Shown here: one piece after another, positions 1 through 64,000 of the stretch | Numbering within the stretch: the stretch's first letter is position 1 | How the letters are laid out: each line of letters begins with the position of its first letter | Source: Pseudomonadota bacterium | Lineage (GTDB): Bacteria; Pseudomonadota; Gammaproteobacteria; CALCKW01 | NCBI GenBank assembly: GCA_039196715.1 | Contig: JBCCUP010000001.1 | Span: 186,001 to 250,000 of the forward strand | Reading direction: 5' to 3' | DNA length: 64,000 nucleotides | Notes under the pieces: generated by a model | What the model saw: only the letters and a program-made list of their open reading frames with translations | Databases searched by the model: none | Told to the model about the DNA's origin: nothing | Translations under genes and position numbers: made by a program

Positions 1-446
1 AGGCCGAGGTAGGGTTCGACGCCATCGAAGGCCGCCGTCATTTCCAGAAAACCGAGGCTGGCCGGCGGGACCGTGACACTGCCGACCTGAATGGGTGTGG
101 TCGGGTCAGCCGTGCCGTCGACCGAAAGGTCGGTGTCGGCGAGGCCACCGCTGACGAAGAAGCCGGAACCGGTCGGGAACCAGTCGAGTTGGACGCGTGT
201 GAAGCTCACGTCCCCGTTGGCATCGTATTCCACGCCGTCGATCGTCTCGGTGACGCTGTCGTCCACGCCCTCAACCGAGAGGCGCACGGCGAGTTTGGAG
301 CCAACCGCGCAACCGCCGCCGAGACCCAGTCCGCCGGAACCGGCATGCCCGCCGGCAAAGCAGGCGGGTCGGTGATCGTCTGCCAGCACCGGCGACAGCG
401 CGGCCACAGCCACCAGCGCAAGAAGGATGATCAGTTTGTCCAACAT
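1..446 (-). CDS. Outer-membrane beta-barrel-like protein, C-terminus cut by window edge
   Basis: The gene starts at an ATG at 446, behind a good GGAGG ribosome binding site about 7 nt upstream, and stays open to the left edge, so about 148 N-terminal residues are visible. A signal peptide of about 22 residues (MLDKLIILLALVAVAALSPV, cut after LADD) indicates export. The rest is glycine-rich with alternating polar and hydrophobic residues. It resembles a family of small proteobacterial outer-membrane barrels that read GLG..VG...KLAVRL, then a DWFP..GGF.LSGGL strand, then APYLGLG-type strands. No enzymatic motif is visible. The family match is from memory of sequence pattern, so the function (a structural or porin-like barrel) is inferred. 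Confidence 0.7.
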   Translation of the reverse strand, partial: MLDKLIILLALVAVAALSPVLADDHRPACFAGGHAGSGGLGLGGGCAVGSKLAVRLSVEGVDDSVTETIDGVEYDANGDVSFTRVQLDWFPTGSGFFVSGGLADTDLSVDGTADPTTPIQVGSVTVPPASLGFLEMTAAFDGVEPYLG

Positions 447-619
447 GTCGGTACCTCCGATTTTACCGGGTGAAGGTCGGGAACGCTGGACAAGCCAATG
501 CAGAGTGCATGCCGATTCGCAGCAGCAGGCGGCAAGAATTCGCCGCTGTCAGGCTCAAGCGGCAAAGTAGTCTGTCGATATTACGTTCACATCCATCCTG
601 TACCGGGTCCGGCCAGGGC

Positions 620-1108
620 ATGTCGAACGCAGCAGACGACACGAATCAACCGACCAACGCGCTTACACGCGTGTTCACCGATTTCGCGATCGGCGTCCTG
701 TTCATGGCCGTCATGGCGGTCATTCTCGCGCCACAGGTCAGCGAGGAGGAGCCGAAACGGGCCGATCACCTGCAGGAAGTGGCGGAGACCGCCGGGACGT
801 TGCAGAGCGCAGCCTCGCTCGAGCGCGCACAACGGCTGACCCGCGGTGGCACGGTCAAACGGGATTTCGACTCGCCGCGAACCGGCGCGCTCCGGGTTAT
901 TCCCCGGCCCATCGCCGCAGCCGATTGCGCGCAGATGTGGAACAACCTGATGCCAGATGGGCCGGAGGCGGCAACCGGCGGCGACAGCCTGTTCACGGTC
1001 GACACCACCGACACGCGCGGTCTGTGCCTGTACCGGTACACGGCAGCGCAGGATCAGGCCTACGTGATTTCCTACCGACCCGAGTCAGGACAGGTGGCGT
1101 TCAACTGA
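620..1108 (+). CDS. Small single-pass membrane protein of unknown function
   Basis: A 162-residue protein if the ATG at 620 is used. The frame is open further upstream (to 470), but that part has no coding character and overlaps the promoter side of the divergent barrel gene. One membrane helix (about residues 17-40, VFTDFAIGVLFMAVMAVILA) follows a short polar N-terminus. The C-terminal 120 residues are polar, with two cysteines (in ADCAQMW and GLCLYRY) and probably fold in the periplasm. The family is not recognised. It converges on purK with only 6 bp between the stop codons. Confidence 0.6.
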   Translation: MSNAADDTNQPTNALTRVFTDFAIGVLFMAVMAVILAPQVSEEEPKRADHLQEVAETAGTLQSAASLERAQRLTRGGTVKRDFDSPRTGALRVIPRPIAAADCAQMWNNLMPDGPEAATGGDSLFTVDTTDTRGLCLYRYTAAQDQAYVISYRPESGQVAFN

Positions 1109-1114
1109 GTCCCG

Positions 1115-2260
1115 TCAGGGCGCGATACCGAGCACGCCACACACGCGCTCGAGGCACTGACCCAGCGCCGCATCAGTCGGCGCGCTGAGGTTGACGTGGC
1201 CCATCTTGCGGCCCGCTCTGGCCTCGCGTTTGCCGTAAAGGTGCAACTCCGTCCCAACGGTGCCGACCACGCCAGCCCAATCCGGCGTGCCGCCTTCCCA
1301 ACAGTCGCCCAACAGGTTCAGCATCGCCGTGGGTTGCCGCAACTTCGGCTCGACCAGCGGCAGGCCACAGAGCGCCCGGACCTGCAATTCAAACTGGTTG
1401 ACATCGCAGCCGAGCTGACTGTAGTGACCGCTGTTGTGCGGGCGCGGCGCGATCTCGTTGGCGAGCAGCGCGCCGTCGGCGGTGACGAAGAACTCCACTG
1501 CCAACACACCTTGATAACCCAGGGTTTCGGCAATCGCCCTGGCCGTATCCGCGGCCGCGGCGGTGAGCGCCGGCGCTTGCGCAGCCGGCACGCGGGTGGT
1601 GTGCAGGATGCCGCCCCGGTGGGTGTTCTCACCAACCGGCAACACCACGGCCTGCCCGTTCTCGGCGCGCGCCACGATCGCAGAGACCTCCGCGCGCAGG
1701 TCGACACGCTGCTCGACCACACACGGCACCTCACCGAGGGCCGTGAACGCCGCACCGAGCGCCTCGCGACTCTCGCAGACCGCCTGGCCCTTGCCGTCGT
1801 AGCCGAGACGTGCCGTTTTCAGTACACACGGACCCGATGCGGTTTCCCAGGCGGTGTCGAGGTCACTCACGTCCCGGACCGAGGCCCAGCGAACCGTCGG
1901 CACACCGCATTCGGCGAAGAGGGTCTTCTCACGTGCGCGGTCCTGCGCGACCGTGAGCGCGTGCGCGTCTGGCGCCACACGACAGTAAGCGCTCAGTGCC
2001 TCGAGCGCGGCCGCTGGCACATTCTCGAACTCCGTGGTAACGGCATCGCAGTGCCGAGCAAAATCGGCCAGTGCCGCATCGTCGTCGAAGGCGGCGCGCA
2101 GGTGGTGGTGCGCCATGCCCCCTGCCGGGCTGTGCGGATCGGCGTCGAAGACATGAACGCGATACCCCATGCGAATGGCTTCGAGCGCAAACATGCGCCC
2201 GAGTTGTCCGCCCCCGAGCACCCCGAGTGTCGCACCGGGCAACAGCGGTGTCATCGTCAT
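1115..2260 (-). CDS. purK: N5-carboxyaminoimidazole ribonucleotide synthase PurK
   Basis: PurK is the ATP-grasp enzyme that carboxylates AIR with ATP and bicarbonate to N5-CAIR, the substrate of PurE in de novo purine synthesis. The 381-residue length is normal for bacterial PurK. The N-terminal Rossmann-like loop [11 protein letters not shown] is typical, the ATP-grasp region lies around residues 95-290, and the late motif [14 protein letters not shown] is a PurK hallmark. Its ATG overlaps the purE stop codon (ATGA), so the two are translated as a coupled pair, matching the usual purEK arrangement. purC lies divergently beyond purE. Confidence 0.96.
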
Positions 2261-2754
2261 GACGCCCCCGACGGCAAGCTCATCGCCAACGCGCGATCCC
2301 GTTGTGCCTCACGAAACGCCGACAGCGCTTCGCGCAGCGACACGTCGTGATTTGCCAACACCGACACGGCAAACAGGCCCGCGTTCGCAGCGCCGGCCTC
2401 ACCGATGGCAAAGGTTGCCACCGGCACACCTCGCGGCATCTGAACGATCGACAGCAGCGAGTCCTGCCCCTGCAGGTGCCGGGACGGCACGGGCACACCG
2501 AGCACCGGCAACGTGGTTTTGGCCGCTAGCATGCCCGGCAAGTGGGCGGCGCCACCAGCACCGGCAATAATGCAGCACAGTCCCCTTTCCTCGGCGGACG
2601 ACGCGTAGGAGAACAGCAGATCCGGTGTGCGGTGCGCCGAGACAACCCGCGTCTCGTGGGCAACGTCGAACTGCGAGAGAACGGATGCGGCGTGCTGCAT
2701 CACGGGCCAGTCGCTGTCACTGCCCATGACGACGCCAACCAGAGGAGAAGGCAT
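2257..2754 (-). CDS. purE: N5-carboxyaminoimidazole ribonucleotide mutase PurE
   Basis: PurE (class I) moves the carboxyl group of N5-CAIR to give CAIR. At 165 residues it has the expected size. [12 protein letters not shown] near the N-terminus binds substrate phosphate, SAHRTPD carries the catalytic histidine, and [14 protein letters not shown] completes the active site. It is first of the purEK pair and overlaps purK by 4 bp. The roughly 130-bp gap to purC, which reads the other way, must hold the promoters of both purine transcription units. No PurR-type operator was identified there. Confidence 0.96.
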
Positions 2755-2888
2755 GCCGGAACCTCGGCTCAGCTAAAAGCGCATTTTCCCAGAAGTGGCC
2801 GAGCGGTCAAGCCGGAGTCGCGCCGGCACCGACTGGCGGCCCGCGCAAATGTGACAGAATACCGCTCCAACCACGGAGGCCACAGCTC

Positions 2889-3782
2889 ATGCCGCGCGCT
2901 GTCTTCGACACCGCCATCCGCTCACTGTCCCGCATCCACCGCGGAAAAGTGCGCGACGTGTTTGCCATCGACGAGGACCACCTGCTGATGGTGGCGACCG
3001 ACCGCGTGTCTGCGTTCGATGTGGTCATGCCGAATCCCGCGCCCGGCAAAGGCCAGTTGCTGACCGAAGTCGCGCTGTTTTGGTTTACCCACTTTTCCGA
3101 CACCCGCAACCACCTCGCCACCCTCACGCTCGACGATGTCTTGTCGGACCCCAAGGAGCGGGCCGAAGCCAGCGGGCGCGCAATGGTGGTCAAGCGACTC
3201 GGTGGCCTGCCGATCGAGGCCGTGGTACGAGGCTACCTGATCGGCTCGGGCTGGAAGGACTACCAGGCCACCGGCTGCGTGTGCGGCATCCCGCTTCGTG
3301 CCGGGCTCGAACAAGCCGGTCGACTCGACAAACCGCTGTTCACCCCGGCCACCAAAGCGGCGGTCGGCGACCACGACGAGAACATTTCCTTCGCTGAAAC
3401 CGCCCACCGGATCGGGCGCGAACGGGCAGAACAGGTACGCGACGTGAGCCTCGAACTCTACCGGCGCGCCGCAGCCCACGCCGAGGCGCGCGGCATCATC
3501 ATCGCCGACACCAAGTTCGAGTTCGGACTCGACGCCGACGAGAATCTGGTGTTGATGGACGAGGTGCTGACCCCCGACTCCAGCCGCTTCTGGCCCGCTG
3601 ATCGGTACCGACCCGGCTGCAGCCCACCGAGTTTCGACAAGCAGTTCCTGCGTGACTGGCTCGAGACGCTCGACTGGGACAAGACGGCGCCCGGACCGGA
3701 CCTGCCGGCGTCCGTCATCGAGGGTACGCTCGCCGGTTACCGTGAAGCGCGAGACCGGCTTGTGGGTCCGCCCCGTGTCTGA
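2889..3782 (+). CDS. purC: SAICAR synthetase PurC
   Basis: This enzyme joins CAIR and aspartate with ATP to give SAICAR, the step after PurE. At 297 residues it belongs to the longer form of the family, starting with [20 protein letters not shown], the nucleotide-binding segment. [10 protein letters not shown] and the late IADTKFEFG and [13 protein letters not shown] motifs are all diagnostic. The ATG at 2889 follows a GGAGG-like site (ccacggaggcc). Its last codons overlap the GTG start of the first Gfo/Idh/MocA gene by 8 bp, so purC leads a four-gene run with three sugar-type oxidoreductases. Confidence 0.95.
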
Positions 3783-4812
3783 GCGCATCGGCATCGCCGT
3801 GATCGGCTGCGGTATGGCCGCGGCACCCCACGCCCGTGCGCTCCGCGACCTCGCCCACCGGGCCGAGGTGATTGGCGTGCACGCACGCAAACCCGCCACG
3901 CGTCAGGCGTTCTGTGCGGCCTGGGGCTTCCGGGAGGCCGCGGACGGCCACGCCCTGCTGGACCACCCGTCGGTCGACATGGTGTTGCTGCTGACGCCGC
4001 CCGACGCGCGCGCCGAGTGGGTCAACGCCGCGGCCGAGCGCGCGCTGCCGGTGCTGATGGAGAAACCGGTCGAGCGCACCCTGGCCGCCGCCAAGGCGCT
4101 CGTGGCGCGTTGCGAATCGACCGAGACTCCCTTCGGAATCGTCTTTCAGCACCGGTTCCGCGCGGCGGCGCTGGCCTTGCACGAGCGGGTGCAGCAGGCG
4201 GCGTGGGGGCCCTTGCACCTGGTCAAGGTTGACGTGCCCTGGTGGCGCGAGCAGCGTTACTACGACGAACCCGGGCGCGGCAGCTACGCACGCGACGGTG
4301 GCGGCGTGCTGATCAGCCAGGCGATCCACACGCTCGACCTGATGCTGAGTCTGACGGGGCCTGTCGCCGAGGTCCGTGCGCTGACCGCGACCACCGGCTA
4401 CCACCGCATGGAGAGCGAAGACCTGGCCGTCTCCGCATTGCGCTTCGAAAACGGCGCCCTCGGTTCACTCACCGCGACCACGGCACAGTACCCGGGCGGC
4501 GCCGAATCACTCGAGCTCGGCTTCGCACGTGCCACCGCGCACCTGTGCGCCGGCGAGCTCACCGTTCGGCACCTCGACGGCCGCGTCGAGACCCTTGGCG
4601 ACACGCAGGAAACCGGGGCCGGTGCCGACCCGATGGCGTTCCCCCACGATTGGCACCTCGCCCTGCTGACGGATTTCGTCGACGCCGTTGACGCCGGTCG
4701 CCCGCCGGCGGTAACCGCGCGGGACGCCCTGCAGGTGCACCGTTTGATCGATGCCATCGTGCAGTCCTCTGCGGCCGGCCGCGCCGTCAACGTGAGTCAC
4801 GTCGATGCCTGA
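3775..4812 (+). CDS. Gfo/Idh/MocA family NAD(P)-dependent oxidoreductase, first of three
   Basis: I place the start at the GTG at 3775, which overlaps the purC stop by 8 bp and puts the Rossmann strand at the N-terminus ([19 protein letters not shown]). This gives 345 residues, typical of the family. The EKPVERT motif holds the catalytic lysine of the family, and [18 protein letters not shown] supplies the conserved GG...H.D C-terminal-domain signature. Such enzymes oxidise or reduce sugars, inositols and related polyols. The substrate cannot be told from the sequence. It overlaps the next paralogue by 8 bp. Confidence 0.88.
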
Positions 4813-5830
4813 AGCCCCCGTCACCGTCGCCGTCATCGGCATCGACCACAGGCACGCCTACGGCCAGCTTCAGGGCATGCTCGATGCCGGGGCACAGTGC
4901 GTCGGCTGGTGGACCGAGGGCGAGCCGAACACCTTGCCCGGCTTCGTCAAACGCTTCCCCGACGTGCCACGGGTGGCGTCGCGCGAGACCGTGCTCGCCG
5001 ACCCACGCGTCGACCTCGTGATCGTCGCCGACATTCCGGCGAACCGCGCCGCGCGCGCGATCGAGGCGATGCGTGCCGGCAAGGACGTGATGACAGACAA
5101 ACCGGGGTGCACCACCGCGGCACAGCTGGCCAAGCTGCGCGACGTGCAACGCGACACCGGGCGAATCTGGTCGGTCGATTTCTCGGAACGGTTCGAAGTG
5201 CCGGCCGTACAACGCGCAGCCGAACTGGTGCGCGAGGGCGCCATCGGCCGCGTGGTGCAAACCGTCGGCCTGGGCCCGCACCGACTGAACGCGGCGACCC
5301 GCCCCAACTGGTTTTTCGAGCGCCACGCCTACGGCGGCATCCTCTGCGACATCGCCTCGCACCAGATTGACCAGTTCCTCTATTTCACCGACGCCGACAA
5401 TGCCGAGATCGTCAGCGCAAGCGTGGCCAACTACGCCAACCCCGACCACCCGGAGCTCGAGGACTTCGGCGAGTTGGTGCTCCGCCACGAGCGCGGCCAC
5501 GGGTACATCCGCGTCGACTGGTATACGCCCGATGCCCTGCCCACCTGGGGCGACGGTCGGCTGACCCTGCTCGGCACCGAGGGTACGATCGAATTGCGCA
5601 AGTACGTCGACGTCGCCGGTCGCCCGGGCACCGATCACCTGTTCTTGTCCAACCGCACCCGGTGCGAACACATCGACTGCAGTACAGTGCCACTCTCGTA
5701 TTTTCGGTCGCTGGCGCACGACGTGCGGCACCGCACCGAGACGGCGATGCCGCAAGCGCACGCATTCACGGTCATGGAACTTGCTTTGCGCGCACAGGCG
5801 AGCGCCACCCGACTTGGCGCGCTGGTATGA
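4805..5830 (+). CDS. Gfo/Idh/MocA family oxidoreductase, second of three
   Basis: A 341-residue paralogue that starts inside the preceding stop region (ATGCCTGA overlap). The N-terminal Rossmann domain begins VTVAVIGIDHRHAYGQLQGM, with GIDH replacing the usual GxGxxG end, which suggests altered cofactor contact. TDKPGCTT carries the lysine of the family EKP motif, here as DKP. HAYGGILCDIASHQIDQFLY is the conserved C-terminal-domain segment with the active-site histidine. It is coupled to the third gene by an ATGA overlap. The substrate is unknown. It is probably a step of the same polyol or sugar pathway as its neighbours. Confidence 0.87.
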   Translation: MPEAPVTVAVIGIDHRHAYGQLQGMLDAGAQCVGWWTEGEPNTLPGFVKRFPDVPRVASRETVLADPRVDLVIVADIPANRAARAIEAMRAGKDVMTDKPGCTTAAQLAKLRDVQRDTGRIWSVDFSERFEVPAVQRAAELVREGAIGRVVQTVGLGPHRLNAATRPNWFFERHAYGGILCDIASHQIDQFLYFTDADNAEIVSASVANYANPDHPELEDFGELVLRHERGHGYIRVDWYTPDALPTWGDGRLTLLGTEGTIELRKYVDVAGRPGTDHLFLSNRTRCEHIDCSTVPLSYFRSLAHDVRHRTETAMPQAHAFTVMELALRAQASATRLGALV

Positions 5831-6900
5831 GTCACACCGTTGCCATCCTGGGCGCCGGCATCGGTGCGCAGCACCTCGACGGCTACCTCGCGCTGCCGGA
5901 CACCTACCGGGTCCACACGGTGTGTGACCTCGACATCGACCGGGCCGCTGCGCTGGCCGCGCGCGCGCGCGGCTGCCGCAGCACGTCGGATACCGATGCG
6001 GTCATCGGCAACAGCGAGATCGACATCGTCGACGTGTGCCTGCCACCGCACCTGCACGCGGACACTGCCATCAAGGCGATGCAAGCCGGGCACCACGTGG
6101 TTTGTGAGAAGCCGCTTGCAGAATCCGTGGATGCGGCGGAGCGCATGATCCAGGCTGCACAGGACTGCAACCGACTGCTCACACCCATCTTCCAGTACCG
6201 ATTCGGGCCGGCATTCACGCAGTTGCAGGCGCTGGTCGACGCCGGTCTTGCAGGGCGTCCACAAGTCGCTTCGCTCGAAACCCACTGGAACCGCGGCTCG
6301 GACTACTATGCCGTCCCCTGGCGTGGCACCTGGGACCGCGAGCGGGGTGGCGCTGTGCTGGGGCACGCAATCCACATTCACGACCTGATCACGGAATGCT
6401 TCGGCGCCGTCACCGCCGTCGGCGCGATGCTCGACACCCGCGTCAACCCGATCGAGACGGAAGACTGTGGTGCGATTTCGATGCGGACGTCGAGCGGTGC
6501 CCTTGTCACGTCCTCGATCTCGCTCGGTGCCGCCTGCGACCAATCGCGTCTGCGCCTCGTGTACCAACACCTCACCGCAGAGAGCGGCACCAACCCCTAC
6601 GCGCCCGGGCAAGGCACCTGGACCTTCACCGCGCGCGACCCCGCTCGGCAAGCCGCTGTCGATCGCGTCGTTGCGGCAACGCCACCGGGCCACACGGGTT
6701 ACGCCGGGCAGTTCGCCGAGTTGGCGCGGCAACTCGGCGGCGAAACGCACCGCAACGTCAGTGCAGCGTCGGGCCTGCAAGCACTCGAACTTGTCGCCGC
6801 CACCTACAAAGCCCACCGCGAACGCCGCGAAATCACCCTGCCGCTTGGCCTGAACGACCCCGTGCGCCAGGACTGGCGCCCGCCACAAAACCCGTGCTGA
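5827..6900 (+). CDS. Gfo/Idh/MocA family oxidoreductase, third of three
   Basis: The ATG at 5827 overlaps the previous stop (ATGA), giving 357 residues. The Rossmann motif VAILGAGIGAQHLDGYL is a clear GxGxxxxxH dinucleotide loop. CEKPLAESVDAAERM contains the catalytic-lysine EKP motif, and RGGAVLGHAIHIHDLITE contributes the conserved histidine and aspartate. There is no transporter or regulator beside the trio, so the pathway cannot be named. The gene ends 88 bp before the convergent retroelement target gene. Confidence 0.88.
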   Translation: MSHTVAILGAGIGAQHLDGYLALPDTYRVHTVCDLDIDRAAALAARARGCRSTSDTDAVIGNSEIDIVDVCLPPHLHADTAIKAMQAGHHVVCEKPLAESVDAAERMIQAAQDCNRLLTPIFQYRFGPAFTQLQALVDAGLAGRPQVASLETHWNRGSDYYAVPWRGTWDRERGGAVLGHAIHIHDLITECFGAVTAVGAMLDTRVNPIETEDCGAISMRTSSGALVTSSISLGAACDQSRLRLVYQHLTAESGTNPYAPGQGTWTFTARDPARQAAVDRVVAATPPGHTGYAGQFAELARQLGGETHRNVSAASGLQALELVAATYKAHRERREITLPLGLNDPVRQDWRPPQNPC

Positions 6901-6951
6901 CCTGCGGTTGCCAGCTCACCGCCCACCCACAGCCCGGCACGCGGCTGCGCA

Positions 6952-6975
6952 CGCGCGCCCGGCCGCGCGCTGGCG
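6952..6975. other. GC-rich hairpin just downstream of VR1
   Basis: The sequence contains gcgcgc-ccggcc-gcgcgc, a 6-bp stem with a 6-nt loop. It lies about 30 nt beyond the end of VR1 in the coding direction, past the target-gene stop codon. Hairpins or cruciforms just after the VR are required for efficient retrohoming in the Bordetella phage DGR. A counterpart role here is inferred from position only, and it may instead act in termination. Confidence 0.4.
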
Positions 6976-6988
6976 GCTCACCCACTGG

Positions 6989-7789
6989 CTAGGGGTCTTC
7001 ACCTCCGGCCAGGCGGAAGCCGAAGTCGTCGTCGCGGGCAGCGGGATCGCCCGCGAAGCGGAACGCCGCGCGCAAGTAGCGCGGGACGTTGAACCAGCAG
7101 CCACCGCGCAACACGCGCTTCCGGCCCTGTTGCGGACCTGTTGGATCGATTACCTCGCCGGTTGGGTAGTCGCCATACCAATCGCCGCACCACTCCCACA
7201 CATTTCCATGCACCTGAAACAAGCCGAAATCGTTTGCCTCGAACGCGAGCGCATCCACCGTTTCTTCTCTGTACTCGCCTTTGCCACCGCCGCGGTAGGC
7301 CAAATTCCCATCGTAATTCGCTTGCGCTGGCGTGATCGCGTTGCCCCACCAAAACGGTGTCTGGGTGCCGGCGCGCGCGGCGTACTCCCATTCGGCTTCG
7401 CTCGGCAAGCGCAAGGTCAAGCCGGCAACCGGCGCGTTGGCCCGCTCCAAGAATCGCTGACAATCCTCCCAACTCACCGTGTCCACAGGCCGTTCGTCGC
7501 CTTTGAAATGGCTTGGATTGTTGCCCATCACCGCCTGCCAAAATGCCTGTGTGCACGCCGTGTCCGCGAGCCAGTAACCCTTTGTCAGGGTCACTTTGTG
7601 TGGTGCCTCGCCGTCGAAGCGCTCAGGCTCCAATTCAGTCGAACCCATCTGAAACCGGCCTGGCGGAACCCAGCGCATCACCTGCCGGGCGCCGTTCAGT
7701 TCAAGCCCTTGCCAGAGCCCGAACGGGTCTTCGCCGAAACCGTGCGCCCAGGCAGACGGAAACTCGCGCGGGTTGGGGTCGAGCAGCAT
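6989..7789 (-). CDS. DGR target protein 2: FGE/SUMF1-fold protein with C-terminal variable region
   Basis: A 266-residue protein if the ATG at 7789 is used. The frame is open back to a TTG at 7915, with no better start in between. It is a formylglycine-generating-enzyme (C-type-lectin-like) fold: RWVPPGRFQMGS, then EAEWEYAARAGT, then HGNVWEWCGDWYGDYP, ending in RVLRGGCWFN and FGFRLAGGEDP. The last 42 residues are VR1. The two catalytic cysteines of true FGEs, which follow GGSY in those enzymes, are replaced by residues N and L, so it is probably a binding scaffold and not a sulfatase-activating enzyme. It is the last gene of the retroelement, directly after the TR. Confidence 0.88.
   Translation of the reverse strand: MLLDPNPREFPSAWAHGFGEDPFGLWQGLELNGARQVMRWVPPGRFQMGSTELEPERFDGEAPHKVTLTKGYWLADTACTQAFWQAVMGNNPSHFKGDERPVDTVSWEDCQRFLERANAPVAGLTLRLPSEAEWEYAARAGTQTPFWWGNAITPAQANYDGNLAYRGGGKGEYREETVDALAFEANDFGLFQVHGNVWEWCGDWYGDYPTGEVIDPTGPQQGRKRVLRGGCWFNVPRYLRAAFRFAGDPAARDDDFGFRLAGGEDP
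7003..7130 (-). repeat. DGR variable region VR1
   Basis: This segment aligns without gaps to the TR at 7961-8088. It has 16 substitutions, every one at a position where the TR coding (minus) strand has A. The encoded changes hit mostly AAC and GAC codons of the TR: I to F, D to V, N to Y, N to F, N to G, D to A, and N to D. The first 20 bp on the plus strand (ctccggccaggcggaagccg), which sit at the 3 prime end in coding sense, are identical in TR, VR1 and VR2 and probably contain the IMH-like initiation site. Homology stops at 7131, where a non-adenine mismatch begins. Confidence 0.93.
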
Positions 7790-7960
7790 CAGACGCGACC
7801 CGCGTGGTTGGAAAGGCGGCCTGCTGGCGGGCTTTTGGTGAGCAGGTTCCACCTGCACCGACTCACGCGCCAGAGGCCTTGGGTTTGTCCGCACAGGGCG
7901 AAACTGGCGTGGCAACTGGTTTGAAGACCCTCCGGGCGCTGCTGCCTAGATCTGCAAAGC

Positions 7961-8088
7961 TCCGGCCAGGCGGAAGCCGATGTTGTCGTTGCGGTCAGCG
8001 GGATCGTTCGCGTTGCGGTTCGCCGCGCGCAAGTTGCGCGGGTCGTTGATCCAGCTGCCACCGCGCAACACGCGCTTCTGGCCTTGTG
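7961..8088 (-). repeat. DGR template repeat (TR)
   Basis: A non-coding copy of the variable region, 40 bp downstream of the reverse-transcriptase stop codon. Read in the target frame it would give [18 protein letters not shown] followed by [20 protein letters not shown]. This is an FGE-type C-terminus loaded with AAC and GAC codons, where A-directed mutation gives the widest amino-acid choice. Outside 7961-8088 its similarity to the VRs ends at once: aaag precedes it on the plus strand, where both VRs have tcac. No start codon or full ORF accompanies it, as expected for a template RNA. Confidence 0.94.
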
Positions 8089-8128
8089 CTGCCAGCCGCC
8101 GACAGTATTGATCGGCCTCAAAACGGGA

Positions 8129-9133
8129 TCAAGCATCCAGTGACTCCTTAGAGGCCAAAAATCGCGCTCGAAACTCGGCAGAATCAGCGGGCATCAATGC
8201 GCTGTGCAACGCCGTGACGCGCTGTTGCAAGGTGGCGCTGTTAATATCACCGCGCAGCCAGGCCGCCTCGATATGCGCAATGCCCGCGCGAAACCGCCGC
8301 TTGCGCCGCAACCCCAGCCGCAATGCGTGTGGCTTGACGGTGATGCCGCAAAACCGCACCCCCACCCAGCTGCGCTGAATCAGTGGGGGCTTGAGAGACA
8401 GCCCAAGCGTGTCCCCGAGGTAGTCAGCAAAGCGCACCTGCACGTCCAGCAACGCCTGCCGATCATGTGACCACAACAGGAAGTCATCCATGTAGCGGCA
8501 ATGCGCACGCACACCGGGCTGCGCGAGGCACCACCGGTCGGCGTCATTGAGGTAATGGTTGGCAAAGTGCTGTGAGGTCAGCGCGCCAATCGGCAAGCCT
8601 CGGCCGAGCCTGGCACCGTGCGCATCAATCGCCGCCGCCAGCAGTGCACAGCCGTCGCCGCGGAACCGTCGCCGCAATTGACTGTGCAACGTCAGGTGGT
8701 CTATCGACGGGAAATACTGTGCGATGTCTGCGTGCATCACCCAGGCGAACCGCCTGCTGTTGCGCTGAGCATGATCAAGCGCGGCGTGTACACCCTTGCC
8801 AACCCGGCAGGCAAACACCGACGGCAACAACGCCCGCTCCAGCCGTGGCTCAACGTGGCGCACCAGCGCGTGGTGGGCCACGCGGTCCCAAAGCGGTGCC
8901 GCGTGGATCACGCGCTGTTTCGGGTCATGAATCTCAAAAGCCTTGAACCGCCCAACCGGCATTCGGCCGGCCATCAAACTGTCATGGATCATCCTATTGA
9001 CAGACCGTCTGTCCAACAACAGAGCTCGCACCTCCGGCAAATGCCGCTTGCCACGACAGGCGCGGTCCATGGCCCAGTCTATGTTGTCCGGGTGGGCGAT
9101 CTGTGCACGTATCAGGGCTGTGGTGTCAGGCAT
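8129..9133 (-). CDS. DGR reverse transcriptase
   Basis: The start is the ATG at 9133, whose first 8 bases overlap the HRDC stop codon, giving 334 residues, usual for DGR RTs. The catalytic aspartates are in DIAQYFPSI (D136) and YMDDF (residues 214-217). The motif LPIGALTSQHFAN (about 180-192) with GxLTSQ, in place of the QGxPxSP of group II intron RTs, is characteristic of DGR enzymes. There is no maturase or endonuclease domain. It copies TR RNA into cDNA with adenine-specific errors for transfer to the VRs. The TR lies immediately downstream. Confidence 0.95.
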   Translation of the reverse strand: MPDTTALIRAQIAHPDNIDWAMDRACRGKRHLPEVRALLLDRRSVNRMIHDSLMAGRMPVGRFKAFEIHDPKQRVIHAAPLWDRVAHHALVRHVEPRLERALLPSVFACRVGKGVHAALDHAQRNSRRFAWVMHADIAQYFPSIDHLTLHSQLRRRFRGDGCALLAAAIDAHGARLGRGLPIGALTSQHFANHYLNDADRWCLAQPGVRAHCRYMDDFLLWSHDRQALLDVQVRFADYLGDTLGLSLKPPLIQRSWVGVRFCGITVKPHALRLGLRRKRRFRAGIAHIEAAWLRGDINSATLQQRVTALHSALMPADSAEFRARFLASKESLDA

Positions 9134-9587
9134 CCAATTCACCCAGTACGGCCAACACAGCGTTCGCGTAGCGCTCCATGCGCTTCTCACCCACACCATC
9201 CACCGCTGACAGCGCTACGCGATCAGGCGATTCCAACTGCGCGATATCAGCCAGTTGCTCGTTGGTGAAGATGGCATAGGCCTGGACATTTTCAGCTTTC
9301 GCGACTTGTTTGCGCCACGCGCGCAATCCGGCGAAGCGGGAAAAGTGCCCGGGGCTGAGGACCTGTTGGTAGTCGATAGCGTTGCGAGGCGCCGTTCTCG
9401 ACGGTTGCACAGCGTCGGCAGCAGCCTTGACCTCACCCGGCACGGTGCAACACACCGCCCAGAAACTGTTGACACCATCTTCCACCCACTGGCGGTCCAC
9501 AGTCGCCAGGGGATGGCTCGCCAAAAAGGCGTTGAGTTCGTCCGCATGCGACCCGGATGCCATCGCGGGGACGCGGAAGAACACCAT
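9126..9587 (-). CDS. DGR accessory protein with HRDC domain
   Basis: I chose the ATG at 9587, 2 bp after the stop of target 1, giving 153 residues. An in-frame ATG at 9608 would overlap target 1. The N-terminal half (MVFFRVPAM, then DGVNSFWAVCC, then IDYQQVLS) matches a block common in DGR-linked HRDC proteins. The C-terminal half is an HRDC nucleic-acid-binding domain: LRAWRKQVAKAENVQAYAIF, then TNEQLADIA, then VDGVGEKRMERYANAVLAVL. In many DGRs this protein replaces Avd, the RT partner. A role in RT or cDNA handling is inferred from that association. Confidence 0.9.
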   Translation of the reverse strand: MVFFRVPAMASGSHADELNAFLASHPLATVDRQWVEDGVNSFWAVCCTVPGEVKAAADAVQPSRTAPRNAIDYQQVLSPGHFSRFAGLRAWRKQVAKAENVQAYAIFTNEQLADIAQLESPDRVALSAVDGVGEKRMERYANAVLAVLGELDA

Positions 9588-9589
9588 TT

Positions 9590-12136
9590 TCACCGGCCTG
9601 CTCGCCACGCCGGCTCGCGGCTGCTACGCGGCGCGGTCCCCGCACCGCGATCCGCCGTCGCCTGCGCGGCTCGCCGGCTGGCTTCCGGGTCTTCACCTCC
9701 GGCCAGGCGGAAGCCGATGAAGTCGTTGCGGGCAGCGGGATCGCGCGCGTTGCGGCCCGCCGCGCGCAAGTCGCGCGGGGCGCTGAACCAGCTGCCACCG
9801 CGCAACACGCGCTCCTGGCCTTGCTCTGGACCAACGGGGTCCACCAAGGCACCCGCACCGTATTGAGCAAACCAATCTGAACACCATTCCCACACATTCC
9901 CATGCATGCTGCGCAATCCGTAAGGGTTAGCCGGGAAATCTCGCTCATCTTGGACACCATCACCCTCGCTCCCCAGCGATGGGTCAAATAGGTCACCCCA
10001 CCAAAACGCGCTTTGAGTGCCCGCTCGGCAAGCATTTTCCCACTCCGCTTCAGTGGGCAAACGCGCGGTAAAGCGCGGGCACTTTTTCATCAGTTTTTTG
10101 CACCATATCTGGCAGTCTTCCCACGAAAGATCCGTGGCGGGGAGATTCGCATTGTCTGTCGAGGTCTTGCCCAACACCCCGTCCCAGAAAGCCTGCGTCA
10201 CCGTCGTCTCCCCGAGCCAATAGCCGCACGAGAGAGTCACATCGTGCAGCGTTTCGTTTTCATAGCGCCCCGCTTCATCATCCGGCGACCCCATCTGAAA
10301 CCGGCCCGGCGGAATCCAGCGCAGCCGGTAGCGCATGTTGGCGACGGCCAAATCCGCCCACAAGCCCCTCTCGTCCACGCCATGGCTGTCTGCCCACGTC
10401 CAACCAGAATCTACCGGCTGCCAGCCCCACGCACCATTCTCGCCGTGTACAGGCTGCCAAGCGAAGCGCGCGCCGTCCGCGTGCACGGCGAACACGATAC
10501 CGTCCTCATTGGAAAAAAACCGTGATGCCCAGGCAGGTCGTGTCAGGCGGTCGAGCTGCCAAGTGCGATCACCCTCGATGATGCTGCAAGGGCGTGACAG
10601 TGGCGCGGCCACAGAGACGGGCTGCCGGGAGACCGATTCCACGGCGGCATCGCCAGTGCGCAACACCGTTTGAACTGCTGAGCCTCGGAACGCCGCCACC
10701 GCGTGCAGGGCATCGCCTCGTTGCACCAAACCAATGACCCGGCTAGATGGGGCTGATGCACCCAGCAGCGGTTGTGGCAGCCGGTTGCGCTCCGCGACAG
10801 CCTGCAACGCGGTCAGGAATTGGCGGTGCTCCGTCGTGACAGGCGCGGTATCGGCCAGTTCACAACCGAGGTCCATCAACTCGGCCAACACGCTGTCAGC
10901 CGCTACCCCGCCGTGGCTCTGCGCGCTGACGCGGGCAAGTTGCAGCAGATTGCCAAGCGCTGCCCCACTCGAGTCGCCGGCGGCGAGCCGGGTTTGCAAC
11001 TGCTCGGCATCGCGCCAAGCGGCTGGCTGATAGACGGCCCACGCAGACACCGCGCGCTCAACACGCGCACGCTGGGCTGCGGGCCAACGTTGGTAGCGCG
11101 CACGCCAAACGCCTCGCGCGTCGCGCCGGAGGCGGACCGCGCTGGCCTTTCGCTCTACATCCGGGTGGCGGCTCGCGGCAAGCTCATCGGCCAGGCTCAG
11201 CCCGAGCGCCAGCCGCAACGCGCGCAGTTGCGCCCGGCCAAGCCAGAGACAGGCAGCCATGGCGGACAGCAGAGACTCAGTGCCGTCCGGTGCCACCGCG
11301 CAGAGCGCACAGCTGCGCCAAGCGGCAGCACGCAACGGAAATAGACTCAACAACCTGAGATCTAGCCCCTGTCGCGCCAAACCCGCCAAATCGCTGTGCC
11401 AGGCGGCGCTCGGCGACCCGCCACGGGTGCCGAAGTCGCTGATCACCAGCACCGGGACATTAGGCGGCACCGTGCGAGCATCGAAGGCCGTGTGTGGCGC
11501 AGACACCGCTTGCCAGCCGCCCGCCCCCGGGCGCTGGTAACGAACGCACACCCGCAGGCCGGCGGGGTCATGCTCGACAACGAGCTGCCGAACCACAGCC
11601 TCGACATCGGGCCAGACCGCGCGCAGCGCCGGCGAAAAATCCACCAGCACCGCACACGCCGCAGCGCTGTGCTGGCGCCGCGCTCGCGGCAACGCGCTCA
11701 CTGGTTCGCCGCGCGCCAGGTGCAACGCCGCCCGTTTGAGGTGCGGTTGACGGGTCTGCCGTACCGTGCCAAGCAAGGCATCAAGCGCGTTGCGTAATGC
11801 GCCTCGGTGCCACGCGGGCGCCTGTGGCATCCAGGGTGTCATGGCTTCGCGGTAATCAACCGGGCCGGTGTCCTCGAAAGCGAGCGGCTGCACTGGCGTG
11901 AAGTCGCGTTCCGCGGTGATCGCCCAGATCGCCAATGGGTGATGCGCCCGATACAACACGGCCCGCTGCGCGATGCCGTTGTGCGCGGGATCATCATCCG
12001 GTTCAAGCCGAGCTTGCGCCGATTCCGTGTTGCGCACGGCAAAACCGAGTCGTGCCGCAACGGTATCGGCGTCAGTGTCTCTGGCGTTTTGCAAGGCCCG
12101 CAACAACGCAGCCCGCGAAGTGGTCGCCCGGTTCAC
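9590..12136 (-). CDS. DGR target protein 1: vWA-like region fused to FGE/SUMF1-fold domain
   Basis: An 848-residue protein with a GTG start at 12136 overlapping the ATPase stop (GTGA). Residues about 160-270 look like a degenerate von Willebrand A domain: CAVLVDFSPALRAVW, then VPVLVISDFGTRG, then LARQGLDLRLLSLFPLR. It lacks an intact DxSxS MIDAS. Residues about 601-817 are an FGE/C-type-lectin-like fold: LRWIPPGRFQMGSP, then PTEAEWENACRAGT, then HGNVWEWCSDWF, then RVLRGGSWF and FIGFRLAGG. VR2 covers residues about 771-813. Unlike target 2 it does not stop at GGEDP but continues for 31 residues rich in Arg, Ala and Gly. FGE catalytic cysteines are absent. The middle, about 280-600, is not assigned. 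Confidence 0.88.
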   Translation of the reverse strand: MNRATTSRAALLRALQNARDTDADTVAARLGFAVRNTESAQARLEPDDDPAHNGIAQRAVLYRAHHPLAIWAITAERDFTPVQPLAFEDTGPVDYREAMTPWMPQAPAWHRGALRNALDALLGTVRQTRQPHLKRAALHLARGEPVSALPRARRQHSAAACAVLVDFSPALRAVWPDVEAVVRQLVVEHDPAGLRVCVRYQRPGAGGWQAVSAPHTAFDARTVPPNVPVLVISDFGTRGGSPSAAWHSDLAGLARQGLDLRLLSLFPLRAAAWRSCALCAVAPDGTESLLSAMAACLWLGRAQLRALRLALGLSLADELAASRHPDVERKASAVRLRRDARGVWRARYQRWPAAQRARVERAVSAWAVYQPAAWRDAEQLQTRLAAGDSSGAALGNLLQLARVSAQSHGGVAADSVLAELMDLGCELADTAPVTTEHRQFLTALQAVAERNRLPQPLLGASAPSSRVIGLVQRGDALHAVAAFRGSAVQTVLRTGDAAVESVSRQPVSVAAPLSRPCSIIEGDRTWQLDRLTRPAWASRFFSNEDGIVFAVHADGARFAWQPVHGENGAWGWQPVDSGWTWADSHGVDERGLWADLAVANMRYRLRWIPPGRFQMGSPDDEAGRYENETLHDVTLSCGYWLGETTVTQAFWDGVLGKTSTDNANLPATDLSWEDCQIWCKKLMKKCPRFTARLPTEAEWENACRAGTQSAFWWGDLFDPSLGSEGDGVQDERDFPANPYGLRSMHGNVWEWCSDWFAQYGAGALVDPVGPEQGQERVLRGGSWFSAPRDLRAAGRNARDPAARNDFIGFRLAGGEDPEASRRAAQATADRGAGTAPRSSREPAWRAGR
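9632..9649. other. GC-rich hairpin downstream of VR2
   Basis: The sequence cgcggt-ccccgc-accgcg forms a 6-bp stem with a 6-nt loop, 48 nt past VR2 in the coding direction and inside the C-terminal extension of target 1. Its stem and loop sizes equal those of the hairpin after VR1, although the sequences differ. A part in retrohoming is inferred by analogy with other DGRs. Confidence 0.4.
9697..9824 (-). repeat. DGR variable region VR2
   Basis: It aligns without gaps to the TR. Twelve substitutions fall within 9697-9823, all at TR adenines on the coding strand. A thirteenth, also at an adenine, falls at the very end of homology. Encoded changes include I to F, N to S, D to A, N to D, N to G, N to R and N to F. 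Several TR codons (N, N, D and the last I) are unchanged here but altered in VR1, so the two VRs have diversified independently. Confidence 0.93.
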
Positions 12137-13068
12137 GGATCGGACGCAGGGCTGTTCTGAAAATAGCGGCCAAGCTTGGTCAACCAGTCTCGCTGCTGAT
12201 CCGCGCTTGCGCCCTCCCGGCCGAGCGAATGCAGCGCGTGCAACAGATCAAGGTACTCGGCGAGTCCGGTGTAGGGCCGCTGGCGGCAGTTTGCGCGGTC
12301 GTCGAGGATTTGCCGGGCTGCGTCTTCGAGCACACCGTCGCACAGCATCGGATAGCGGCCGCTGCCGACCGTGACAAAATACGCCAGCGGCTCCGACGGC
12401 AGTTGCAAGTGCAAGTGCGTGCAACGGCGCAGGAAAGCCGCCGGCAGTTCGCGGTCTTCATTGCTGGTAAAGACAACCAGCGGGTGTGGACAACCCGACT
12501 CGGCCCTCACCGGTTGGTCACGGTGCGGCACCTGAATGCAGCGGTCGCCGAGGCTCTCGAGTAGGCTGTTGGCCACACTCGCGTCAGCCTTGTCAATTTC
12601 ATCGACCAGCAGCACCACGCCACATTCCGCGATGGACGCGCCTGTGCCATCGCCCACGTTGGCCCAGTTGGGCTGGTACTGGTGGCGGTTTTTCGCCTCG
12701 CCCGCCGACACCGGGCTCAGTGCCCACCACATCGGCCCGGGGCACAGGTAGGCCTGATCAGGCTGGATGTCGTGCTGTTGCGCGTCGGCCAGTCGCGCGG
12801 TGTAGTCGTAGGACCACAGCAGCGTCTGGGCCTCGGTGTAGGGCTGGATCACGACGCTCAGAAACGCGCGATCGAGCACCGCCGCCGCCGCGCGCGCGAG
12901 CTGCGACTTGCCCAACCCGGTTTCGCCGGTCACGAGGAGCGGGCGCTCTGACGCCACCGCTGCCATCACCGCGTAGACCGACACGCTGTCCCAGTGGTGC
13001 GCGATATCCGTATGGCCTGCGATGGGCTGGGCGGTGTCGACAATGCGGGGCAGTTGATCCAGTTGCAC
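12133..13068 (-). CDS. MoxR-like AAA+ ATPase of the retroelement operon
   Basis: The likely start is the GTG at 13068, 4 bp after the upstream stop, giving 311 residues. An alternative start at 13164 would overlap the upstream gene by about 90 bp. Walker A is GETGLGKS (48-55), Walker B VVLLVDEID (151-159), sensor 1 VVFTSNEDREL, followed by the arginine pair in AAFLRRC. This is the MoxR/dynein-related pattern. MoxR ATPases act on or with vWA-domain partners, and the next gene carries a vWA-like region and overlaps this one by 4 bp, so a MoxR-vWA pair feeding the variable protein is likely. Substrate and trigger are unknown. Confidence 0.87.
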   Translation of the reverse strand: MQLDQLPRIVDTAQPIAGHTDIAHHWDSVSVYAVMAAVASERPLLVTGETGLGKSQLARAAAAVLDRAFLSVVIQPYTEAQTLLWSYDYTARLADAQQHDIQPDQAYLCPGPMWWALSPVSAGEAKNRHQYQPNWANVGDGTGASIAECGVVLLVDEIDKADASVANSLLESLGDRCIQVPHRDQPVRAESGCPHPLVVFTSNEDRELPAAFLRRCTHLHLQLPSEPLAYFVTVGSGRYPMLCDGVLEDAARQILDDRANCRQRPYTGLAEYLDLLHALHSLGREGASADQQRDWLTKLGRYFQNSPASDP

Positions 13069-13072
13069 GGGG

Positions 13073-14725
13073 TCAGGCCCCGCCCACGCCGAACAGGCCG
13101 GCAATGCCGGTGGCCACCGGCAACAACACCTTGGCCGTGTCTGCCAGTACCCCGGCGCCGTCACTCACGGTTTTGAGGTCGCCCATTGCCAACACGAAGC
13201 GTTGCACGGCAGACTGCTTTTCACTCGCCTGCGCTTGCCCCGCGCCCTCTGATTCGTACGCCGCCGCGAGCGCGCCGGCGGCCGCGTTCAGGTTGGCCAG
13301 TTCGGTTGCATGCGCCACGTCGGCAGCTTGTGCACCGATGAATGTGTCAAGCGAATTGACCGCATTCAGCAAGTGGGCTTTTTCCGCGTCACTGAGGCTG
13401 ACAGCCGTGTTGTGCGTGCTGTTGGCAGTGACCGTCTCCGCTTGGGTGTTAATGAACACGTTGCCAGTGGCATTAATGGTTGGCGCCGCGGGGGGTGTTG
13501 TCATGGCATTTTGCTCCGTGGGTGTTTCAGCGGGGGTGTCGTCGTGGGTCTCAGCCGAGGCCGACTGTCTCGTCGCGTTGAGATCAACCAGCAAACGCTC
13601 GATCAGGTTGAGCAGATCATCGGCCGGGTGCGTATGACCGCCCGTGACGATGGGCAGCTGACCCAACGTTTCACGCACAGCGATCAGCATCGCCGCGTCG
13701 ACCTCGCGATCCGCAATGACGAAGCGGTGATCAGGGTTCGCGTCGGCGTTGGTCAGCAACAGTGCCGCTCTGAAGTCGCGGAGCCATCTGTCGTATTCTT
13801 CTGAGTGGGGATCTTCCGGCACATCGCCCAGATTGAAGCCGACGGAAAGCTCGCTGGCCAAGGCGCGCAATCCGAAGTCGACATTGACACTTTTGACGAC
13901 CGGGAACGCCACGGTGTGCGGCGACAACGCTTCGACGTTGGTGTCAGTGACGATGAGGTGTGCGAGGTCATCACACCCGAGACTCGCCGACACGGCTGCA
14001 CGTGCGTGCCAGGGCAACCGGCTGGCAACGTCGCCAAGGGAGTCACCGTCAAACAGGCGGTTGAGCACTGGCGCATTCACCGCGTAAAGTGCAAATGTCC
14101 GCAGCAGCCAAGCCACCAAGTCAATGTGGCGACTTTCCAGCTCAGACCCCGAGACTTGTATGAAGCGATACGCGCGTGGCAGGCACACACTTGACGCGAC
14201 GGTGTCCAGGCTGTTGGTGAAGCGTTTGGCGAGGCTCTCCGGTGTCGCGTCAGCATCCGCCTCAACCCAGGACGCGACCGCGGCGTAGAGGTCGAGCGCG
14301 TCGGACTGCATCTCGCGCAACACCACGACGATGGGCCGCGTGCGTTTTACATCGCGCTCCGCTTCTCGGGCTGCGAGCAACGCGTCATCCCGCTCGGCTT
14401 GGTTGGCCGCCTCCGTCGCCGCGCGCGCGTCAGCTTGTGCGGCGCAGAGCGCATCGGCCAACGCGGCTTGCGCCATACCTTGGTACTCGGGATATCCGTG
14501 TTGTTTGACGTACTTGGCCAGATTCAGCGTTCGCTCCGCGCCGTGAGACAAGACTCCTGTCGACCCGCTGTTGCTCAGGATGCGTTTGATCGTCGAGTCT
14601 TTAACACCCAGGCACTCGCACAAGCCGACTGTCTGCGTTTGGCGATGTCCGTGCGCCGGCGCCGGGACAAATTGATCGAACCAACAGCGTTCCACCGCTA
14701 ACCACCTGCCTAGTTGAACTTTCAT
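13073..14725 (-). CDS. Unrecognised 550-residue protein heading the retroelement operon
   Basis: The start is taken at the ATG at 14725 (a GTG lies 6 bp upstream). No convincing Shine-Dalgarno site is visible. Near the N-terminus, VGLCECLGVKDSTIKRILSN could be a small helix-turn-helix. Residues about 80-115 are Ala/Glu/Arg-rich and probably coiled coil. The centre is mostly helical with no catalytic motif that I recognise. Around residue 415 an Asn/Thr-rich stretch (INATGNVFINTQ) is followed by alanine-rich helices and a Gly/Val-rich hydrophobic tail ending TGIAGLFGVGG. Because it sits just upstream of the MoxR ATPase, it may be the effector or sensor of the system, but no function is shown. 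Confidence 0.72.
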   Translation of the reverse strand: MKVQLGRWLAVERCWFDQFVPAPAHGHRQTQTVGLCECLGVKDSTIKRILSNSGSTGVLSHGAERTLNLAKYVKQHGYPEYQGMAQAALADALCAAQADARAATEAANQAERDDALLAAREAERDVKRTRPIVVVLREMQSDALDLYAAVASWVEADADATPESLAKRFTNSLDTVASSVCLPRAYRFIQVSGSELESRHIDLVAWLLRTFALYAVNAPVLNRLFDGDSLGDVASRLPWHARAAVSASLGCDDLAHLIVTDTNVEALSPHTVAFPVVKSVNVDFGLRALASELSVGFNLGDVPEDPHSEEYDRWLRDFRAALLLTNADANPDHRFVIADREVDAAMLIAVRETLGQLPIVTGGHTHPADDLLNLIERLLVDLNATRQSASAETHDDTPAETPTEQNAMTTPPAAPTINATGNVFINTQAETVTANSTHNTAVSLSDAEKAHLLNAVNSLDTFIGAQAADVAHATELANLNAAAGALAAAYESEGAGQAQASEKQSAVQRFVLAMGDLKTVSDGAGVLADTAKVLLPVATGIAGLFGVGGA

Positions 14726-14928
14726 CAACACTGTAGTGACCCGCTTTGTGGCGGATCAATGGCTTTTTCGGGTCAGTTCGGGTCAGGACACCACAGCGCT
14801 CGGGTCACGACGGTACCAGCGCAGGAGATGCGCTGACCGTTCCGTGGCAGGGGCCATCGAAAGCGGACCGTCGCCGCGCTGGCCTTGCCCGAGAGTTTAC
14901 CCGGCGCAGAATCCCTGCCCCACAACCA

Positions 14929-14954
14929 ACACAGGCGCCCGCAGGCGCCTGTGT
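14929..14954 (-). terminator. Hairpin after fba, possible terminator
   Basis: An 11-bp perfect stem (acacaggcgcc / ggcgcctgtgt) with a 4-nt loop lies about 20 bp beyond the fba stop. No run of T follows on the minus strand, so intrinsic termination would be weak. It may instead be an RNA 3 prime-end stabiliser. The remaining bases from here to 14725 hold no recognisable gene. Confidence 0.5.
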
Positions 14955-14973
14955 GACCGGTGTCGCGTGAGTG

Positions 14974-16038
14974 TCAGTTCACGCGCGGGTCCAGTGCACC
15001 GGCGTTGTAGCGCTCGACCATGCGGTCGAGTTTGAGCACGTTGATCTTGCTGGCGTTGCCGGCGGTACCGAAGGCCTCGTAGCGCGCCAGGCAGATGCTC
15101 TTCATCGCATCCTTGGCGACACCGAGGTATTTGCGCGGATCAAATTCGGCCGGTTTCTCCGCCATGAACCGGCGAATGGCACCGGTGCTCGCCATGCGCA
15201 GATCGGTGTCGATGTTGACCTTGCGCACACCGTTGCGGATGCCCTCCTGGATCTCCTCGACCGGCACGCCGTACGTCTCGCCCATCTCACCGCCGTGGTC
15301 ATTGATGACCTGGAGCCACTCCTGCGGTACCGACGAGGAGCCGTGCATCACCAGATGGGTGTCCGGGATACGCGCGTGGATCGCCTTGATGCGGTCAATC
15401 GACAGGATGTCTCCGGTCGGGGGTCGGGTGAATTTGTAGGCCCCGTGGGACGTACCGATTGCAATGGCCAGTGCGTCCACCTTGGTGTCACGCACGAAAC
15501 TCGCCGCCTCCTCGGGGTCGGTGAGCAGCTGATCGCGCGACAGGATACCCTCGGCGCCGGAACCGTCCTCCTCGCCGGCCATGCCGGTTTCGAGCGAGCC
15601 CAACACGCCCAGCTCACCCTCGACAGACACGCCGATCGCATGCGCCATCTCGACCACCTTGGCCGTCACACCGCTGTTGTAGGCGTAGTCGGCGGGGGTC
15701 TTCATGTCCTCCTCGAGCGAGCCGTCCATCATCACGGACGTGAAACCGAGCGCCATCGCCTGCTGGCAGATGGCCGGCGACGACCCGTGGTCCTGGTGCA
15801 TGCAGACCGGAATGTGCGGCCACTCTTCCACGGCAGAGAGGATCAGGTGACGCAGAAAAGGCGCGCCGGCGTACTTGCGGGCCCCGGCCGAGGCCTGGAC
15901 GATCACCGGGCTGTCGGTCTCGTCGGCGGCCTCCATGATGGCACGCATTTGTTCCAGGTTATTGATATTGAAAGCGGGTACGCCGTAACCATGCTCGGCT
16001 GCATGGTCCAGCAGCTGACGCATCGAGATCAGTGCCAT
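14974..16038 (-). CDS. fba: Class II fructose-bisphosphate aldolase
   Basis: A metal-dependent aldolase interconverting fructose 1,6-bisphosphate with glyceraldehyde 3-phosphate and DHAP. The 354 residues start [30 protein letters not shown] contains the conserved zinc-ligand and catalytic HxDHG block. GTSHGAYKF and [19 protein letters not shown] are phosphate- and Na/Zn-site segments. The overall form resembles the class II subtype often called Calvin-cycle (CbbA-like), but no other Calvin genes are in the window, so glycolysis or gluconeogenesis is the safer role. It follows pgk on the same strand after a 141-bp gap. Confidence 0.95.
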
Positions 16039-16179
16039 GGGGTGTCCTTAGTGGGTGCGCGGGCGCGCGAGCAAAAGTGTAGTCAGTGTATCAAGCCGGC
16101 TACATTCGCCGCCAAGTCACCCGTTGGACCTGCACGTACAAGGCCAACCCCGCCCACCGAAGGCCCGCGCGGACCGGGC

Positions 16180-17370
16180 TCAGCCGGAGGCGTCGGCAGC
16201 CCGGCGTGCCAGCATCGCCACGGCCGGCAGGGTCTTGCCTTCGAGGAACTCCAGAAAGGCCCCCCCGCCAGTCGAGATGTAAGACACATGGTCGGCAATA
16301 CCGTACTTGTCGACCGCCGCAAGGGTGTCGCCGCCACCGGCAATGGAAAACGCCGAGGAGGACGCGATCGCACGGCCCACCGTCTCGGTGCCGGCACCGA
16401 ACTGATCGAACTCGAACACACCCACCGGTCCGTTCCAGACGACCGTGCCGGCGCGCCTGACGATCTCGGCGTACCGCGCCGCGGTTTCAGGCCCGACGTC
16501 GAAGATCATGTCGTCAGGCGCCACATCACCCACGGCCTTGGTGACCGCTGGCGTGTCGGGGTCAAAGGCCTTGCCGCACACCACGTCGGTGGGCACCGGG
16601 ATGTCACCGCCCTGGGCCTGTGCCGCCGCACGCAGGCTGCGGGCCGTGTCGCAGAGGTCGGGTTCACAGAGCGACTTGCCCACCGCACCGCCTTCGGCGG
16701 CGATGAAGGTGTTGGCGATGCCGCCGCCCACGATCAACTGGTCTACCACCGTCGAGAGGGACTCGAGCACAGTCAGTTTGGTCGACACCTTGGACCCTCC
16801 AACGATGGCAACCAACGGGCGCGCGGGCTGCTCGAGCACGCGTGCGAGCGCCTCGAGCTCGGCCGCGAGCAGCGGGCCCGCGCACGCGACCGGTGCGTGC
16901 AGGCCCACGCCGTGGGTGGATGCCTGTGCCCGATGAGCCGTGCCGAATGCGTCCATCACGTAGACGTCGCAGAGCGCAGCGTAGGCCTTCGCCAACGCGT
17001 CGTCGTCGCGCTTCTCACCCACGTTGAAGCGCACATTCTCGAGCAACACCACGTCACCGGGTTCGACCTCGGGCGGCGTTTCGAGGTAGTTGTCGACCAG
17101 TCGCACCGGGTGCCCGAGCAGCGTGGCCATGTGGCTCGCGACCGGCGCCAGCGACTGCGCTGCGTCGTACTCGCCTTCGGTCGGACGGCCGAGGTGGGAC
17201 ATCAGCAACACCCGCGCACCGGCATCCCGTGCCTGGATCACCGAGGGCAAGGCGGCGCGAATCCGCGCGTCGGATGTCACCGCACCGTCTCGCAAGGGCA
17301 CGTTCAGGTCCTCGCGAATCAGAACCCGTTTGCCCTCAAGGCGCAGCGACGCCATCTCGAGAATTGCCAT
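16180..17370 (-). CDS. pgk: Phosphoglycerate kinase
   Basis: The enzyme transfers phosphate between 1,3-bisphosphoglycerate and ADP in glycolysis. It has 396 residues, of normal length. The N-terminal [15 protein letters not shown] is the family signature, [14 protein letters not shown] binds 3-[14 protein letters not shown] and GGGIANTF follow, and [16 protein letters not shown] with SIAGGGDT form the nucleotide site. The ATG at 17370 is used, although an in-frame ATG five codons later is equally possible. pgk before fba is a common gammaproteobacterial order (often epd-pgk-fba). Confidence 0.96.
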
Positions 17371-17399
17371 GACTACCTCATCTGTGCACGTGATTCACT

Positions 17400-17437
17400 G
17401 CGAGGGAGCGGTCGGTCGAAGCCGCCCGCTCCCTCGC
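17400..17437 (-). promoter_or_regulatory. Strong hairpin in the pgk leader, within the pgk-rpoD divergent gap
   Basis: A 12-bp perfect stem (gcgagggagcgg / ccgctccctcgc) around a 14-nt loop ends about 30 nt before the pgk ATG, within the 345-bp region between pgk and rpoD. As RNA it would lie in the pgk 5 prime UTR. No T-run follows it. It may affect mRNA stability or expression, but no known riboswitch pattern is seen. The rest of the gap must carry the rpoD promoters; none is assigned. Confidence 0.4.
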
Positions 17438-17715
17438 CCCGATAGAACATAGCGCACCCGACACGGACGGCAGGGGGCGGGTCGATGTCCGCTGCCACTC
17501 AGCCGATTCGACAGACAAACAGTACGGAGAAACAGTTTCTCGCCCCACGTGCCCTTGAGTGTGCCACCACGTGGCCGCAGCTTTGTGAGCAGGTGCACAC
17601 CAGACCGCCTGCGCACCCGTTCAGGCTGCCTGAATGCCTTTATAAGGCAGCAAATCCATGGTATTCTGGCCTGCTTGGCATTTTGTCCGAATCGCGTGAA
17701 CCACGAGTCTCATTG

Positions 17716-19548
17716 ATGAACCAGGACCACCAATCGCGTCTGAAGCAGCTCATTGCCCGCGGCAAGGAGCAAGGCTACCTCACCTACGCCGAAGTCAACG
17801 ACCACCTGCCTGACGGCGTGGTCGAGGCGGACCAGGTCGAGGAAATCATCGCGATGATCAACGACATGGGCATCGCGACTCACGAACAGGCGCCGGACGC
17901 CGACTCGCTGGTGCTCAGCGACGAGTCGACGGTCGAAACCGATGACGACGCAGCCGCCGAAGCCGCGGCCGCGCTGGCGAGCGTGGACGGCGAGTTCGGG
18001 CGCACGACGGATCCGGTGCGCATGTACATGCGCGAAATGGGAACGGTGGAGCTGCTGACCCGCGAAGGCGAAATCGAAATCGCCAAGCGCATTGAAGACG
18101 GCTTGCTGCAGGCCCTCGCGTCCCTTGGGTGTTTCCCGCTCGCCCCCAAGCTGGTGATCGACAGCTACGCGCTGTACTGCAACGGCGAAATGCGCCTGCA
18201 GGATCTGCTGGTCGGTTTTATCGACCCCAATGCGCCGGACGCGTCCGCGCAGCCGCGCACACCCGAGGCGAACGCAGAGGCGGCGTCCAACGACAAGGAC
18301 GACGACAAGGACGACGATGACACCCCGGCCGACACCGGCCCGGACCTCGAAGTCGTGGCCCAGAAACTCGGCGAGCTCAAAGACGCGTACGAGGCCTGGG
18401 TGAAGACGCTCAACGCGCGTTCCCGTAACTCCAAACGCAGCCAGAAATTGCTCGACCAGGTCATTGAAAAGTACGTCGAGATCAAGTTCGCGCCGGCTTT
18501 CGTCGAGCGCATGACCAACGAGTTGCGCGGTTCGATAGAAAAGATCCAGCGCATGGAACGTCAGATCCGCGACGTCTCGATCAAGCAGGTCGGCATGCCG
18601 CGCAAGGCCTTCCTCGAAAGCTTTGTCGGCAACGAATCCAGCGCCGAGTGGGCCAGCGACATCGCTGCGAGCGACGCGCCGTATGCCGAAAAGATGGCAG
18701 CCCAGGTCGAGGAGATTCGACGCTGCCAGCGCCACATTGCCGCCGTCGAGGACGCCAGCCTGCTGCCGGTCGCCGACATCAAGGAAATTGGCCGCCGCAT
18801 GTCCATTGGCGAGGCGAAGGCGCGTCGGGCCAAGAAGGAAATGGTGGAAGCCAACCTGCGCCTGGTGATTTCCATCGCAAAGAAGTACACGAACCGCGGC
18901 CTGCAGTTCCTCGACCTCATCCAGGAAGGCAACATCGGCCTGATGAAGGCGGTCGACAAATTCGAGTACCGGCGCGGATACAAATTCTCGACCTACGCCA
19001 CCTGGTGGATTCGCCAGGCCATCACCCGGTCGATCGCCGACCAGGCGCGGACCATTCGCATCCCCGTGCACATGATCGAAACGATCAACAAGCTCAACCG
19101 CATCTCCCGACAGATGCTGCAGCAGATGGGTCGCGAGCCGACACCGGAAGAGCTGGCCGAAAAGATGGACATGCCGGAAGACAAGATCCGCAAAGTCCTG
19201 AAAATCGCCAAGGAGCCCATCTCGATGGAGACGCCGATTGGCGACGACGAGGATTCGCACCTGGGTGATTTCATCGAAGACGCCAACGCGGTGTCACCGG
19301 TGGATTCCGCGACCAACAACGGCCTCGGCGAGACCACGCACTCCGTGCTGGCGTCGCTGACACCGCGTGAAGCAAAAGTGCTTCGCATGCGCTTCGGCAT
19401 CGACATGAACACCGACCACACTCTCGAGGAAGTCGGCAAGCAGTTCGATGTGACACGCGAGCGCATTCGCCAGATCGAGGCCAAGGCGTTGCGCAAGCTT
19501 CGCCACCCATCGCGATCCGAGCAGCTCCGCAGCTTCCTCGAGGAATAG
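17716..19548 (+). CDS. rpoD: RNA polymerase primary sigma factor RpoD (sigma-70)
   Basis: The ATG at 17716 gives 610 residues, close to the 613 of E. coli RpoD. Region 1.1 is at residues about 1-80 ([20 protein letters not shown]), followed by region 1.2 [11 protein letters not shown] and an acidic non-conserved region near 190-215 ([10 protein letters not shown]). The very conserved region 2 includes [20 protein letters not shown] and [19 protein letters not shown]. Region 4 ends with the [23 protein letters not shown]. The tRNA gene follows 65 bp later. The usual dnaG neighbour is absent upstream. Confidence 0.97.
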
Positions 19549-19613
19549 CCGCGCGCGCCGCGCCATCCCACGCCGGGCCGGCCCTGTGCCATACTGTGCG
19601 CGTGAAAGTCGCC

Positions 19614-19690
19614 GGGCCCTTAGCTCAGTTGGTTAGAGCATCCGACTCATAATCGGCAGGTCCCCAGTTCAAGTCTGGGAGGGCCCACCA
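19614..19690 (+). tRNA. tRNA-Ile2 (anticodon CAT, lysidine-modified) or elongator tRNA-Met
   Basis: A 77-nt cloverleaf with encoded CCA. The acceptor stem is GGGCCCT/AGGGCCC, the D arm GCTCAGTTGGTTAGAGC, the anticodon loop CTCATAA (anticodon CAT), and the T arm CCCAG-TTCAAGT-CTGGG. The T-loop form TTCAAGT and the loop context resemble E. coli ileX more than elongator tRNA-Met, and ileX also lies near rpoD in E. coli. This favours an isoleucine tRNA reading AUA after TilS modification. Met cannot be fully excluded from sequence. Confidence 0.9.
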
Positions 19691-20183
19691 TTTTCCTGCT
19701 TCCTGCATTGACCGCTTCCCAGTGCCGGACAAGCGGTATCGAATTCTCTTTTTTACTCTCTTTCCTTTGTGCGCTCTACTCGCGCTATGAATGCAACGTT
19801 GCAACTAATATTTTGACCGTTGTTTTCAAGCTGAAAATTACGGAGTTTATCAGTGTAAATCCACTCCATGATCAGTTCCCCTGTCGTGTTAAAGCGCACG
19901 AATCAATAAAACGTCTCGAAGCATCTTTGTGACAAATTACTTGTCAGCACGTTCACAAATCAGCAATTGCTCCAGTCGTATTCAAGCTGACATTTCACCC
20001 GCGCACACACCAGTACAGAGGAAAATCGACAATTCTATTTTGCAACAGTGTCCGATTTAGGGATCCGCGACTGATAAAACACAAATAGCGGAGGCGGCAG
20101 ATTACGTTTTGCTTTAAATTGATGACCAAACATGAAAAGGAATATATAATCATGAACTGGGATTCTTTACTGACGAGGCATGT
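19691..20183. other. AT-rich gene-free stretch between the tRNA and the H-NS-family gene
   Basis: Nearly 500 bp with a base composition far more AT-rich than the rest of the window and no convincing gene. An open frame at 19708-19932 has no ribosome binding site and no recognisable protein. The position directly behind a tRNA suggests remnants of acquired DNA, but no copy of the tRNA 3 prime end was found downstream to mark an att site. AT-rich DNA before an hns-like gene could also be an autoregulatory binding region. Confidence 0.6.
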
Positions 20184-20543
20184 ATGCGCAAACCCGTGTT
20201 TTCGAAATTAAGCACTGCTGTTCTTGAGTCGTACAGAAAAGACATCGAAAAAGAACTGGCAAATCGCTCCAATATCGATCGCAAGCGTGACCGCGTGATG
20301 GCCAAAGTGCTCAAAATGCTCAAATCAGAGGGCATGACGCTTGAGGACTTGAACGCCGCAAAGGCGCCCCGTGCAGGAAGCAAACGCAAAGTGGCAGCGA
20401 AGCCCAGGGCCAAGGTCGCACCCAAGTACCGCAACCCAAAGAACGCTGCAGAGCAATGGACCGGCCGCGGCCGGCAACCTCTTTGGGTGGCAGCGTTTAT
20501 CAAGGACGGTGGCAAGCTCGATCAGCTTCTTATCAAGAAGTAA
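20184..20543 (+). CDS. H-NS histone family DNA-binding protein
   Basis: A 119-residue protein. Residues about 10-50 are a charged helical oligomerisation region (SYRKDIEKELANRSNIDRKR), followed by a Lys/Ala/Pro-rich linker. The C-terminal domain PKYRNPKNAAEQWTGRGRQP then LWVAAFIK matches the H-NS minor-groove-binding core, with WTGRGRQP as the diagnostic loop. Such proteins silence AT-rich, often foreign, DNA. It lies within the only AT-rich patch of the window and beside an insertion sequence, which supports an acquired origin. Two hairpins follow it. Confidence 0.9.
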   Translation: MRKPVFSKLSTAVLESYRKDIEKELANRSNIDRKRDRVMAKVLKMLKSEGMTLEDLNAAKAPRAGSKRKVAAKPRAKVAPKYRNPKNAAEQWTGRGRQPLWVAAFIKDGGKLDQLLIKK

Positions 20544-20552
20544 TTGCGCTCA

Positions 20553-20604
20553 GTGACCTTTCGGTCACGCCGAAAAAGAGCACCCGACACGGTGCTCTTT
20601 TTTT
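20553..20604 (+). terminator. Tandem hairpins with intrinsic terminator after the H-NS-family gene
   Basis: The first hairpin is gtgacc-tttc-ggtcac. The second, 20575-20600, is aaagagcacc-cgacac-ggtgctcttt followed by a run of T. The second has the complete stem plus U-tract form of a rho-independent terminator and sits about 35 bp after the stop codon. Confidence 0.88.
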
Positions 20605-20688
20605 ATGTGCGCCGACGCGCACGCAGCTCGCATGAACTGACCCCCTCTAGAGCTGCACAGGATATAGTGCAGCGAGGAGGCAGAAGAC

Positions 20689-20988
20689 ATGGCGGATTCA
20701 GAGTCCGATATCAAACGCTGGACAGCCGAGCGCAAGACGCAGGTTGTGCTGGATATCCTCAAAGGGAAAACCACGGTTGCGGAGGTGTCTCGACAGCATG
20801 ACCTGACGCCCTCAGAGGTCGAGGGCTGGGTTGACGAAGGTGTCAGCGGCATGGAGAACGGCTTTCGCTCTCGACCACGGGACATCCGCGAACAGTACGA
20901 GCGCAAACTCGAAGAAGCGCACGCAGCGCTCGGTGAGAAAGAGCTGGAGCTCAAAGCGGTAAAAAAGCTGCAGCGCCTGCTCGGCTAG
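20689..20988 (+). CDS. IS3-family OrfA (transposase helix-turn-helix subunit)
   Basis: A 99-residue protein. KRWTAERKTQVVLDILKGKT followed by TVAEVSRQHDLTPSEVEGWV is the IS3 OrfA helix-turn-helix. The C-terminal EQYERKLEEAHAALGEKELE is a leucine-zipper-like coiled coil leading to ELKAVKKLQRLLG. It ends 11 bp before orfB begins. In active IS3 elements a -1 frameshift joins OrfA and OrfB into the transposase. OrfA looks intact. Confidence 0.87.
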   Translation: MADSESDIKRWTAERKTQVVLDILKGKTTVAEVSRQHDLTPSEVEGWVDEGVSGMENGFRSRPRDIREQYERKLEEAHAALGEKELELKAVKKLQRLLG

Positions 20989-20999
20989 GACGAGAACTC

Positions 21000-21811
21000 G
21001 TGATGGCTGTGCAGGCGGAACTCAGCGAGGAAGGACACACGGTGTCGATCCGGAAGTTGTGTGCCTGGCTCGGCGTGTCGCGTCGCTCGTTCTACTATCG
21101 CTCCAGAGCCAGGAAGCATCCACTCAATGCGGATCGCGTTGATGCGGTCAAAGCGGTTACAGAGCGGTTCCCGACATACGGCTACCGTCGCATCGCAGTA
21201 ATCTCAAACCTCAATCGCAAAGTCGTACAGCGCATCTGTCAGCGCAAAGGCTGGCAGGTACGCAAGCGAGCCAAGGGGCATCGGCCACGCGTCAGGGCCT
21301 TGCCGTCTGTCGCTCAGCATGTCAATCAACGCTGGGCGACCGATCTCGCGATGATCTGGTGTGGGCGGGACAGATGGTGCCATGTCGCGGTTGTGATCGA
21401 CTGTGCGAGCCGAGAGTTATTGGGTTGGAGGTTGTCGAAACACGGCAACGCCAAGACGGCTGAATCCGCTCTTGAGGAAGCGCTGATCAACTGCTTCGGT
21501 CACCTGGGCCGAGTGACAGCGCCACACTGCAGCTCAGGAGCGACAACGGCTTGGTGTTTTGCTCAACACGCTACACGGCAACGGTGAAAGCCTATGGGCT
21601 CAGGCAGGAGTTCATCGCGCCTTACAGCCCGGAGCAGAACGGTGTGGTTGAGCGGTTTATCCGCAGCATGAAAGAAGAGTGCGTCTGGCAGAACCGGTTC
21701 GAGTCGATCGCACACGGCAGAACAACCCTGTCGTCCTGCATACGACACTACAACACCGAGCGTCCTCATTAGGCACTTGGCTATCGGACACCTGTGCAAC
21801 TAGCGGCATAG
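21000..21811 (+). pseudogene. Broken IS3-family OrfB (DDE integrase) with frameshift and nonsense codon
   Basis: The intact first part has the HTH_21 segment SRRSFYYRSRARKHPLNAD and the integrase core beginning NQRWATDLAMIWC (first D). The frame is lost near 21525-21545. The second D (SDNGLVF) and the E (SPEQNGVVERFIRSMKEECV) continue in another frame. At 21770 TAG stands where the family has Gln in the RPHQALGY motif, after which the reading continues ALGYRTPVQLAA to a second TAG. Two independent lesions mean this copy cannot make active transposase itself. Confidence 0.87.
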
Positions 21812-21950
21812 GTGTGCAACAAATAGGGAGTCACTACACGCAGCGCAATGCCTGCACGACCCGTTCGACCGATTTAGTCTGACACGATTCGGTATACTTC
21901 CAGTCTTTGGCGTCAGGGTCACTCGACTCGCGCGACGCACGGGGTGAGTC

Positions 21951-23222
21951 ATGCACGTACTGGTTGTCGGCGGTGGCGGGCGCGAACACGCGATCGCCTG
22001 GAAACTCACCCACAGTCCGCGGGTGACGACCGTCAGCGTGGCGCCCGGCAACGCCGGCACGGCCCGCAGCGCCGGTATCCGAAACGTCGCCATCTCGGCC
22101 GACGACATCGACAGCCTGATTGACTACGCCATATCGCACGACGTCGCCCTCACCGTTGTCGGCCCCGAGGCACCGTTGGTGTCAGGCATTGTAGATCGAT
22201 TTCAGGACGCCGGTCTCCGCATCTTCGGGCCACGCGCTGGCGCGGCTCGACTCGAAGGCAGCAAATCCTTCAGCAAGGCCTTCTTGGCTCGGCACGCGAT
22301 TCCCACAGCACGCTTCGAGACCTTCACGCACCTGTCAGACGCATTGCACTACATCGACAGCCGAGGTGCGCCGATCGTGATCAAGGCCGACGGGCTCGCG
22401 GCCGGCAAGGGCGTGGTGGTCGCGCACACGCTGGCAGAGGCTTGCGCGGCCGCCACGGACATGCTCGAGGGCAATCGCTTCGGCGACGCTGGCGCACGCA
22501 TCGTGGTTGAGGACTTCCTGGTTGGCGAAGAGGCCTCGTTCATCTGCGTGGTCGACGGGCAGACCGCACTGCCACTCGCCAGTTCGCAGGACCACAAGGC
22601 GCGCGACGACGGCGACCGCGGGCCCAACACCGGTGGCATGGGGGCCTACTCTCCGGCACCGGTGGTGACCCAGGCGGTCCACGACCGCGTGATGCGCGAG
22701 GTCATCGAGCCCACCGTGGCCGGGATGGCAGCAGAGGGCAACGCCTTTGTGGGGTTTCTTTACGCCGGCCTCATGATTGACGACACCGGCGCACCGTATG
22801 TGATCGAGTTCAACGTTCGCTGTGGCGATCCCGAGACCCAACCGATCATGGCGCGACTGAATTCAGACCTGTGTGCGCTGTGTGAGGCGGCCATCGACTC
22901 GGCGCTCGCTGGAGTCACAGTCGATTGGGATCCGCGGCCCGCGCTCGGCGTTGTGCTGGCCGCCGAAGGCTACCCGGAAAGCTATCCCACCGGCCAGGTG
23001 ATTTCCGGTCTGGAGGCCGACGCCGAGGACGCCCTGGTATTCCACGATGGCACGGCGGAACACGGCGGCGAGGTGGTCACCTCAGGCGGACGCGTACTGT
23101 GTGTTGTCGGCATCGGCGACTCGCTTCGCGTGGCCCGGGACAGCGCCTACGCGCGGGTCGATTCGATTCACTGGGACAACCGGGTATTTCGGACCGACAT
23201 CGGCCACCGCGCATTGCGCTGA
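21951..23222 (+). CDS. purD: Phosphoribosylamine-glycine ligase PurD
   Basis: The second enzyme of purine synthesis, an ATP-grasp ligase joining phosphoribosylamine and glycine. It has 423 residues. The N-terminal MHVLVVGGGGREHAIAWKL is diagnostic, VIKADGLAAGKGVVVA is the ATP-grasp loop, GPNTGGMGAYSPAP is a strongly conserved family motif, and VIEFNVRCGDPETQPI supplies metal ligands. The usual partner purH is not here. The gene directly follows the IS element, whose right end is 112 bp upstream, so its promoter must lie in that short interval or in the IS. Confidence 0.96.
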   Translation: MHVLVVGGGGREHAIAWKLTHSPRVTTVSVAPGNAGTARSAGIRNVAISADDIDSLIDYAISHDVALTVVGPEAPLVSGIVDRFQDAGLRIFGPRAGAARLEGSKSFSKAFLARHAIPTARFETFTHLSDALHYIDSRGAPIVIKADGLAAGKGVVVAHTLAEACAAATDMLEGNRFGDAGARIVVEDFLVGEEASFICVVDGQTALPLASSQDHKARDDGDRGPNTGGMGAYSPAPVVTQAVHDRVMREVIEPTVAGMAAEGNAFVGFLYAGLMIDDTGAPYVIEFNVRCGDPETQPIMARLNSDLCALCEAAIDSALAGVTVDWDPRPALGVVLAAEGYPESYPTGQVISGLEADAEDALVFHDGTAEHGGEVVTSGGRVLCVVGIGDSLRVARDSAYARVDSIHWDNRVFRTDIGHRALR

Positions 23223-23270
23223 ATCCGGCACACCCGTCTGCGCCCGCGAGATACGGGCGTCCTGCGCGTA

Positions 23271-24527
23271 CTAGCGCTTCATGGCATCGAAGAATTCTTC
23301 GTTCGTCTTCGTGGCCTGCATCCGGCCGATCAGAAACTCCATCGACTCGATCTCGTCCATCGAGTGGACGAATTTCCGGAGGATCCAGATTTTCTGCAGC
23401 TCCTCGGCCTTTATCATGAGCTCTTCGCGGCGCGTTCCGGAGCGGTTCACGTTGATCGCCGGGTACACGCGCTTCTCTGCGATGCGGCGTTCGAGGTGAA
23501 GCTCCATGTTGCCGGTGCCTTTGAACTCCTCGTAGATGACTTCGTCCATCTTCGACCCGGTTTCAACCAGCGTGGTCGCGAGGATCGTCAGGCTGCCCCC
23601 TTCCTCGATGTTGCGCGCCGCGCCGAAAAACCGCTTTGGCCGCTGCAGTGCGTTGGCGTCCACGCCACCGGTCAACACCTTGCCGGAACTCGGTGCAACG
23701 GTGTTGTACGCGCGTGCGAGGCGCGTGATCGAATCGAGCAGGATGACCACGTCTTTCTTGTGTTCGACCAGTCGCTTGGCTTTCTCGATCACCATTTCGG
23801 CCACCTGCACATGGCGACTGGCGGGCTCGTCGAAGGTGCTCGAGACCACCTCACCCTGCACCATGCGCTGCATCTCGGTGACTTCTTCCGGCCGCTCATC
23901 GATCAACAGCACGATGACATAGCACTCCGGAAAGTTGGCGGTGATGCTTTGTGCCAGGTTTTGCAGAATCATCGTCTTGCCCGCTTTCGGGGGCGAGACG
24001 ATCAGACCGCGCTGGCCCTTGCCGAACGGGGCAACGATGTCGATGATGCGTGCGGTGATGTCCTCGGTGCTGCCGTTGCCCCGCTGGACGCGGAGCCGCT
24101 CGGTCGCGTGCAAGGGCGTGAGGTTCTCGAACAGGATCTTGGACTTGGCCTGCTCTGGCGGTCCGAAGTTGATGTCGTCGACCTTGAGCAGAGCGAAATA
24201 CCGCTCGCCTTCCTTTGGCGGGCGGATCTTGCCGTTGATCGTGTCACCGGTGCGCAGGTTGAAGCGACGGATCTGACTGGGCGACACGTAGATGTCGTCC
24301 GGACCAGCCATGTAGGAGGAGTCCGTCGAACGCAGAAAGCCGAATCCGTCTTGCAGGATTTCCAGCACACCGCCGCCGAAGATGTCCTCGCCCTGTTTGG
24401 CGCGCGCCTTGAGTATCGAGAAGATGATGTCCTGCTTGCGGGAACGGGCGATGTTCTCGATGCCGGAGGACTGGGCGAGCTCGATCAGCTCGGAAGCCGA
24501 CTGTTTCTTGAGGTCGCTGAGGTTCAT
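23271..24527 (-). CDS. rho: Transcription termination factor Rho
   Basis: The ATG at 24527 ([20 protein letters not shown]) gives 418 residues, as in E. coli (419). The frame is open 44 codons upstream, but that part is not conserved. Features in order: N-terminal helix bundle, cold-shock-like RNA-binding fold ([16 protein letters not shown]), Walker A in [16 protein letters not shown]-loop and Walker [18 protein letters not shown], and the R-loop [20 protein letters not shown]. It is downstream of trxA on the same strand, the classical gammaproteobacterial order. Confidence 0.97.
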
Positions 24528-24847
24528 TGAAGGTTTTTCGTTTTCGGACACGTGGACACGCTTGGCCCCGATGGGGTCGTAGAGGGAGAGAGACAGGTGC
24601 GAGGGCGTCGATCTGGAACGCGGCGCCGGCACGGACGGCCGGGAGACTCGCGCGACCATAGCATCGCCACCCCACCGAGTCCAGTCGCGCAGGCGTCAAA
24701 AATTCGTCTGCGTCAGAACAGTGCTTGGCAAGTTTCACGCCAGCGCGGGCGCAGTTGGCATTTACCCGCCCACGTCCACACGCCCGTGCCAGGGTCGGCT
24801 CACGACCTGACGCCGCACCGAGGGCGGCGGTGGTTCAACAAGAGGAC

Positions 24848-25174
24848 TCAGAGTTCGCCGTCGAGGAAGGCCATCAGCTGGCTCTTCGACACCGCCCCGA
24901 CCTGCTGGTTCTGTACGGCCCCGTCCTTGAACAACATCAGGGTCGGAATGCTGCGAATGCCGAACTTGGCCGGGCTCTCGGGGTTCTGGTCGATGTTGAG
25001 TTTGCCAATTCTGACCCGTCCGTCGAGCTCGCCAGCCACTTCCTCAAGCATCGGACCGATCATCTTGCAGGGGCCACACCACTCGGCCCAGTAGTCCACC
25101 AGTACAGGCAGCTCCGACTGAATCACTTCCTGCTCGAAGTTGCTGTCGGTGACTTCAACGATGTTGTCACTCAC
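24848..25174 (-). CDS. trxA: Thioredoxin 1
   Basis: A 108-residue general disulfide reductase. The start is a GTG at 25174 with AGGAG placed 9 nt upstream, which removes a non-conserved extension. The active site DYWAEWCGPCKMIGPML and the cis-proline loop IRSIPTLMLFKDG are intact. It stands between divergent rhlB and downstream rho, the same three-gene neighbourhood as in E. coli. About 320 bp separate it from rho. No leader peptide gene was recognised there. Confidence 0.96.
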   Translation of the reverse strand: MSDNIVEVTDSNFEQEVIQSELPVLVDYWAEWCGPCKMIGPMLEEVAGELDGRVRIGKLNIDQNPESPAKFGIRSIPTLMLFKDGAVQNQQVGAVSKSQLMAFLDGEL

Positions 25175-25336
25175 GATGTCTTCTCCTGGTTGCTGCCTCA
25201 CCGCACCTCGGGAGGCGCGACGGCGTGTCGGTGCCGCCAAGAGGGCTCGAGAGCACGCCGAGAGACAGGTCGAATTGGAAAGCCCCAATGCGCAGATAGC
25301 GCAATCAGGCCGGCCGAATTCAGTTAAACTCGGCAG

Positions 25337-27082
25337 ATGGAATCACCACATGCTAGCACACCTTCCTTCGCCAGTTTCGACCTACCGGCAACGCTCCAAC
25401 AAGGCCTCGACGACATCGGATTCGACCGTTGCACGGAGATCCAGGGCCTCTCACTGCCGCACGCCCTGAACGACAAGGACGTGGCCGGACAAGCACAGAC
25501 CGGCACCGGCAAAACCGCCGCGTTTCTGATCGCGACCTACGCCAAGCTGCTGCGCACCGAGCCTGCGCCCACACGGCGCGTCAACCAGCCCCGCGCACTG
25601 ATCCTGGCCCCCACGCGGGAGCTGGCGATCCAGATCCACAAGGACGCGACGGAAATCGGCGCCCACACGGGCCTCGAACTCGCCCTGGCCTACGGCGGTG
25701 TCGACTACGAGAAGCAACGCCAACGGCTGATCGACGGTGTCGACATCCTGATCGGCACACCGGGCAGGATCATCGACTACTTCAAGCAGAATGTGTTCGA
25801 TCTGCAGTGCCTTCAAGTGGTCGTGCTAGACGAAGCGGATCGCATGTTCGACCTGGGCTTCATCGCCGATATCCGATACCTCCTGCGCAGGATGCCGGCG
25901 CCCACGGACAGGCTGAGCATGTTGTTCTCGGCGACGCTGTCCCACCGTGTGCTCGAGCTGGCTTACGAGCACATGAACGAGCCCGAAAACGTCAAGACGG
26001 ACACCGACCAGGTGACCGCGGACCGGGTCGAGCAGTCGTTGTACCACCCGGCCAAGGAAGAGAAACCGGCGCTGCTGGTCGGCCTGTTGCGCCACATGCA
26101 ACCCGAACGGAGTATGGTCTTCGTCAACACCAAGGTCGTCGCGGACCGCCTGCTCGGTTGGCTGTTGGGCAACGGCTTCAAGGCGGACGTGCTCTCGGGT
26201 GACGTGCGTCAAACCAAACGTCAACGCTTGTTGCAGGATTTCGGCAGCGGCACGATCGACATCCTGATTGGCACCGACGTCGCAGCGCGCGGCCTGCACA
26301 TCCCGGGTGTGACGCACGTCTTCAACTATGACTTGCCGCAGCAACAGGAGGACTACGTCCACCGCATCGGCCGCACCGCGCGGGCCGGGGCCAAGGGCGA
26401 GGCGATCAGTTTCGCCTGTGAGGAGTACGCATTCTCACTGCCCGACATCGAGGAATACATCGGCCAACCGATTCCGACAGCAGCCATCACCAACGACCTT
26501 CTGCCGGAGCTGTCCCCGCCCAAGCGCATCGCGCGACGCGACGCGGCACCCGGTCGCGACGGCAAGCGCGGCGCCGGTCGATCGTCCGGAGGTCGCAGAG
26601 GCGACGGGCGCCGAAGCGACAGCCGTCGCGGCGACAGCCGTCGAAGCGAGGCGCCTCGGGCGAAAAAGCGCGAAGGCGACGAAACGCAGGGCACGCCCAC
26701 TGACGCAGCGCCGGCACACGTCGAAGTCGACGTCGGTGCACCGGATGCCGAGCAACCCAAGCGCAAGCGCCGGCGCAGCAGACGCCGAGGCAAGCCCGCT
26801 GACGACACAGGGCAGACCGACGGCGCAGCAACGCAGGCCACACCGTCATCGGATCAGCCCTCAGACAGTGCCGACGCGGCGGCCCGCAAACCACGCCGCC
26901 GACGTGGCGGGCGAAATCGCCGCGGGCGCAAGCCCGAGGGCCAGGCCGCTGCCCAGAGCGGTGAGACGCGTCCACAGTCGGGGGCATCGACGGCGACCCC
27001 GACGGACACCACCGGCCCATCCCCTTCCGGACTGCTTGGCACACTGCGCGGTTTCACACGGAAGCTGTTCGGCAAGTCATAG
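25337..27082 (+). CDS. rhlB: DEAD-box ATP-dependent RNA helicase RhlB
   Basis: A 581-residue protein. The helicase core covers about 1-400: Q-motif [13 protein letters not shown], motif I AQTGTGKT, motif [13 protein letters not shown], motif III FSATLS, motif [15 protein letters not shown]. RhlB unwinds RNA in the degradosome. The C-terminal tail (about 400-581) is unusually long and very Arg/Lys-rich with RRGDSRR-type and [13 protein letters not shown] stretches, suited to RNA or RNase E contact. E. coli RhlB (421 residues) has only a short basic tail. The position divergent to trxA-rho supports RhlB over other DEAD-box paralogues. Confidence 0.92.
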
Positions 27083-27446
27083 ACCGATCGGTCTGACTCG
27101 GCGGGGCCGCTGTGCGCCCCGCCCTCCGCCGTCGCGTTCTGTCGCTTCGGCACACCCGTCGCGACACGTCCAACGGCGTCAAAGCGCAAGCCGCGAACCT
27201 GCACGGACCCAACGTGCCTGGCCACACCAACGACCCCGCGTCGGGCAGTAAAGAATTCAAATCCACCGCCGACACCTGTCCGGACATCGGGAAGATGTCA
27301 ATGCGGAAAGGTGTGACAGCGCAACGATACGCACACGCAGTTCACTGACCCGCAGAGACCCACCGCGACAGGAACGTCGATGCAGGATCGCTCGACTCCA
27401 CTCAGTGGCCATCCCGAGACCCAATTCATTCGCAACGTCAACTGGA
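27083..27446. other. Intergenic region between rhlB and the chemoreceptor
   Basis: It holds the palindrome gaccgatcggtc and an 8-bp GC stem (ggcggggc / gccccgcc, 27100-27123) soon after the rhlB stop. The stem is a possible factor-dependent termination or RNA-stability hairpin, with no T-run. No gene or ncRNA was recognised in the rest. Confidence 0.5.
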
Positions 27447-28808
27447 ATGCGTGCCATGTCTCTGTCGACATCCTACAACATCACTGCTCAAAACCTGGCG
27501 AACCGCCGCGAGTTCCTCCGGCTCGACGAAAAGTCGGCCAGCGTCCTCGGTGGATTGCACGCGTGGTCACAACGCGTCGCGAAGAAGCTTGTCAAGGACC
27601 TCTACGACCATCACTTCGCGTGCGTTGGTACGCGGGCGTTCCACGAGCGTTTCGCCGCTGAACGCGGTGTCGACATGCAAACCCTGCGGGCGCACCTGGA
27701 GAAGACCCAGGCCGCCTACTTCACGGGCATCTTTGCCGAAGCAGCGCGCGGCGGCGGTTTCGACCGTGACTACTTCGACCAGCGCTTGAGCGTCGGCAAA
27801 CTGCACAACCAGGACGACCTGCCGCCCAAGTGGTTCCTCGGTTCGTACCTCGAGTTGCAGCTGCTGATTCGCAAGTACCTCTTCCGCAGCTTCCCGCACC
27901 GTCCGTTCTACCGTGCCCGCGTCGAGCGCGCCGTGTTCGCGGTCGTGAACTATGACATGCAAGCCGTGACCGATGCCTACACCATCGACCTGATCAACTC
28001 GCTGGGCATAGACATCGAGCAGATGACATCCATCTCCGGCGACGCTGACGTCACCGACGACCTGACCAGCGTGAAGACTTTCATGGCCGACCTCGTCGGG
28101 AACCTCGGCTCCACCAGCGAGGCGCTCACGCGCAGCAGCGAGGCCCTGGCCGACAGCGCTGGCAAGCTGGCAGGTCAATCGCAATCTCAGGCAGCCTCTT
28201 TGCAAGCCGCCGCTGCAGCCATCGTGCAGATCAACGAGTCGGTGAGCGCGACCAGCCGTAACGCGGAAAAGGCGAACGACATCACCACCAACAGCAGCAC
28301 GCTCGAAGACGGCACCGAAGGCGACAGCGTCGTCTCGACCATGAACCAGATCAGTGAATCGTCAAAGCAGATCAGCAACATCACCACGCTGATCGAGGAA
28401 ATCGCCTTCCGCACCAACCTGCTGGCGCTGAACGCCGCGGTCGAGGCCGCCCGCGCCGGTGAGCACGGCCGCGGATTCAATATCGTGGCATCGGAAGTCG
28501 GACAATTGGCACAGCGCTCCAGCCAAGCGGCCCAGGAGATCAAGGGCTTGATCGAGGAAGGCGGTGCCAAGGTCGAGGAAGGTGTGACCTCGGTGGAGAA
28601 GATCGCCCAGATGATCTCGGACATTGCCAACGCGTCGAGAGAGCAAACGGCGGGGATCACCGAAATCACCAATACCGTGAACGACATCGACGCATCGACG
28701 CAGTCGAATGCCCATCAGACAGACATGATGAACAACCTGGCGCGCGAACTCTCCGAGCACGCCGCCAACGTGTCCACCATGGTGCGCAAACTCAAACGCG
28801 CCGCCTGA
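27447..28808 (+). CDS. Soluble globin-coupled (HemAT-like) methyl-accepting chemotaxis protein
   Basis: Start ATG 27447 (27456 also possible), 453 residues. Residues about 15-190 are a protoglobin sensor: [11 protein letters not shown] then [13 protein letters not shown] reproduces the HemAT motif around the proximal haem histidine (H120). The remainder is an MCP signalling domain whose hairpin tip [20 protein letters not shown] binds CheA and CheW. There is no signal peptide or membrane helix, so it acts in the cytoplasm. By family knowledge it senses O2 or another diatomic gas and controls aerotaxis. No che genes are near. Confidence 0.92.
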
Positions 28809-28835
28809 ACACCGTTTTCCTGACGTGGGGTCACA

Positions 28836-28869
28836 CGGGGGAGTCGCGATCAGCGCTCCCCCGCTTTTT
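28836..28869 (+). terminator. Rho-independent terminator after the chemoreceptor gene
   Basis: The stem cgggggag / ctcccccg (8 bp, 12-nt loop) is followed by cttttt, 28 bp past the stop codon. It also separates this gene from the convergent ytoQ gene. Confidence 0.9.
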
Positions 28870-28873
28870 GTGT

Positions 28874-29317
28874 TCAGCGCTTGGCGATCACGTAGGCGAG
28901 CGTCTCGACAACCTGATCGGGCGTTTGCGCCCAGGCCTGAGCCGCTGCATCCACTTCCTTCAACGGGTGAATCAGACTGGCATCGTGCAAGGTGATGTAC
29001 GGCGTGCCGAGCGCCGCACAATAGCCTGCGTCAAACGCCGCATTCCACTGTTTGTACTGGTCACCGAAACGCACCACGGCAACGTCGGCACGGCGCAGCA
29101 GGGTACCGGTCCGGATGGCGTTCACCTTTGACGATTGGTGGTCACGCCAGAAGGGATTGTCCTGCGCGCCGAGGTGGTCCCCCGCGGCATCCGACGCCGG
29201 GTGGTCTGTCACCGGCGCGAGGAACGCCACATCGAGTTCAAGCCGCGCGCAGCCGTCCGCAATCTGCTCCCGCCAGTCCGTGTGAATCTCGCCAGAGAGG
29301 TACACCTGCCAGGTCAT
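28874..29317 (-). CDS. ytoQ: YtoQ family protein
   Basis: A 147-residue protein from the ATG at 29317, with an in-frame extension upstream that is not conserved. It starts MTWQVYLSGEIHTDWREQI and contains VTDHPASD, GAQDNPFWRDHQSSKVNAI and RADVAVVRFGDQYKQWNAAF. All of these are typical of YtoQ, a family related in fold to nucleoside 2-deoxyribosyltransferases. The catalytic function is not established. It is a stand-alone gene, convergent with the chemoreceptor. Confidence 0.87.
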   Translation of the reverse strand: MTWQVYLSGEIHTDWREQIADGCARLELDVAFLAPVTDHPASDAAGDHLGAQDNPFWRDHQSSKVNAIRTGTLLRRADVAVVRFGDQYKQWNAAFDAGYCAALGTPYITLHDASLIHPLKEVDAAAQAWAQTPDQVVETLAYVIAKR

Positions 29318-29571
29318 TGCGCTCGCCTCGATTGTCACTGTGATCGCACAGCATAACGAATTCGATCGAGGACCGTCCGAGCGATCCCGAGTGTGCCGAG
29401 CGGAGACCGCGGCCGGCCAGAGCTGCTGCACCGAAACGCGCTAGACTATGCCGCGCACGACGGCAGAAGCGCAGCACAGACCGGTTGCGACCGAGCCGAG
29501 CACGACACCCGGCTCGAGCGCGTCCGCGCGCGCCGACCGTGCCCCGAGACACACACGCCCGACCGACGACC

Positions 29572-30555
29572 ATGGACAACGCCATCTACTGCTGCGGTGA
29601 GGCACTCATCGACATGCTGCCCGCCCGCGACGCCGAAGGCAATTCGTGCTGCCAACCGGTGCCGGGCGGCGCCGTCTTCAACACCGCCATCGCCCTCGGC
29701 AGGTTGCGTGCCCCGGCGGGATTCATCGCCGGGGTGTCACGGGACCTCTTCGGCACCCAACTCGTCGAGGCACTTGAGGCCTCGGCGGTAGACGCGAGCC
29801 TGTGTCCGCGCAGCGATCGCCCAACCACGCTTGCGTTTGTGAAACTGGTTGACGGTCAGGCGCAATACGCGTTCTACGACGAGAACACGGCGGGTCGGCT
29901 CTTCGAGCTCGGCGACCTTCCAACGCTGCCCCCAACCGTGGGCACACTCCACTTCGGCGCAATCAGCCTGGTCTCGGAACCCTGCGGTACCGCCTACGAG
30001 CAATTGCTGCTGCGCGAAGCCGACCACCGCGTGATCTCACTCGACCCGAACATCCGACCCGGGTTCATTCAGGACGCCGACCGTCACCGCGCACGCATCG
30101 AGCGACTGATCGCGCGCAGCGACATCGTGAAAGTCTCGGACGAGGACCTCGCCTGGCTGGTGCCCGGGCTCGACCCGGCGGACGACGGCGCCGTTCAGGG
30201 CTGGCTGGACGCAACGTTCGACGCCGGTGTGTCGCTGATCGCGCTGACGCGCGGTGGCGGTACAACGCGACTCCTGACCGGGCGGCACAGCGTTCAACAG
30301 ACACCCACACCGCGTGCCGTTGTCGACACCGTGGGCGCGGGTGACACCTTCAACGCAGGTCTGTTGAGCGCGCTGCTGGACATGCAGGCCTTGTCGAAAG
30401 ACGCCCTCGGCGAACTCGGGGAAACCCAACTGCACGGTGCACTCACCCGCGCCATGAGCGTGGCGGGTCGGGTGGTCGAGTGCGCAGGCGCCAACCCGCC
30501 GTGGCGAGCCGACCTCAGCGACGATGAGCTCGCGCTGCCCGGGGACACACCGTGA
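29572..30555 (+). CDS. PfkB family sugar kinase (fructokinase-like)
   Basis: A 327-residue ribokinase-fold kinase from the ATG at 29572. [11 protein letters not shown] opens it, [17 protein letters not shown] is the PfkB signature 1 region, FYDENTAGR follows, and [18 protein letters not shown] is signature 2 with the catalytic aspartate (GAGD). Similarity is closest to fructokinases and 2-keto-3-deoxygluconate-type kinases, and the precise sugar is not decidable. Its stop overlaps the GTG start of the gamma-carbonic-anhydrase gene (GTGA), so the two are co-translated. Confidence 0.88.
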
Positions 30556-31073
30556 AATACCGACTGGGCGAACACAGGGTGCAAACCGGGCGCAACTGCT
30601 TCATCGCGCCGAGCGCCGACGTCATCGGCGACGTCGTGCTCGACGACGAGGTCAGTGTGTGGTTCGGCGCCGTGCTGCGGGGCGACAACGCCCGTATCGC
30701 CATCGGACGCGGCAGCAACGTCCAGGACAACAGTGTGATCCACGTCGACGACGGCTTTCCGGTCACGGTCGGCGAACGGGTGACCATTGGCCACAAGGTG
30801 ATGCTACATGGCTGCACCATCGGCGATGGAGCGTTGATCGGCATGAACGCCGTTGTGCTCAACGGCGCTGTCGTCGGTGCGGGCTGCCTGGTCGGCGCCA
30901 ACGCGCTGATCACCGAAGGGACCGAGGTGCCGCCCGGGCACCTCGTGCTGGGTTCACCTGCGAAGGTGATCAAACCGCTTGATGCGGCTGCCCAGGCGCG
31001 GATGGCCGCTGGCGCCGCCCACTATGTCGCGAAGATCGCGGCGTACCACGCCCTGAGCCCCCTATCCGATTGA
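30552..31073 (+). CDS. Gamma-class carbonic anhydrase-like hexapeptide-repeat protein
   Basis: A 173-residue left-handed beta-helix protein of the YrdA/CaiE/Cam type. The GTG at 30552 overlaps the previous stop. Hexapeptide repeats run from [16 protein letters not shown] to [29 protein letters not shown] and the preceding RGDNARI give the three zinc-ligand histidines and the conserved Arg-Gly-Asp segment. Many members are active only after oxidation or bind other partners, so enzymatic activity is likely but not assured. Confidence 0.9.
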
Positions 31074-31099
31074 CGCCCCCCACCGTTTGGCGGTTTTCC

Positions 31100-31935
31100 T
31101 CAGCCCTTCAAGTGGCGCGCGTGCCAGGCGATGTGTTCGCCGATGAACGTGCCGATGAAATGGTAGCTGTGGTCGTAACCCGGCTGCTCGCGGTACGTCA
31201 ACGGGACGCCCTGTGCCTCACAAGCCGCGACCAGGCGTGCCGGGTGGAGCTGGTCGGCGAGGAATTCGTCGTCCATGCCCTGGTCGATCATCAACGGCGG
31301 CGCCGCGGCCCCCGATTGCACCAGGCAGGTTGCGTCGTACGCTTGCCAGCCGGCGCGATCCGAACCAAGGTAGGCGCCGAAACACCCTTCGCCCCACCCG
31401 CAGGCCACCGGGTTTGCGATCGGCGCAAAGGCCGATGCGCTCTTGTAGGCACCCGGGTTTCGCAGCGCGCAGACCAGCGCCCCGTGCCCGCCCATGGAGT
31501 GGCCCGTGACCGACTTGTTGCCCGGTTGTACCGGGAAGTGCGCCTCAACGAGACCGACGAGCTCGTCAGTCACGTAGTCGAACATACGGTAGTGCGCATC
31601 CCACGGCGCTTCGGTCGCGTTGACGTAGAAGCCGGCACCTTTGCCGAGGTCGTAGCGATCGGGTTCATCGGCGACGTCTTCCCCACGCGGACTCGTGTCG
31701 GGCATCACCAGGGCAACACCGTGTTCGGCCGCGTAGCGTTGCGCACCGGCCTTGGTGCGCACGTTGTCGTCCGTACAGGTCAGGCCCGAGAGGAAATACA
31801 GCGTCGGCACCGGCTCCGACGCCGCCTGCGGCGGCAGGTAGATGGAGAAGGTCATCTCGCATTGGCAGGCGGACGACGCGTGGGTGTACCGCTCCAGCCA
31901 CCCCCCCCACTCGCGGATGCGCTCGACGCGTTCCA

Positions 31936-31936
<1 letters not shown>
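31100..31936 (-). CDS. fghA: S-formylglutathione hydrolase
   Basis: An esterase releasing formate and glutathione from S-formylglutathione, the second step of glutathione-dependent formaldehyde oxidation. It has 278 residues from the ATG at 31936, which shares one base with the frmA stop (TGATG). GHSMGGHGALV is the nucleophile elbow with the catalytic serine. MPDTSPRGEDVADEPDRYDL and the late QPGYDHSYHFIGTF with the catalytic histidine are family hallmarks. It is the downstream member of the frmA-fghA operon. Confidence 0.96.
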
Positions 31937-33117
<1,181 letters not shown>

Positions 33118-33249
33118 TCAGTGCCAACCCCGCCGCGCGAATTGGCGCCAGTCGCCACAGCGCCAGCGCACCGCCCTCGCCTGTCCAGCTTGTGAAGGCA
33201 TCGCACACACAGCTGAGGCTATACTGCCGGCGTCAACGGGGAGGGCAGC

Positions 33250-33903
33250 ATGCAGCAGCAAGACAGTGAACGCAGCGGTATCGGCTGCCTCGGCATACTC
33301 GGCATTGTGGTCCTCACGGTGTGCGTGACCGTGGTCGGCACGATCTGGGTGATCAACAGCCAGATTTTCGGTAACCGGTTCACGCCGGTCGTGCTGGACG
33401 ACGACGAACGGCAGGTGCTCAGCACCAAACTGCAAGCCGTGGGGCTCGGGGAATTGGCCGCACCCGACGACGGCGACTTCAGCCCGCAACCGTACTCGGA
33501 GGACCCCGACAATCGCACCGTCTCACTCAGCGAGCGTGAACTGAACGCGCTCGTTGCACGCAACACCGACGCCGCCGAACGCCTTGCACTCGACCTTGCG
33601 GACGATCTGATCAGTGCCCGGTTGCGTGTGCCGCTCGACCCGGATTTCCCGTTCCTTGGTGGCAAGGTACTCAAGGCCAGCGCCGGCCTCTCGATCAGCT
33701 ACGAAAACGACCAGCCGCGGGTCATCCTACGCGGCGCAAGCGTCTGGGGTGTACCGATCCCCAATGCCTGGCTTGGCAATGTCAAGAACGTCGACCTGGT
33801 CGACCAGTTCGGTGGCGAGGACGGGTTCTGGAAGCAGTTTGCCGCGGGCATCGATCACATCGAGGTGCGCGAGGGAGCCCTGTCGTTGACGCTCCGAGAG
33901 TGA
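33250..33903 (+). CDS. Conserved membrane-anchored protein of unknown function
   Basis: 217 residues. A 13-residue polar N-terminus precedes one hydrophobic helix (LGILGIVVLTVCVTVVGTIW), leaving about 180 residues outside the membrane. VSLSERELNALVARN and RLRVPLDPDFPFLGGK are likely conserved blocks. I have seen similar proteins called hypothetical in gammaproteobacteria, and no biochemical role is known to me. The start follows a ggggagggcagc Shine-Dalgarno region. The gene is divergent from frmA and convergent with the OmpA/MotB-like gene. Confidence 0.72.
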   Translation: MQQQDSERSGIGCLGILGIVVLTVCVTVVGTIWVINSQIFGNRFTPVVLDDDERQVLSTKLQAVGLGELAAPDDGDFSPQPYSEDPDNRTVSLSERELNALVARNTDAAERLALDLADDLISARLRVPLDPDFPFLGGKVLKASAGLSISYENDQPRVILRGASVWGVPIPNAWLGNVKNVDLVDQFGGEDGFWKQFAAGIDHIEVREGALSLTLRE

Positions 33904-33924
33904 ATCAACTGCCGGGACCCGCCT

Positions 33925-34650
33925 TCAACGACCGGCCGCAGCGCGCTCGATGATCCGGCGCAATTGCGCGTCGGAGTTGGTGATAACACGGAAACTCACG
34001 CGCCGCGACAAGGAAAAGTCCTCGAGTCCGTCCGGCCCGAGAACCGGCCGCGCAGACGACATCCCGACAGCCACAACCTTGTCCGACATCCAATCGCGCT
34101 CGGTGCGCACGGTCGACAGGAAGAACACGTGGTTGAGCACGGCCCGAGCACGGGCCTGTGACAGAGCCATGTTGTTGAAGTACGCGATCGCCGGGTCGGT
34201 GCCCTCGGCCCACCGGCTGCTGGTGTGGCCTTCGATCCGCAACTCATCGACGAGGTGCCGATGCTGCAGTATCACATCGAGGTAACGCGGGAAAAAATCC
34301 GCAAGCACCCGTTGGTAGCTGTCGCTGATTTCACTCCCGCCCGGGGCAAAGGCGACTTCGGGCGTATCGAAACTCAGCGTCAGGGTTTCATTGTCAAAGC
34401 GTGCATTCCAGGCCTTGAGTTGCTCACTGAACTCACGGTCAAGCGCGCCGGCCAGGGCCGCGTGACCGTCCCGGTACTCCTCGGCAAGGCTGTTCACGGT
34501 ATCCCGCTGCGACAACGCCTGCTGCGTCAGCAACACCGAGATCAGCAGGAACGCGAGCATCAGGCCAGCCATCAGATCGGCAACGGACAGCCATTCGGTG
34601 CCCGCATCCGAGCGCCTGCGCTCGCGACCGAACAGCGCCAGCGAGCTCAT
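33925..34650 (-). CDS. MotB/OmpA-domain membrane protein, partner of the MotA-like channel
   Basis: 241 residues. A single helix near the N-terminus (SVADLMAGLMLAFLLISVLL) has the key aspartate of MotB/ZorB-type proton channels in VADLMAG. After a periplasmic linker, an OmpA-like peptidoglycan-binding domain includes LRIEGHTSSRW and the late LSRRVSFRVI. The ATG overlaps the stop of the preceding MotA-like gene (ATGA). The pair resembles ZorA/ZorB or flagellar-type stators, but neither flagellar genes nor ZorC/D/E are beside it. Its role in the cell is unknown. Confidence 0.85.
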   Translation of the reverse strand: MSSLALFGRERRRSDAGTEWLSVADLMAGLMLAFLLISVLLTQQALSQRDTVNSLAEEYRDGHAALAGALDREFSEQLKAWNARFDNETLTLSFDTPEVAFAPGGSEISDSYQRVLADFFPRYLDVILQHRHLVDELRIEGHTSSRWAEGTDPAIAYFNNMALSQARARAVLNHVFFLSTVRTERDWMSDKVVAVGMSSARPVLGPDGLEDFSLSRRVSFRVITNSDAQLRRIIERAAAGR

Positions 34651-35417
34651 GGCCCGGTGCCGGCGTTCGCGCCCAACTCGGCATCGGGCTGCGCCGGCAG
34701 TTGATCGAGCCGGCTCTGGATGTCACCCAGGTGCGAACGCAGCTCTCTTTCGAAGGCGTGACGCTCGTTGGTGCCGACGTTGTCGGACGAACCCGGTTGC
34801 GCACTGCCACGCAGGGCGAGGCTGAGTTGCATCTGCTCGAGTGCGTCAAGCATGTCGGCGCCCACTTGCCGTTGACTGGCCTCGAGGTGTGCCAGGCGCC
34901 CGAGGACGTTGTCATCGTCACTGCGATCGGCGATGGCGTTGGTCAGCGCAATCAGGTATTCGCTGTGTTCCCGTCCATCGAGGTTGGCTTGGCGAAGGTA
35001 CTTGCCGAGGTTGGCGGTTTCGGCGACGAGCCGCTCCGCAAGGTCGTCACCGTGCTGGACACGGTCCTCCCGAGTCGGACGCAACGCCACCAACAATCGA
35101 TAGAGAATCGACAGGCCCATGCCGGCGAGACTCGAGTGAAAGGCGGCGCCGATGCCACCGAGCAGACCGCTGAGCTCACCCTGCACGTCCGCATTGCCCA
35201 CTTCGTCGAGGCCGATGACGATGCCGGCAAAGGTGCCGAGCATACCGAGGGAAATCAGCAGGCTGGGCGCGGCCGTGACCAGCCGGTGCGACGGCCCATG
35301 ACGCCAGAGCACCCAACAGAAGGCGATAAAGGACAGTGCAATCAGCCACAGGAACTGGCCGGCGAGGTTGAAACTGAGCAGCTGCCCAATCACGGCAGAG
35401 AAAAGGTCGGTGATCAT
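34647..35417 (-). CDS. MotA/TolQ/ExbB-type proton channel protein
   Basis: The ATG at 35417 gives 256 residues, with an in-frame upstream extension that is not protein-like. Helices occur at about 17-37 (FLWLIALSFIAFCWVLW), about 50-72 (SLLISLGMLGTFAGIVIGL, the characteristic GTFxGI segment), and about 85-110 (GLLGGIGAAFHSSLAGMGLS). The C-terminal half is cytoplasmic and coiled coil. The structure GMLGTFAGIVIG plus AAFHSSLAGMG is that of MotA/ZorA homologues. It forms a two-gene operon with the MotB-like protein. Confidence 0.86.
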   Translation of the reverse strand: MITDLFSAVIGQLLSFNLAGQFLWLIALSFIAFCWVLWRHGPSHRLVTAAPSLLISLGMLGTFAGIVIGLDEVGNADVQGELSGLLGGIGAAFHSSLAGMGLSILYRLLVALRPTREDRVQHGDDLAERLVAETANLGKYLRQANLDGREHSEYLIALTNAIADRSDDDNVLGRLAHLEASQRQVGADMLDALEQMQLSLALRGSAQPGSSDNVGTNERHAFERELRSHLGDIQSRLDQLPAQPDAELGANAGTGP

Positions 35418-35919
35418 CGGCGGCGGCACAGTGGCAGACAGTCTGGCATGGCCTTCCAACAGCAAAACTGACGCCAAGACAAACTGCGCCCGTATCCCCT
35501 TGATTAGTGGGGCGTTACTGTCGGCGGTCCGCCGGACGCAGTTGATCGGATGCCGCCCGGGGGGCAAGAAGCCCCCCGCAACGTTGCATTTGCGTCAGCC
35601 GCCCGCATGTTCACGGCAATTCGGCTCACCCCCGCGGGGGCAGCGAGGGGCCGAACTGCGGTCCAACCGGTACTCTGACTCCCACACAGCAGCCTCACAC
35701 TGTTATAATGGGAGGATTTCCCAGTTCAGGCTGACTGACTGGACGACGCCGTGACGACCGTCGCGCGCTGTCACTGACCGAATCGCGCACGGCTCACTTC
35801 AGTGGGCCGTGTGTTGTTTGGGTCTCCGGCAGCGCATGCCCGTCCGGAAACGCGAACGAAACACGCGCTGGTGCTGCCAGTGCCCGAACCACCCTACACA
35901 TTTTGGCTCCGACATTCCC
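35418..35919. other. Intergenic region upstream of fusA2
   Basis: A roughly 500-bp gap with divergent genes at both ends. It contains a GC hairpin (ggggggc-aagaa-gcccccc, 35557-35575) and a C-rich stretch near 35628. A weak frame continues into fusA2 from 35809 but is not conserved. Possible -10-like tgttataatgg lies at 35700-35710, about 210 bp before fusA2. No ncRNA family was recognised. Confidence 0.45.
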
Positions 35920-38004
35920 ATGACCGACCTCAGCAAATACCGCAACATCGGCATTTTTGCGCACGTGGACGCCGGCAAGACGACCACCACCGAGCGCATC
36001 CTCAAACTCACCGGCAAGATCCACAAGATCGGCGAGGTGCACGACGGTGCGGCGACGACCGACTTCATGGAGCAGGAGCAGGAACGTGGCATCACGATCC
36101 AGTCCGCTGCGACCACAACGTTCTGGGACGATCACCGCCTGAACATCATCGACACCCCGGGGCACGTCGACTTCACCATCGAGGTCTACCGCTCGCTCAA
36201 GGTGCTCGACGGTGGCATCGGCGTGTTCTGCGGCTCGGGTGGCGTTGAGCCCCAGTCCGAGACTAATTGGCGGTACGCGAACGAATCAAAGGTCGCGCGC
36301 CTGATCTTCGTGAACAAGCTCGACCGCATGGGCGCCGACTTCTACCGTGTCGTCAAGCAGGTCGAGGACGTGCTCGCGGCGCGCCCGCTGGTCATGACCT
36401 TGCCGATCGGCATCGAAGACAACTTCACGGGTGTGGTCGATCTGCTGAGCCAGAAAGCCTACATCTGGGACGATTCCGGCGACCCGACAAAGTACACCGT
36501 CGAGGATATCCCGGCCGACATGGTGGACGACGCCGCCGCCTACCGCGAGCAGCTGATCGAGACCGCACTCGAAGCCGACGACGACCTCATGGAGCAGTAC
36601 CTCGAGGGCGAGGAGCCGAGCATCGAGGGCATCAAGGCCTGCATCCGCAAGGGTACGCGCGAGCTCATGTTCTTCCCGACCTACTGCGGTTCGGCGTTCA
36701 AGAACAAGGGCGTGCAACTGATCCTCGACGCCGTGGTGGATTACCTGCCCAACCCGATCGAGGTCAACCCGCAGCCTGAAGTCGACATGGAAGGCACCGA
36801 GACCGGTGAATTCGCAATCGTGGACCCCGACCGTCCGCTGCGAGCGCTCGCGTTCAAAATCATGGACGACCGCTTCGGCGCACTGACCTTTACCCGGGTG
36901 TACTCGGGCAAGATCAACAAGGGTGACACCGTCCTCAACACCTTCACCGGCAAGACCGAGCGCATCGGCCGCATGGTGCTGATGCACGCGGACAACCGCG
37001 AAGAGATCGATTCCGCACAGGCGGGTGATATCGTCGCCATTGTCGGTATGAAGAACGTGCAGACCGGTCACACACTGGCGGACCAGAAGAACCCGGCCAC
37101 CCTCGAGCCGATGGTCTTCCCGGATCCCGTGATTTCGGTTGCGATCGCGCCCAAAGACAAGTCCGGCGCCGAAAAGCTCGGTGTCGCGATCGGCAAGATG
37201 GTCCAGGAAGACCCGTCGTTCCGCGTCGAGACCGACGAGGATTCCGGCGAGACCATCATCAAGGGCATGGGGGAGCTCCACCTCGACATCAAAGTGGACA
37301 TCCTCAAGCGCACGCACGGTATCGACGTCGAGGTGGGCAAGCCGCAGGTGGCCTACCGCGAAACGATTACCGGACGCATTGAAGACAGCTACACCCACAA
37401 GAAGCAGACCGGTGGCTCAGGCCAGTTCGGCAAGATCGACTACGTCATCGAGGCGGGCGAGACCGGCAGCGGCTTCACCTTCGAGTCCAAAGTGACCGGC
37501 GGTAACGTGCCACGCGAATTCTGGCCGGCGATCGAGAAAGGCTTCGAGACCAGTCTGGTCGAAGGCGTCCTCGCTGGTTTCCCGTGTCTGGACGTCAAGG
37601 TCACACTGATGGATGGCGCGTACCACGCGGTCGACTCGTCCGCGATTGCCTTCGAGATCGCCGCCAAGGGTGCCTACCGCCAGTCACTGCCCAAGGCCTC
37701 GCCGCAACTGATCGAGCCGATCATGAAGGTCGACGTGTTCACCCCGGATGACCACGTCGGCGACGTGATCGGTGACCTCAACCGCCGTCGCGGCATGATC
37801 GAAGGCCAGGACGCCGGCCCAACGGGCGTGCGCATCAAGGCGAAAGCGCCGCTGTCCGAGATGTTCGGCTACATCGGCGACCTGCGTACCATGACCTCGG
37901 GTCGTGGCCAGTTCTCCATGGAGTTCTCGCACTACGCACAGTGCCCGGCAAACGTCGCCGAGGCCGTGATAGCCGAGACCAAGGAACGGCGCGCCAACGG
38001 TTGA
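35920..38004 (+). CDS. fusA2: Elongation factor G, FusA2-type paralogue
   Basis: A 694-residue translational GTPase. G1 is [16 protein letters not shown]2 lies in RGITIQSA, G3 is DTPGHVDF and G4 is NKLDRMG. Domains II-V follow, with domain IV beginning near PQVAYRETI. The start [20 protein letters not shown] and the [20 protein letters not shown] segment resemble the second EF-G found in Vibrio and relatives. It is not in a str operon (no rpsL, rpsG, tuf here), which supports a paralogue over the main translocase. It has its own terminator, so it is probably monocistronic. Confidence 0.9.
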
Positions 38005-38056
38005 CGGCGGGTTTTGTCACCCGGGACGGCGTCCGATCTCGTGCGGACGCCCCGCC

Positions 38057-38086
38057 AAGCCGGCCCCTCACGGGCCGGCTTTTTTT
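38057..38086 (+). terminator. Rho-independent terminator of fusA2
   Basis: A 10-bp perfect stem (aagccggccc / gggccggctt) with a 5-nt loop runs into seven T residues, starting 53 bp after the stop codon. The rest of the interval to 38331 has no recognisable gene; its second half carries the promoter side of the GGDEF gene and an unsupported in-frame extension from a GTG at 38251. Confidence 0.93.
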
Positions 38087-38331
38087 GCACTCGAACACAC
38101 CGCGAGGGCGGGTACGGCGAACGGACGAGGAGCAGAGCTGACCGCCCGCACAGCTCCGGGTCATTCGGACCCCGGGATTTTTCATACGTTCACGGATGGT
38201 AAGACGCGCAATCCGGTCCACACACACACCGTGCAGCTGCATTAATAAGTGTGAAATTCAGGCAATACGTGGAATCAACGTTCAACAATCGGGAAGTTGT
38301 GTCGCTAACTCACCTATCTCGCAAGCAGACC

Positions 38332-39336
38332 ATGGCTGGGCACGTGAGCAGTTTACCGATAAAAGATTTCATGACCGCGTCGGTGGCGACGGTCTCGCCC
38401 GATGCCCCCCTCTTCGACGTCGCGAGCAAGATGCACGAATCCCGACTGTCCTGCATCGTGGTCGTGGAAGACGAACACCCGATCGCCGTGATCACCGAAC
38501 GGGACATGACCCGACTCGCGGCCCAGTTGCTGCGCGACGACGACGCGCCGGAGCTGCGCGAGGTGATGTCACCCGGTCTGATCACCCTGCACGTCAACGC
38601 CAGCTGCAACGAAGCCGTTGAGCTTGCTCACGCGAAACGCATCCGCCGTATGGTCATCGTCGACGACGAAGGTCGCCTGGCCGGCGTCGCAACCCAATCC
38701 GACCTGCTGCGCGCGCATGCGCAAGACCTCGAGTTTCAGAAAGACAACCTCGAGTTGGCTGTCACCGAGCGCACCATCGAATTGCACGAAGTCAATCAGC
38801 GCCTGATGGAACTCACCCGCGTCGACCCGATGCTGGGTATCGGCAACCGGCGATCCATGGACGAAGAGCTGATGAAGATCACCGAGCGGGCGCGTCGCTA
38901 CAAACGCCCGTTCTCGGTCGCCCTGGTCGACGTGGACAACTTCAAGAAGTACAACGACCACTACGGCCATCAGATGGGCGACGACGCTCTGGTCGCAGTC
39001 GCCAACGCGCTGAAGTCTGCGGTGCGCAGTGCCGACAGCGTCTACCGGTATGGCGGCGAGGAGTTCCTCGTGATCCTCCCCGAAGTGGGTGTAGACGGCG
39101 GTGCCGTCGCGGCCGAGCACATGCGCAGCGCCGTGGAAAACCTCGCCATGGAGCACGTTCTGGCGAGCTCCGGGGTGGTGACCGCCAGCTTCGGCGTCGC
39201 CGAGGAGTGCGTCGACGCGCCGAACATGAACGAGCTGATCAAGCGTGCCGACGACGCGTTGTACGAGGCCAAACAGAACGGCCGCAACCGCGTGGGCACG
39301 GCCAACAGTCCGGACGGCGCAGACAAGGCCGCCTGA
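38332..39336 (+). CDS. CBS-domain diguanylate cyclase (GGDEF)
   Basis: 334 residues from the ATG at 38332 (a GTG at 38251 is possible). Residues about 8-128 are two CBS motifs (KDFMTASVATVSPDAPLFD to MVIVDDEGRLAGVATQSDLL), which usually bind adenine nucleotides. A coiled coil, about 130-162, leads to the GGDEF domain from TRVDPMLGIGNRRSMDEEL. The active-site motif is GGEEF (241-245), and an RxxD inhibitory site (RSAD, 232-235) sits exactly five residues before it, so c-di-GMP product inhibition is expected. It has no membrane helix. It is probably a cytoplasmic c-di-GMP synthase tuned by nucleotide energy state. Confidence 0.93.
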   Translation: MAGHVSSLPIKDFMTASVATVSPDAPLFDVASKMHESRLSCIVVVEDEHPIAVITERDMTRLAAQLLRDDDAPELREVMSPGLITLHVNASCNEAVELAHAKRIRRMVIVDDEGRLAGVATQSDLLRAHAQDLEFQKDNLELAVTERTIELHEVNQRLMELTRVDPMLGIGNRRSMDEELMKITERARRYKRPFSVALVDVDNFKKYNDHYGHQMGDDALVAVANALKSAVRSADSVYRYGGEEFLVILPEVGVDGGAVAAEHMRSAVENLAMEHVLASSGVVTASFGVAEECVDAPNMNELIKRADDALYEAKQNGRNRVGTANSPDGADKAA

Positions 39337-39551
39337 GCCCGCACCACCCGCAGCTCCGCACGACACACTGCCCACCGCAGGCCCATTGCGCCGATCGAGT
39401 GCGATCGCGCGCCGTCCGACCCTCTCCCACACGCCCCACCCCGGGCACACGCTGGCGTGTGACGCATGCCACAGCGACCGCGAGACCGCCGGTTCAACTG
39501 GGCGGGGTTTGTCGATAAACTGCCGCCAGACCCACGCGAGAGAGCAGCGAC

Positions 39552-40316
39552 TTGTCTGAGCTCGAATTTGTCCAGATCGGTGCGCGAGACGACAACTTCT
39601 GTGTGTTCGTTCACGATGCGGTGAGCGGACGGACCGCGGCCGTCGACGCACCCGAGGCCGAGGCCATGCACGCCACGCTGGACCAGCGAGGGTGGCGGCT
39701 CGACACACTGCTGATCACCCACCACCACTACGACCACGTCGAGGGCATCGCCAGCCTGTACGAGCGGTTCGGCTGCGAGGTAATCGGGCCACGTGCCGAG
39801 GCCGACAAGATCGACGGACTGACCCGGCAGGTGGCCGAGGGTGACACGTTTGACCTGTACGGCCACGCCGTAACCGTCGTCGACACGCCCGGACACACGC
39901 TGGGCCACATTGTGTACTACCTGCCGGACGCCCGCGTGTTGTTCGCAGGTGACACGCTCTTTTCGTTGGGCTGTGGCAAGCTGTTCGAAGGCAGCCCGGC
40001 AGACATGTGGAGCAGCCTGCAGAAAATCCGAGCGCTTCCCGGCGACACCACCGTGTACGTCGGGCACGAATACACCGTTGAAAACGGCGAGCACGCCTTG
40101 CAATGGGAACCGGGTAATGCAGCCCTGGTCGAGCGCATGGAGACGGCGCGGGCGCTGCACGCCGCAGGTCAGCCCACAGTGCCGACAAGCCTGCAGCAGG
40201 AACTGGAAACCAACCCGTTTCTCCGCCCCGACTCCCAGGAGATCCGCGCGACGCTTGACATGACCTCGGCGAGCGATTTGGATGTGTTCACCCGGGTGCG
40301 TGAACTGCGCGGCTGA
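39552..40316 (+). CDS. gloB: Hydroxyacylglutathione hydrolase (glyoxalase II)
   Basis: A metallo-beta-lactamase-fold enzyme that hydrolyses S-lactoylglutathione. 254 residues, from a TTG start at 39552 with a purine-rich gagagagcag upstream. ITHHHYDHVEG is the THxHxDH dinuclear metal motif, VVDTPGHTLGHIVYY and LFAGDTLFSLGCGKLFEG complete the metal site, and YVGHEYTVENG carries the last ligand and substrate contacts. The length and the C-terminal domain fit GloB, not a general MBL hydrolase. Confidence 0.95.
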   Translation: MSELEFVQIGARDDNFCVFVHDAVSGRTAAVDAPEAEAMHATLDQRGWRLDTLLITHHHYDHVEGIASLYERFGCEVIGPRAEADKIDGLTRQVAEGDTFDLYGHAVTVVDTPGHTLGHIVYYLPDARVLFAGDTLFSLGCGKLFEGSPADMWSSLQKIRALPGDTTVYVGHEYTVENGEHALQWEPGNAALVERMETARALHAAGQPTVPTSLQQELETNPFLRPDSQEIRATLDMTSASDLDVFTRVRELRG

Positions 40317-40373
40317 GGCGACACCTCGGCCTTGACGACGACCCGGCGGACCGGAAACACAGCGAACACTGCG

Positions 40374-42311
40374 ATGAACGACCCACTCTGGCGCCCCAGC
40401 CAAGACCGGATTGAGACAACCAACCTGGCCGCGTTTGCGGCCCGTGTGGGTCTGGACGATCCGCTGGACTACGACCGCTTGCACCGCTACTCAATCGAGC
40501 AACCGGAGTCCTTCTGGCAATCCGTGTGGACCCACTGCGGCATCATCGGCGAAGCCGGTGACACCGTGATCAAGCAGGGGGCGCACCTCAAGGACTGCCG
40601 ATTCTTCCCTGACAGCAACCTGAACTTTGCCGAAAACCTGCTTGCAGGTGACGGCTCCGACCCCGCCCTGATCAGCGTGTCGGAGGACGGCAAACACTGG
40701 CAGCTGAGCCGGGCGAAACTGGCCGAGCGCGTGTCACGCTTGCAACAAGCCATGCGCGCCGAGGGTATCGAGACGGGTGACCGGGTCGCAGCCATTTTGC
40801 CGAACTCGGTGGACGCCGTGGTTGGCATGTTGGCGGCGACCAGCCTCGGCGCCGTCTGGTCGTCCTGTTCACCGGATTTCGGCGTCAGTGGGGTGCTGGA
40901 CCGTTTCGGCCAGATCGAACCCAAACTGCTGTTGTGTTGTGACGGCTACCAATACAACGGCAAGACCTTCACCACACTGGACAACGCACTGGAGCTCAGA
41001 CGCGCTCTGCCCACGGTGCAGAAGCTCGTCGTGGTCCAGCAGCTCGACGCACCGCTGTCACTCGAGGACGACGACGCCCTGTCGATGGACGCTTTCGTCG
41101 CGCCCTACGCGGAGGCGCCGTTGGAATACACCCGGGTCGCGTTCGCCGCCCCGTTGTACATCCTGTTTTCCTCTGGCACCACCGGCAAGCCGAAGTGCAT
41201 CGTCCACAGTGTCGGTGGCACGCTGCTCCAGCACGTCAAGGAACATCAGCTTCACTGTGACCTGAAACCGGGTGACAGGCTGTTCTATTTCACCACCTGC
41301 GGCTGGATGATGTGGAATTGGCTCACCAGCGCACTCGCCTCGGGTGTGACGCTGGTGTTGTTCGATGGCAACCCCTTCTACCCGAACGGGTATCGGCTTG
41401 CCGATCTCGTGGCGAACGAAGGTGTCACCCATTTCGGCACCTCAGCCAAATACCTCGACGCGTGCAGCAAAGCCGATATCTCCCCGGCCAGCGGACGTGA
41501 TTTCAGCGCCTTGCGCGCCGTTTTTTCCACCGGATCACCGCTCGCGCCGGACGCTTTCGACTATGTCTACGAGAACTGGAAGGCCGACGTGTGTTTGTCG
41601 TCTGTCGCAGGCGGCACCGACATCGTTGGTTGCTTTCTCGCCGGCAACCCGATCGGACCGGTGTTTCGGGGCGAGTGTCAGAAACGCGCACTCGGCCTTG
41701 ATGTGCAGGTCTTCGACGCCACAGGCGCGCCGCTGGTCGGCGAACCTGGTGAGCTCGTGTGCGTCAACGCCCACCCGTCGATGCCCACCGGTTTCTGGCG
41801 GGACAGCGACGGCAGCCGCTACCACGCGGCCTACTTCGAGCGGTTTGACAATGTCTGGCACCACGGCGACTACGTGACGTTGACCGAAAACGGCGGCATG
41901 GTCTTCTACGGGCGATCCGATGCCACGCTGAACCCCGGCGGTGTGCGGATCGGGACGGCCGAGATCTACGAGCAGGTCGAACGCGTGCCGGAGATCGTTG
42001 AGGCACTCGTGATCGGTCAGGACTGGGACGCGGACACCCGTCTCGTGCTGTTCGTTCGCCTCGCCGAGGGCAACAGCCTGACCGAAGCGCTGATCGCCGA
42101 GGTGAAGTCGGTCATTCGCACGGGTGCGTCGCCCCGGCACGTCCCGGCCATCGTGTTGGCCGTCGACGACATCCCGCGGACGAAATCAGGCAAGATCACC
42201 GAGCTTGCGGTCCGCGACGTGGTCCATAACCGACCGATTCAAAACGTCCACGCACTCGCCAATCCCGAGGCGCTCGAGCTCTACCGGAACCTGCCTGAAC
42301 TCCAGGAGTGA
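40374..42311 (+). CDS. Acetoacetyl-CoA synthetase
   Basis: An ANL-superfamily ligase that activates acetoacetate. It has 645 residues from the ATG at 40374. The family opening MNDPLWRPSQDRIETTNLAA and FPDSNLNFAENLL separates it from acetyl-CoA synthetase. LYILFSSGTTGKPKCIVHS is the P-loop-like A3 motif, TTCGWMMWNWLTSAL follows, GRSDATLNPGGVRIGTAEIY is the A8 hinge region, and PRTKSGKITE contains the A10 catalytic lysine. It may serve ketone-body or polyhydroxybutyrate recycling. No other genes of that pathway are nearby. Confidence 0.93.
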   Translation: MNDPLWRPSQDRIETTNLAAFAARVGLDDPLDYDRLHRYSIEQPESFWQSVWTHCGIIGEAGDTVIKQGAHLKDCRFFPDSNLNFAENLLAGDGSDPALISVSEDGKHWQLSRAKLAERVSRLQQAMRAEGIETGDRVAAILPNSVDAVVGMLAATSLGAVWSSCSPDFGVSGVLDRFGQIEPKLLLCCDGYQYNGKTFTTLDNALELRRALPTVQKLVVVQQLDAPLSLEDDDALSMDAFVAPYAEAPLEYTRVAFAAPLYILFSSGTTGKPKCIVHSVGGTLLQHVKEHQLHCDLKPGDRLFYFTTCGWMMWNWLTSALASGVTLVLFDGNPFYPNGYRLADLVANEGVTHFGTSAKYLDACSKADISPASGRDFSALRAVFSTGSPLAPDAFDYVYENWKADVCLSSVAGGTDIVGCFLAGNPIGPVFRGECQKRALGLDVQVFDATGAPLVGEPGELVCVNAHPSMPTGFWRDSDGSRYHAAYFERFDNVWHHGDYVTLTENGGMVFYGRSDATLNPGGVRIGTAEIYEQVERVPEIVEALVIGQDWDADTRLVLFVRLAEGNSLTEALIAEVKSVIRTGASPRHVPAIVLAVDDIPRTKSGKITELAVRDVVHNRPIQNVHALANPEALELYRNLPELQE

Positions 42312-42421
42312 GACAGGGTTCGCAAAACGGACACAGCGCCACGTTTTGCGGTCGGATCTGACTTCAGCGCGCACGGGCGGGCGCCGCTAGCGGCTGACAA
42401 TCCGCCGCCTCACGACCGTGC

Positions 42422-43414
42422 ATGGACAACCGACGCAACAGCTATCGATTGCTGCGCATTCAACCTGAAGCCCCACCCGCGCTGATCACGCGCATCTACC
42501 GCACCTTGATGCAACAGCTTCGGTTTCACCCCGACCTCGGTGGCGACACCGACCAGGCGAGCTTGATCAACCAGGCCTACCGCCGACTGATGGACCCGAC
42601 CGAACGGGCGCGAGAGAACCGTGCGCTCGTCGAACGTGGCCTCTTCCCGGCCTCGATCGGCACCGGGCCAGTGTCCACGTACGCCGCGCACGCAGCCACC
42701 GCGCGGCACGGCAACATCAACCGCCGCCACTACGCGCGGGTCCTGATGCTCCAACTCGACGCCGAGACCGCGTTGCTCAACGCGGCGCGATCCTGGGCCG
42801 CGAACACGCCCGCCCAAGCGCGCAACGCCGCCCTGATCGAACGCGCGCACACCACCCTCGCCGACCCGACGACCCGCGCGCGCTACCTCGAGCTGCTCGC
42901 GGCCCACAGCCACCACGGTGCACTGCGCGCCCTGGAGCAGGACACACGGGTACACGCCGAGGCCGTGCGAGCCGCCCAGGCGGCGCAGGAAGCGAACAAA
43001 GCCGCACCGGCCTGCCCCTACTGCGCCCTGTCACCGTTGCGCATCCCGTCCACACCGGCCCCACGTTGCAGCCGTTGCGACAGCCCGCTCACGCCGCCGC
43101 CTGAGCTGCAGGACACCCGGCGCCGTCGTCAGGCCAGCCGACTGCACCGGCCGACGCACGCCACCATTAGCGTCGGCTGGCCGCCCCGTCGCACGCCCGC
43201 CACCGTCGTCGACATGTCGCCGGTCGGGGTCTCGTTCGAAAGCGCGTCGGTGCTGCACCACGCCACTGTGGTGCGGCTCGACGCAGACGGTGTCTGTGCC
43301 GTCGTCGAATTGACTCACGGAAACACCACGCCGCAGGGCTATGCCTACGGTGGCCGCTTTCTGTCAGCCGAGTTCGACTCCGATCAGGGCACCTTCGTGC
43401 GCGCCACAGCCTGA
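42422..43414 (+). CDS. J-domain / zinc-ribbon / PilZ-like protein
   Basis: 330 residues. The N-terminal J domain (about 5-60) has the HPD tripeptide in LRFHPDLGGD (36-38), which activates DnaK-type ATPases. A helical middle region follows. Four cysteines in two CxxC pairs (198, 201, 216, 219) form a probable zinc ribbon. The C-terminal 95 residues resemble PilZ, with an Arg-rich start (RRRRQASR) and DMSPVGVSF (the DxSxxG loop), both parts of the c-di-GMP-binding consensus. A link from c-di-GMP to a chaperone is inferred. The combination is one I do not recognise. No partner gene adjoins it. Confidence 0.8.
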   Translation: MDNRRNSYRLLRIQPEAPPALITRIYRTLMQQLRFHPDLGGDTDQASLINQAYRRLMDPTERARENRALVERGLFPASIGTGPVSTYAAHAATARHGNINRRHYARVLMLQLDAETALLNAARSWAANTPAQARNAALIERAHTTLADPTTRARYLELLAAHSHHGALRALEQDTRVHAEAVRAAQAAQEANKAAPACPYCALSPLRIPSTPAPRCSRCDSPLTPPPELQDTRRRRQASRLHRPTHATISVGWPPRRTPATVVDMSPVGVSFESASVLHHATVVRLDADGVCAVVELTHGNTTPQGYAYGGRFLSAEFDSDQGTFVRATA

Positions 43415-43614
43415 CGCTGCCAGCGCAGGGCGGCGTTGCAAACCCTGTTCGCTCCGCTACAGCGCATCAGCCCGTAGGGGGTACCACGCAGTTGCACCGG
43501 TCAACTGAACCCCGATCGACAGCATGCATCACAGTGACAAGGGTGTGAGACCACACCCCGACCTGATCACCCGGGCAGACGCACTCGCAGCGGGCCCATT
43601 CGGAGACCAACACA

Positions 43615-44346
43615 ATGCGCGCATTGATCCTGACGCTCTGCCTGCTCGGTATCGGCTCGGTATCGGCAAACACCCCCGCCCTGCCCACGGCGATCTTCGC
43701 CGGCGGATGCTTCTGGTGCATGGAGTCGGATTTCGAGAAACTCGACGGCGTGGTCGATGTGGTCTCCGGTTTCACCGGCGGCACGCACCCACAACCCACC
43801 TACCAGGGCGCTCACGACGGCCACTACGAGGCGGTGCTTGTCACCTACGACCCGGAGAAAATCGACTACCAGGGCCTGCTGGACCACTACTGGGTCAACA
43901 TCGACCCCTTCGACGACCGTGGCCAGTTCTGCGACAAGGGGCACGAGTACCGGGCGGCGATCTTTGTCGGTGACGACAGCGAATCAGCCGCCGCGGAAGC
44001 CTCCAGACAGGCCGTCGCCGACGAATTCAGCAACCAGACCGTGGTGACTCAGATTCTCCCTCGCGCGGAATTCTTCCCGATCGCCGGGAAAGAGAGCTAC
44101 CACCAGGATTACTACAAGAACCACTCGGTGCGCTACCAGTTCTACCGCTACCGCTGCGGCCGCGATGCACGCCTGCAAGCGATCTGGGGCGACCGCGTCA
44201 CGCACCGAGCGCCCGGCGTCACACCTGCCGCAAGATCTGATCGCGCCGGTCCACCGCCCAACCGTATTGCGGTGGCCACAGTGCAAAGTCCGGGTCGGCA
44301 CCGAGTGCATGTGCCGCGTGCAGCGGCCAGAACGGGTTATGCATGA
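43615..44346 (+). CDS. msrA: Peptide methionine sulfoxide reductase MsrA, exported form
   Basis: 243 residues with a signal peptide (MRALILTLCLLGIGSVSANT), so it repairs oxidised methionine in periplasmic proteins. The catalytic GGCFWCMESDFEKLDG, then GGTHPQPTYQGAHDGHYEAV and ESYHQDYYKNHSVRYQFYRY are the family blocks. Family similarity ends around IWG (residue about 193). The remaining 50 residues are encoded antisense to the 3 prime end of the convergent flavin oxidoreductase gene, overlapping it by 128 bp. The extension is probably a lost-stop artefact of evolution. A GGAGA site precedes the ATG. Confidence 0.9.
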   Translation: MRALILTLCLLGIGSVSANTPALPTAIFAGGCFWCMESDFEKLDGVVDVVSGFTGGTHPQPTYQGAHDGHYEAVLVTYDPEKIDYQGLLDHYWVNIDPFDDRGQFCDKGHEYRAAIFVGDDSESAAAEASRQAVADEFSNQTVVTQILPRAEFFPIAGKESYHQDYYKNHSVRYQFYRYRCGRDARLQAIWGDRVTHRAPGVTPAARSDRAGPPPNRIAVATVQSPGRHRVHVPRAAARTGYA

Positions 44347-45364
44347 TTTCGCGCCCGAGCGCAACGAAATCGGCCCGACCGGTGGACACGATCTCCTCGG
44401 CCTGGGCGGCGTCGATGATCACACCGACCGCCATCGTCTGCATACCCACCTCCTCGCGGATGCGCTCAGCGTAGGGCACCTGGAACCCCGGCTGACGTGC
44501 TGAATGCTTGTCCAGCGGCTTGTTGTCGTCAGTCTGGCGAAAACGCGGCGCGCCGGCGATGCCACCGGACGAGCAGTCGACCACGTCGACGCCGACGGTT
44601 TGGAGTGCCTGAGCGAGCTGGACCGAATCGTCGAGTGTCCACCCGCCCTCGCGGCCGTCCACGGCTGACACACGGAAGAACAACGGTACCTCTTCGCCAA
44701 TCCGCTTTCGCACGGCGTCGCACACCGCCAGCGGGAATCGCATACGGCCCTCGAGGTCGCCGCCGTACTGGTCGTTGCGCGTGTTGGAGAGCGGCGAGAG
44801 AAAGCTGTGCAACAGGTAGCCGTGCGCACCGTGCACCTCGATCACCTTGAAGCCGACGTCCAGCGACCGCGCGGCCGCGTCGGCGAAGGCTGCGACCAAG
44901 CCGTCGATATCGGCCTCTGACAGTTGCCGGGGTGCCTGGAACCCCGGACCAACCGGTTCGACGCCCGGGCCGACAACCGGCCAGGCGTGCGGGTCGGCGG
45001 CATCCAACGGCTTGCCGCCGCCGGCGAAGGGCGGCGTGCACGCCGCCTTGCGGCCAGCGTGAGCCAACTGGATGCCCGGGACACAGCCCATCGATTCGAT
45101 GAAGGCCGTGACCGGCTTGAGGGCAGCCGCGTGTTCATCTGACCAGATGCCAAGGCACGCCGGCGTGATCCGGCCTGCAGGCTCGATCGCAGTCGCTTCG
45201 GCGAATACCAGGCCCGCCTTGCCCCGAGCAAAGGTACTCAAGTGCGCAAAGTGAAAGGGCTGCGCCAGGCCGTCTATCGCGGAGTACATACACAGCGGTG
45301 ACACCGCGACACGGTTGGGGAACGTGGTACCGCGAACGGTGATGGGACTGAAAAGCGAGCTCAT
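44219..45364 (-). CDS. NADH:flavin oxidoreductase, old-yellow-enzyme (YqjM-like) family
   Basis: 381 residues from the ATG at 45364. A TIM-barrel FMN enzyme: FPNRVAVSPLCMYSAIDG with the Cys found in the YqjM subclass, GIQLAHAGRKAA, EVHGAHGYLLHSFLSPLSN followed by TRNDQYGGDLEGRMRFPL (substrate and FMN contacts), and ADFVALGREIMHNPFWPLHA. It reduces activated alkenes, with unknown natural substrate. Its 3 prime end overlaps that of msrA, which reads toward it. Confidence 0.93.
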   Translation of the reverse strand: MSSLFSPITVRGTTFPNRVAVSPLCMYSAIDGLAQPFHFAHLSTFARGKAGLVFAEATAIEPAGRITPACLGIWSDEHAAALKPVTAFIESMGCVPGIQLAHAGRKAACTPPFAGGGKPLDAADPHAWPVVGPGVEPVGPGFQAPRQLSEADIDGLVAAFADAAARSLDVGFKVIEVHGAHGYLLHSFLSPLSNTRNDQYGGDLEGRMRFPLAVCDAVRKRIGEEVPLFFRVSAVDGREGGWTLDDSVQLAQALQTVGVDVVDCSSGGIAGAPRFRQTDDNKPLDKHSARQPGFQVPYAERIREEVGMQTMAVGVIIDAAQAEEIVSTGRADFVALGREIMHNPFWPLHAAHALGADPDFALWPPQYGWAVDRRDQILRQV

Positions 45365-45455
45365 GCGGGTCACTGGATACAGGCAAAGCCGGGAGAATAC
45401 CGGCTTTTGCGCGGCGAACACAGAACCACACCCTCCGTTGGGGCCGCCGACGCGG

Positions 45456-47108
45456 CTAGAGTAGGCAGGCCTTGGCGCTGAGTTCGTCAACCAGCACGCG
45501 CTGGTTTTCGCTATAGTCCACAGGCACATCGATCAGGTGCACTCCGCCCTGCTCGAGTGCTGCCTCAACCGTGGGCACAAGCTCTGCCGCAGCCGACACG
45601 CGGTGCCCGTGCGCGCCGTAGCTCTCGGCGTAACGCACGAAATCCGGGTTATTGAAAGCCAGCCCCCAATCGTGCAAACCCGCCGCGCGCTGTTTCCAGC
45701 GAATCATGCCGTAGGCGTTGTCGTTCAGCACGATCACGACGAGGCTCAGTTTCAGTCGTATCGCGGTTTCGAGCTCCTGCGAATTCATCATGAAGCCACC
45801 GTCACCGCAGACCGCAATCACGCGTCGCTCAGGGTAGAGCAGCGCAGCCATCATCGCAGATGGCAAGCCCGCCCCCATGGTCGCGAGTGCGTTGTCCAGC
45901 AGCACGGTGTTGGGCGCGTAGGCCTTGTAGTTCCGCGCAAACCAGATCTTGTAGATGCCGTTGTCGAGCGCCACCATGTCGGTGTTGCCCATCAACGCGC
46001 GCAGGTCCGCAACCACGCGCTGGGGAATCATCGGGAAGCGGTCGGCGGCGGTGCCCTCGAGCACGTGCGATTCCACTTCGGCGCGCACACGATCGAAATA
46101 GCTTGTGTCGTGCGACAGCGGCCCTAGCGCCACCGCGAGGTCCTCGACGGCGGTTTGCAAGTCGCCCACGACCTCGATCTGCGGGAAATACACCGCGTCG
46201 ACCTGCGCCGAACAGTAGTTGATGTGAACGACCGTCTTGCCACCGTGCTGCATGAAGAACGGCGGTTTCTCCACCACGTCGTGGCCGACGTTGACAATCA
46301 GATCGGCGCGGTCGATTGCGCAGTGCAGGTAGTCGCCGTCGGACAGGGCCGCCGTGCCCAGGCACAGCGGGTTGCGTTCGTCGATCACGCCCTTGCCCAT
46401 CTGCGTGGTGAAGAACGGCATACCGGTGTGCGCGACGAAATCCCGCAGTGCCTGGCGCGCGTGTTTGCGGTTTGCCCCGGCACCGACCAACAACAGTGGC
46501 CGCTCTGCGGCTTTGATTGCCTCGGCGGCACGGGCAATCACGTCCGCCGAGGCGGTTGCGTAACGCCGGTCACTCGCGCGGAACACGGCATCGTCGGTGG
46601 TTTCTGCCGCAATGTCTTCGGGCAGTTCAAGCAGGACGGCGCCGGGGCGCTCTTCCTCGGCGCGCCTGAAGGCCTCGCGCACCAGTGCCGGCACACTGCT
46701 GCCGTGCACAATCTGACGGGCAAACTTGCTGATCGGGTCGAACAGAGAGACCACGTCGACAATCTGGAATTGACCCTGTTTGGAGTGCAGGATCGGTTTC
46801 TGACCCGTGATTACCACCAACGGGAAGCCACCGAGCTGGGCGTAGGCGGCCGGTGTCACGAGGTTGGTGGCCCCCGGTCCGAGCGTCGCCATGCACACGC
46901 CGGGCTTGCCGGTCAGCCGGCCGTACGTCGCGGCCATGAAACCGGCACCCTGCTCGTGGCGCGTCAGCACCAGCTCGATCGACGACCCGTGCAGTGCATC
47001 GAGCACGTCGAGGTTTTCTTCGCCGGGCACCGCGAACAGGTATTCGACGCCCTCGGCTTCCAGCGCGCGAACCAGGAGGTCGGCCGCCCTTTGCGTTGTG
47101 GTACTCAT
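45456..47108 (-). CDS. Acetolactate synthase-like thiamine-diphosphate enzyme
   Basis: 550 residues with three domains. The Pyr domain begins FAVPGEENLDVLDAL with the catalytic Glu in LTRHEQGAGFMAATYGRL. The central domain has the LLLVGAGANRKHARQAL nucleotide-fold loop. The PP domain carries VCGDGGFMMNSQELETA and NDNAYGMI (GDG to NDN, ThDP/Mg). It looks like a stand-alone (catabolic-type) acetolactate synthase, with no ilvN beside it, but other ThDP decarboxylases or carboligases share this form. It overlaps the preceding glutamate-synthase-like gene by 4 bp. Confidence 0.85.
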   Translation of the reverse strand: MSTTTQRAADLLVRALEAEGVEYLFAVPGEENLDVLDALHGSSIELVLTRHEQGAGFMAATYGRLTGKPGVCMATLGPGATNLVTPAAYAQLGGFPLVVITGQKPILHSKQGQFQIVDVVSLFDPISKFARQIVHGSSVPALVREAFRRAEEERPGAVLLELPEDIAAETTDDAVFRASDRRYATASADVIARAAEAIKAAERPLLLVGAGANRKHARQALRDFVAHTGMPFFTTQMGKGVIDERNPLCLGTAALSDGDYLHCAIDRADLIVNVGHDVVEKPPFFMQHGGKTVVHINYCSAQVDAVYFPQIEVVGDLQTAVEDLAVALGPLSHDTSYFDRVRAEVESHVLEGTAADRFPMIPQRVVADLRALMGNTDMVALDNGIYKIWFARNYKAYAPNTVLLDNALATMGAGLPSAMMAALLYPERRVIAVCGDGGFMMNSQELETAIRLKLSLVVIVLNDNAYGMIRWKQRAAGLHDWGLAFNNPDFVRYAESYGAHGHRVSAAAELVPTVEAALEQGGVHLIDVPVDYSENQRVLVDELSAKACLL

Positions 47109-48703
47109 GCCGTTGCAGCCTCGGCGAAGTAGGTGTGGGGTGTAGCCTGTTCGACCATCGCCCGGTACAGCTCGGGCGCGCGGCCGTCGAGGAAGCTGCC
47201 CGGCTCCACCGGCGGGTAGATGTCACTGTACCGGCTGACAGCGTGCTGATCGACCCGCCTGAACAGGTGCGCACGGTGCAACTGCGCGGTGCTGCTGAGA
47301 CCGGCTGCGCCAATCAGCTCGGACATCGCTTTCACGGTGGCGCTGTGGTAGCGCGCAATGCGCTCGGCCTTGTCTGCGACATCGAGGCCGCGCGTGAGGT
47401 GTGGGTCCTGTGTTGCAATGCCCGTGGGGCACTCGTTGGTGTTGCAGATCAGCGACTGCACACAACCAAGTGCGAGCATCATCGCGCGCGCGCTGTTCAC
47501 GGCATCGGCGCCGAGGCACAGCAGTCGCACGGCATGGAAGGCCGAGAAGACCTTGCCGGACGCGATCACCCGCACCTGGTCACGCAAGCCGTACCCGACA
47601 AGGCAATCGTGCACCAGGGCCAGCGCGTCTCGCACCGGCATACCCACCGAGTTGGAGAACTCGAGCGGCGCCGCACCGGTGCCGCCCTCGCCGCCGTCGA
47701 CTGTCACGAAGTCGGGCGCAGTGCCGGTGTCACGCATGGCGGCGCACAGGTTGACGAACTCGGCCGGCTCGCCGATGCAGAGTTTGATACCGACGGGTTT
47801 GCCGCCCGACAAGCGACGCAGCTCGGCCACGAAGTGCATCATCGATTCGGGGGAATCGAAGGCCGAATGCCCCGGGGGAGACAGCACCGAGGTGCCGGCC
47901 TCGACGCCCCGAATGCGGGCGATTTCGGCGGTGTTCTTGGCTGCCGGCAGAATGCCGCCGTGGCCGGGCTTGGCCCCTTGCGACAACTTGATTTCGATCA
48001 TGCGTACGGTGTCGCGCTGCGCGTTGGCCGCGAACGCCTCGGGGTCGAAAGCGCCGTCAACCGTGCGTGCGCCAAAGTAACCGGTGCCGATCTGCCAGAT
48101 CAGGTCGCCACCGGGCTCCAGGTGAAACGGGCTGATCCCACCCTCCCCGGTGTTGTGTGCGAATCCGCCTTTCGCCGCCCCGCCGTTCAACGCACGCACC
48201 GCGTTCTCGCTCAGCGAGCCGTAGCTCATCGCCGAGATGTTCATGACACTCGCGCGGTAGGGTTGGGTGCATGCCGGACCACCGATCTGCACGCGCATGT
48301 CGGCGATGTCCGGTCCGTGTGCCGCGCTGAGCGAATGGGCAATCCACTCGTAGCCTTCTCGGTAGGTGTCGAAGCGGGTGCCGAGTGGCGTGGTGTCACG
48401 TGCGCCCTTGGCACGCTGGTAGACGACCGAGCGGAAGATGCGGTTGACCGGCGCACCGTCAGTGTCGGACTCACCGAAGTACTGACGAAAGAACGGCCGC
48501 AAGAACTCCATGACCCAGCGGCCACGGCCGAGCACCGGGAAGTTGCGCCACAGCGCGTGGCCGGTCTGGTGGTAGTCGTGGTGGGCAACCAGGAGCAGTG
48601 CGAGGCACAGCGCGGTCAACCACAGCGCCGGCAACCAGAACACGGCCAGCAGAGCCGCGAGCGCCGCCACCACGGACAGCCCCGTGAATACCGTTTTGCC
48701 CAT
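47105..48703 (-). CDS. FMN-binding glutamate synthase-like protein with N-terminal membrane helices
   Basis: 532 residues from the ATG at 48703. Two hydrophobic helices (about 4-42) anchor it. The rest matches the FMN/Fe-S domain of glutamate synthase: SAMSYGSLSENAVRALNGGA, SQGAKPGHGGILP, DGGEGGTGAAPLEFSNSVGM, and the cysteine-rich LICNTNECPTGIATQDP. The glutamine amidotransferase domain of GltB is absent, so a free-standing ammonia-dependent or unrelated redox role is likely. Its stop overlaps the start of the acetolactate synthase-like gene (ATGA). This pairing suggests a common pathway, but I cannot name it. Confidence 0.87.
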   Translation of the reverse strand: MGKTVFTGLSVVAALAALLAVFWLPALWLTALCLALLLVAHHDYHQTGHALWRNFPVLGRGRWVMEFLRPFFRQYFGESDTDGAPVNRIFRSVVYQRAKGARDTTPLGTRFDTYREGYEWIAHSLSAAHGPDIADMRVQIGGPACTQPYRASVMNISAMSYGSLSENAVRALNGGAAKGGFAHNTGEGGISPFHLEPGGDLIWQIGTGYFGARTVDGAFDPEAFAANAQRDTVRMIEIKLSQGAKPGHGGILPAAKNTAEIARIRGVEAGTSVLSPPGHSAFDSPESMMHFVAELRRLSGGKPVGIKLCIGEPAEFVNLCAAMRDTGTAPDFVTVDGGEGGTGAAPLEFSNSVGMPVRDALALVHDCLVGYGLRDQVRVIASGKVFSAFHAVRLLCLGADAVNSARAMMLALGCVQSLICNTNECPTGIATQDPHLTRGLDVADKAERIARYHSATVKAMSELIGAAGLSSTAQLHRAHLFRRVDQHAVSRYSDIYPPVEPGSFLDGRAPELYRAMVEQATPHTYFAEAATA

Positions 48704-48787
48704 CGCAGCACCCCGACGTTCCGAATTCGCGAAAAGTGTACGCGAGAACGTGAAAGCCCGACCAGTCAGGGCATCCACGTGCACAGG

Positions 48788-49579
48788 TCAGGCGATGAGG
48801 CCCCGTTGACGCTGGGTATCCCAGTCGGTGGCGATAATGTCGTAGTCGGCGTCCACGAGGGGTTCGAGGCCGTTGAGGTACAGGCTGTCGCGGCTCTCGG
48901 GATCCTCGAACACGCGGCGCACCGCCGCCGCCAACAACGCGCAGTCATCGTCACTGCGGGTGTGTGCGGTGACCAACGGCAGCGCCGGCACCCGATCGCT
49001 CCAGGTGATCACGCGCAGGCGCGCGGCAACCTCGCTATCCCAGTCTTGTATTAGTTGCCAGGAGACCGGGTCGATGGCACAGACGTCGGCTTCGCCGCGC
49101 GCGACGGCTGCTGCAGACGCGCGGTGGCTGCCGCTCACGGCGCACGAGGCGAAGAAGTCGGTGCCACCGCCCGCGCGCAGGACCACGTGATTCAACGCGG
49201 CGAAGCCCGATTGGGAATCGGGTCCGTTGACGACCGCGCGCAGACCGCGCACGTCGTTTGCCCCGTCGCCGCCGGTGTCGTGGCGAACCACGATCGCGCT
49301 GGCGTAGTGTCCGTTATCGCATCCGCGGACAGCGAACCGCGGAGTTCCTATCAACGTGACGTGGTCCCGCAAGGCCGTGACGTACGGCAAGCCACAGGTC
49401 TGGGACAACAACAGCGCATTCGATCGCCACACGGTCAGATTCTCATCGACACGGTTCAGTGTGGCGGGCGCGTCGAAACCCGCCGAGCGCAGTGCGTGAC
49501 GCAGACGGCCGTACAACGCATCGATGGGATCCCGCAGCTCCGGCCAATCGTACATCGGCAAGGACACCAGTTCCGACAT
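48788..49579 (-). CDS. PhnD-like periplasmic-binding-fold protein without signal peptide
   Basis: 263 residues. SLPMYDWPELRDPIDALYGR opens it, then LLLSQTCGLPYV, GLRAVVNGPDSQSGFAALNH, GSHRASAAAVARGEADVCAI and DPVSWQLIQ follow the pattern of phosphonate/phosphate-type (PhnD) binding proteins, as the common SG...A...V..G.AD.a.iD motif. There is no signal peptide and no ABC permease or ATPase nearby, so it may be a cytoplasmic sensor or use another export mode. Its ligand is unknown. Confidence 0.8.
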   Translation of the reverse strand: MSELVSLPMYDWPELRDPIDALYGRLRHALRSAGFDAPATLNRVDENLTVWRSNALLLSQTCGLPYVTALRDHVTLIGTPRFAVRGCDNGHYASAIVVRHDTGGDGANDVRGLRAVVNGPDSQSGFAALNHVVLRAGGGTDFFASCAVSGSHRASAAAVARGEADVCAIDPVSWQLIQDWDSEVAARLRVITWSDRVPALPLVTAHTRSDDDCALLAAAVRRVFEDPESRDSLYLNGLEPLVDADYDIIATDWDTQRQRGLIA

Positions 49580-49644
49580 GTTGCTTCACTCCAACGCGGC
49601 GGCCCGGTCGGGCGCGACGCTGCAGCATACCTGTGCCGGGCGGA

Positions 49645-50214
49645 CTATGCCCTCATGGCCAGGGTCGGTGCGGTCACCGAGTCGTGGAGCGTGTGCGTTT
49701 CGATCGACACCACATCGTTCGCGAGGCACAACACGCAGGCGTTGCCGTCCAGCGTGCAGTGCGCCGCCATGCGCGCCTCGAGGTGGCTCGCCAGACTCGG
49801 GAGCCCGCCGTTGCTCACCGCCTCGACCGACAAGCCGGGCACGCGGCACAGGCGGCGCTGGGCACCCCGCCACCACCGCCAGGCCCGCTCCGGTGTGCGA
49901 AAGAGCACCAGCACGTCTGAGGCGTGGCGAGCGGCGTGAAGCACCGGTGTCACGGCGTCGGGTTCGATGCACGTCCAGCGGGCCACGCTGCCACAGTTCG
50001 CCATGTGCGCAACGTCCGGCCGTGGCCCCGAGCGCATGCCGGCGGGCACCACACAGCGCTCACCCGCAAGCGAACAGGACGCCAACACACGCAGCGCCAT
50101 GTCCTCCGCCGTTGCGCCGTGCGGCCAACTGCACCGCACCACACGCCGGCCCGAGCGCCGGTCGTCGACATCGTGGAGCTGCAGGTCCAGTCGTATGAAG
50201 TCCGTTCCGTTCAC
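49645..50214 (-). CDS. YaeQ family protein
   Basis: 189 residues from a GTG at 50214. The order DFIRLDLQLHDVDDR, ATAEDMALRVLASCSLAG, PDVAHMANCGSVARWTCIE, VLVLFRTPERAWRWW and VSIETH follows the layout of YaeQ, a family with a PD-(D/E)xK-like fold and no established activity. Several positions differ from E. coli YaeQ, so it is a divergent member. It reads in the same direction as the PhnD-like gene 65 bp downstream; an operon is possible. Confidence 0.75.
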   Translation of the reverse strand: MNGTDFIRLDLQLHDVDDRRSGRRVVRCSWPHGATAEDMALRVLASCSLAGERCVVPAGMRSGPRPDVAHMANCGSVARWTCIEPDAVTPVLHAARHASDVLVLFRTPERAWRWWRGAQRRLCRVPGLSVEAVSNGGLPSLASHLEARMAAHCTLDGNACVLCLANDVVSIETHTLHDSVTAPTLAMRA

Positions 50215-50338
50215 TGTGCTGACACCGCCTGGCAGGGCGCACGGCGCCCCGGTACGGCATAGGCCCTAGCGAATACCAGACCAACATGTGAACACCAACG
50301 AGCTGGGGGCAGCCGGGCGGTGCCGACAGCGATCGCGC

Positions 50339-50791
50339 TCAGCCCTCGCCCGTGGCGCGCAGCTTGCCCTGGATGAAACGCGCGTGCGACACATACAACA
50401 GGTCGGCGATCTTGCGGATGTAGTAATCCTCGTAACGGTCGATCGACCCGTCCGCCAGCGCGACCTCCCAGAGCAGGTCGACCACCCGACCGCGCGCCTC
50501 GGTATCGAGTTCGTCAACGAGCACCCGGCTGAATTCAACCAAGGACACCGCGTTCTCCACCGCGTCGTCGGCTTCGCCCACGAGGGTGTCGAGCGCCGCG
50601 TCGCTGAGCGCGAAACGCGCCTGAACGAGTGCGGCGATCTTGGCCCGCTCGCTCTCAGCGATCTCGGTGTCGCTGCGGCTGATCTCAATCATCAGGGCCG
50701 CTGTGGCACGGCGCACGGCATGTTCGGGGTCAGGGTCGTCCGTTGACGCGGCGGTGGCGTTGTGCCACCAGTCGGTGAGCTTGTTGATCAT
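50339..50791 (-). CDS. TerB-like (tellurite resistance TerB fold) protein
   Basis: 150 residues from the ATG at 50791; upstream in-frame sequence lacks conservation. ATAALMIEISRSDTEIAESE then RAKIAALVQARF and LLWEVALADGSIDRYEDYYI then RKIADLLYVSHARF form the duplicated D-G-x-(I/V)-x-x-x-E helical hairpins of TerB. The fold binds divalent metal in some members. Single TerB genes are widespread and usually not linked to tellurite resistance. No other ter gene is near. Confidence 0.87.
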   Translation of the reverse strand: MINKLTDWWHNATAASTDDPDPEHAVRRATAALMIEISRSDTEIAESERAKIAALVQARFALSDAALDTLVGEADDAVENAVSLVEFSRVLVDELDTEARGRVVDLLWEVALADGSIDRYEDYYIRKIADLLYVSHARFIQGKLRATGEG

Positions 50792-50856
50792 GGGTGAGCC
50801 GTTTGGGGTGCATTGCACGGGACCGTTGCCCCGGCAGAGCGCCGCTGCAACGCCCC

Positions 50857-51045
50857 TCAGCGGCGGCTGTTGCGCGATTTGCGCCGATGGAGCTGATCGG
50901 CGAGCTGGCGAATACCGAACCACACCACAGCCACGGCGATACTCAGGGCGCCGACCAGCAAGCCGCTTGCAGGCGCAGCCGCCGCCGCGAACACGGACCC
51001 GGACAGGGCCAGCAGGGCGAAAACGGCGAGAAGTCGACGGGGCAT
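50857..51045 (-). CDS. Small hydrophobic membrane protein
   Basis: 62 residues: a signal-like first helix (RLLAVFALLALSGSVFAAAA), a second helix (GLLVGALSIAVAVVWFGI) and a basic tail (HRRKSRNSRR). The positive-inside tail and compact size make a real small membrane protein plausible. No family is recognised. It lies 66 bp upstream of the TerB-like gene on the same strand and could be its operon partner. Confidence 0.55.
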   Translation of the reverse strand: MPRRLLAVFALLALSGSVFAAAAAPASGLLVGALSIAVAVVWFGIRQLADQLHRRKSRNSRR

Positions 51046-51143
51046 TACGACGGCCAGAGCACGGGTCGCTTTTACTCTACGTGGCGCTGTGGATCAGCGC
51101 AACCGGTAGTCTTCCGGTACCGAGGGTGGCCCGGCGTAGCCGT

Positions 51144-51446
51144 TCAGCGCGTGTGGAACTGGCTGCGAACCCAGCTTCGAAACGACGCAAGCTGCGCCGC
51201 GAGGAGCGGACGCGGTGTGGCCTGCCTGCTGCCCATCAACCCCCCCGCCCCCGCGCCGCGGCGGTTGCGTTTCGGTGTTTCCGGGTAGAGGGCCTTCATG
51301 CACTGACGTCGCACAATCCAGAGCCCGAGGCAGATCAGGACGATGCTGTCGCCGTGCGCACTGAGGTGCCAGAACGGCAGGTGGGGGTCACTCGCCAGCG
51401 CGGCGGGGGTGTGCGCCACGCAGGCCAGCGCAAGAAATCGCTGCAT
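51144..51446 (-). CDS. Possible small membrane protein
   Basis: 100 residues from the ATG at 51446, chosen because ggagaga lies 5-11 nt upstream. A short signal-like start (MQRFLALACVAHTPAALASD) and one helix (SIVLICLGLWIV) are followed by an Arg- and Gly-rich tail that is less protein-like. No similarity is recognised. It could be a real small protein or a chance frame with a good ribosome site. The 120 bp to glpK and the gap to the previous gene hold nothing else that I can name. Confidence 0.4.
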   Translation of the reverse strand: MQRFLALACVAHTPAALASDPHLPFWHLSAHGDSIVLICLGLWIVRRQCMKALYPETPKRNRRGAGAGGLMGSRQATPRPLLAAQLASFRSWVRSQFHTR

Positions 51447-51565
51447 CGGATCTCTCCGTGTCGGCAACCGGGTTGCGTTACAGGTCTGTCACAACCGACT
51501 GACCTGAATATAGCAGTCAAATACCGACACGAATGAGATCCGGCACTGTGTCACCGAAACGGTGA

Positions 51566-53059
<1,494 letters not shown>

Positions 53060-53181
53060 GGCTGTCTCCGGGTGTCGTGAATTCGGCGGCGCGGGGTGTC
53101 TGCGCGCCCTCGCCGTCAACGCAAGCCTACCGTGACCCGACGCCTGATGGCAGCGCCCCTGTGCTCACGGTGCCGAACCGC

Positions 53182-54705
53182 TCAGCTCGCCGCCCGCACA
53201 CGCTCGGGTGCGCATGCCGATCGGCGCGCACAGTACGCCGCGAGCGCGTGCACCTGGTCGGTTTCGAACCGCAAACCGAGCTTGGTGCGCCGCCAGAGAA
53301 TGTCGTCTGCAGTCGTCGCGAACTCCGTGTCGAGCAGGTAGTCCACTTCGACCTGGTACAAACCGTGGCCGAAATCCCGGCCGAGCCCCTCCGGCGCGCT
53401 GACGCCGTCGAGCAGACGGTGAATGCGGGTGCCGTACTGCCGAATCAAGCGGGCGACGATGCCGGGGTCCAGATCGCTGTAGCGGTTGACCGCAGCGGCG
53501 GTCAGCGCAGCACGCCCACGCACCGGGAAGTCACCGCCGGGCAGCGGTGTGTCCTGGGTCCACGGTGCACCCAGGGCGCCCAGGTGGGGCGCCAGCCGTT
53601 CGATCGCCTCGAGTGACAGCCGCCGATACGTCGTGATCTTGCCACCGAAGATGCTGAGCAAGGGCGCACCCGCGTCGGTATCGAGTTCGAACACGTAGTC
53701 ACGGGTGGCCTCTTGCGCAGCGCTGCTGCCGTCGTCGTAGAGCGGCCGCAACCCGGCGAAGCTGTGCACGACGTCGTCTGGTGACACCGGTGTCTTGAGG
53801 TACGCGCTCACGGCGTCACACAGGTAGGCCACTTCATCTTCTTCGACCGCAACCCCGTCCGGGTCGCCGGCGTGGTCGATGTCCGTCGTGCCGATCAGGC
53901 TGAAGTCGTCCTCGTAGGGCAGCACGAACATCACGCGCCCGTCAGCGTTCTGAAACAGGAAACCCCGTGGGTCGTGGTGCAGTCGCGGCACGACAATGTG
54001 GCTGCCGCGCACCAGGCGCACGCTCGACCGGGATTCGCGCTGCGCGGTGCCTTTGAGCACCCGTGCCACCCAGGGGCCCGCTGCGTTCACCACAGCGCGT
54101 GCGGTGATGTCCTGTGTGCTGCCGTCAGCAGCACGCACGGTGAGGTGCCAGATCCCCGCTTCACAGCGCAGCGCAACGGCTTCGGTGCGGGTTTCGACAC
54201 GGGCGCCGAGCTCTGCTGCATGCACCGCATTGAGCGCCACCAGGCGCGCATCGTCGACCCAGCAATCCGAGTACTCGAAGGCCCGTGTGAAGCCGGCTAC
54301 GAGCGGCGCGCCAACAGGGTCGGAGCCGAGATCCACCGAAGCGGTCGGTGGCAGGAGCTTGCGGCCACCGATGTGATCGTAGAGCCACAGGCCGAGCCGG
54401 ATGAGCCACGCCGGACGGAGCCCCGTGTGGTGCGGGAGCACGATGCGCAACGGCTCGGCGATGTGCGGCGCCGCGCGCCAGAGGATCTCGCGTTCGATCA
54501 GCGATTCGCGGACCAACCTGAACGCACAGTGCTCGAGGTAGCGCAGACCGCCGTGGATCATTTTCGTGCTGGTGGACGAGGTGCCGCTGGCGAGATCGCC
54601 CTTCTCGCAAAGGTAGACCGACAGGCCCCGACCGGCCGCATCGCGCGCAATGCCGCACCCGTTGACACCGCCCCCAATCACCGCGAGATCGACCGTGACC
54701 GCCAT
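53182..54705 (-). CDS. glpD: Aerobic glycerol-3-phosphate dehydrogenase
   Basis: 507 residues. FAD-dependent, membrane-associated oxidation of glycerol 3-phosphate to DHAP with electrons to quinone. The N-terminal VDLAVIGGGVNGCGIARDAA is the FAD loop, GTSSTSTKMIHGGLRYLE is the substrate and FAD contact, ARAVVNAAGPWVA and DVVHSFAGLRPL follow, and FGGKITTYRRLSLEA closes the FAD domain. The early ATG at 54705 lies 200 bp after glpR; the gap holds the repeats described separately. glpK follows after 122 bp. Confidence 0.96.
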   Translation of the reverse strand: MAVTVDLAVIGGGVNGCGIARDAAGRGLSVYLCEKGDLASGTSSTSTKMIHGGLRYLEHCAFRLVRESLIEREILWRAAPHIAEPLRIVLPHHTGLRPAWLIRLGLWLYDHIGGRKLLPPTASVDLGSDPVGAPLVAGFTRAFEYSDCWVDDARLVALNAVHAAELGARVETRTEAVALRCEAGIWHLTVRAADGSTQDITARAVVNAAGPWVARVLKGTAQRESRSSVRLVRGSHIVVPRLHHDPRGFLFQNADGRVMFVLPYEDDFSLIGTTDIDHAGDPDGVAVEEDEVAYLCDAVSAYLKTPVSPDDVVHSFAGLRPLYDDGSSAAQEATRDYVFELDTDAGAPLLSIFGGKITTYRRLSLEAIERLAPHLGALGAPWTQDTPLPGGDFPVRGRAALTAAAVNRYSDLDPGIVARLIRQYGTRIHRLLDGVSAPEGLGRDFGHGLYQVEVDYLLDTEFATTADDILWRRTKLGLRFETDQVHALAAYCARRSACAPERVRAAS

Positions 54706-54722
54706 GTTGCTTTGTCCTGTTG

Positions 54723-54759
54723 AATGTTCGTATATGTTCGAAATATTCGTTTATTGTTC
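54723..54759 (-). promoter_or_regulatory. Phased TGTTCG-type repeats upstream of glpD, probable GlpR operator
   Basis: Four related heptamers lie about 10 bp apart in the AT-rich glpD leader: atgttcg (54724), atgttcg (54734), atattcg (54743) and attgttc (54753). E. coli GlpR half-sites also read ATGTTCG. Phasing at one helical turn and the nearby glpR gene support repression of glpDK. The sites are mostly direct, not the inverted pair of E. coli. A stretch of A/T follows; the promoter itself was not assigned. Confidence 0.65.
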
Positions 54760-54905
54760 TTTTTATTTTCGATTTAGTCAAGCAGAAAGCCGGCCGTTTT
54801 GGCCGAGCTGCACGCAGGGATCGAACGCCAACATCAGCGCGCCACGGACGTCACGCGGGCTGACGCGCCAACCCCGGTGCCGCACCCGGCGTCAGACTCG
54901 GGGAA

Positions 54906-55691
54906 TCAGGGCTCAGCGGGGCCGTCGGCCACGCAGATGTGCACTGTGGTTTGCCAGGACCGGCAGTCGGCCACCAGTGCCGGGCTGAGCGCAGCGTCGG
55001 TGAAAAACGCATCGACGTCTGCCAGGTGACCGATCCGCACGGGTGCACCGCGCGCCAACTTGCTGTGGTCCGCAACCAGAAAGACACGCCGTGCGTTGGC
55101 CATGATCGCCTGCGCAACGCGCACCTCGCGGTAGTCGTAGTCGAGAAACGAGCCATCGGGGTCGATCGCCGAGGCGCCGATAATGCCGATATCGACCTTG
55201 AACTGGCGGACGAAATCGGCGGTCGCCTCACCCACCAGACCCCCGTCGCTGCGACGCAACTGGCCCCCGGCGACGATGACGTCCGCATCGCTGCCGTCCG
55301 CCAGAATGTTGGCCACGTTGAGGTTGTTGGTCACCACCATGAGTCCACCGTGCGCGCAGAGCGCGCCCGCAACCGCTTCGGTGGTGGTGCCGAGGTTGAT
55401 GAACAGGCTGGACCCATCCGGCACCTCACGCGCGACGTGCGCGCCAATGGCCGCCTTCTCCTGCTGCGCAAGCAAGCGACGCGCGCCGTAGCCGAGGTTC
55501 ATCGACCCGCCTGCGAGAATGGCCCCACCGTGTGTTCGCGCCAGGTGTCGCTGGTCGCAGAGCAACGTGAGGTCACGTCGCACGGTTTGCGGGGTGACGG
55601 CGTACTGCCGAACCAGCTCGTCAACCCACACACGCCCGTGCTCCCGTGCCTGTTTCAGGATATCGAGCTGACGGTTGTTGAGGGGAGTCAC
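54906..55691 (-). CDS. glpR: DeoR-family repressor of glycerol metabolism GlpR
   Basis: 261 residues from a GTG at 55691. The N-terminal winged helix is NNRQLDILKQAREHGRVWVD then ELVRQYAVTPQTVRRDLTLL, the DeoR signature. The effector domain is a ribose-isomerase-like fold: LFINLGTTTEAVAGAL, VVTNNLNVANIL, VGEATADFVRQFKVDIGIIG then FLVADHSKLARGAP. E. coli GlpR binds glycerol 3-phosphate; the same is inferred here from linkage to glpD and glpK. Confidence 0.93.
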   Translation of the reverse strand: MTPLNNRQLDILKQAREHGRVWVDELVRQYAVTPQTVRRDLTLLCDQRHLARTHGGAILAGGSMNLGYGARRLLAQQEKAAIGAHVAREVPDGSSLFINLGTTTEAVAGALCAHGGLMVVTNNLNVANILADGSDADVIVAGGQLRRSDGGLVGEATADFVRQFKVDIGIIGASAIDPDGSFLDYDYREVRVAQAIMANARRVFLVADHSKLARGAPVRIGHLADVDAFFTDAALSPALVADCRSWQTTVHICVADGPAEP

Positions 55692-55788
55692 AGGGCCGCG
55701 TCCGAGGAGCCAGCGCGCAGTGTGGCACAGTCGACCCGGGCGAGTCGGGTTGCAACAGCACCCACGCCGGTCGGGCTGCACAACGGTT

Positions 55789-56628
55789 TCACCGGCGCGC
55801 GCCGCCTCGGTTCACCAGGGCAATGCCGGCGACAACCAGAGCAAGCGCCACAATCACACGCCAGCTGAGCGGTTCGCCCAGCACGAGCACACCGCCTATC
55901 ACACCGAACACCGGCACGAGGAAGTTGAACGCGGCGAGTTGGGACGCCGGGTAGATCCGCACCAGCCACAACCACCCGAGAAAACCGAGGGTCACGACAC
56001 CGATGACCTGGAAACCGATCATGCCGACGTGCGCGAGCGTCAACGCCCGGACCCACGGGCCGAAGAACAGTGAGGCCGTGAGCAACACCAGCGCGGAGAT
56101 GGCCAGCTGCACGATCAATTGCATCTCAGGCCCGGTCTGATCAAATGCAGTGGTGCGCAACACGATGGCGATGCCGGCCCAGCACAAGGCACCCGCCAGA
56201 CTCATGATGTCCCCCAGGCGCACCCCGACATCGGCGGCAGCGACCGGGTCCGCGAGGGCCAGCACCACGCCACCGAGCGCCAGACACAGGCCGGCGACCT
56301 GCGCGCTGCCGAGGCGCTCACCGGGAATCAGCACGTGTGCTGCCAGCGCCACCCAGACCGGCTGTGTGTAGAACAGGATCGACGCGCGTGACACGGCGGT
56401 GTAATCGAGCGCGAGGAACATGAGCAGGAACTCGGCCGAAAACAGCAGGCCGCAGATCAGCGCGGGGGTGCGGCTGGCGGCCGGCAAGGCAAGCGAACGG
56501 TCAAACCACCGGGCCAGGAGAACCACCGGTACGATGGCGAGCAGGGAACGCAATCCGGCCTGAAACACCGGTTGCAGCCCGACATTGACGAGTTTGATCA
56601 GTACCTGGTTGACGCCGAGGATCAGCAT
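55789..56628 (-). CDS. EamA/DMT-superfamily transporter
   Basis: At least 279 residues with about ten hydrophobic helices in two repeated halves (AALDYTAVSRASILFY-type loops, GFLGWLWLVRIYPASQLAAF). It is an inner-membrane exporter or permease of metabolites with unknown substrate. The ATG at 56628 is the first standard start, but the frame stays open upstream to a CTG at 56700 whose last two bases begin the stop codon of the preceding gene (CTGA). That would add KRLAHIARRERFDPPG and the beginning of the first helix. The longer form fits EamA proteins better. Confidence 0.87.
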   Translation of the reverse strand: MLILGVNQVLIKLVNVGLQPVFQAGLRSLLAIVPVVLLARWFDRSLALPAASRTPALICGLLFSAEFLLMFLALDYTAVSRASILFYTQPVWVALAAHVLIPGERLGSAQVAGLCLALGGVVLALADPVAAADVGVRLGDIMSLAGALCWAGIAIVLRTTAFDQTGPEMQLIVQLAISALVLLTASLFFGPWVRALTLAHVGMIGFQVIGVVTLGFLGWLWLVRIYPASQLAAFNFLVPVFGVIGGVLVLGEPLSWRVIVALALVVAGIALVNRGGARR

Positions 56629-56696
56629 CAGGCACAGCGCCGCAGCAACCCCCGGCGGGTCAAAGCGCTCACGCCGGGCGATGTGCGCAAGCCGTT

Positions 56697-56993
56697 TCAG
56701 AGCTTCGCTCGGACGCTGTCGATCTTGTCCTGCATGCTCTGCGCCTTGTCGACGCGGGTGCCAAGCTTGAGGTAACTGCTGATGCGCACCGCGCCCAACT
56801 CATGCAGCGTTTCATGACACTGCTTCACCGCAGCCAGCACCGTGTCCCACTCGCCCTCCACGTTGGTGCCGTAGCCGTGCAGCTGATAGGTCAGCCCCGC
56901 GGCCTCGAAAATGCGTTGGCACTCGGCAATGTAGGGCGAGACGGAGGTTCCGACTCCCCCGGGCGAGACTTGAATGTCCATGAGCACGTGCAT
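56697..56993 (-). CDS. MTH1187 family thiamine-binding protein
   Basis: 98 residues from the ATG at 56993. MHVLMDIQVSPGGVGTSVSP, YIAECQRIFEAAGLTYQLHG then YGTNVEGEWDTVL are diagnostic of the MTH1187/YkoF-like family, whose members form tetramers and some of which bind thiamine. A GGAG site 10 nt upstream of the ATG directly abuts the T-tract of the preceding gene terminator. It is followed by the DMT transporter gene, with overlap if the latter uses CTG. That linkage could suggest thiamine-related transport, though this is inference. Confidence 0.88.
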   Translation of the reverse strand: MHVLMDIQVSPGGVGTSVSPYIAECQRIFEAAGLTYQLHGYGTNVEGEWDTVLAAVKQCHETLHELGAVRISSYLKLGTRVDKAQSMQDKIDSVRAKL

Positions 56994-57007
56994 GACTGGG
57001 CAACTCC

Positions 57008-57041
57008 AAAAAAAAGCGTCCGCCTCGGCTGAGACGGACGC
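57008..57041 (-). terminator. Intrinsic terminator between the OmpA-like gene and the thiamine-binding gene
   Basis: On the minus strand a stem of 7 bp (gcgtccg / cggacgc), then one mismatch and 3 bp more, runs into eight T residues. The tract is followed without a gap by GGAG, the ribosome site of the next gene. A second hairpin (gcaccgcg / cgcggtgc) lies at 57096-57119, near the OmpA-like stop. Confidence 0.85.
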
Positions 57042-57132
57042 GCAGTGTAACGCGTGGAGAGAGCGTTGGGATGTGTCGAAAAATGCGACCTGCATTGCAC
57101 CGCGTAGGGGGCGCGGTGCGCCGGTGTTCCGA

Positions 57133-58203
57133 CTATTGTTGTTTTACAACGTCGACGCGCCGATTTTGGGCCCGTCCGGCGCGGGTCGCGTTGTCAGCAA
57201 CTGGACGGGTTTCACCGAAACCGCGTACCTCGAGCTGGTCAACCGTCACGCCGATGGAGAAAAGATAGTCCACAACAGCGCGAGCGCGTCGAATAGACAG
57301 GGCCTGGTTGTAGACCTCGCTGCCGATGGCGTCCGTGTGGCCCTCGACCACGACCCGAAGACCCGGATTGTCCTTGAGCACGCGGGCGAGGCTCTCGAGT
57401 TCGCGTGCGTACGTCGGGTTGATGTCGGACTTGTCGAACGCGAAGAGCACGTTGTCAAAACTGAACAACGGCGGCGCCGCCGTTGTCGGCGCCGGCACGG
57501 GGGTCGGCGTTGCGGCCGGCACGGGCACCACCGCCGGCAAGGCCGCCAGTGCGGATCCCGCGTACGCCGACGAGGACCCCAGGCGCTTGAGCACACGCAG
57601 AGAGAGTTCGCGCGCGTCGGTGTCATAGGCGGTCGCTTCCAGCCGCACGGCAAAGCCGTTGGTGAAGCCGTACTCCGCCCCCACGCCGCCCATCACATGC
57701 ACGTTGTTGCGCGTCTCGTACAGCAGGTTGTTTGTGCTGCTGTTGCGCATGCCACCGAGGCCGAGGCGCGCGTAGAACGACAAGCCCTCACGCCGGTACA
57801 GCCCCTCGTCGTCGAAGGTGTTGGGGCCGTCTGCACCACGGGTGTTGCCGAGGTAGCGGATTGCACTGATGCCCGCGACCGTGTAGTCGAGTTCGCCGAC
57901 AGGCGCGCCAAGGAAGTTGACGCCCGCGTCGCCGAGGGTCGCGAGGTGCCCTTCGACGCTCAACTGCTTGCTGATGTCACGCCCGAAGAACAGGCTGCCA
58001 CTGGTGCTGCTCTTGTCCCCGATCGACATCGACGTCGAGCGTGGCTCGGGTTCAAGCCGGGTCGCGCCCGCGCCCGCGCCGAGGTACCACCGCCGGTCGA
58101 AGCTCCGGTCTTCGGGCGAGTCCTGTGCAACGCTTGTCAGCGGCGTCAACAGCAACGCAACCAGCGCTGCGGCAGTCCCGATTCCGTTCGCACGCTGCTT
58201 CAT
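57133..58203 (-). CDS. OmpA-like outer-membrane protein
   Basis: 356 residues from the ATG at 58203. A signal peptide (IGTAAALVALLLTPLTSVAQ) is followed by an eight-strand-type barrel with aromatic strand ends (about 38-235), a Pro/Thr/Ala-rich linker (VPVPAATPTPVPAP), and a C-terminal OmpA peptidoglycan-binding domain: VLFAFDKSDINP, VVVEGHTDAIGSEVYNQALS with RRARAV, and RGFGETRPVADN. It tethers outer membrane to peptidoglycan. The ATG overlaps the stop of the upstream surface-protein gene (ATGA), so the two are co-translated. Confidence 0.92.
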   Translation of the reverse strand: MKQRANGIGTAAALVALLLTPLTSVAQDSPEDRSFDRRWYLGAGAGATRLEPEPRSTSMSIGDKSSTSGSLFFGRDISKQLSVEGHLATLGDAGVNFLGAPVGELDYTVAGISAIRYLGNTRGADGPNTFDDEGLYRREGLSFYARLGLGGMRNSSTNNLLYETRNNVHVMGGVGAEYGFTNGFAVRLEATAYDTDARELSLRVLKRLGSSSAYAGSALAALPAVVPVPAATPTPVPAPTTAAPPLFSFDNVLFAFDKSDINPTYARELESLARVLKDNPGLRVVVEGHTDAIGSEVYNQALSIRRARAVVDYLFSIGVTVDQLEVRGFGETRPVADNATRAGRAQNRRVDVVKQQ

Positions 58204-60023
58204 GGCCTGTCTCCGAGCTGCGCGCGGCGGCGCAGTCGCACACCAATCACCGCAACCACCAGAACGCCGGCGCCGAAACCACCGACGCCGATGCCGTCTA
58301 CGCCGGCGATCAGGCGGATGTCGGTGCACCCGCATTCAATGTAGTCGTCAATGCCGTTGTTGTTGATGTCACTGAACCGCAGCATCGTGACCGACACGGT
58401 GCCAGTCGCCTGCTGAGCGATGCCGTCCTGCATCACGTAGACAAACGAGTCAGTGCCGATGAAGCCAGGGTTCGGGGTGTACTGCACCTGCGATCCGACC
58501 AGCGTGAGCGTGCCGTTCTGCGCGCCACTGGCACTGACCAGGGTCAGGCCGCTGCCCACCGGGTCGATGTCGTTGGCGAGCACCGCCACGATGATGGCCT
58601 GGTCTTGCGGGCTGGTTGCGGTGTCCGCCACGGCAACCGGACGGGTACCGTCACCGAGCGGTGCGAGGAACGTGAAGTTCAGCCCGGACTGATCGCCCGA
58701 GGTGACGTTCACCACAATCGGGTTCGAGCCCGCTGGCAATTGCAAGCCAGGCGGAATGTCCGGGTCCTGCGCGTCCAACTCGACGAAGTAGACGCCTGGC
58801 GGCACGCCGACGAATGCGAAGCCCCCGTCCCCAGCAGACTCTGTCGACGCAATGACCGTGTCGAACGCCGGGTCGTGCAGCCCATTCGCGTTGGTGTCGG
58901 CGATCAACGACACCGTGGCGCCGTCGATGGCGGCCTCGTTTGTGTCGAGCTCGCCGTTCTGGTTCAGATCGACAAAGACCGCGCCCGAGAGCAGACTGCC
59001 GGCCCCACTGTCGGCCAGACCCTGCTGTACGTACCAGCCCGAAACACCGCCGTAGAAATCCGCGCCGTCGCCCGGGCGAATGAACGTGTCTGCGGTGTCG
59101 CGCGGAAAGGTGTCGGGCCGCAGCAGGTCGTGCTGTGCCGCGTCCACGTCGCTGGCGAAGAAGGAGAAACCGAAGTAGCGTTGGCCCGTGCCGAGACCCA
59201 GACGGTCGCTGGTGACCAGGGCCATCGCCAGGCGCTCGGTCGCGCCGTCGCGAAACGTCACGAAGCCCTGGGGCCCGGTGGACGCGTTCTGGAGGAAGGA
59301 GTAGCGGTGCTCGAGTTGTGTGACACCGTAGCAAACCTGCCCCGGAGGGCAGCCTGCGGCCTCGACCGTCACCAGCGGGCCGTACGCCGCGGGCTCACCA
59401 CGGGTGTCCAGCGCTGTGATCGCCGCGACCTTGATCGGGTTGTTGCCCCGTTTCTCGGCGACGAGGTGACCCGAGCGCGCGAGCGCCTCGGCACTCAGTG
59501 GCGCGACCAGACCGGTCGGGAAAACGTAATCGATGCGCTCGACATTCTTCGGATCCGGGCCGACGTTCGAGAACACGTTCAGCGCACCGCGGTTGACAAT
59601 GCGCCCGCCGAGCATGGCACCCATGTCGCAGTTGCCGGTGTCGCCGAGGCGGGCCGGGTAGTCCGGCAGCAGCTCGGTGACGTTGCCGGTGTTCTCGGCA
59701 AACACACCACAGGGTTCGCCGACCGCCTGGGGCAGGTCCACCCGCTGCAGGCGTACCTCGGCGGCACGCGCCAGCTCGGTGTAGGTGCCGCCGCGGTAGG
59801 CGAAACTCTCGAGAATCTGGTTGTCTGCCACGCCCCAGAGATAGGTGCTGCCGTCGGCCGTGTAACGCAGCGGCGAGGCCGCTTCGGTGGTGACAGTCAC
59901 GGAGCTGATTTCGCCGTCCGCAATGGCTCCAGCTCCGGGAAACAGCAGGGCTGCAGCGAAGAGCCCCGACGACAAAGTGGCCCAGACAGGTTGCGGAATC
60001 GCACAGGACCCATGCGGTTTCAT
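58200..60023 (-). CDS. Secreted SdrD-B/Ig-like repeat protein with C-terminal anchor
   Basis: 607 residues. A signal peptide ends near GAGAIADG. The N-terminal 330 residues form an unassigned extracellular region with paired cysteines. Residues about 345-435 are an SdrD-B/carboxypeptidase-regulatory-like domain with calcium-type loops (DLNQNGELDTNE, DTNANGLHDP) and GVPPGVYFVELD. A cadherin/Big_9-like domain comes next (VADTATSPQ to GTVSVTML), with NDIDP and FIGTDSFVYV. The end has SDINNNGIDDYIECGC, then a hydrophobic helix (GFGAGVLVVAVIGV) and Arg cluster, like GlyGly-CTERM or PEP-CTERM sorting tails. Its function is inferred as surface-exposed, in partnership with the OmpA-like protein. Confidence 0.82.
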   Translation of the reverse strand: MKPHGSCAIPQPVWATLSSGLFAAALLFPGAGAIADGEISSVTVTTEAASPLRYTADGSTYLWGVADNQILESFAYRGGTYTELARAAEVRLQRVDLPQAVGEPCGVFAENTGNVTELLPDYPARLGDTGNCDMGAMLGGRIVNRGALNVFSNVGPDPKNVERIDYVFPTGLVAPLSAEALARSGHLVAEKRGNNPIKVAAITALDTRGEPAAYGPLVTVEAAGCPPGQVCYGVTQLEHRYSFLQNASTGPQGFVTFRDGATERLAMALVTSDRLGLGTGQRYFGFSFFASDVDAAQHDLLRPDTFPRDTADTFIRPGDGADFYGGVSGWYVQQGLADSGAGSLLSGAVFVDLNQNGELDTNEAAIDGATVSLIADTNANGLHDPAFDTVIASTESAGDGGFAFVGVPPGVYFVELDAQDPDIPPGLQLPAGSNPIVVNVTSGDQSGLNFTFLAPLGDGTRPVAVADTATSPQDQAIIVAVLANDIDPVGSGLTLVSASGAQNGTLTLVGSQVQYTPNPGFIGTDSFVYVMQDGIAQQATGTVSVTMLRFSDINNNGIDDYIECGCTDIRLIAGVDGIGVGGFGAGVLVVAVIGVRLRRRAQLGDRP

Positions 60024-60127
60024 GTGATTTCACCCATCACAACATCCTGTGGTAACTATACGACGAGAGCCGTGCCTTTATCCTTACAAATTACCTAACT
60101 TTTCGCTCACAAGCTGCTGTTTTTGTC

Positions 60128-61387
60128 TTGTTTTTGAAACACTCATCCCGCGATCGTGCCCGACGGGCGCAACCGGTGGACTCCGACACGCCCGCGCGGC
60201 GCGTGTCAGACCACCCTCCACAGCTGACGCGGCGTGCCGCTCTGGGGCTCTCGGCCGGCCTGTTCGCCGGCCTGGCACCGCGTGCGCTGGCGGCCGACGC
60301 GGCGGGAATCCCGAATCCCGAGAGGCCGGACCCCGGCAGCCCGGACGCCGGAAGGCCGGACCCCACCCCACTCCGGTTGTTGGTGCCGGCGGACTTTCGC
60401 CTGGACACGGCGCACCGTCACTTCGAATCGGCGTCGGGCCAGCGCCTCGAGCTGGTGCCGCTCGACCCGCATGTCAACGTCGCGACGCAGTGGGCGCGCA
60501 GCCGGGCCGACCTCTGCCTGAGCCCCGGCCACGAGGCGCCGTTCTGGCGTGCACGGCGCATGACATCAGCCTGGCAACCCGCCGACATCCCGCGCCTGGC
60601 GGACGTGCACGAACCGCTGCTGCGTCCAGCAATGGACCACTGGCGCTTCGACGGGGCAACACCCCATTGGCTGCCAACAAATTGGGGCGCGGAAGGCATT
60701 GGCTGGCGGCACGACATGCGCCACTTTGTCGATGCGCCCTCGTACCGCGACCTCTGGGAAGGCGCCGCCGCCAGCAGTACGCTTATCCGACCTGCCACGG
60801 CGTTGTGCACCACGGTCTACCTGCTCGAATCACTCGGTACCTTGCCCCGCGGCAGTATGCTGAACGGTGAACACGACCCGCGTGCACTCGAGACCGCCTA
60901 CGACGCAGCCTTGCACTACATGACACGCTACAGCGACCGTGTGCGGTTGATGTGGAACGACGCGCGCACACAGATCGAAGGCCTGCTCGATGACGGTGCC
61001 GTGTTGGGCCAGACCTGGGACACGCCTGCGTTTTCCTTGCAGGCGGTGGACGAGCCGGTGTCCTTCAGCGCACCGCGCGAGGGCGCGCTGTGCTGGACCT
61101 CGGGTTGGCTGCTCGCCGAGTGGAGCCGCCGGAAGTCGATCGCACACGCGTTCCTCGATGCGAGCCTGACCCCGGCGTGGGCTGGCGCTGCAACCGTCGA
61201 CCACGGTTTCAATGCGGTCGTGCGCGGCGCCGAGCAGCACGCGCCAACGTGGTATCGACAGGCCTTCGAACGCGCCTACCCGGTCGAAGCACTCGGCCGC
61301 TTGCGACCGGTGCCGCAACAAAGTGCGTGGTTCAGGCGCACCAGCGCGGCGTACACCAACCGCTTTCTGCGTGCGCTATCGGCCTGA
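60128..61387 (+). CDS. Tat-exported extracellular solute-binding protein
   Basis: Up to 419 residues from a TTG at 60128; a GTG at 60176 is an alternative, and neither has a clear ribosome site. TRRAALGLSAGLFAGLAPRA is a twin-arginine signal peptide followed by cleavage after ALA. The mature part (LRLLVPADFRL to RFLRALSA) has the form of a spermidine/putrescine or iron-type bacterial extracellular binding protein: TPHWLPTNWGAEGIGWRHDM, WNDARTQIEGLLDDGAVLGQ. No permease or ATPase genes are beside it, so it is an orphan receptor or serves a distant transporter. A Pro/Asp/Gly-rich linker follows the signal. Confidence 0.82.
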   Translation: MFLKHSSRDRARRAQPVDSDTPARRVSDHPPQLTRRAALGLSAGLFAGLAPRALAADAAGIPNPERPDPGSPDAGRPDPTPLRLLVPADFRLDTAHRHFESASGQRLELVPLDPHVNVATQWARSRADLCLSPGHEAPFWRARRMTSAWQPADIPRLADVHEPLLRPAMDHWRFDGATPHWLPTNWGAEGIGWRHDMRHFVDAPSYRDLWEGAAASSTLIRPATALCTTVYLLESLGTLPRGSMLNGEHDPRALETAYDAALHYMTRYSDRVRLMWNDARTQIEGLLDDGAVLGQTWDTPAFSLQAVDEPVSFSAPREGALCWTSGWLLAEWSRRKSIAHAFLDASLTPAWAGAATVDHGFNAVVRGAEQHAPTWYRQAFERAYPVEALGRLRPVPQQSAWFRRTSAAYTNRFLRALSA

Positions 61388-61420
61388 TCGGCATACGGTG
61401 GACAACGCCGGCCCCGACGC

Positions 61421-61804
61421 TCAGTCGAACCAGGCGAGCACGCCATCGGGCAACGCGAAACGGCCGTCGGCACCCGGTGGGAACGCCACCGCGTCAAGCA
61501 CCGCAGCTCGCGGGATGGGCCCGTAGATGTGCGGGAACGCCAAGCCGGTGTCGTAGCAGTCTTCAAAGACCAGCGTGGCGTCGATCACCTCGCGTGCGAT
61601 GACCAGCAGCAGCAGCCCGGATTGCCCGAGAAAACGTTCGTTCGCCGGGATCAGGACCTGATCGAGCGTGGAACAGTGGATGAACCCCTCGCTGTCCAGC
61701 GACGCGGCCCGATACAGCGCACCCGCGTCACGCCAGGCCGATACAGACGTGATGTGCAGCAGCCGCGACGCCGCCTCAGGCGGCGCGCTTGAGCAGGTAT
61801 TCAT
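61421..61804 (-). CDS. DUF952 family protein
   Basis: 127 residues. [36 protein letters not shown] and [19 protein letters not shown] are the conserved blocks of DUF952, a small cytosolic family with no established function (related in fold to ADP-ribosyltransferase-like KptA proteins as I recall; not verified). Its ATG lies 29 bp inside the end of ybiT, which precedes it on the same strand, so it is probably co-translated. Confidence 0.85.
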
Positions 61805-63365
61805 CGTAGTTGCCGACGAAGTCGGTCAATCGGCCGCCCTGGATCTCGATGATCCGGGTCGCAAGCGACGAGACAAACTCGCGGTCGTGGCTGACGAACA
61901 CCAGCGTGCCCTCGAACAGCTCCAGGGCGAAATTCAGCGCCTCGATCGACTCCATGTCGAGGTGGTTGGTGGGCTCGTCCATGATCAGCACGTTGGGCTG
62001 CTGCATGATCGAACGGCCGAACAGCAGGCGGTTCTTCTCCCCACCCGAGCAGACGTGCGCGGGCTTCTTGAGCTCGTCGTGCGAAAACAACAGGCGACCC
62101 AGCGTGCTGCGCACGATCTGCTCGTCGTGGTCTTCGCGGCGCCACTGGCTCATCCAATCGAAGACTGACAGATTGCCTTCGAACTCGTGCGTGGTGTCCT
62201 GCGGCACGTAGCCGAAATGCGCGTTTTCGGCCCACGTGACGGTGCCCTCGTTGGGCACCACGTCGCCGGTCAGGCATTTGAGAAAGGTGGATTTGCCGAC
62301 ACCGTTCTCACCGATGATGGCCAGTCTGGCACCGGCTTCGAGGATGATGTCACCACCGTTGAAGAGTGGCCCCTCGTCGAAGCCGTGGCCGAGCGATTCG
62401 ATCGTGACCGCCTGACGGTGCAGTTTCTTGTCCTGTTCGAAGCGGATGTACGGGCTGACCCGGCTTGACGGTTTGATCGTGTGGAGCTGAATCTTGTCGA
62501 TCTGCTTCGCACGCGACGTCGCCTGCTTGGCCTTGGACGCGTTGGCCGAAAAGCGGCTGACAAACTGCTGCAGGTCGGCGATCTGCGCCTTTTTCTTGGC
62601 GTTCTCCTGCTGCAAGCGTTCCCGTGCCTGCGTCGAGGCGATCATGAAGTCGTCGTAGTTGCCAGGGTACACGCGCAACTCGCCGTAATCGATGTCGGCC
62701 ATGTGCGTGCAGACTGAATTCAGGAAATGGCGGTCATGCGAGATGATCACCATGGTCGACTTCTGGCTGTTGAGCACACCTTCCAGCCAGCGGATGGCGT
62801 GAATGTCGAGGTTGTTGGTGGGCTCGTCGAGCAACAGCACGTCGGGCTCCGAGAAGAGCGCCTGCGCCAGCAGCACGCGCAACTTCCAGCCCGGCGCGAC
62901 CTCGCTCATCGGGCCGTCGTGCAATCCGATCTCGATGCCCGCCCCGAGCAGCAATTCACCCGCCCGGCTCTCGGCGCTGTAGCCGTCCATCTCGGCAAAC
63001 TGCACTTCGAGTTCGGCGACTTTCATGCCGTCGTCCTCGCTCATCTCGGGCAGCGCGTAGATGCGGTCGCGCTCCTGCTTGACCGCCCAGAGTTCACGGT
63101 GCCCCATGATCACCGTGTCGATCACGCTGTAGGACTCGAACGCGAACTGGTCCTGCTCCAGCCGTCCGATGCGTGTGTCCGGCGCGAGCGACACGCTGCC
63201 TTGCGACGGCTCGAGCGAGCCGTCGAGGATGCGCATGAAGGTCGACTTGCCGCAGCCGTTGGCGCCGATCAGGCCGTAGCGGTTGCCGTCGGCGAACTTG
63301 ACCGAAATGTTTTCAAAAAGGGGTTTTGCACCAAACTGCATGGTGACGTTCGCGCTGGTGATCAC
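61776..63365 (-). CDS. ybiT: ABC-F ATPase YbiT
   Basis: 529 residues from a GTG at 63365, aligning over full length with E. coli YbiT (530). Two ABC domains: Walker [12 protein letters not shown] and [11 protein letters not shown], signature segments [17 protein letters not shown] and [14 protein letters not shown], and Walker [14 protein letters not shown] and [13 protein letters not shown]. The long charged interdomain linker contains [16 protein letters not shown] proteins bind the ribosomal E site and modulate translation. It has no membrane domain and is followed by overlapping DUF952. Confidence 0.95.
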
Positions 63366-63447
63366 GGCCGGGCCTCGCGTTGGTCGGGCGGTTGACGAAA
63401 CCCGCCAATTATACAGAACGCGGCCGCCGCTCGCGCAGTTGCGGACC

Positions 63448-64000
63448 TCAACGGTCGGCGGACACCAGCGCGCGGTAGAGGGACTGAATGCGCTCGGTCA
63501 CCGGCCGAATCCCGTCGCCGATGTCTCGCCCGTCGATGTTGAGCACGGGGGTCTGTGCCCCGAAGGTGCCGGTCAGGAACGCCTCGTCGGCGCTGTAGGT
63601 GTCGACCAGGGCAAAGTTGCGCTCGAACACCGGAATGGCCGCCGCACGACACACGTCGATCACTTTCTGACGGGTGATGCCGTTCATGCAGTAGTCGCCC
63701 GTCGAGGTCCAGACTTCCCCGCGGCGCACGATGAAGAAGTTGCAGGAATTGGTGGTGTTGACGAAGCCGTGCGGGTCGAGCATCAGAGCCTCGTCGGCAC
63801 CCGCCTTCTGCGCGTGCACACCCGCGAGGATGCAGTTGAGTTTGGAGTGGCTGTTGAGTTTGGGGTCCTGGGTGAGCGGCAGGCCACGGTGCTGCGGCAC
63901 GGTGAACAGGCGCACACCCCGTCCGGTGACCGCACGGGAGTGTTCAACGATGATCGCGACCGTCGGCCCCGATCGCGACAACCGCGGGTCCTGAAAGGGG
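63448..64000 (-). CDS. Class IV aminotransferase, N-terminus outside the window
   Basis: About 184 C-terminal residues are visible, and the frame is still open at 64000. The PLP-dependent fold-type IV pattern is clear: [40 protein letters not shown] then [27 protein letters not shown] and [10 protein letters not shown]. It is a branched-chain aminotransferase or D-amino-acid/aminodeoxychorismate-lyase-like enzyme. The exact substrate class needs the missing half. It reads toward ybiT on the same strand with an 82-bp gap. Confidence 0.87.

Follow-up and report, generated by a model that had tools for sequence, protein, structure and literature searches.

In diversity-generating retroelements (DGRs), by the published criterion, at least 75% of the mismatches between the template repeat (TR) and a variable repeat (VR) fall at TR adenines (PMC8144416), and the accessory protein is of the Avd, HRDC or MSL kind (PMC10053308). 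In the DGRs of clade 5A (Thiohalocapsa PB-PSB1 DGR 8 and relatives), a MoxR ATPase is encoded upstream of a long target without a predicted N-terminal domain, and a short lectin-only target is also present; the authors of that study propose an antigen-sensor role (PMC10907252). HRDC is a regular DGR accessory protein in Treponema denticola, where, in the TvpA-type DGR, its gene lies between the TR and the reverse transcriptase (RT) gene (PMC4891356). The DGR of Bordetella phage BPP-1 has Avd, a TR upstream of the RT and a tail-fibre target. MoxR and an FGE-bearing target, both found with the DGR studied here, are also components of the VMAP/MoxR-vWA ternary conflict systems (PMC7159879).

We analysed a stretch of 64,000 nucleotides from a member of the Pseudomonadota (the window), and found on its minus strand a cassette with the order upstream ORF, MoxR ATPase, target 2, HRDC, RT, TR and target 1 (Table 1), which we read, with a probability of about 0.96, as a complete chromosomal DGR of the well-described group. 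Its architecture is that of published clade 5A, the match being one of gene order: MoxR is directly upstream of the long target, the second target is short and lectin-only, and an unrelated gene occupies the place of VMAP, whereas the host is outside the described set and an HRDC accessory gene is present (PMC10907252). With the Treponema system the cassette shares an HRDC gene overlapping the RT and FGE-like targets, but not the gene order; with BPP-1 it shares an RT homologue, adenine mutagenesis and the IMH/IMH* difference, but it has HRDC instead of Avd. Compared with the ternary conflict systems, no VMAP was found in the window, and vWA is only suspected.

Table 1. Features of the DGR/MoxR cassette (window coordinates)
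Feature	Coordinates	Strand	Remarks
IMH-like 3' junction of VR1, GGTGAAGACCC	6993..7003	-	
Target 1, short FGE/C-type-lectin protein	6989..7789	-	PF03781 1e-43; C-terminal VR1; ORF open to 7915
VR1 (variable repeat, target 1)	7003..7130	-	16 sites differ from TR, each a TR adenine
Spacer element GGGTCTTCAAACC followed by AG	7916..7930	-	presumed priming CAG 7918-7916
IMH*-like 3' end of TR, GCTTTGCAGATCT	7948..7960	-	
TR (template repeat)	7960..8087	-	128 bp, 28 adenines; sole donor copy in assembly
DGR reverse transcriptase, 334 aa	8129..9133	-	RVT_1 1e-9; YMDD and LPIGALTSQ intact
HRDC-domain accessory protein	9126..9608	-	PF00570 1e-16; overlaps RT start by 8 bases
IMH-like 3' junction of VR2, GGTGAAGACCC	9687..9697	-	
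VR2 (variable repeat, target 2)	9697..9824	-	13 sites differ from TR, each a TR adenine
Target 2, 848 aa, long N-terminal part and C-terminal FGE/C-type-lectin domain with VR2	9590..12136	-	PF03781 3e-41
Possible degenerate vWA (Rossmann-like) domain, N-terminal part of target 2	11309..11710	-	model pLDDT 67, pTM 0.62
MoxR-like AAA ATPase	12133..13164	-	AAA_5 5e-14; bpMoxR 0.001, below cut-off
Upstream ORF, 552 aa	13073..14731	-	placed like extra component of related loci

The RT frame is open upstream to 9199, and 9133 is its presumed start. RVT_1 and an RT family of PHROG both match the protein, and the assembly contains no second PF00078 match; of the solved structures, 8ub7 ('Reverse transcriptase'), which we take to be the BPP-1 DGR enzyme, is the best relative by sequence. 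The HRDC gene supplies an accessory protein of one of the three DGR kinds. Both targets carry their VR at the C-terminus, the C-type-lectin fold being assigned by family match, and a different contig of the assembly carries one more FGE gene. The upstream ORF has no match in Pfam, NCBIfam or PADLOC, and is 22% identical to its positional counterpart in a related locus described below (L004:2674-4182). Rfam has no match inside the cassette; the only Rfam/ARAGORN match in the window is a tRNA-Met (cat) at 19614-19690 on the plus strand.

The three repeat copies were realigned by computer, and align without gaps at offsets of 957 (VR1) and 1737 (VR2); searches of the whole 4.95-Mb assembly found no other copies. 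A preliminary description, based on hand alignment, had reported 28 substitutions, 16 in VR1 and 12 in VR2, all at template adenines. The adenine-only placement and the VR1 limits and count stand, but the TR had been set one base off, at 7961-8088, and VR2 had been ended at 9823, so that an A>G at 9824 was missed and the total is 29. A non-adenine change, the one observation that would have spoken against the pattern, appears only in that off-by-one register (a single C>A at 8088). In the correct register, none of the 100 non-adenine sites differs in either VR, as had been claimed, so that 100% of the mismatches lie at TR adenines, above the 75% threshold. In the coding sense, VR1 has 9 A>T, 6 A>G and 1 A>C, and VR2 has 7 A>G, 3 A>T and 3 A>C, which gives 12 changes to T, 13 to G and 4 to C overall; the hypergeometric probability of such placement, with 28 adenines in 128 positions, is 3.3e-13 for VR1 and 1.8e-10 for VR2. 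Nine TR adenines are altered in both VRs and eight in neither, and a comparison of the two VRs gives 17 differing sites, every one a TR adenine. The reported richness of the TR in AAC and GAC codons is borne out (7 AAC and 3 GAC among 18 adenine-containing codons); only one TR codon is able to turn into a stop, and each target could take about 10^16 forms at the nucleotide level and 10^15 at the protein level.

These observations support the mutagenic retrohoming that the preliminary description had proposed: the changes are confined to adenines with T, G and C as outcomes, a DGR-type RT is adjacent, and the VRs are at the C-termini of lectin-fold targets. We infer past retrohoming from the adenine-only differences. 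The TR RNA would be transcribed in the coding sense, from the minus strand, and copied by the RT, which would misread adenines; the mutated cDNA would then replace the 3' end of the two C-type-lectin-fold targets, perhaps with the assistance of the HRDC protein, and would so recode the binding face of these receptor-like proteins, and non-adenine bases would be restored to the template at each round.

The cassette might also be a genuine DGR that no longer works, with VRs as relics of old retrohoming, and decay of this kind does occur. In the related locus L004, from a Lamellibrachia endosymbiont, the remnants of HRDC and RT have been joined by a deletion (7700-8642), and the TR differs from its VRs at 11 and 9 non-adenine sites. 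We nevertheless consider inactivity rather unlikely for the window, where both the RT and the HRDC frame are unbroken and neither VR has any non-adenine drift; the comparison with L004 suggests, as far as sequence can tell, that the cassette has been recently active, and retrohoming was probably recent. Locus L005, from Candidatus Desulfobulbus rimicarensis, has the same gene order and the same TR/VR arrangement as the window, and its TR/VR differences are all at adenines except for a C>G at the IMH; target 2 can be aligned with both loci. Conservation of TR adenines between the window and L005 reaches only p = 0.06, and the hairpins or cruciforms to be expected downstream of the VRs, with z of -4.3 and -2.8 in L005, are not significant in the window (-0.31 and -1.46). 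One congener, G003, has a site without the 8-kb DGR/MoxR cassette (L035, contig C89, around 4951-5104): window positions 2013-6819 and 14974-17321 match adjacent L035 stretches about 150 bases apart, with the flanking genes aligned, so that the cassette either is an insertion or was lost in G003. No RT match was found in the other two congeners.

The two targets are paralogues, and one might suppose that a gene end was simply duplicated and then altered by drift and selection without any retroelement action. The base-specific pattern refutes this. The limits of the 128-bp repeat were placed where non-adenine differences start (8088 and 7959) and are thus partly chosen by the result, so a control independent of the edges was added: outside the VR the target 1 and target 2 genes differ at 47 of 157 sites (30%), and inside it at none of the 100 non-adenine sites (about 4e-16). 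Together with the presence of RT, HRDC and TR in cis, this leaves plain duplication a negligible probability. Adenine deamination or another DNA or RNA editor would also place all changes at adenines, but 16 of the 29 are A>T or A>C and not A>G, and an RT cassette lies in cis, so that editing is scarcely credible.

A full-length model of target 2, built from three sequences, is useless (pLDDT 42). The model of its N-terminal core is Rossmann-like, with Asp after predicted strands 1 and 4; the best match in a viral library is a VWFA protein (E 0.007, TM 0.46), and the list of PDB matches is led by phosphoribosyltransferases, with vWA lower, all at TM below 0.47. Pfam has no vWA match in this part of the protein, and a profile of the domain retrieved from PDB sequences only designed TIM barrels, which is uninformative. 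Judging from this weak fold similarity, the N-terminal part likely contains a degenerate vWA domain. The ATPase is of the MoxR type found in the ternary conflict systems (by AAA_5, with bpMoxR only below the cut-off), and the ORF in the place of VMAP has no family match. Both targets probably serve as sensors in a conflict system linked to MoxR, which agrees with the role proposed for clade 5A. Relatives of the MoxR/long-target pair adjoin a TIR protein (L039:2441-4980) or a calcineurin-like phosphoesterase (L038:5526-8465), and such differing neighbours suggest the exchange pattern expected of effectors. A DGR-linked protein of a Microcystis plasmid (L195:1-1413) is annotated 'SAV_2336 N-terminal domain-related', which may name the N-terminal part of such targets; a plasmid of Acaryochloris carries a set of MoxR, long target and short target.

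The 3' ends of the repeats show the IMH/IMH* difference, with GGTGAAGACCC in the VRs and GCTTTGCAGATCT in the TR. When the TR 3' flanks of the window, L005 and L004 are aligned, a conserved element, C.GGAGGGTCNNNAAACCAG, is seen at variable distance; reverse-complemented, it reproduces the 11 bases at the 3' junction of the VR apart from a 2-base bulge, and between loci the middle bases of the spacer element and of the VR junction covary. In the window the element is complementary to the TR at 7 of 9 positions, and the first mismatch is matched by both VRs. The counterpart spacer bases of BPP-1, AGGTGGTCA, end at position 56 counted from the annotated TR, presumably the known priming A56, with the priming CAG in the spacer. 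Structural work reportedly sees a TR/spacer RNA duplex. With such a duplex, and with cDNA synthesis primed by a spacer adenine within IMH* (PMC12875486), complementarity of the spacer to the TR is expected; what is unexpected is that the mismatches of the duplex are matches to the target.

This pattern recurs in other DGRs: ahead of the presumed priming CAG, the spacer pairs with the TR save for one or two primer-near bases, which match the VR instead. Among 15 loci, complementarity of the spacer to the VR of its own locus exceeds that to swapped VRs (permutation p = 5e-5). In 39 BPP-1-like configurations, element base 4 agrees with the VR in 38 and with the TR in 6, and base 7 with the TR in 26 and with the VR in 5; since the register in this count had been picked by VR match, the test was redone blind to the VR, with CAG site and register picked by TR match alone (at least 7/9). 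In the 28 configurations left, which include the window, cyanobacterial plasmids and BPP-1-like phages, the VR matches 33 of the 37 spacer/TR mismatches at which it differs from the TR (chance 1/3, p = 2e-12, which like the other p-values for this rule is optimistic because several configurations share a locus or kinship); at ten further mismatches VR and TR are the same. When VRs were swapped among 16 representatives, the observed count was reached in none of 5000 trials. Counted per locus, the primer-nearest mismatch is VR-matched in all 13 non-BPP loci, the window included, and in 11 of the 13 it lies no more than 4 bases from the primer end.

The 7/9 cut-off was set after a looser one (at least 5/9) had failed on newly fetched loci, where the first mismatch followed the VR in 8 cases and the TR in 7, because most of these loci have no recognisable CAG element; in several gut-phage and other loci the spacer element is absent. 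Shuffle tests of spacer/VR complementarity are mostly not significant for loci taken singly (0.035-0.055 for the window). A plain count of matches over 9 bases gives 105 for VR and 86 for TR (p = 0.10), no clear excess, since the element is chimeric, resembling the VR close to the primer and the TR at a greater distance. Anchors other than CAG are an unclean control because they overlap the same element.

We put at even odds the proposal that the DGR spacer RNA carries the identity of the target in its primer, as a TR-pairing segment into which a VR-pairing mismatch is built, in most cases at 1-4 bases from the end of the primer; this claim is separate from, and weaker than, the identification of the locus as a DGR. 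The RNA-primed cDNA would be a better fit to the IMH of the target junction than to the IMH* of the template it was copied from, and recognition would be by pairing; alternatively, primer bases may be transferred to the target. Both mechanisms would account for copying that proceeds only from TR to VR. At locus L041 (5031-5060 and 6735-6765) the TR end together with the spacer recurs, inverted, as the VR junction, matching over 28 bases with one A-run base different; this junction would be a product of copying the primer strand into the target, or equally of hairpin inversion. No earlier description of the spacer-VR match was found in the literature searched, in which coverage of key papers was incomplete, and this possible rule for telling target from template is apparently undescribed. 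That it matters whether a repeat ends in IMH or in IMH* is old knowledge, for which, to our knowledge, no reason has been given.

As a hypermutating sensor cassette linked to a MoxR system, the window locus is a clean addition to the examples available. The rule for the primer is more important than the locus itself and worth specialist attention: if true, it would give a base-pairing reason for the IMH/IMH* difference, would make the priming site of any such DGR predictable from sequence alone, and would make DGR targeting directly testable by compensatory mutations.
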